In this document: positions 1 to 5,062 of the stretch, one piece after another | How positions within the stretch are numbered: position 1 is the first letter of the stretch | Layout: each line of letters starts with the position of its first letter | Assembly: GCA_900553555.1 (NCBI GenBank) | Contig: USEG01000074.1 | Coordinates: 1 to 5,062, forward strand | Reading direction: 5' to 3' | DNA: 5,062 nt | Source of the DNA: an uncultured Clostridia bacterium | GTDB lineage: Bacteria; Bacillota; Clostridia; Christensenellales; Pumilibacteraceae | The notes under the pieces: model-generated | Database searches by the model: none | Seen by the model: only the letters and a program-made list of their open reading frames with translations | Told to the model about the DNA's origin: nothing | Made by a program: the position numbers and the translations under genes

Positions 1-1130
1 CCCGAACCGAATTTGAACGGCGCATACAGTAGCTGCGGCTGGGATATAAGCGTCGGCAGCCCCTGTACGAAGATAAAGCCGATGATAACGGCGAGCGAAA
101 GCGCCGTAACCGCTCCCGCGCAAATCGCCACAATTTTCCCTATAAGCGGCGCCTTGATTTTGTACGCGCAGGAGGCGAAGAAACTCTTTACCCGACGCGT
201 CCAAGAAAAAGACAGCCATTTGCGTTTACCCGACGACACGGTGACTTTTTTTACCACTTTTCCGGAGATGAAGGCAAACAGTATATTGATTATGAGCACG
301 AAAAACAGCAGCACAAGTCCGGTGGCGATTAAAGCGCCTTTTTGAACTTCTCCCGCGTAGCCCAGCTCGGTGACTATATTTGCGGTAAGCACGCGGAAGG
401 AAGAAAACAGTCCGTCCAATTCCGCGACGGAGTTGCCCGAAACCATGACCACCGCCATGGTTTCGCCCAGCGCGCGTCCTATGCCCAATACCAGCGACGC
501 GAATATTCCCGATTTCGCCGCGGGACACATTACCGAAAACACCGTGCGGCTGTGCGTCGAGCCCAGCGCCACCGAGCCTTCGTAATAGCTTTGCGGAACG
601 GCCTCGAGACTGGTGCGCGACAACGAGACGACGGTGGGCATTATCATTATGCCCAGCACCAGGGATGTGGCCAAAAGCCCGCTGCCGTCGTTGGGCGCTA
701 TCATTGCCAGCATGGGCAGCAAAAACACCATGCCGAAAAAGCCGTAAATTATGGAGGGAATGCCCGCCAGCAGGTTGATTACGCTTATAAGCACGCGTTT
801 GAGTTTTTTCGGACAGTAGTATACGAGGAAAACCGCCGTGAAGAATCCGGTAATGCCGCCTATAATAAGCGCTCCCGCCGTAGCGGCGAAAGTGCCGGCT
901 ATCATGTAGGCAATTCCGTACGAACCGGTGAGGGACTGGTCGTAAGTAGCCTCTCTGTCCGGCGCCCATTTGTTGCCGAACAGGAAATTAAAAAATCCTA
1001 TTTTGTTTAATGCGGGAATGCTTTCGGCTATTAAAAAACCGAAAATTGCGACAACGGAGATTATTGAGATAACTGCCGCTGCCGCAAATATCGACTTCCC
1101 TATTTTATCAGAAGTTTTAGTTTGAGCCAT
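1..1130 (-). CDS. pstC: Phosphate ABC transporter permease, PstC fused to the start of PstA (partial, runs off the left edge)
   Basis: Inner-membrane permease of the Pst phosphate importer; it would pair with the PstS receptor encoded just upstream and a PstB ATPase not in the window. The visible 376 codons start at ATG 1130, preceded by AAGGA (1137-1141) at 6 nt spacing. Residues 1-290 are a full PstC: TM helix about 14-36, PstC hallmark LAGIPSIIYGFFG (121-133), and the cytoplasmic EAA-type loop about 178-226 (EGSVALGS, PAAKSGI, GRALGETMA). The frame then continues without stop through a basic linker (about 291-330) into a new TM helix (333-355) followed by GLPTL (357-361), which resembles the N-terminus of PstA. 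No Met codon occurs in this frame after residue 229, so a separate PstA start is unlikely. PstC alone is usually near 280-320 residues. PstC identity is very likely; the fusion is strongly suggested, but most of the PstA half is outside the window. Confidence 0.9.
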   Translation of the reverse strand, partial: MAQTKTSDKIGKSIFAAAAVISIISVVAIFGFLIAESIPALNKIGFFNFLFGNKWAPDREATYDQSLTGSYGIAYMIAGTFAATAGALIIGGITGFFTAVFLVYYCPKKLKRVLISVINLLAGIPSIIYGFFGMVFLLPMLAMIAPNDGSGLLATSLVLGIMIMPTVVSLSRTSLEAVPQSYYEGSVALGSTHSRTVFSVMCPAAKSGIFASLVLGIGRALGETMAVVMVSGNSVAELDGLFSSFRVLTANIVTELGYAGEVQKGALIATGLVLLFFVLIINILFAFISGKVVKKVTVSSGKRKWLSFSWTRRVKSFFASCAYKIKAPLIGKIVAICAGAVTALSLAVIIGFIFVQGLPTLISQPQLLYAPFKFGS

Positions 1131-1154
1131 ATTTAATCCTTATTTTCATGTATA

Positions 1155-2102
1155 TTATTTTGTAAGTTCGCTGAATTTCGTTATGTTTCCGGTGTAGATC
1201 TGATAGAGTTCGTTGAGGGTAAGGTCATCGACGATGTCGTTGGCGTTGTTTACGATTACGGCAACCGCGTCGAGGCAGACGTTAAAGCTCGTGATTTTGT
1301 CGTTTACGACAGCTGCCGACGAAAGACCGATGGTGCTTCCCGCAGTGTCGTTTTCCACGGCGCTTACGCCGGTGGAAGAACCCTGAAGTTCAATATCGAA
1401 TATGGTAAGCGGATCGGATACTCCGTAAAGTTCCGCATAAGCCGCCATGGCGGATTCGATGAATTTTTCCATGGAAGTGGAGCCTCTTATGATGATTTTG
1501 CCGCCGGAAGGAAGCGAAGCCTGTTTGGTGTATTCGACAACTTCGATGGGCGAACCTTCGTTGCCGCGCTGAGCGGGGTCGGACAGATAAACTGTGCCGG
1601 CTTCGTCGCAATGCTGCTGAGAAGCGGAGCTCATAAGATAATTCATGAAATCCTGAGCGACGGGGGTAAGGGTAACGGAGTTATTGGTCATTACGACGAA
1701 CGGACGCTGTATTTTATACGTTCCGTCCAAAACCGTTGCGTTAGAGGGTGCGACGCCTTCGACTTTGACGGTTTTTATGCTATCGTTAACCGAACCGAGC
1801 GATATATAACCGATTGCCTGTTTTTCGGACGACACCTTGGTAAGAACGTCGCCGGTTTTGCTCAGAACGACGGCTTTATCGGTAGTACGATATACTTTTT
1901 CGCCGTTTTCGTCTTTTTCCTGCAGGTAGTGCGTTCCGTCCGTCACTACTTTATCAAACGCTTCTCTTGTGCCGCTTGCCAACTCTCTTGCGACCACGGT
2001 AATCTGCTTATCGGGATCGAACGAGTTGTTGCAGCCCGCAAACGTAAAGGCCATTACAAAGGCCATAACTGCGGCTAAAATTGTGATAACTGTCTTTTTC
2101 AT
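1155..2102 (-). CDS. pstS: Phosphate-binding lipoprotein PstS with circularly permuted domain order
   Basis: Extracytoplasmic phosphate receptor of the Pst importer, 315 residues. A lipoprotein signal peptide (1-23) ends in the lipobox FAGC with C24 as the lipidated residue, so the protein is membrane-anchored on the outside. Motif order is rotated relative to ordinary PstS. First comes the usual second half: ITVVARELASGTREAF (34-49), AIGYISLGS (96-104), VEGVAP (114-119), YKIQRPF (129-135) and the FMNYLMSSASQQ helix (152-163). A linker of about 35 residues follows, then the usual first half: GSTSMEKF (207-214), GSSTG (241-245), GLSSAAV (259-265), CLDAVAVIVNN (276-286) and LTLNELYQIYTGNIT (294-308), ending a few residues later. 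Each motif occurs once, so this is not a tandem duplication. The acidic residue of the E. coli RADGSGT loop is Leu (L41). The start at 2102 is chosen because the signal peptide begins there after AAGGAG; 2138 and 2129 are poorer starts. It is first in the operon, 24 nt before the permease. Confidence 0.93.
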   Translation of the reverse strand: MKKTVITILAAVMAFVMAFTFAGCNNSFDPDKQITVVARELASGTREAFDKVVTDGTHYLQEKDENGEKVYRTTDKAVVLSKTGDVLTKVSSEKQAIGYISLGSVNDSIKTVKVEGVAPSNATVLDGTYKIQRPFVVMTNNSVTLTPVAQDFMNYLMSSASQQHCDEAGTVYLSDPAQRGNEGSPIEVVEYTKQASLPSGGKIIIRGSTSMEKFIESAMAAYAELYGVSDPLTIFDIELQGSSTGVSAVENDTAGSTIGLSSAAVVNDKITSFNVCLDAVAVIVNNANDIVDDLTLNELYQIYTGNITKFSELTK

Positions 2103-2113
2103 AAATTTTTTTT

Positions 2114-2119
2114 CTCCTT
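2114..2119 (-). promoter_or_regulatory. Ribosome binding site that fixes the pstS start
   Basis: AAGGAG lies 11 nt upstream of ATG 2102 on the minus strand, a slightly long spacing filled by an A-rich stretch (eight A then TTT). It decides between three in-frame ATGs. Starts at 2138 and 2129 would place this site inside the coding region, add a non-signal-like basic leader (MWSMKKQGEKKF) before the lipoprotein signal, and lie in or next to the predicted -10 box. Confidence 0.75.
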
Positions 2120-2136
2120 GTTTTTTCATCGACCAC

Positions 2137-2142
2137 ATTATA
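2137..2142 (-). promoter_or_regulatory. Probable -10 box of the pst operon promoter
   Basis: A perfect TATAAT faces pstS and would start transcription near 2130, giving a leader of about 28 nt before ATG 2102. No acceptable -35 sits at the usual 16-18 bp; the nearest, TTGATA (2169-2164), is 21 bp away. A good -10 with a poor -35 is what one expects of an activator-dependent promoter, and it fits the repeat cluster further upstream. Assigned by eye. Confidence 0.5.
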
Positions 2143-2175
2143 ACGCAGCCGATATATTCGCGCTATCAATATTGA

Positions 2176-2203
2176 GTAGCGTAAACGTAAAGTTTTTGTA
2201 AAG
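2176..2203 (-). promoter_or_regulatory. Candidate Pho box (PhoP/PhoB-type direct repeats) upstream of pstS
   Basis: Reading toward pstS, CTTTAC occurs at 2203-2198 and again at 2192-2187, exactly 11 bp apart with an A-only spacer. A weaker third copy, CGCTAC, falls in the same register at 2181-2176. An extra GTTTAC (2186-2181) directly follows the second repeat. Direct 6-7 bp repeats at 11 bp period are the known format of PhoB and PhoP sites (E. coli CTGTCAT, Bacillus TTAACA-like), and pst operons are classic targets. The cluster ends 33 bp before the TATAAT, further than in E. coli pst, so the position is imperfect. It could also be chance in AT-rich DNA. Confidence 0.45.
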
Positions 2204-2302
2204 TCGGCGCTGTTTGCCGTATAAAGGCACAATGCGTTTTGATATAAGGCCGATAAACGAGAAAAGTCGCCGCGTAAATTCGCAAAAATGTACTTTTCGC
2301 GA

Positions 2303-2331
2303 TGGACAAACGATTTTTTTAATGTTATAAT
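2303..2331 (+). promoter_or_regulatory. Strong vegetative (sigma-A type) promoter for the metallophosphoesterase-degV-MATE unit
   Basis: The -35 TGGACA (2303-2308) and the -10 TATAAT (2326-2331) are separated by exactly 17 bp. The -10 carries the extended TGn element (TG at 2323-2324). Transcription would begin near 2338, leaving a leader of roughly 26 nt with GGAG (2352-2355) 8 nt before ATG 2364. One mismatch from consensus at -35, none at -10. It is the best promoter in the window and suggests constitutive rather than activator-dependent expression. Confidence 0.75.
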
Positions 2332-2363
2332 AAGCATAACAAATAACAGACGGAGCGATTATT

Positions 2364-3449
2364 ATGGATTTTTTATACTGCAAACCCAATGTTCTTATTA
2401 TAAACAGTCAATACGAAATCATTCTAAACACCGTGGAAGAAGGCGTTGTATATATAAAGATAGGAAGGCGCGTCTTTTACGAAAACCACACGGGCATAAT
2501 GCCCAGCGTAAGTCTTGTGCACAAATTCCGCGTGCCGCAAAAACTGTTGGACGAGCAAAAACGGTACACGGTATTTTATAAGCGCGTTTTCGACAGAAAA
2601 ATCAATTTTCCCGTCGTCGGCGAGTTGCAAAGTGCGTCGTTTGCCTTCCGTCCCATAGAAAAAACCGACGAAATAAATGTTTTTTACATTGCGGATATAC
2701 ATACGGCATGGGAAAAAGCCGAAAGCGTGTCGCGCTATTACGGCGACGACCTGGATTTATATATAGTAAACGGCGACTTCGGAGAGAGCAGCAGCCTGGA
2801 AAATCTGCGCGATCTCAATAGACTTATAGGCAATGTCACTCACGGCGAAATTCCCGCGGTAGTGGGACGCGGCAATCACGATACCCGCGGCAAATACGCC
2901 GAAAAAGTCACCGATTATATGGCGACAAACGACGGGCGAGCCTACTTTTCTTTTTCCGCCGGGCAGGTATGGGGCATGGTTTTCGACTGCGGCGAGGACA
3001 AATTAGACGATCATCCCGAGTACCGCTCGCTAAATTATTTTGAAAAATACAGAAAGGACGAGTTGGCTTTTCTGCGCCGTACAAAGCCGGAAGACAAGAC
3101 GTTCAGGTTTGCCGTGTGCCACGTGCCGTTTATGAGCTCGGTCGCTATGTGCGGCATATTCGACATAATGCCCGACCTGTACAGGAAGTGGGGCAAGGAA
3201 GCCGACCGTATGGGCTTTGAGTTTATGCTGTGCGGCCACACGCACAAAACACAATACATTGCTCCCGGCGACGAAAGCGACAAGTTTTGCCACAGCTATC
3301 CCGTCATAGTGGGAGTAACGCGCACCGACGACTATTTGTCCGGCTGCGCGGTGCAGCTAAAGAAGAGCGGTTCGGTCATGCGCTTTGTCGGCAGCGACGG
3401 CAAAGTATCGCCGCTGTACGGCATAACAGACGGCAAAGAGATAAAATAA
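2364..3449 (+). CDS. Metallophosphoesterase (calcineurin-like), purple-acid-phosphatase-like, probably cytoplasmic
   Basis: Predicted two-metal phosphoesterase of 361 residues; substrate unknown. All signature blocks of the family are present in order: DIH (D111, H113), GD (D138), GNHD (N171, H172, D173), CHVPF (H253) and GHTH (H292, H294), so the metal centre looks complete. Residues 1-100 look like the beta-sandwich domain that precedes the catalytic domain in purple acid phosphatases (VVYIKIGRRVFYE, then VHKFRVPQKLLDEQKRYTVF). No signal peptide or TM helix is visible, so a cytoplasmic location is inferred. ATG 2364 is preceded by GGAG at 8 nt and follows a strong promoter. It is divergent from pstS and 31 nt upstream of the DegV gene. 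A phosphate-scavenging job is a possibility from context only; phosphodiesterase activity on nucleotides or phospholipids is equally possible. Confidence 0.88.
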   Translation: MDFLYCKPNVLIINSQYEIILNTVEEGVVYIKIGRRVFYENHTGIMPSVSLVHKFRVPQKLLDEQKRYTVFYKRVFDRKINFPVVGELQSASFAFRPIEKTDEINVFYIADIHTAWEKAESVSRYYGDDLDLYIVNGDFGESSSLENLRDLNRLIGNVTHGEIPAVVGRGNHDTRGKYAEKVTDYMATNDGRAYFSFSAGQVWGMVFDCGEDKLDDHPEYRSLNYFEKYRKDELAFLRRTKPEDKTFRFAVCHVPFMSSVAMCGIFDIMPDLYRKWGKEADRMGFEFMLCGHTHKTQYIAPGDESDKFCHSYPVIVGVTRTDDYLSGCAVQLKKSGSVMRFVGSDGKVSPLYGITDGKEIK

Positions 3450-3480
3450 TGCTAAAAATGGAGTTTACCAGGAGGTTTTT

Positions 3481-4329
3481 ATGTCTTTTAGCATAATTGT
3501 AGATTCTGCTTCGGATATCGAACTTGACGAAGCGCAGCAGATGGGAGTTACGTTGCTGCCGATGGAAATAACCTTCGGCGACGAGATATACCGCGACGGG
3601 TACGATTTGACGCACAGGGAATTTTTCGAAAAGCTCATCGAATGCAGCGATATTCCCAAAACCAGTCAGATTTCCGAATACGTCTTCGACGAGGCAATAA
3701 AAAAAGAGCTGGAAAAGTCGGACGCGGTTATTATTATAGTCATGTCCGGAAAATTGTCCGGTACGTGCGAACAGGCCCGTAAGGCGGCCAAAAAATACGA
3801 CGGCAAAGTCAAAGTGTTAGACAGCCTTAACGTCGCCATAGGCGAACGCATTCTCGTCGAATACGCGGTGCGGCTGCGCGGCGAAGGCAAAGGCCTTAAC
3901 GAAACTTACAATAGTTTGGAGGAAAAAAAGAAAAAAATCCGGCTGCTGGCGCTGCTGGACACGCTGAAATATTTGCGAAAAGGCGGACGCATATCGGCCA
4001 TCAAGTGCATTTCGGGCGAGCTGCTTAACATTAAGCCGGTTATATCGCTGCATGGCGGAGAAATAAAGCTTGTAGGCAAGGCGATAGGTTCGAAAAAGGG
4101 TAACAACCTATTGAATAAGATGATAGAAAGCACCGCCGGCATCGACTTTACCATGCCGTACGGCTGTGTGTACAGCGGTCTTGACTCCACGGTGCTGGAC
4201 AAGTATATATCCGACTGCTCTCATATATGGAAGGAGCACACTCAAGCCGTTCCAAGGCGTATGATAGGCGCGACCATCGGCACGCACATAGGGCCGGGCG
4301 CAATAGCCGTGGCATTTTTCGAAAAATAA
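3481..4329 (+). CDS. degV: DegV family protein (fatty-acid-binding, FakB-like)
   Basis: A 282-residue cytoplasmic protein matching the DegV family in length and motifs: IIVDSASD (5-12), PKTSQIS (59-65, the usual PTTSQPS), MSGKLSGTCEQA (88-99), LDTLKYLRKGGRIS (159-172), LNIKPVIS (182-189) and a C-terminal IGTHIGPGAIAVAF (266-279). Family members studied as FakB bind a single fatty acid and present it to the FakA kinase for phosphorylation and entry into phospholipid synthesis. Whether this one does so is inference, since no FakA gene is in view and many Clostridia carry several DegV paralogues of unknown role. ATG 3481 follows a strong AGGAGG (3470-3475) at 5 nt. The gene lies 31 nt after the metallophosphoesterase stop and 52 nt before the MATE gene, with no terminator on either side, so co-transcription is likely. 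Confidence 0.95.
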   Translation: MSFSIIVDSASDIELDEAQQMGVTLLPMEITFGDEIYRDGYDLTHREFFEKLIECSDIPKTSQISEYVFDEAIKKELEKSDAVIIIVMSGKLSGTCEQARKAAKKYDGKVKVLDSLNVAIGERILVEYAVRLRGEGKGLNETYNSLEEKKKKIRLLALLDTLKYLRKGGRISAIKCISGELLNIKPVISLHGGEIKLVGKAIGSKKGNNLLNKMIESTAGIDFTMPYGCVYSGLDSTVLDKYISDCSHIWKEHTQAVPRRMIGATIGTHIGPGAIAVAFFEK

Positions 4330-4381
4330 CCGAGCGGACGACGAGGGAAAGTGACGAAAACTTTATTAAAGAGGTTTTGCA

Positions 4382-5062
4382 ATGGAAAATTCGTCGCACA
4401 AAAAAACTTTGTTCCAAAAGTTGGCGGAATGGGCAAAGCCCGTGGACCTCACCGTGGGCAAGCCGTGGAGAGTAATAATAAAATATTCCGTCCCGATAAT
4501 GTTATCGTATTTTCTGCAGCAGATTTATGTGCTGACCGACGCTATCATCTGCGGACAGGTGCTCTCGGCGGAACAAGTGGCGGGAGTAAACGACACTTTC
4601 CCGCTGACATTTATATTTTTGCAGTTCGCCTTCGGCTGTACGGCGGGATTCAGCGTAATAACGGCGCGTAAAGTGGGCACAAACGATATAAGCGGAGTGA
4701 GAAAATCTTTTATGACTCAGGTGTACCTGTCGGTGCTTATATCGGCGGTGCTCGCGCTGGCGTCCACGCTGCTGCTGACGCCCATGCTGCGGCTTATAAA
4801 CGTAACTTCCGAAAACCCCGAGGTGTACAACGCGGCGTACGAATATTGTTTCGTTATTTTCATCGGCATTATCGCGCAGATGGGTTACAACTTTATATGC
4901 GGCATCCTGCGGGCATACGGCGATTCGGTAACGCCGTTGGTATTTTTGGTCATTTCCACGCTGCTAAACGTCGGGCTGGACATATTGTTTCTCGTGCCGC
5001 TGGGTATGGGTCCTATCGGCGCGGCGATAGCGACGGTGCTCGCCCAGCTTATCAGCGTGGCG
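4382..5062 (+). CDS. MATE family efflux transporter (partial, N-terminal half)
   Basis: Multidrug and toxic compound extrusion transporter, normally about 440-460 residues with 12 TM helices and driven by Na+ or H+; 227 residues are visible before the right edge. A cytoplasmic leader (1-28) precedes hydrophobic segments at roughly 32-56, 70-96, 112-136, 152-176 and 184-208, with a sixth beginning near 211. Family-like stretches include SVPIMLSYFLQQIYVLTDAI (TM1, with D53 at the position of the functionally important TM1 Asp of MATE proteins), FGCTAGFSVITARKVGTND (TM2 to loop) and GILRAYGDSVTPL (174-186). ATG 4382 has AAGAGG (4369-4374) at 7 nt. It is the third gene of the right-hand unit. The substrate cannot be told from sequence; closest in style to the DinF/NorM-like MATE proteins common in Clostridia. 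Confidence 0.9.
   Translation, partial: MENSSHKKTLFQKLAEWAKPVDLTVGKPWRVIIKYSVPIMLSYFLQQIYVLTDAIICGQVLSAEQVAGVNDTFPLTFIFLQFAFGCTAGFSVITARKVGTNDISGVRKSFMTQVYLSVLISAVLALASTLLLTPMLRLINVTSENPEVYNAAYEYCFVIFIGIIAQMGYNFICGILRAYGDSVTPLVFLVISTLLNVGLDILFLVPLGMGPIGAAIATVLAQLISVA

Follow-up and report, generated by a model that had tools for sequence, protein, structure and literature searches.

A probable phosphate receptor of the PstS type with exchanged halves at the head of a pst operon in Clostridia

Introduction

The closest described relatives of the receptor reported here are two kinds of PstS. The canonical kind, with structures from C. perfringens (4Q8R and 4GD5), V. cholerae (1TWY) and E. coli (1IXH), shares with it homologous halves, ligand motifs, a two-lobed type II fold (predicted for our protein) and a setting in a pst operon, but the order of the halves differs, and the chain ends and lipid anchor, which belong to lobe I in the canonical form, would belong to lobe II in ours. 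The second kind is PstS2 of Streptococcus pneumoniae (SP_2084), the halves of which are colinear with those of our protein and cut in the same way, although its linker is shorter, as judged by alignment gaps. S. pneumoniae has a canonical PstS1 as well, and the same holds for Streptococcus varani. PstS2 has placed a permuted PstS in the PDB since 2012 (4H1X). An evolutionary hotspot is mentioned in the title of a 2025 PDB entry for a cyanobacterial phosphate-binding protein, 9L8J, for which we found no paper.

Among type II binding proteins, circular permutation has been described for OpuAC relative to ProX and ModA, receptors for glycine betaine and molybdate (PMC2395249). A further natural permutant is MglB-2 (Tp0684) of Treponema pallidum, which, according to PMC4990184, is membrane tethered and has relatives in Gram-positive bacteria; the authors of that study suggest that the permutation might be explained by tethering. 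Unlike PstS, MglB-2 has a type I fold (same source) and binds glucose. Here, we describe a permuted PstS encoded by an uncultured Clostridia bacterium and its spread among related genomes.

Results

The window, a stretch of 5,062 nucleotides (contig USEG01000074.1 of assembly GCA_900553555.1), carries a pstS gene that runs from an ATG at 2102 to a stop at 1155 and encodes 315 amino acids, in agreement with the preliminary description of this DNA. Although the frame could be extended to an ATG at 2138, an AAGGAG lies 11 bases upstream of the ATG at 2102. The features of the locus are collected in Table 1.

Table 1. Positions in the window of the permuted pstS gene, its parts and its neighbors
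Feature	Positions	Strand	Details
Permuted pstS gene	1155..2102	minus	315 aa, stop included in positions; open reading frame, family match, doubled-profile test
Signal peptide and lipobox FAGC	2031..2102	minus	residues 1-24; predicted lipidated Cys24 (from sequence)
Old C-terminal PstS half, now first	1581..2015	minus	residues 30-174; SGTR, AIGYISLGS, RPF, old C-terminal helix
SGTR phosphate-binding motif	1965..1976	minus	residues 43-46; from sequence
Linker joining old C and N termini	1497..1598	minus	residues ~169-202; AlphaFold2 secondary structure
Old N-terminal PstS half, now last	1158..1505	minus	residues 200-315; GSTS, GSS, LDAVAVIVN crossover strand, IYTGNITKF helix
Permease gene 3' of pstS	3..1130	minus	PstC (residues 8-291) followed by apparent PstA N terminus; frame cut by window end
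Pho-box-like direct repeat CTTTACAAAAACTTTAC	2187..2203	minus	upstream of pstS; 11-bp period

In the window protein, Cys24 is followed by VARELASGTR (ending at residue 46), AIGYISLGS, RPF and the linker, after which come GSTS (residues 207 to 210), GSS, LDAVAVIVN and, at the chain end, IYTGNITKF. Every motif is present once, and the swapped order that had been read from the sequence is confirmed. The lipobox cysteine is conserved without exception in 16 aligned sequences and SGTR in 26, the window protein being counted in both cases.

Family profiles reflect this order. PF12849 and TIGR02136 each match the window protein as two stretches; the best stretch for TIGR02136 aligns residues 30 to 169 with profile positions 160 to 291 of 295, and that for PF12849 aligns residues 194 to 312 with positions 3 to 125 of 267. 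While the broader PF12849 cut-off is passed (80.4 versus 27 bits), the curated cut-off of the linear TIGR02136 profile is missed (131.5 versus 206.6 bits). Surveys of Pst systems that use such linear profiles will therefore miss permuted PstS proteins.

A profile built from 37 canonical PstS proteins was searched against 86 permuted proteins, obtained from 113 frames by merging identical ones to 87 and dropping one with a short half; L015 and L132, in which only one half was matched, were omitted from the test sets. The simple profile splits on the window protein into matches of 115.9 and 72.0 bits. When the profile was doubled head to tail, the check that the preliminary description had proposed, the window protein gave one junction-crossing match of 181.7 bits at positions 118 to 362 of 494, and with a unit of 247 this means that nearly all canonical positions are used once. 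Both homologous halves are therefore present a single time once rotation is allowed. All 86 permuted proteins crossed the junction, whereas no canonical protein did so (0 of 37). Shuffled residues scored no more than 1.3 bits (5 of 86 crossing the junction at this noise level), and when the permuted profile was doubled in turn, the result was 37 of 37. The doubled profile, the predicted fold and a colinear relative of solved structure together support the circular permutation first suggested from the motifs.

MAG-derived windows may in principle be chimeric, and the swapped order could then reflect an assembly or frameshift error, or unrelated half-genes lying side by side. We found nothing in favor of this explanation, to which we assign a negligible probability, and rejected it. 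The gene is a single open frame, and the same order is found in the complete Ruminococcus bicirculans chromosome (L019) and in the crystallized protein 4H1X. A scan of genome contigs (alignment A2), in which at least 583 of 594 candidate stretches were confirmed as relatives, left 80 loci; together with the window and four contigs labeled as phage, these make 85 sources. The permuted order was seen in 84 of them, the remaining one is truncated where its contig ends, and there is no canonical case; these figures do not amount to a census because the scan query was itself permuted. The four contigs (L001 to L004; MT838145, MT837061, MT837530 and MT837962) are recorded as Bacteriophage sp., and frames reading like further pst genes follow the permuted pstS in L001, L003 and L004. 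From their frames, all four look like bacterial contigs and are likely mislabeled, and we rejected a phage origin.

In the AlphaFold2 model of the window protein, the crossover is a long strand (residues 270 to 285) followed by a helix (296 to 303) and the chain end at 315, and the first core strand spans residues 35 to 39. In a canonical PstS model, the crossover strands (112 to 126) are followed by a helix (138 to 145) and a strand (167 to 171). This order places the cut in the loop that leads from the post-crossover helix to the first core strand of lobe II, and not, as had been proposed, at the crossover itself. In E. coli PstS, we take this position to lie inside domain II. Such a cut would leave lobe I continuous and split lobe II, which would also receive both new termini together with the lipid anchor, a placement that draws on the models and on the E. 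coli domain limits. The anchor would thus have moved off lobe I, as suggested earlier, but to lobe II and not onto the crossover strand. The altered tethering to the permease that had been proposed would be a consequence of this order. As a predicted structure, the window protein has the two-lobed type II binding-protein fold, and the glycine betaine receptor OpuAC aligns with the model in sequence order.

The linker of about 35 residues proposed previously is right for the window protein; in a set of 84 permuted proteins, 14 to 32 residues separate the two matched halves. We defined the tether as the residues from the lipidated cysteine to the first matched core position. Its median is 14 in permuted proteins (lipobox found in 84 of 87), whereas canonical proteins (lipobox found in 35 of 37) have a median of 19, with a Mann-Whitney p of 0.005 that is uncorrected for kinship. 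In the window protein and 9 of 12 close relatives, the tether is only 2 to 6 residues; for L008, L009 and L014 the rule returned 10, 8 and 12, but it had picked an earlier cysteine of the signal peptide. By the strand limits of the model, 10 residues separate Cys24 from the strand at 35. These comparisons suggest that the permuted receptor differs physically in having its tether on lobe II and in the shortness of that tether.

The permease frame of the window matches TIGR02138 (PstC) with 268.2 bits. Complete PstC-PstA fusions with both halves above curated cut-offs were found in the relatives L006 (613 amino acids) and L010 (644 amino acids), and in L010 the fusion is followed by PstB and PhoU; between the window and these relatives, the setting thus comprises pstC, pstA, pstB and phoU. 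Frames of 596 to 773 amino acids occupy the permease position in L008, L009, L011, L013, L014 and L016, as seen from lengths only. In the S. varani locus L080, by contrast, frame lengths indicate one frame for pstC and another for pstA.

Upstream of pstS, CTTTACAAAAACTTTAC has one exact match; 0.06 matches would be expected with up to one mismatch, and 12 of 200 shuffles held at least one. With its period of 11 bp, it is similar to Pho boxes. When the 300 bases upstream were scored with CTTTACAAAAACTTTAC, 58 of 86 permuted genes, a set that includes the window from which CTTTACAAAAACTTTAC was taken, had a repeat whose score was matched by no more than 5 of 100 base shuffles; one of the 87 genes was short of upstream sequence. 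Among the 12 close relatives, 8 have such a repeat, while L009, L013, L014 and L016 do not. In the window, the repeat sits between the divergent pstS and metallophosphoesterase genes, the latter a calcineurin-like phosphoesterase gene at 2364 to 3449 that lies head to head with pstS. No relatives of the metallophosphoesterase and DegV genes of the window were found beside pstS among frames of at least 150 residues in the other loci.

In a rotated alignment of 18 rows, the permuted proteins keep GSTS or GSSS, GSS, RE-x-x-SGTR, IGY-S and RPF, as well as the crossover motif, which reads LDAVAV in the window protein and DGIAV in most others. The window protein has the phosphate-ligand motifs GSTS, GSS and R-x-SGT, as seen from this rotated alignment and from invariant columns. 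The portion of PMC5439949 available to us lists Ser34, Ser62, Asp80, Arg159, Gly164, Thr165 and Asn201 as the phosphate ligands of X. citri PhoX; the structures superposed in it include 4EXL (S. pneumoniae PstS1) and not 4H1X. By our own mapping, Ser34, Ser62, Arg159, Gly164 and Thr165 land in motifs kept by the permuted rows, and Asp80 maps onto a serine common to seven of eight canonical rows.

One site differs in the window clade. In the window protein (residues 258 to 265, window positions 1308 to 1331) and at the equivalent places in L006, L011, L013 and L016, a Ser-Ser or Ala-Ser pair is followed by Ala or Ser, whereas 12 of the 13 other rows have the Arg of IGMSSREL there. By our mapping, this site adjoins what we take to be the position of E. 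coli Asp56, and phosphate affinity could differ as a result of the replacement. It is conceivable that the ligand itself has changed, for instance to another oxyanion or an organophosphate, with the receptor still serving a Pst-type permease; besides the Ala/Ser site, the DA of the crossover motif in place of DG (also seen in L019) and a linker longer than in most permuted proteins would fit this idea. We nevertheless consider a changed ligand improbable, given that GSTS, GSS, R-SGTR and RPF are retained, that the neighboring PstC, PstA, PstB and PhoU score above curated cut-offs and that a Pho-box-like repeat lies upstream. In S. pneumoniae, phosphate uptake was about 50% slower in a Pst1 Pst2 double mutant, while the single mutants showed no such drop (PMC4913102). 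Taken together, the kept motifs, the repeat and this mutant phenotype make phosphate reception the best-supported role, and the permuted PstS likely captures phosphate for the importer.

To estimate frequency, the canonical profile was run on 118 genomes of the class of R. bicirculans (Clostridia by organism name), giving 141 matches in 86 genomes. Permuted PstS was found in 24 genomes (25 places), which agrees with the statement in the preliminary description that similarly ordered proteins exist in Clostridia; 39 genomes had a canonical PstS over the cut-off and one (G096) had both, an avoidance with a Fisher p of 4.6e-4 over all 118 genomes. Under a looser rule (canonical-order span of at least 240 positions), 56 of 118 genomes counted as canonical. 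Both forms then occurred together in 5 of the 24 genomes with a permuted PstS, with one of these five exceeding the cut-off. Two permuted pstS genes stand in tandem in G128 (contig C12, 206226 to 208036). Some records label the permuted protein simply as a substrate-binding domain-containing protein.

A close relative of the window occurs in genome G001. Within the order to which G001 belongs, 14 of 59 genomes were permuted, 10 were canonical over the cut-off and none was both (Fisher p of 0.098), although canonical-order matches that fall short of the cut-off occur in some of the permuted genomes (195.4 bits in G302). Beyond these genomes, the class that includes a Coriobacteriia genome had a full-length permuted match in 8 of 59 genomes (E of 1e-40 or better). 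In the class of S. varani, such a match was present, among the matches listed, in at least 2 of 151 genomes, and canonical receptors there match the permuted profile as swapped pieces. Around the 80 genome loci, flanks of up to 5 kb on each side contained no additional, canonical pstS. Twelve host genomes were selected for their permuted PstS; 10 of them had no TIGR02136 match over the cut-off and 2 also had a canonical PstS.

A quick tree was built from 47 rotated permuted rows (of 73 left after removal of near copies) and 34 of the 37 canonical rows. The permuted rows nest within the canonical part of the tree as one set of 36 and another of 11, separated by open forks, and both stand beside a canonical set of seven rows, again with open forks. 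Taken at face value, the two sets would allow two origins, and the swapped order might have arisen more than once at one point if a type II binding protein is easily cut in the loop ahead of the lobe II core strands. We regard such recurrence as rather unlikely. When the permuted rows are constrained to one group, the log-likelihood of the tree rises by 44.2 (p-AU of 0.918), which makes one origin the better reading, short of proof, and the break lies at one place in all 12 directly searched host genomes, the old N-terminal half ending at profile positions 154 to 167 and the old C-terminal half starting at 140 to 165. L056 (genome G008) and L150 (G364), of the Coriobacteriia set, fall among Clostridia rows at weakly supported forks, a placement that hints at gene transfer.

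A common route to permuted proteins of this kind is gene duplication with subsequent loss of the outer halves; no intermediate was encountered among the sequences analyzed. Symmetry between the halves, if present, would make the swap nearly neutral; none was detected in the sequence (hhalign probability of 0.3, inside the range of 0.1 to 1.4 given by 20 column shuffles).

Discussion

The window gene heads a pst operon and encodes a PstS with exchanged halves, each present once. The protein is predicted to be two-lobed and lipidated at Cys24. We are confident that it is a circular permutant of the receptor of the Pst importer, which likely binds phosphate between its lobes and passes it to PstC-PstA. 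In the most likely course of events, a canonical pstS would have been duplicated on a single occasion and its ends trimmed, with the cut immediately before the core strand that opens lobe II; lobe I would have become continuous, lobe II split and the lipid anchor shifted from the one to the other. The permuted receptor would then have assumed the role of PstS in many Clostridia.

Permutation among binding proteins was already known from OpuAC and MglB-2, as was the structure of a permuted PstS, 4H1X. The preliminary description knew of no account of such proteins as permuted; we likewise found no text that names PstS2 or 4H1X as a permuted PstS, but a member of the group had already been deposited in the PDB. 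In a literature search that covered few of the subscription journals, we found no paper that identifies PstS2-type receptors as permuted PstS, reports their spread in Clostridia or describes their near-exclusion with the canonical form.

More tentatively, and as a possibility that we would not yet favor, a single ancient permutation may have created an alternative phosphate receptor, which then replaced ordinary PstS in much of Clostridia and reached Coriobacteriia and streptococci. In the clade of the window, with its single-chain PstC-PstA, an anchor on lobe II with a tether of a few residues might alter the docking of the lipid-bound receptor, so that receptor and permease would come near to being one unit.

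PstS is a textbook receptor, yet it is permuted in 24 of the 118 genomes sampled from one large class, and 23 of these 24 lack a canonical PstS over the cut-off. Since permuted and ordinary receptors work with homologous permeases, the two forms offer a natural test of the role of the anchored lobe in docking and release.
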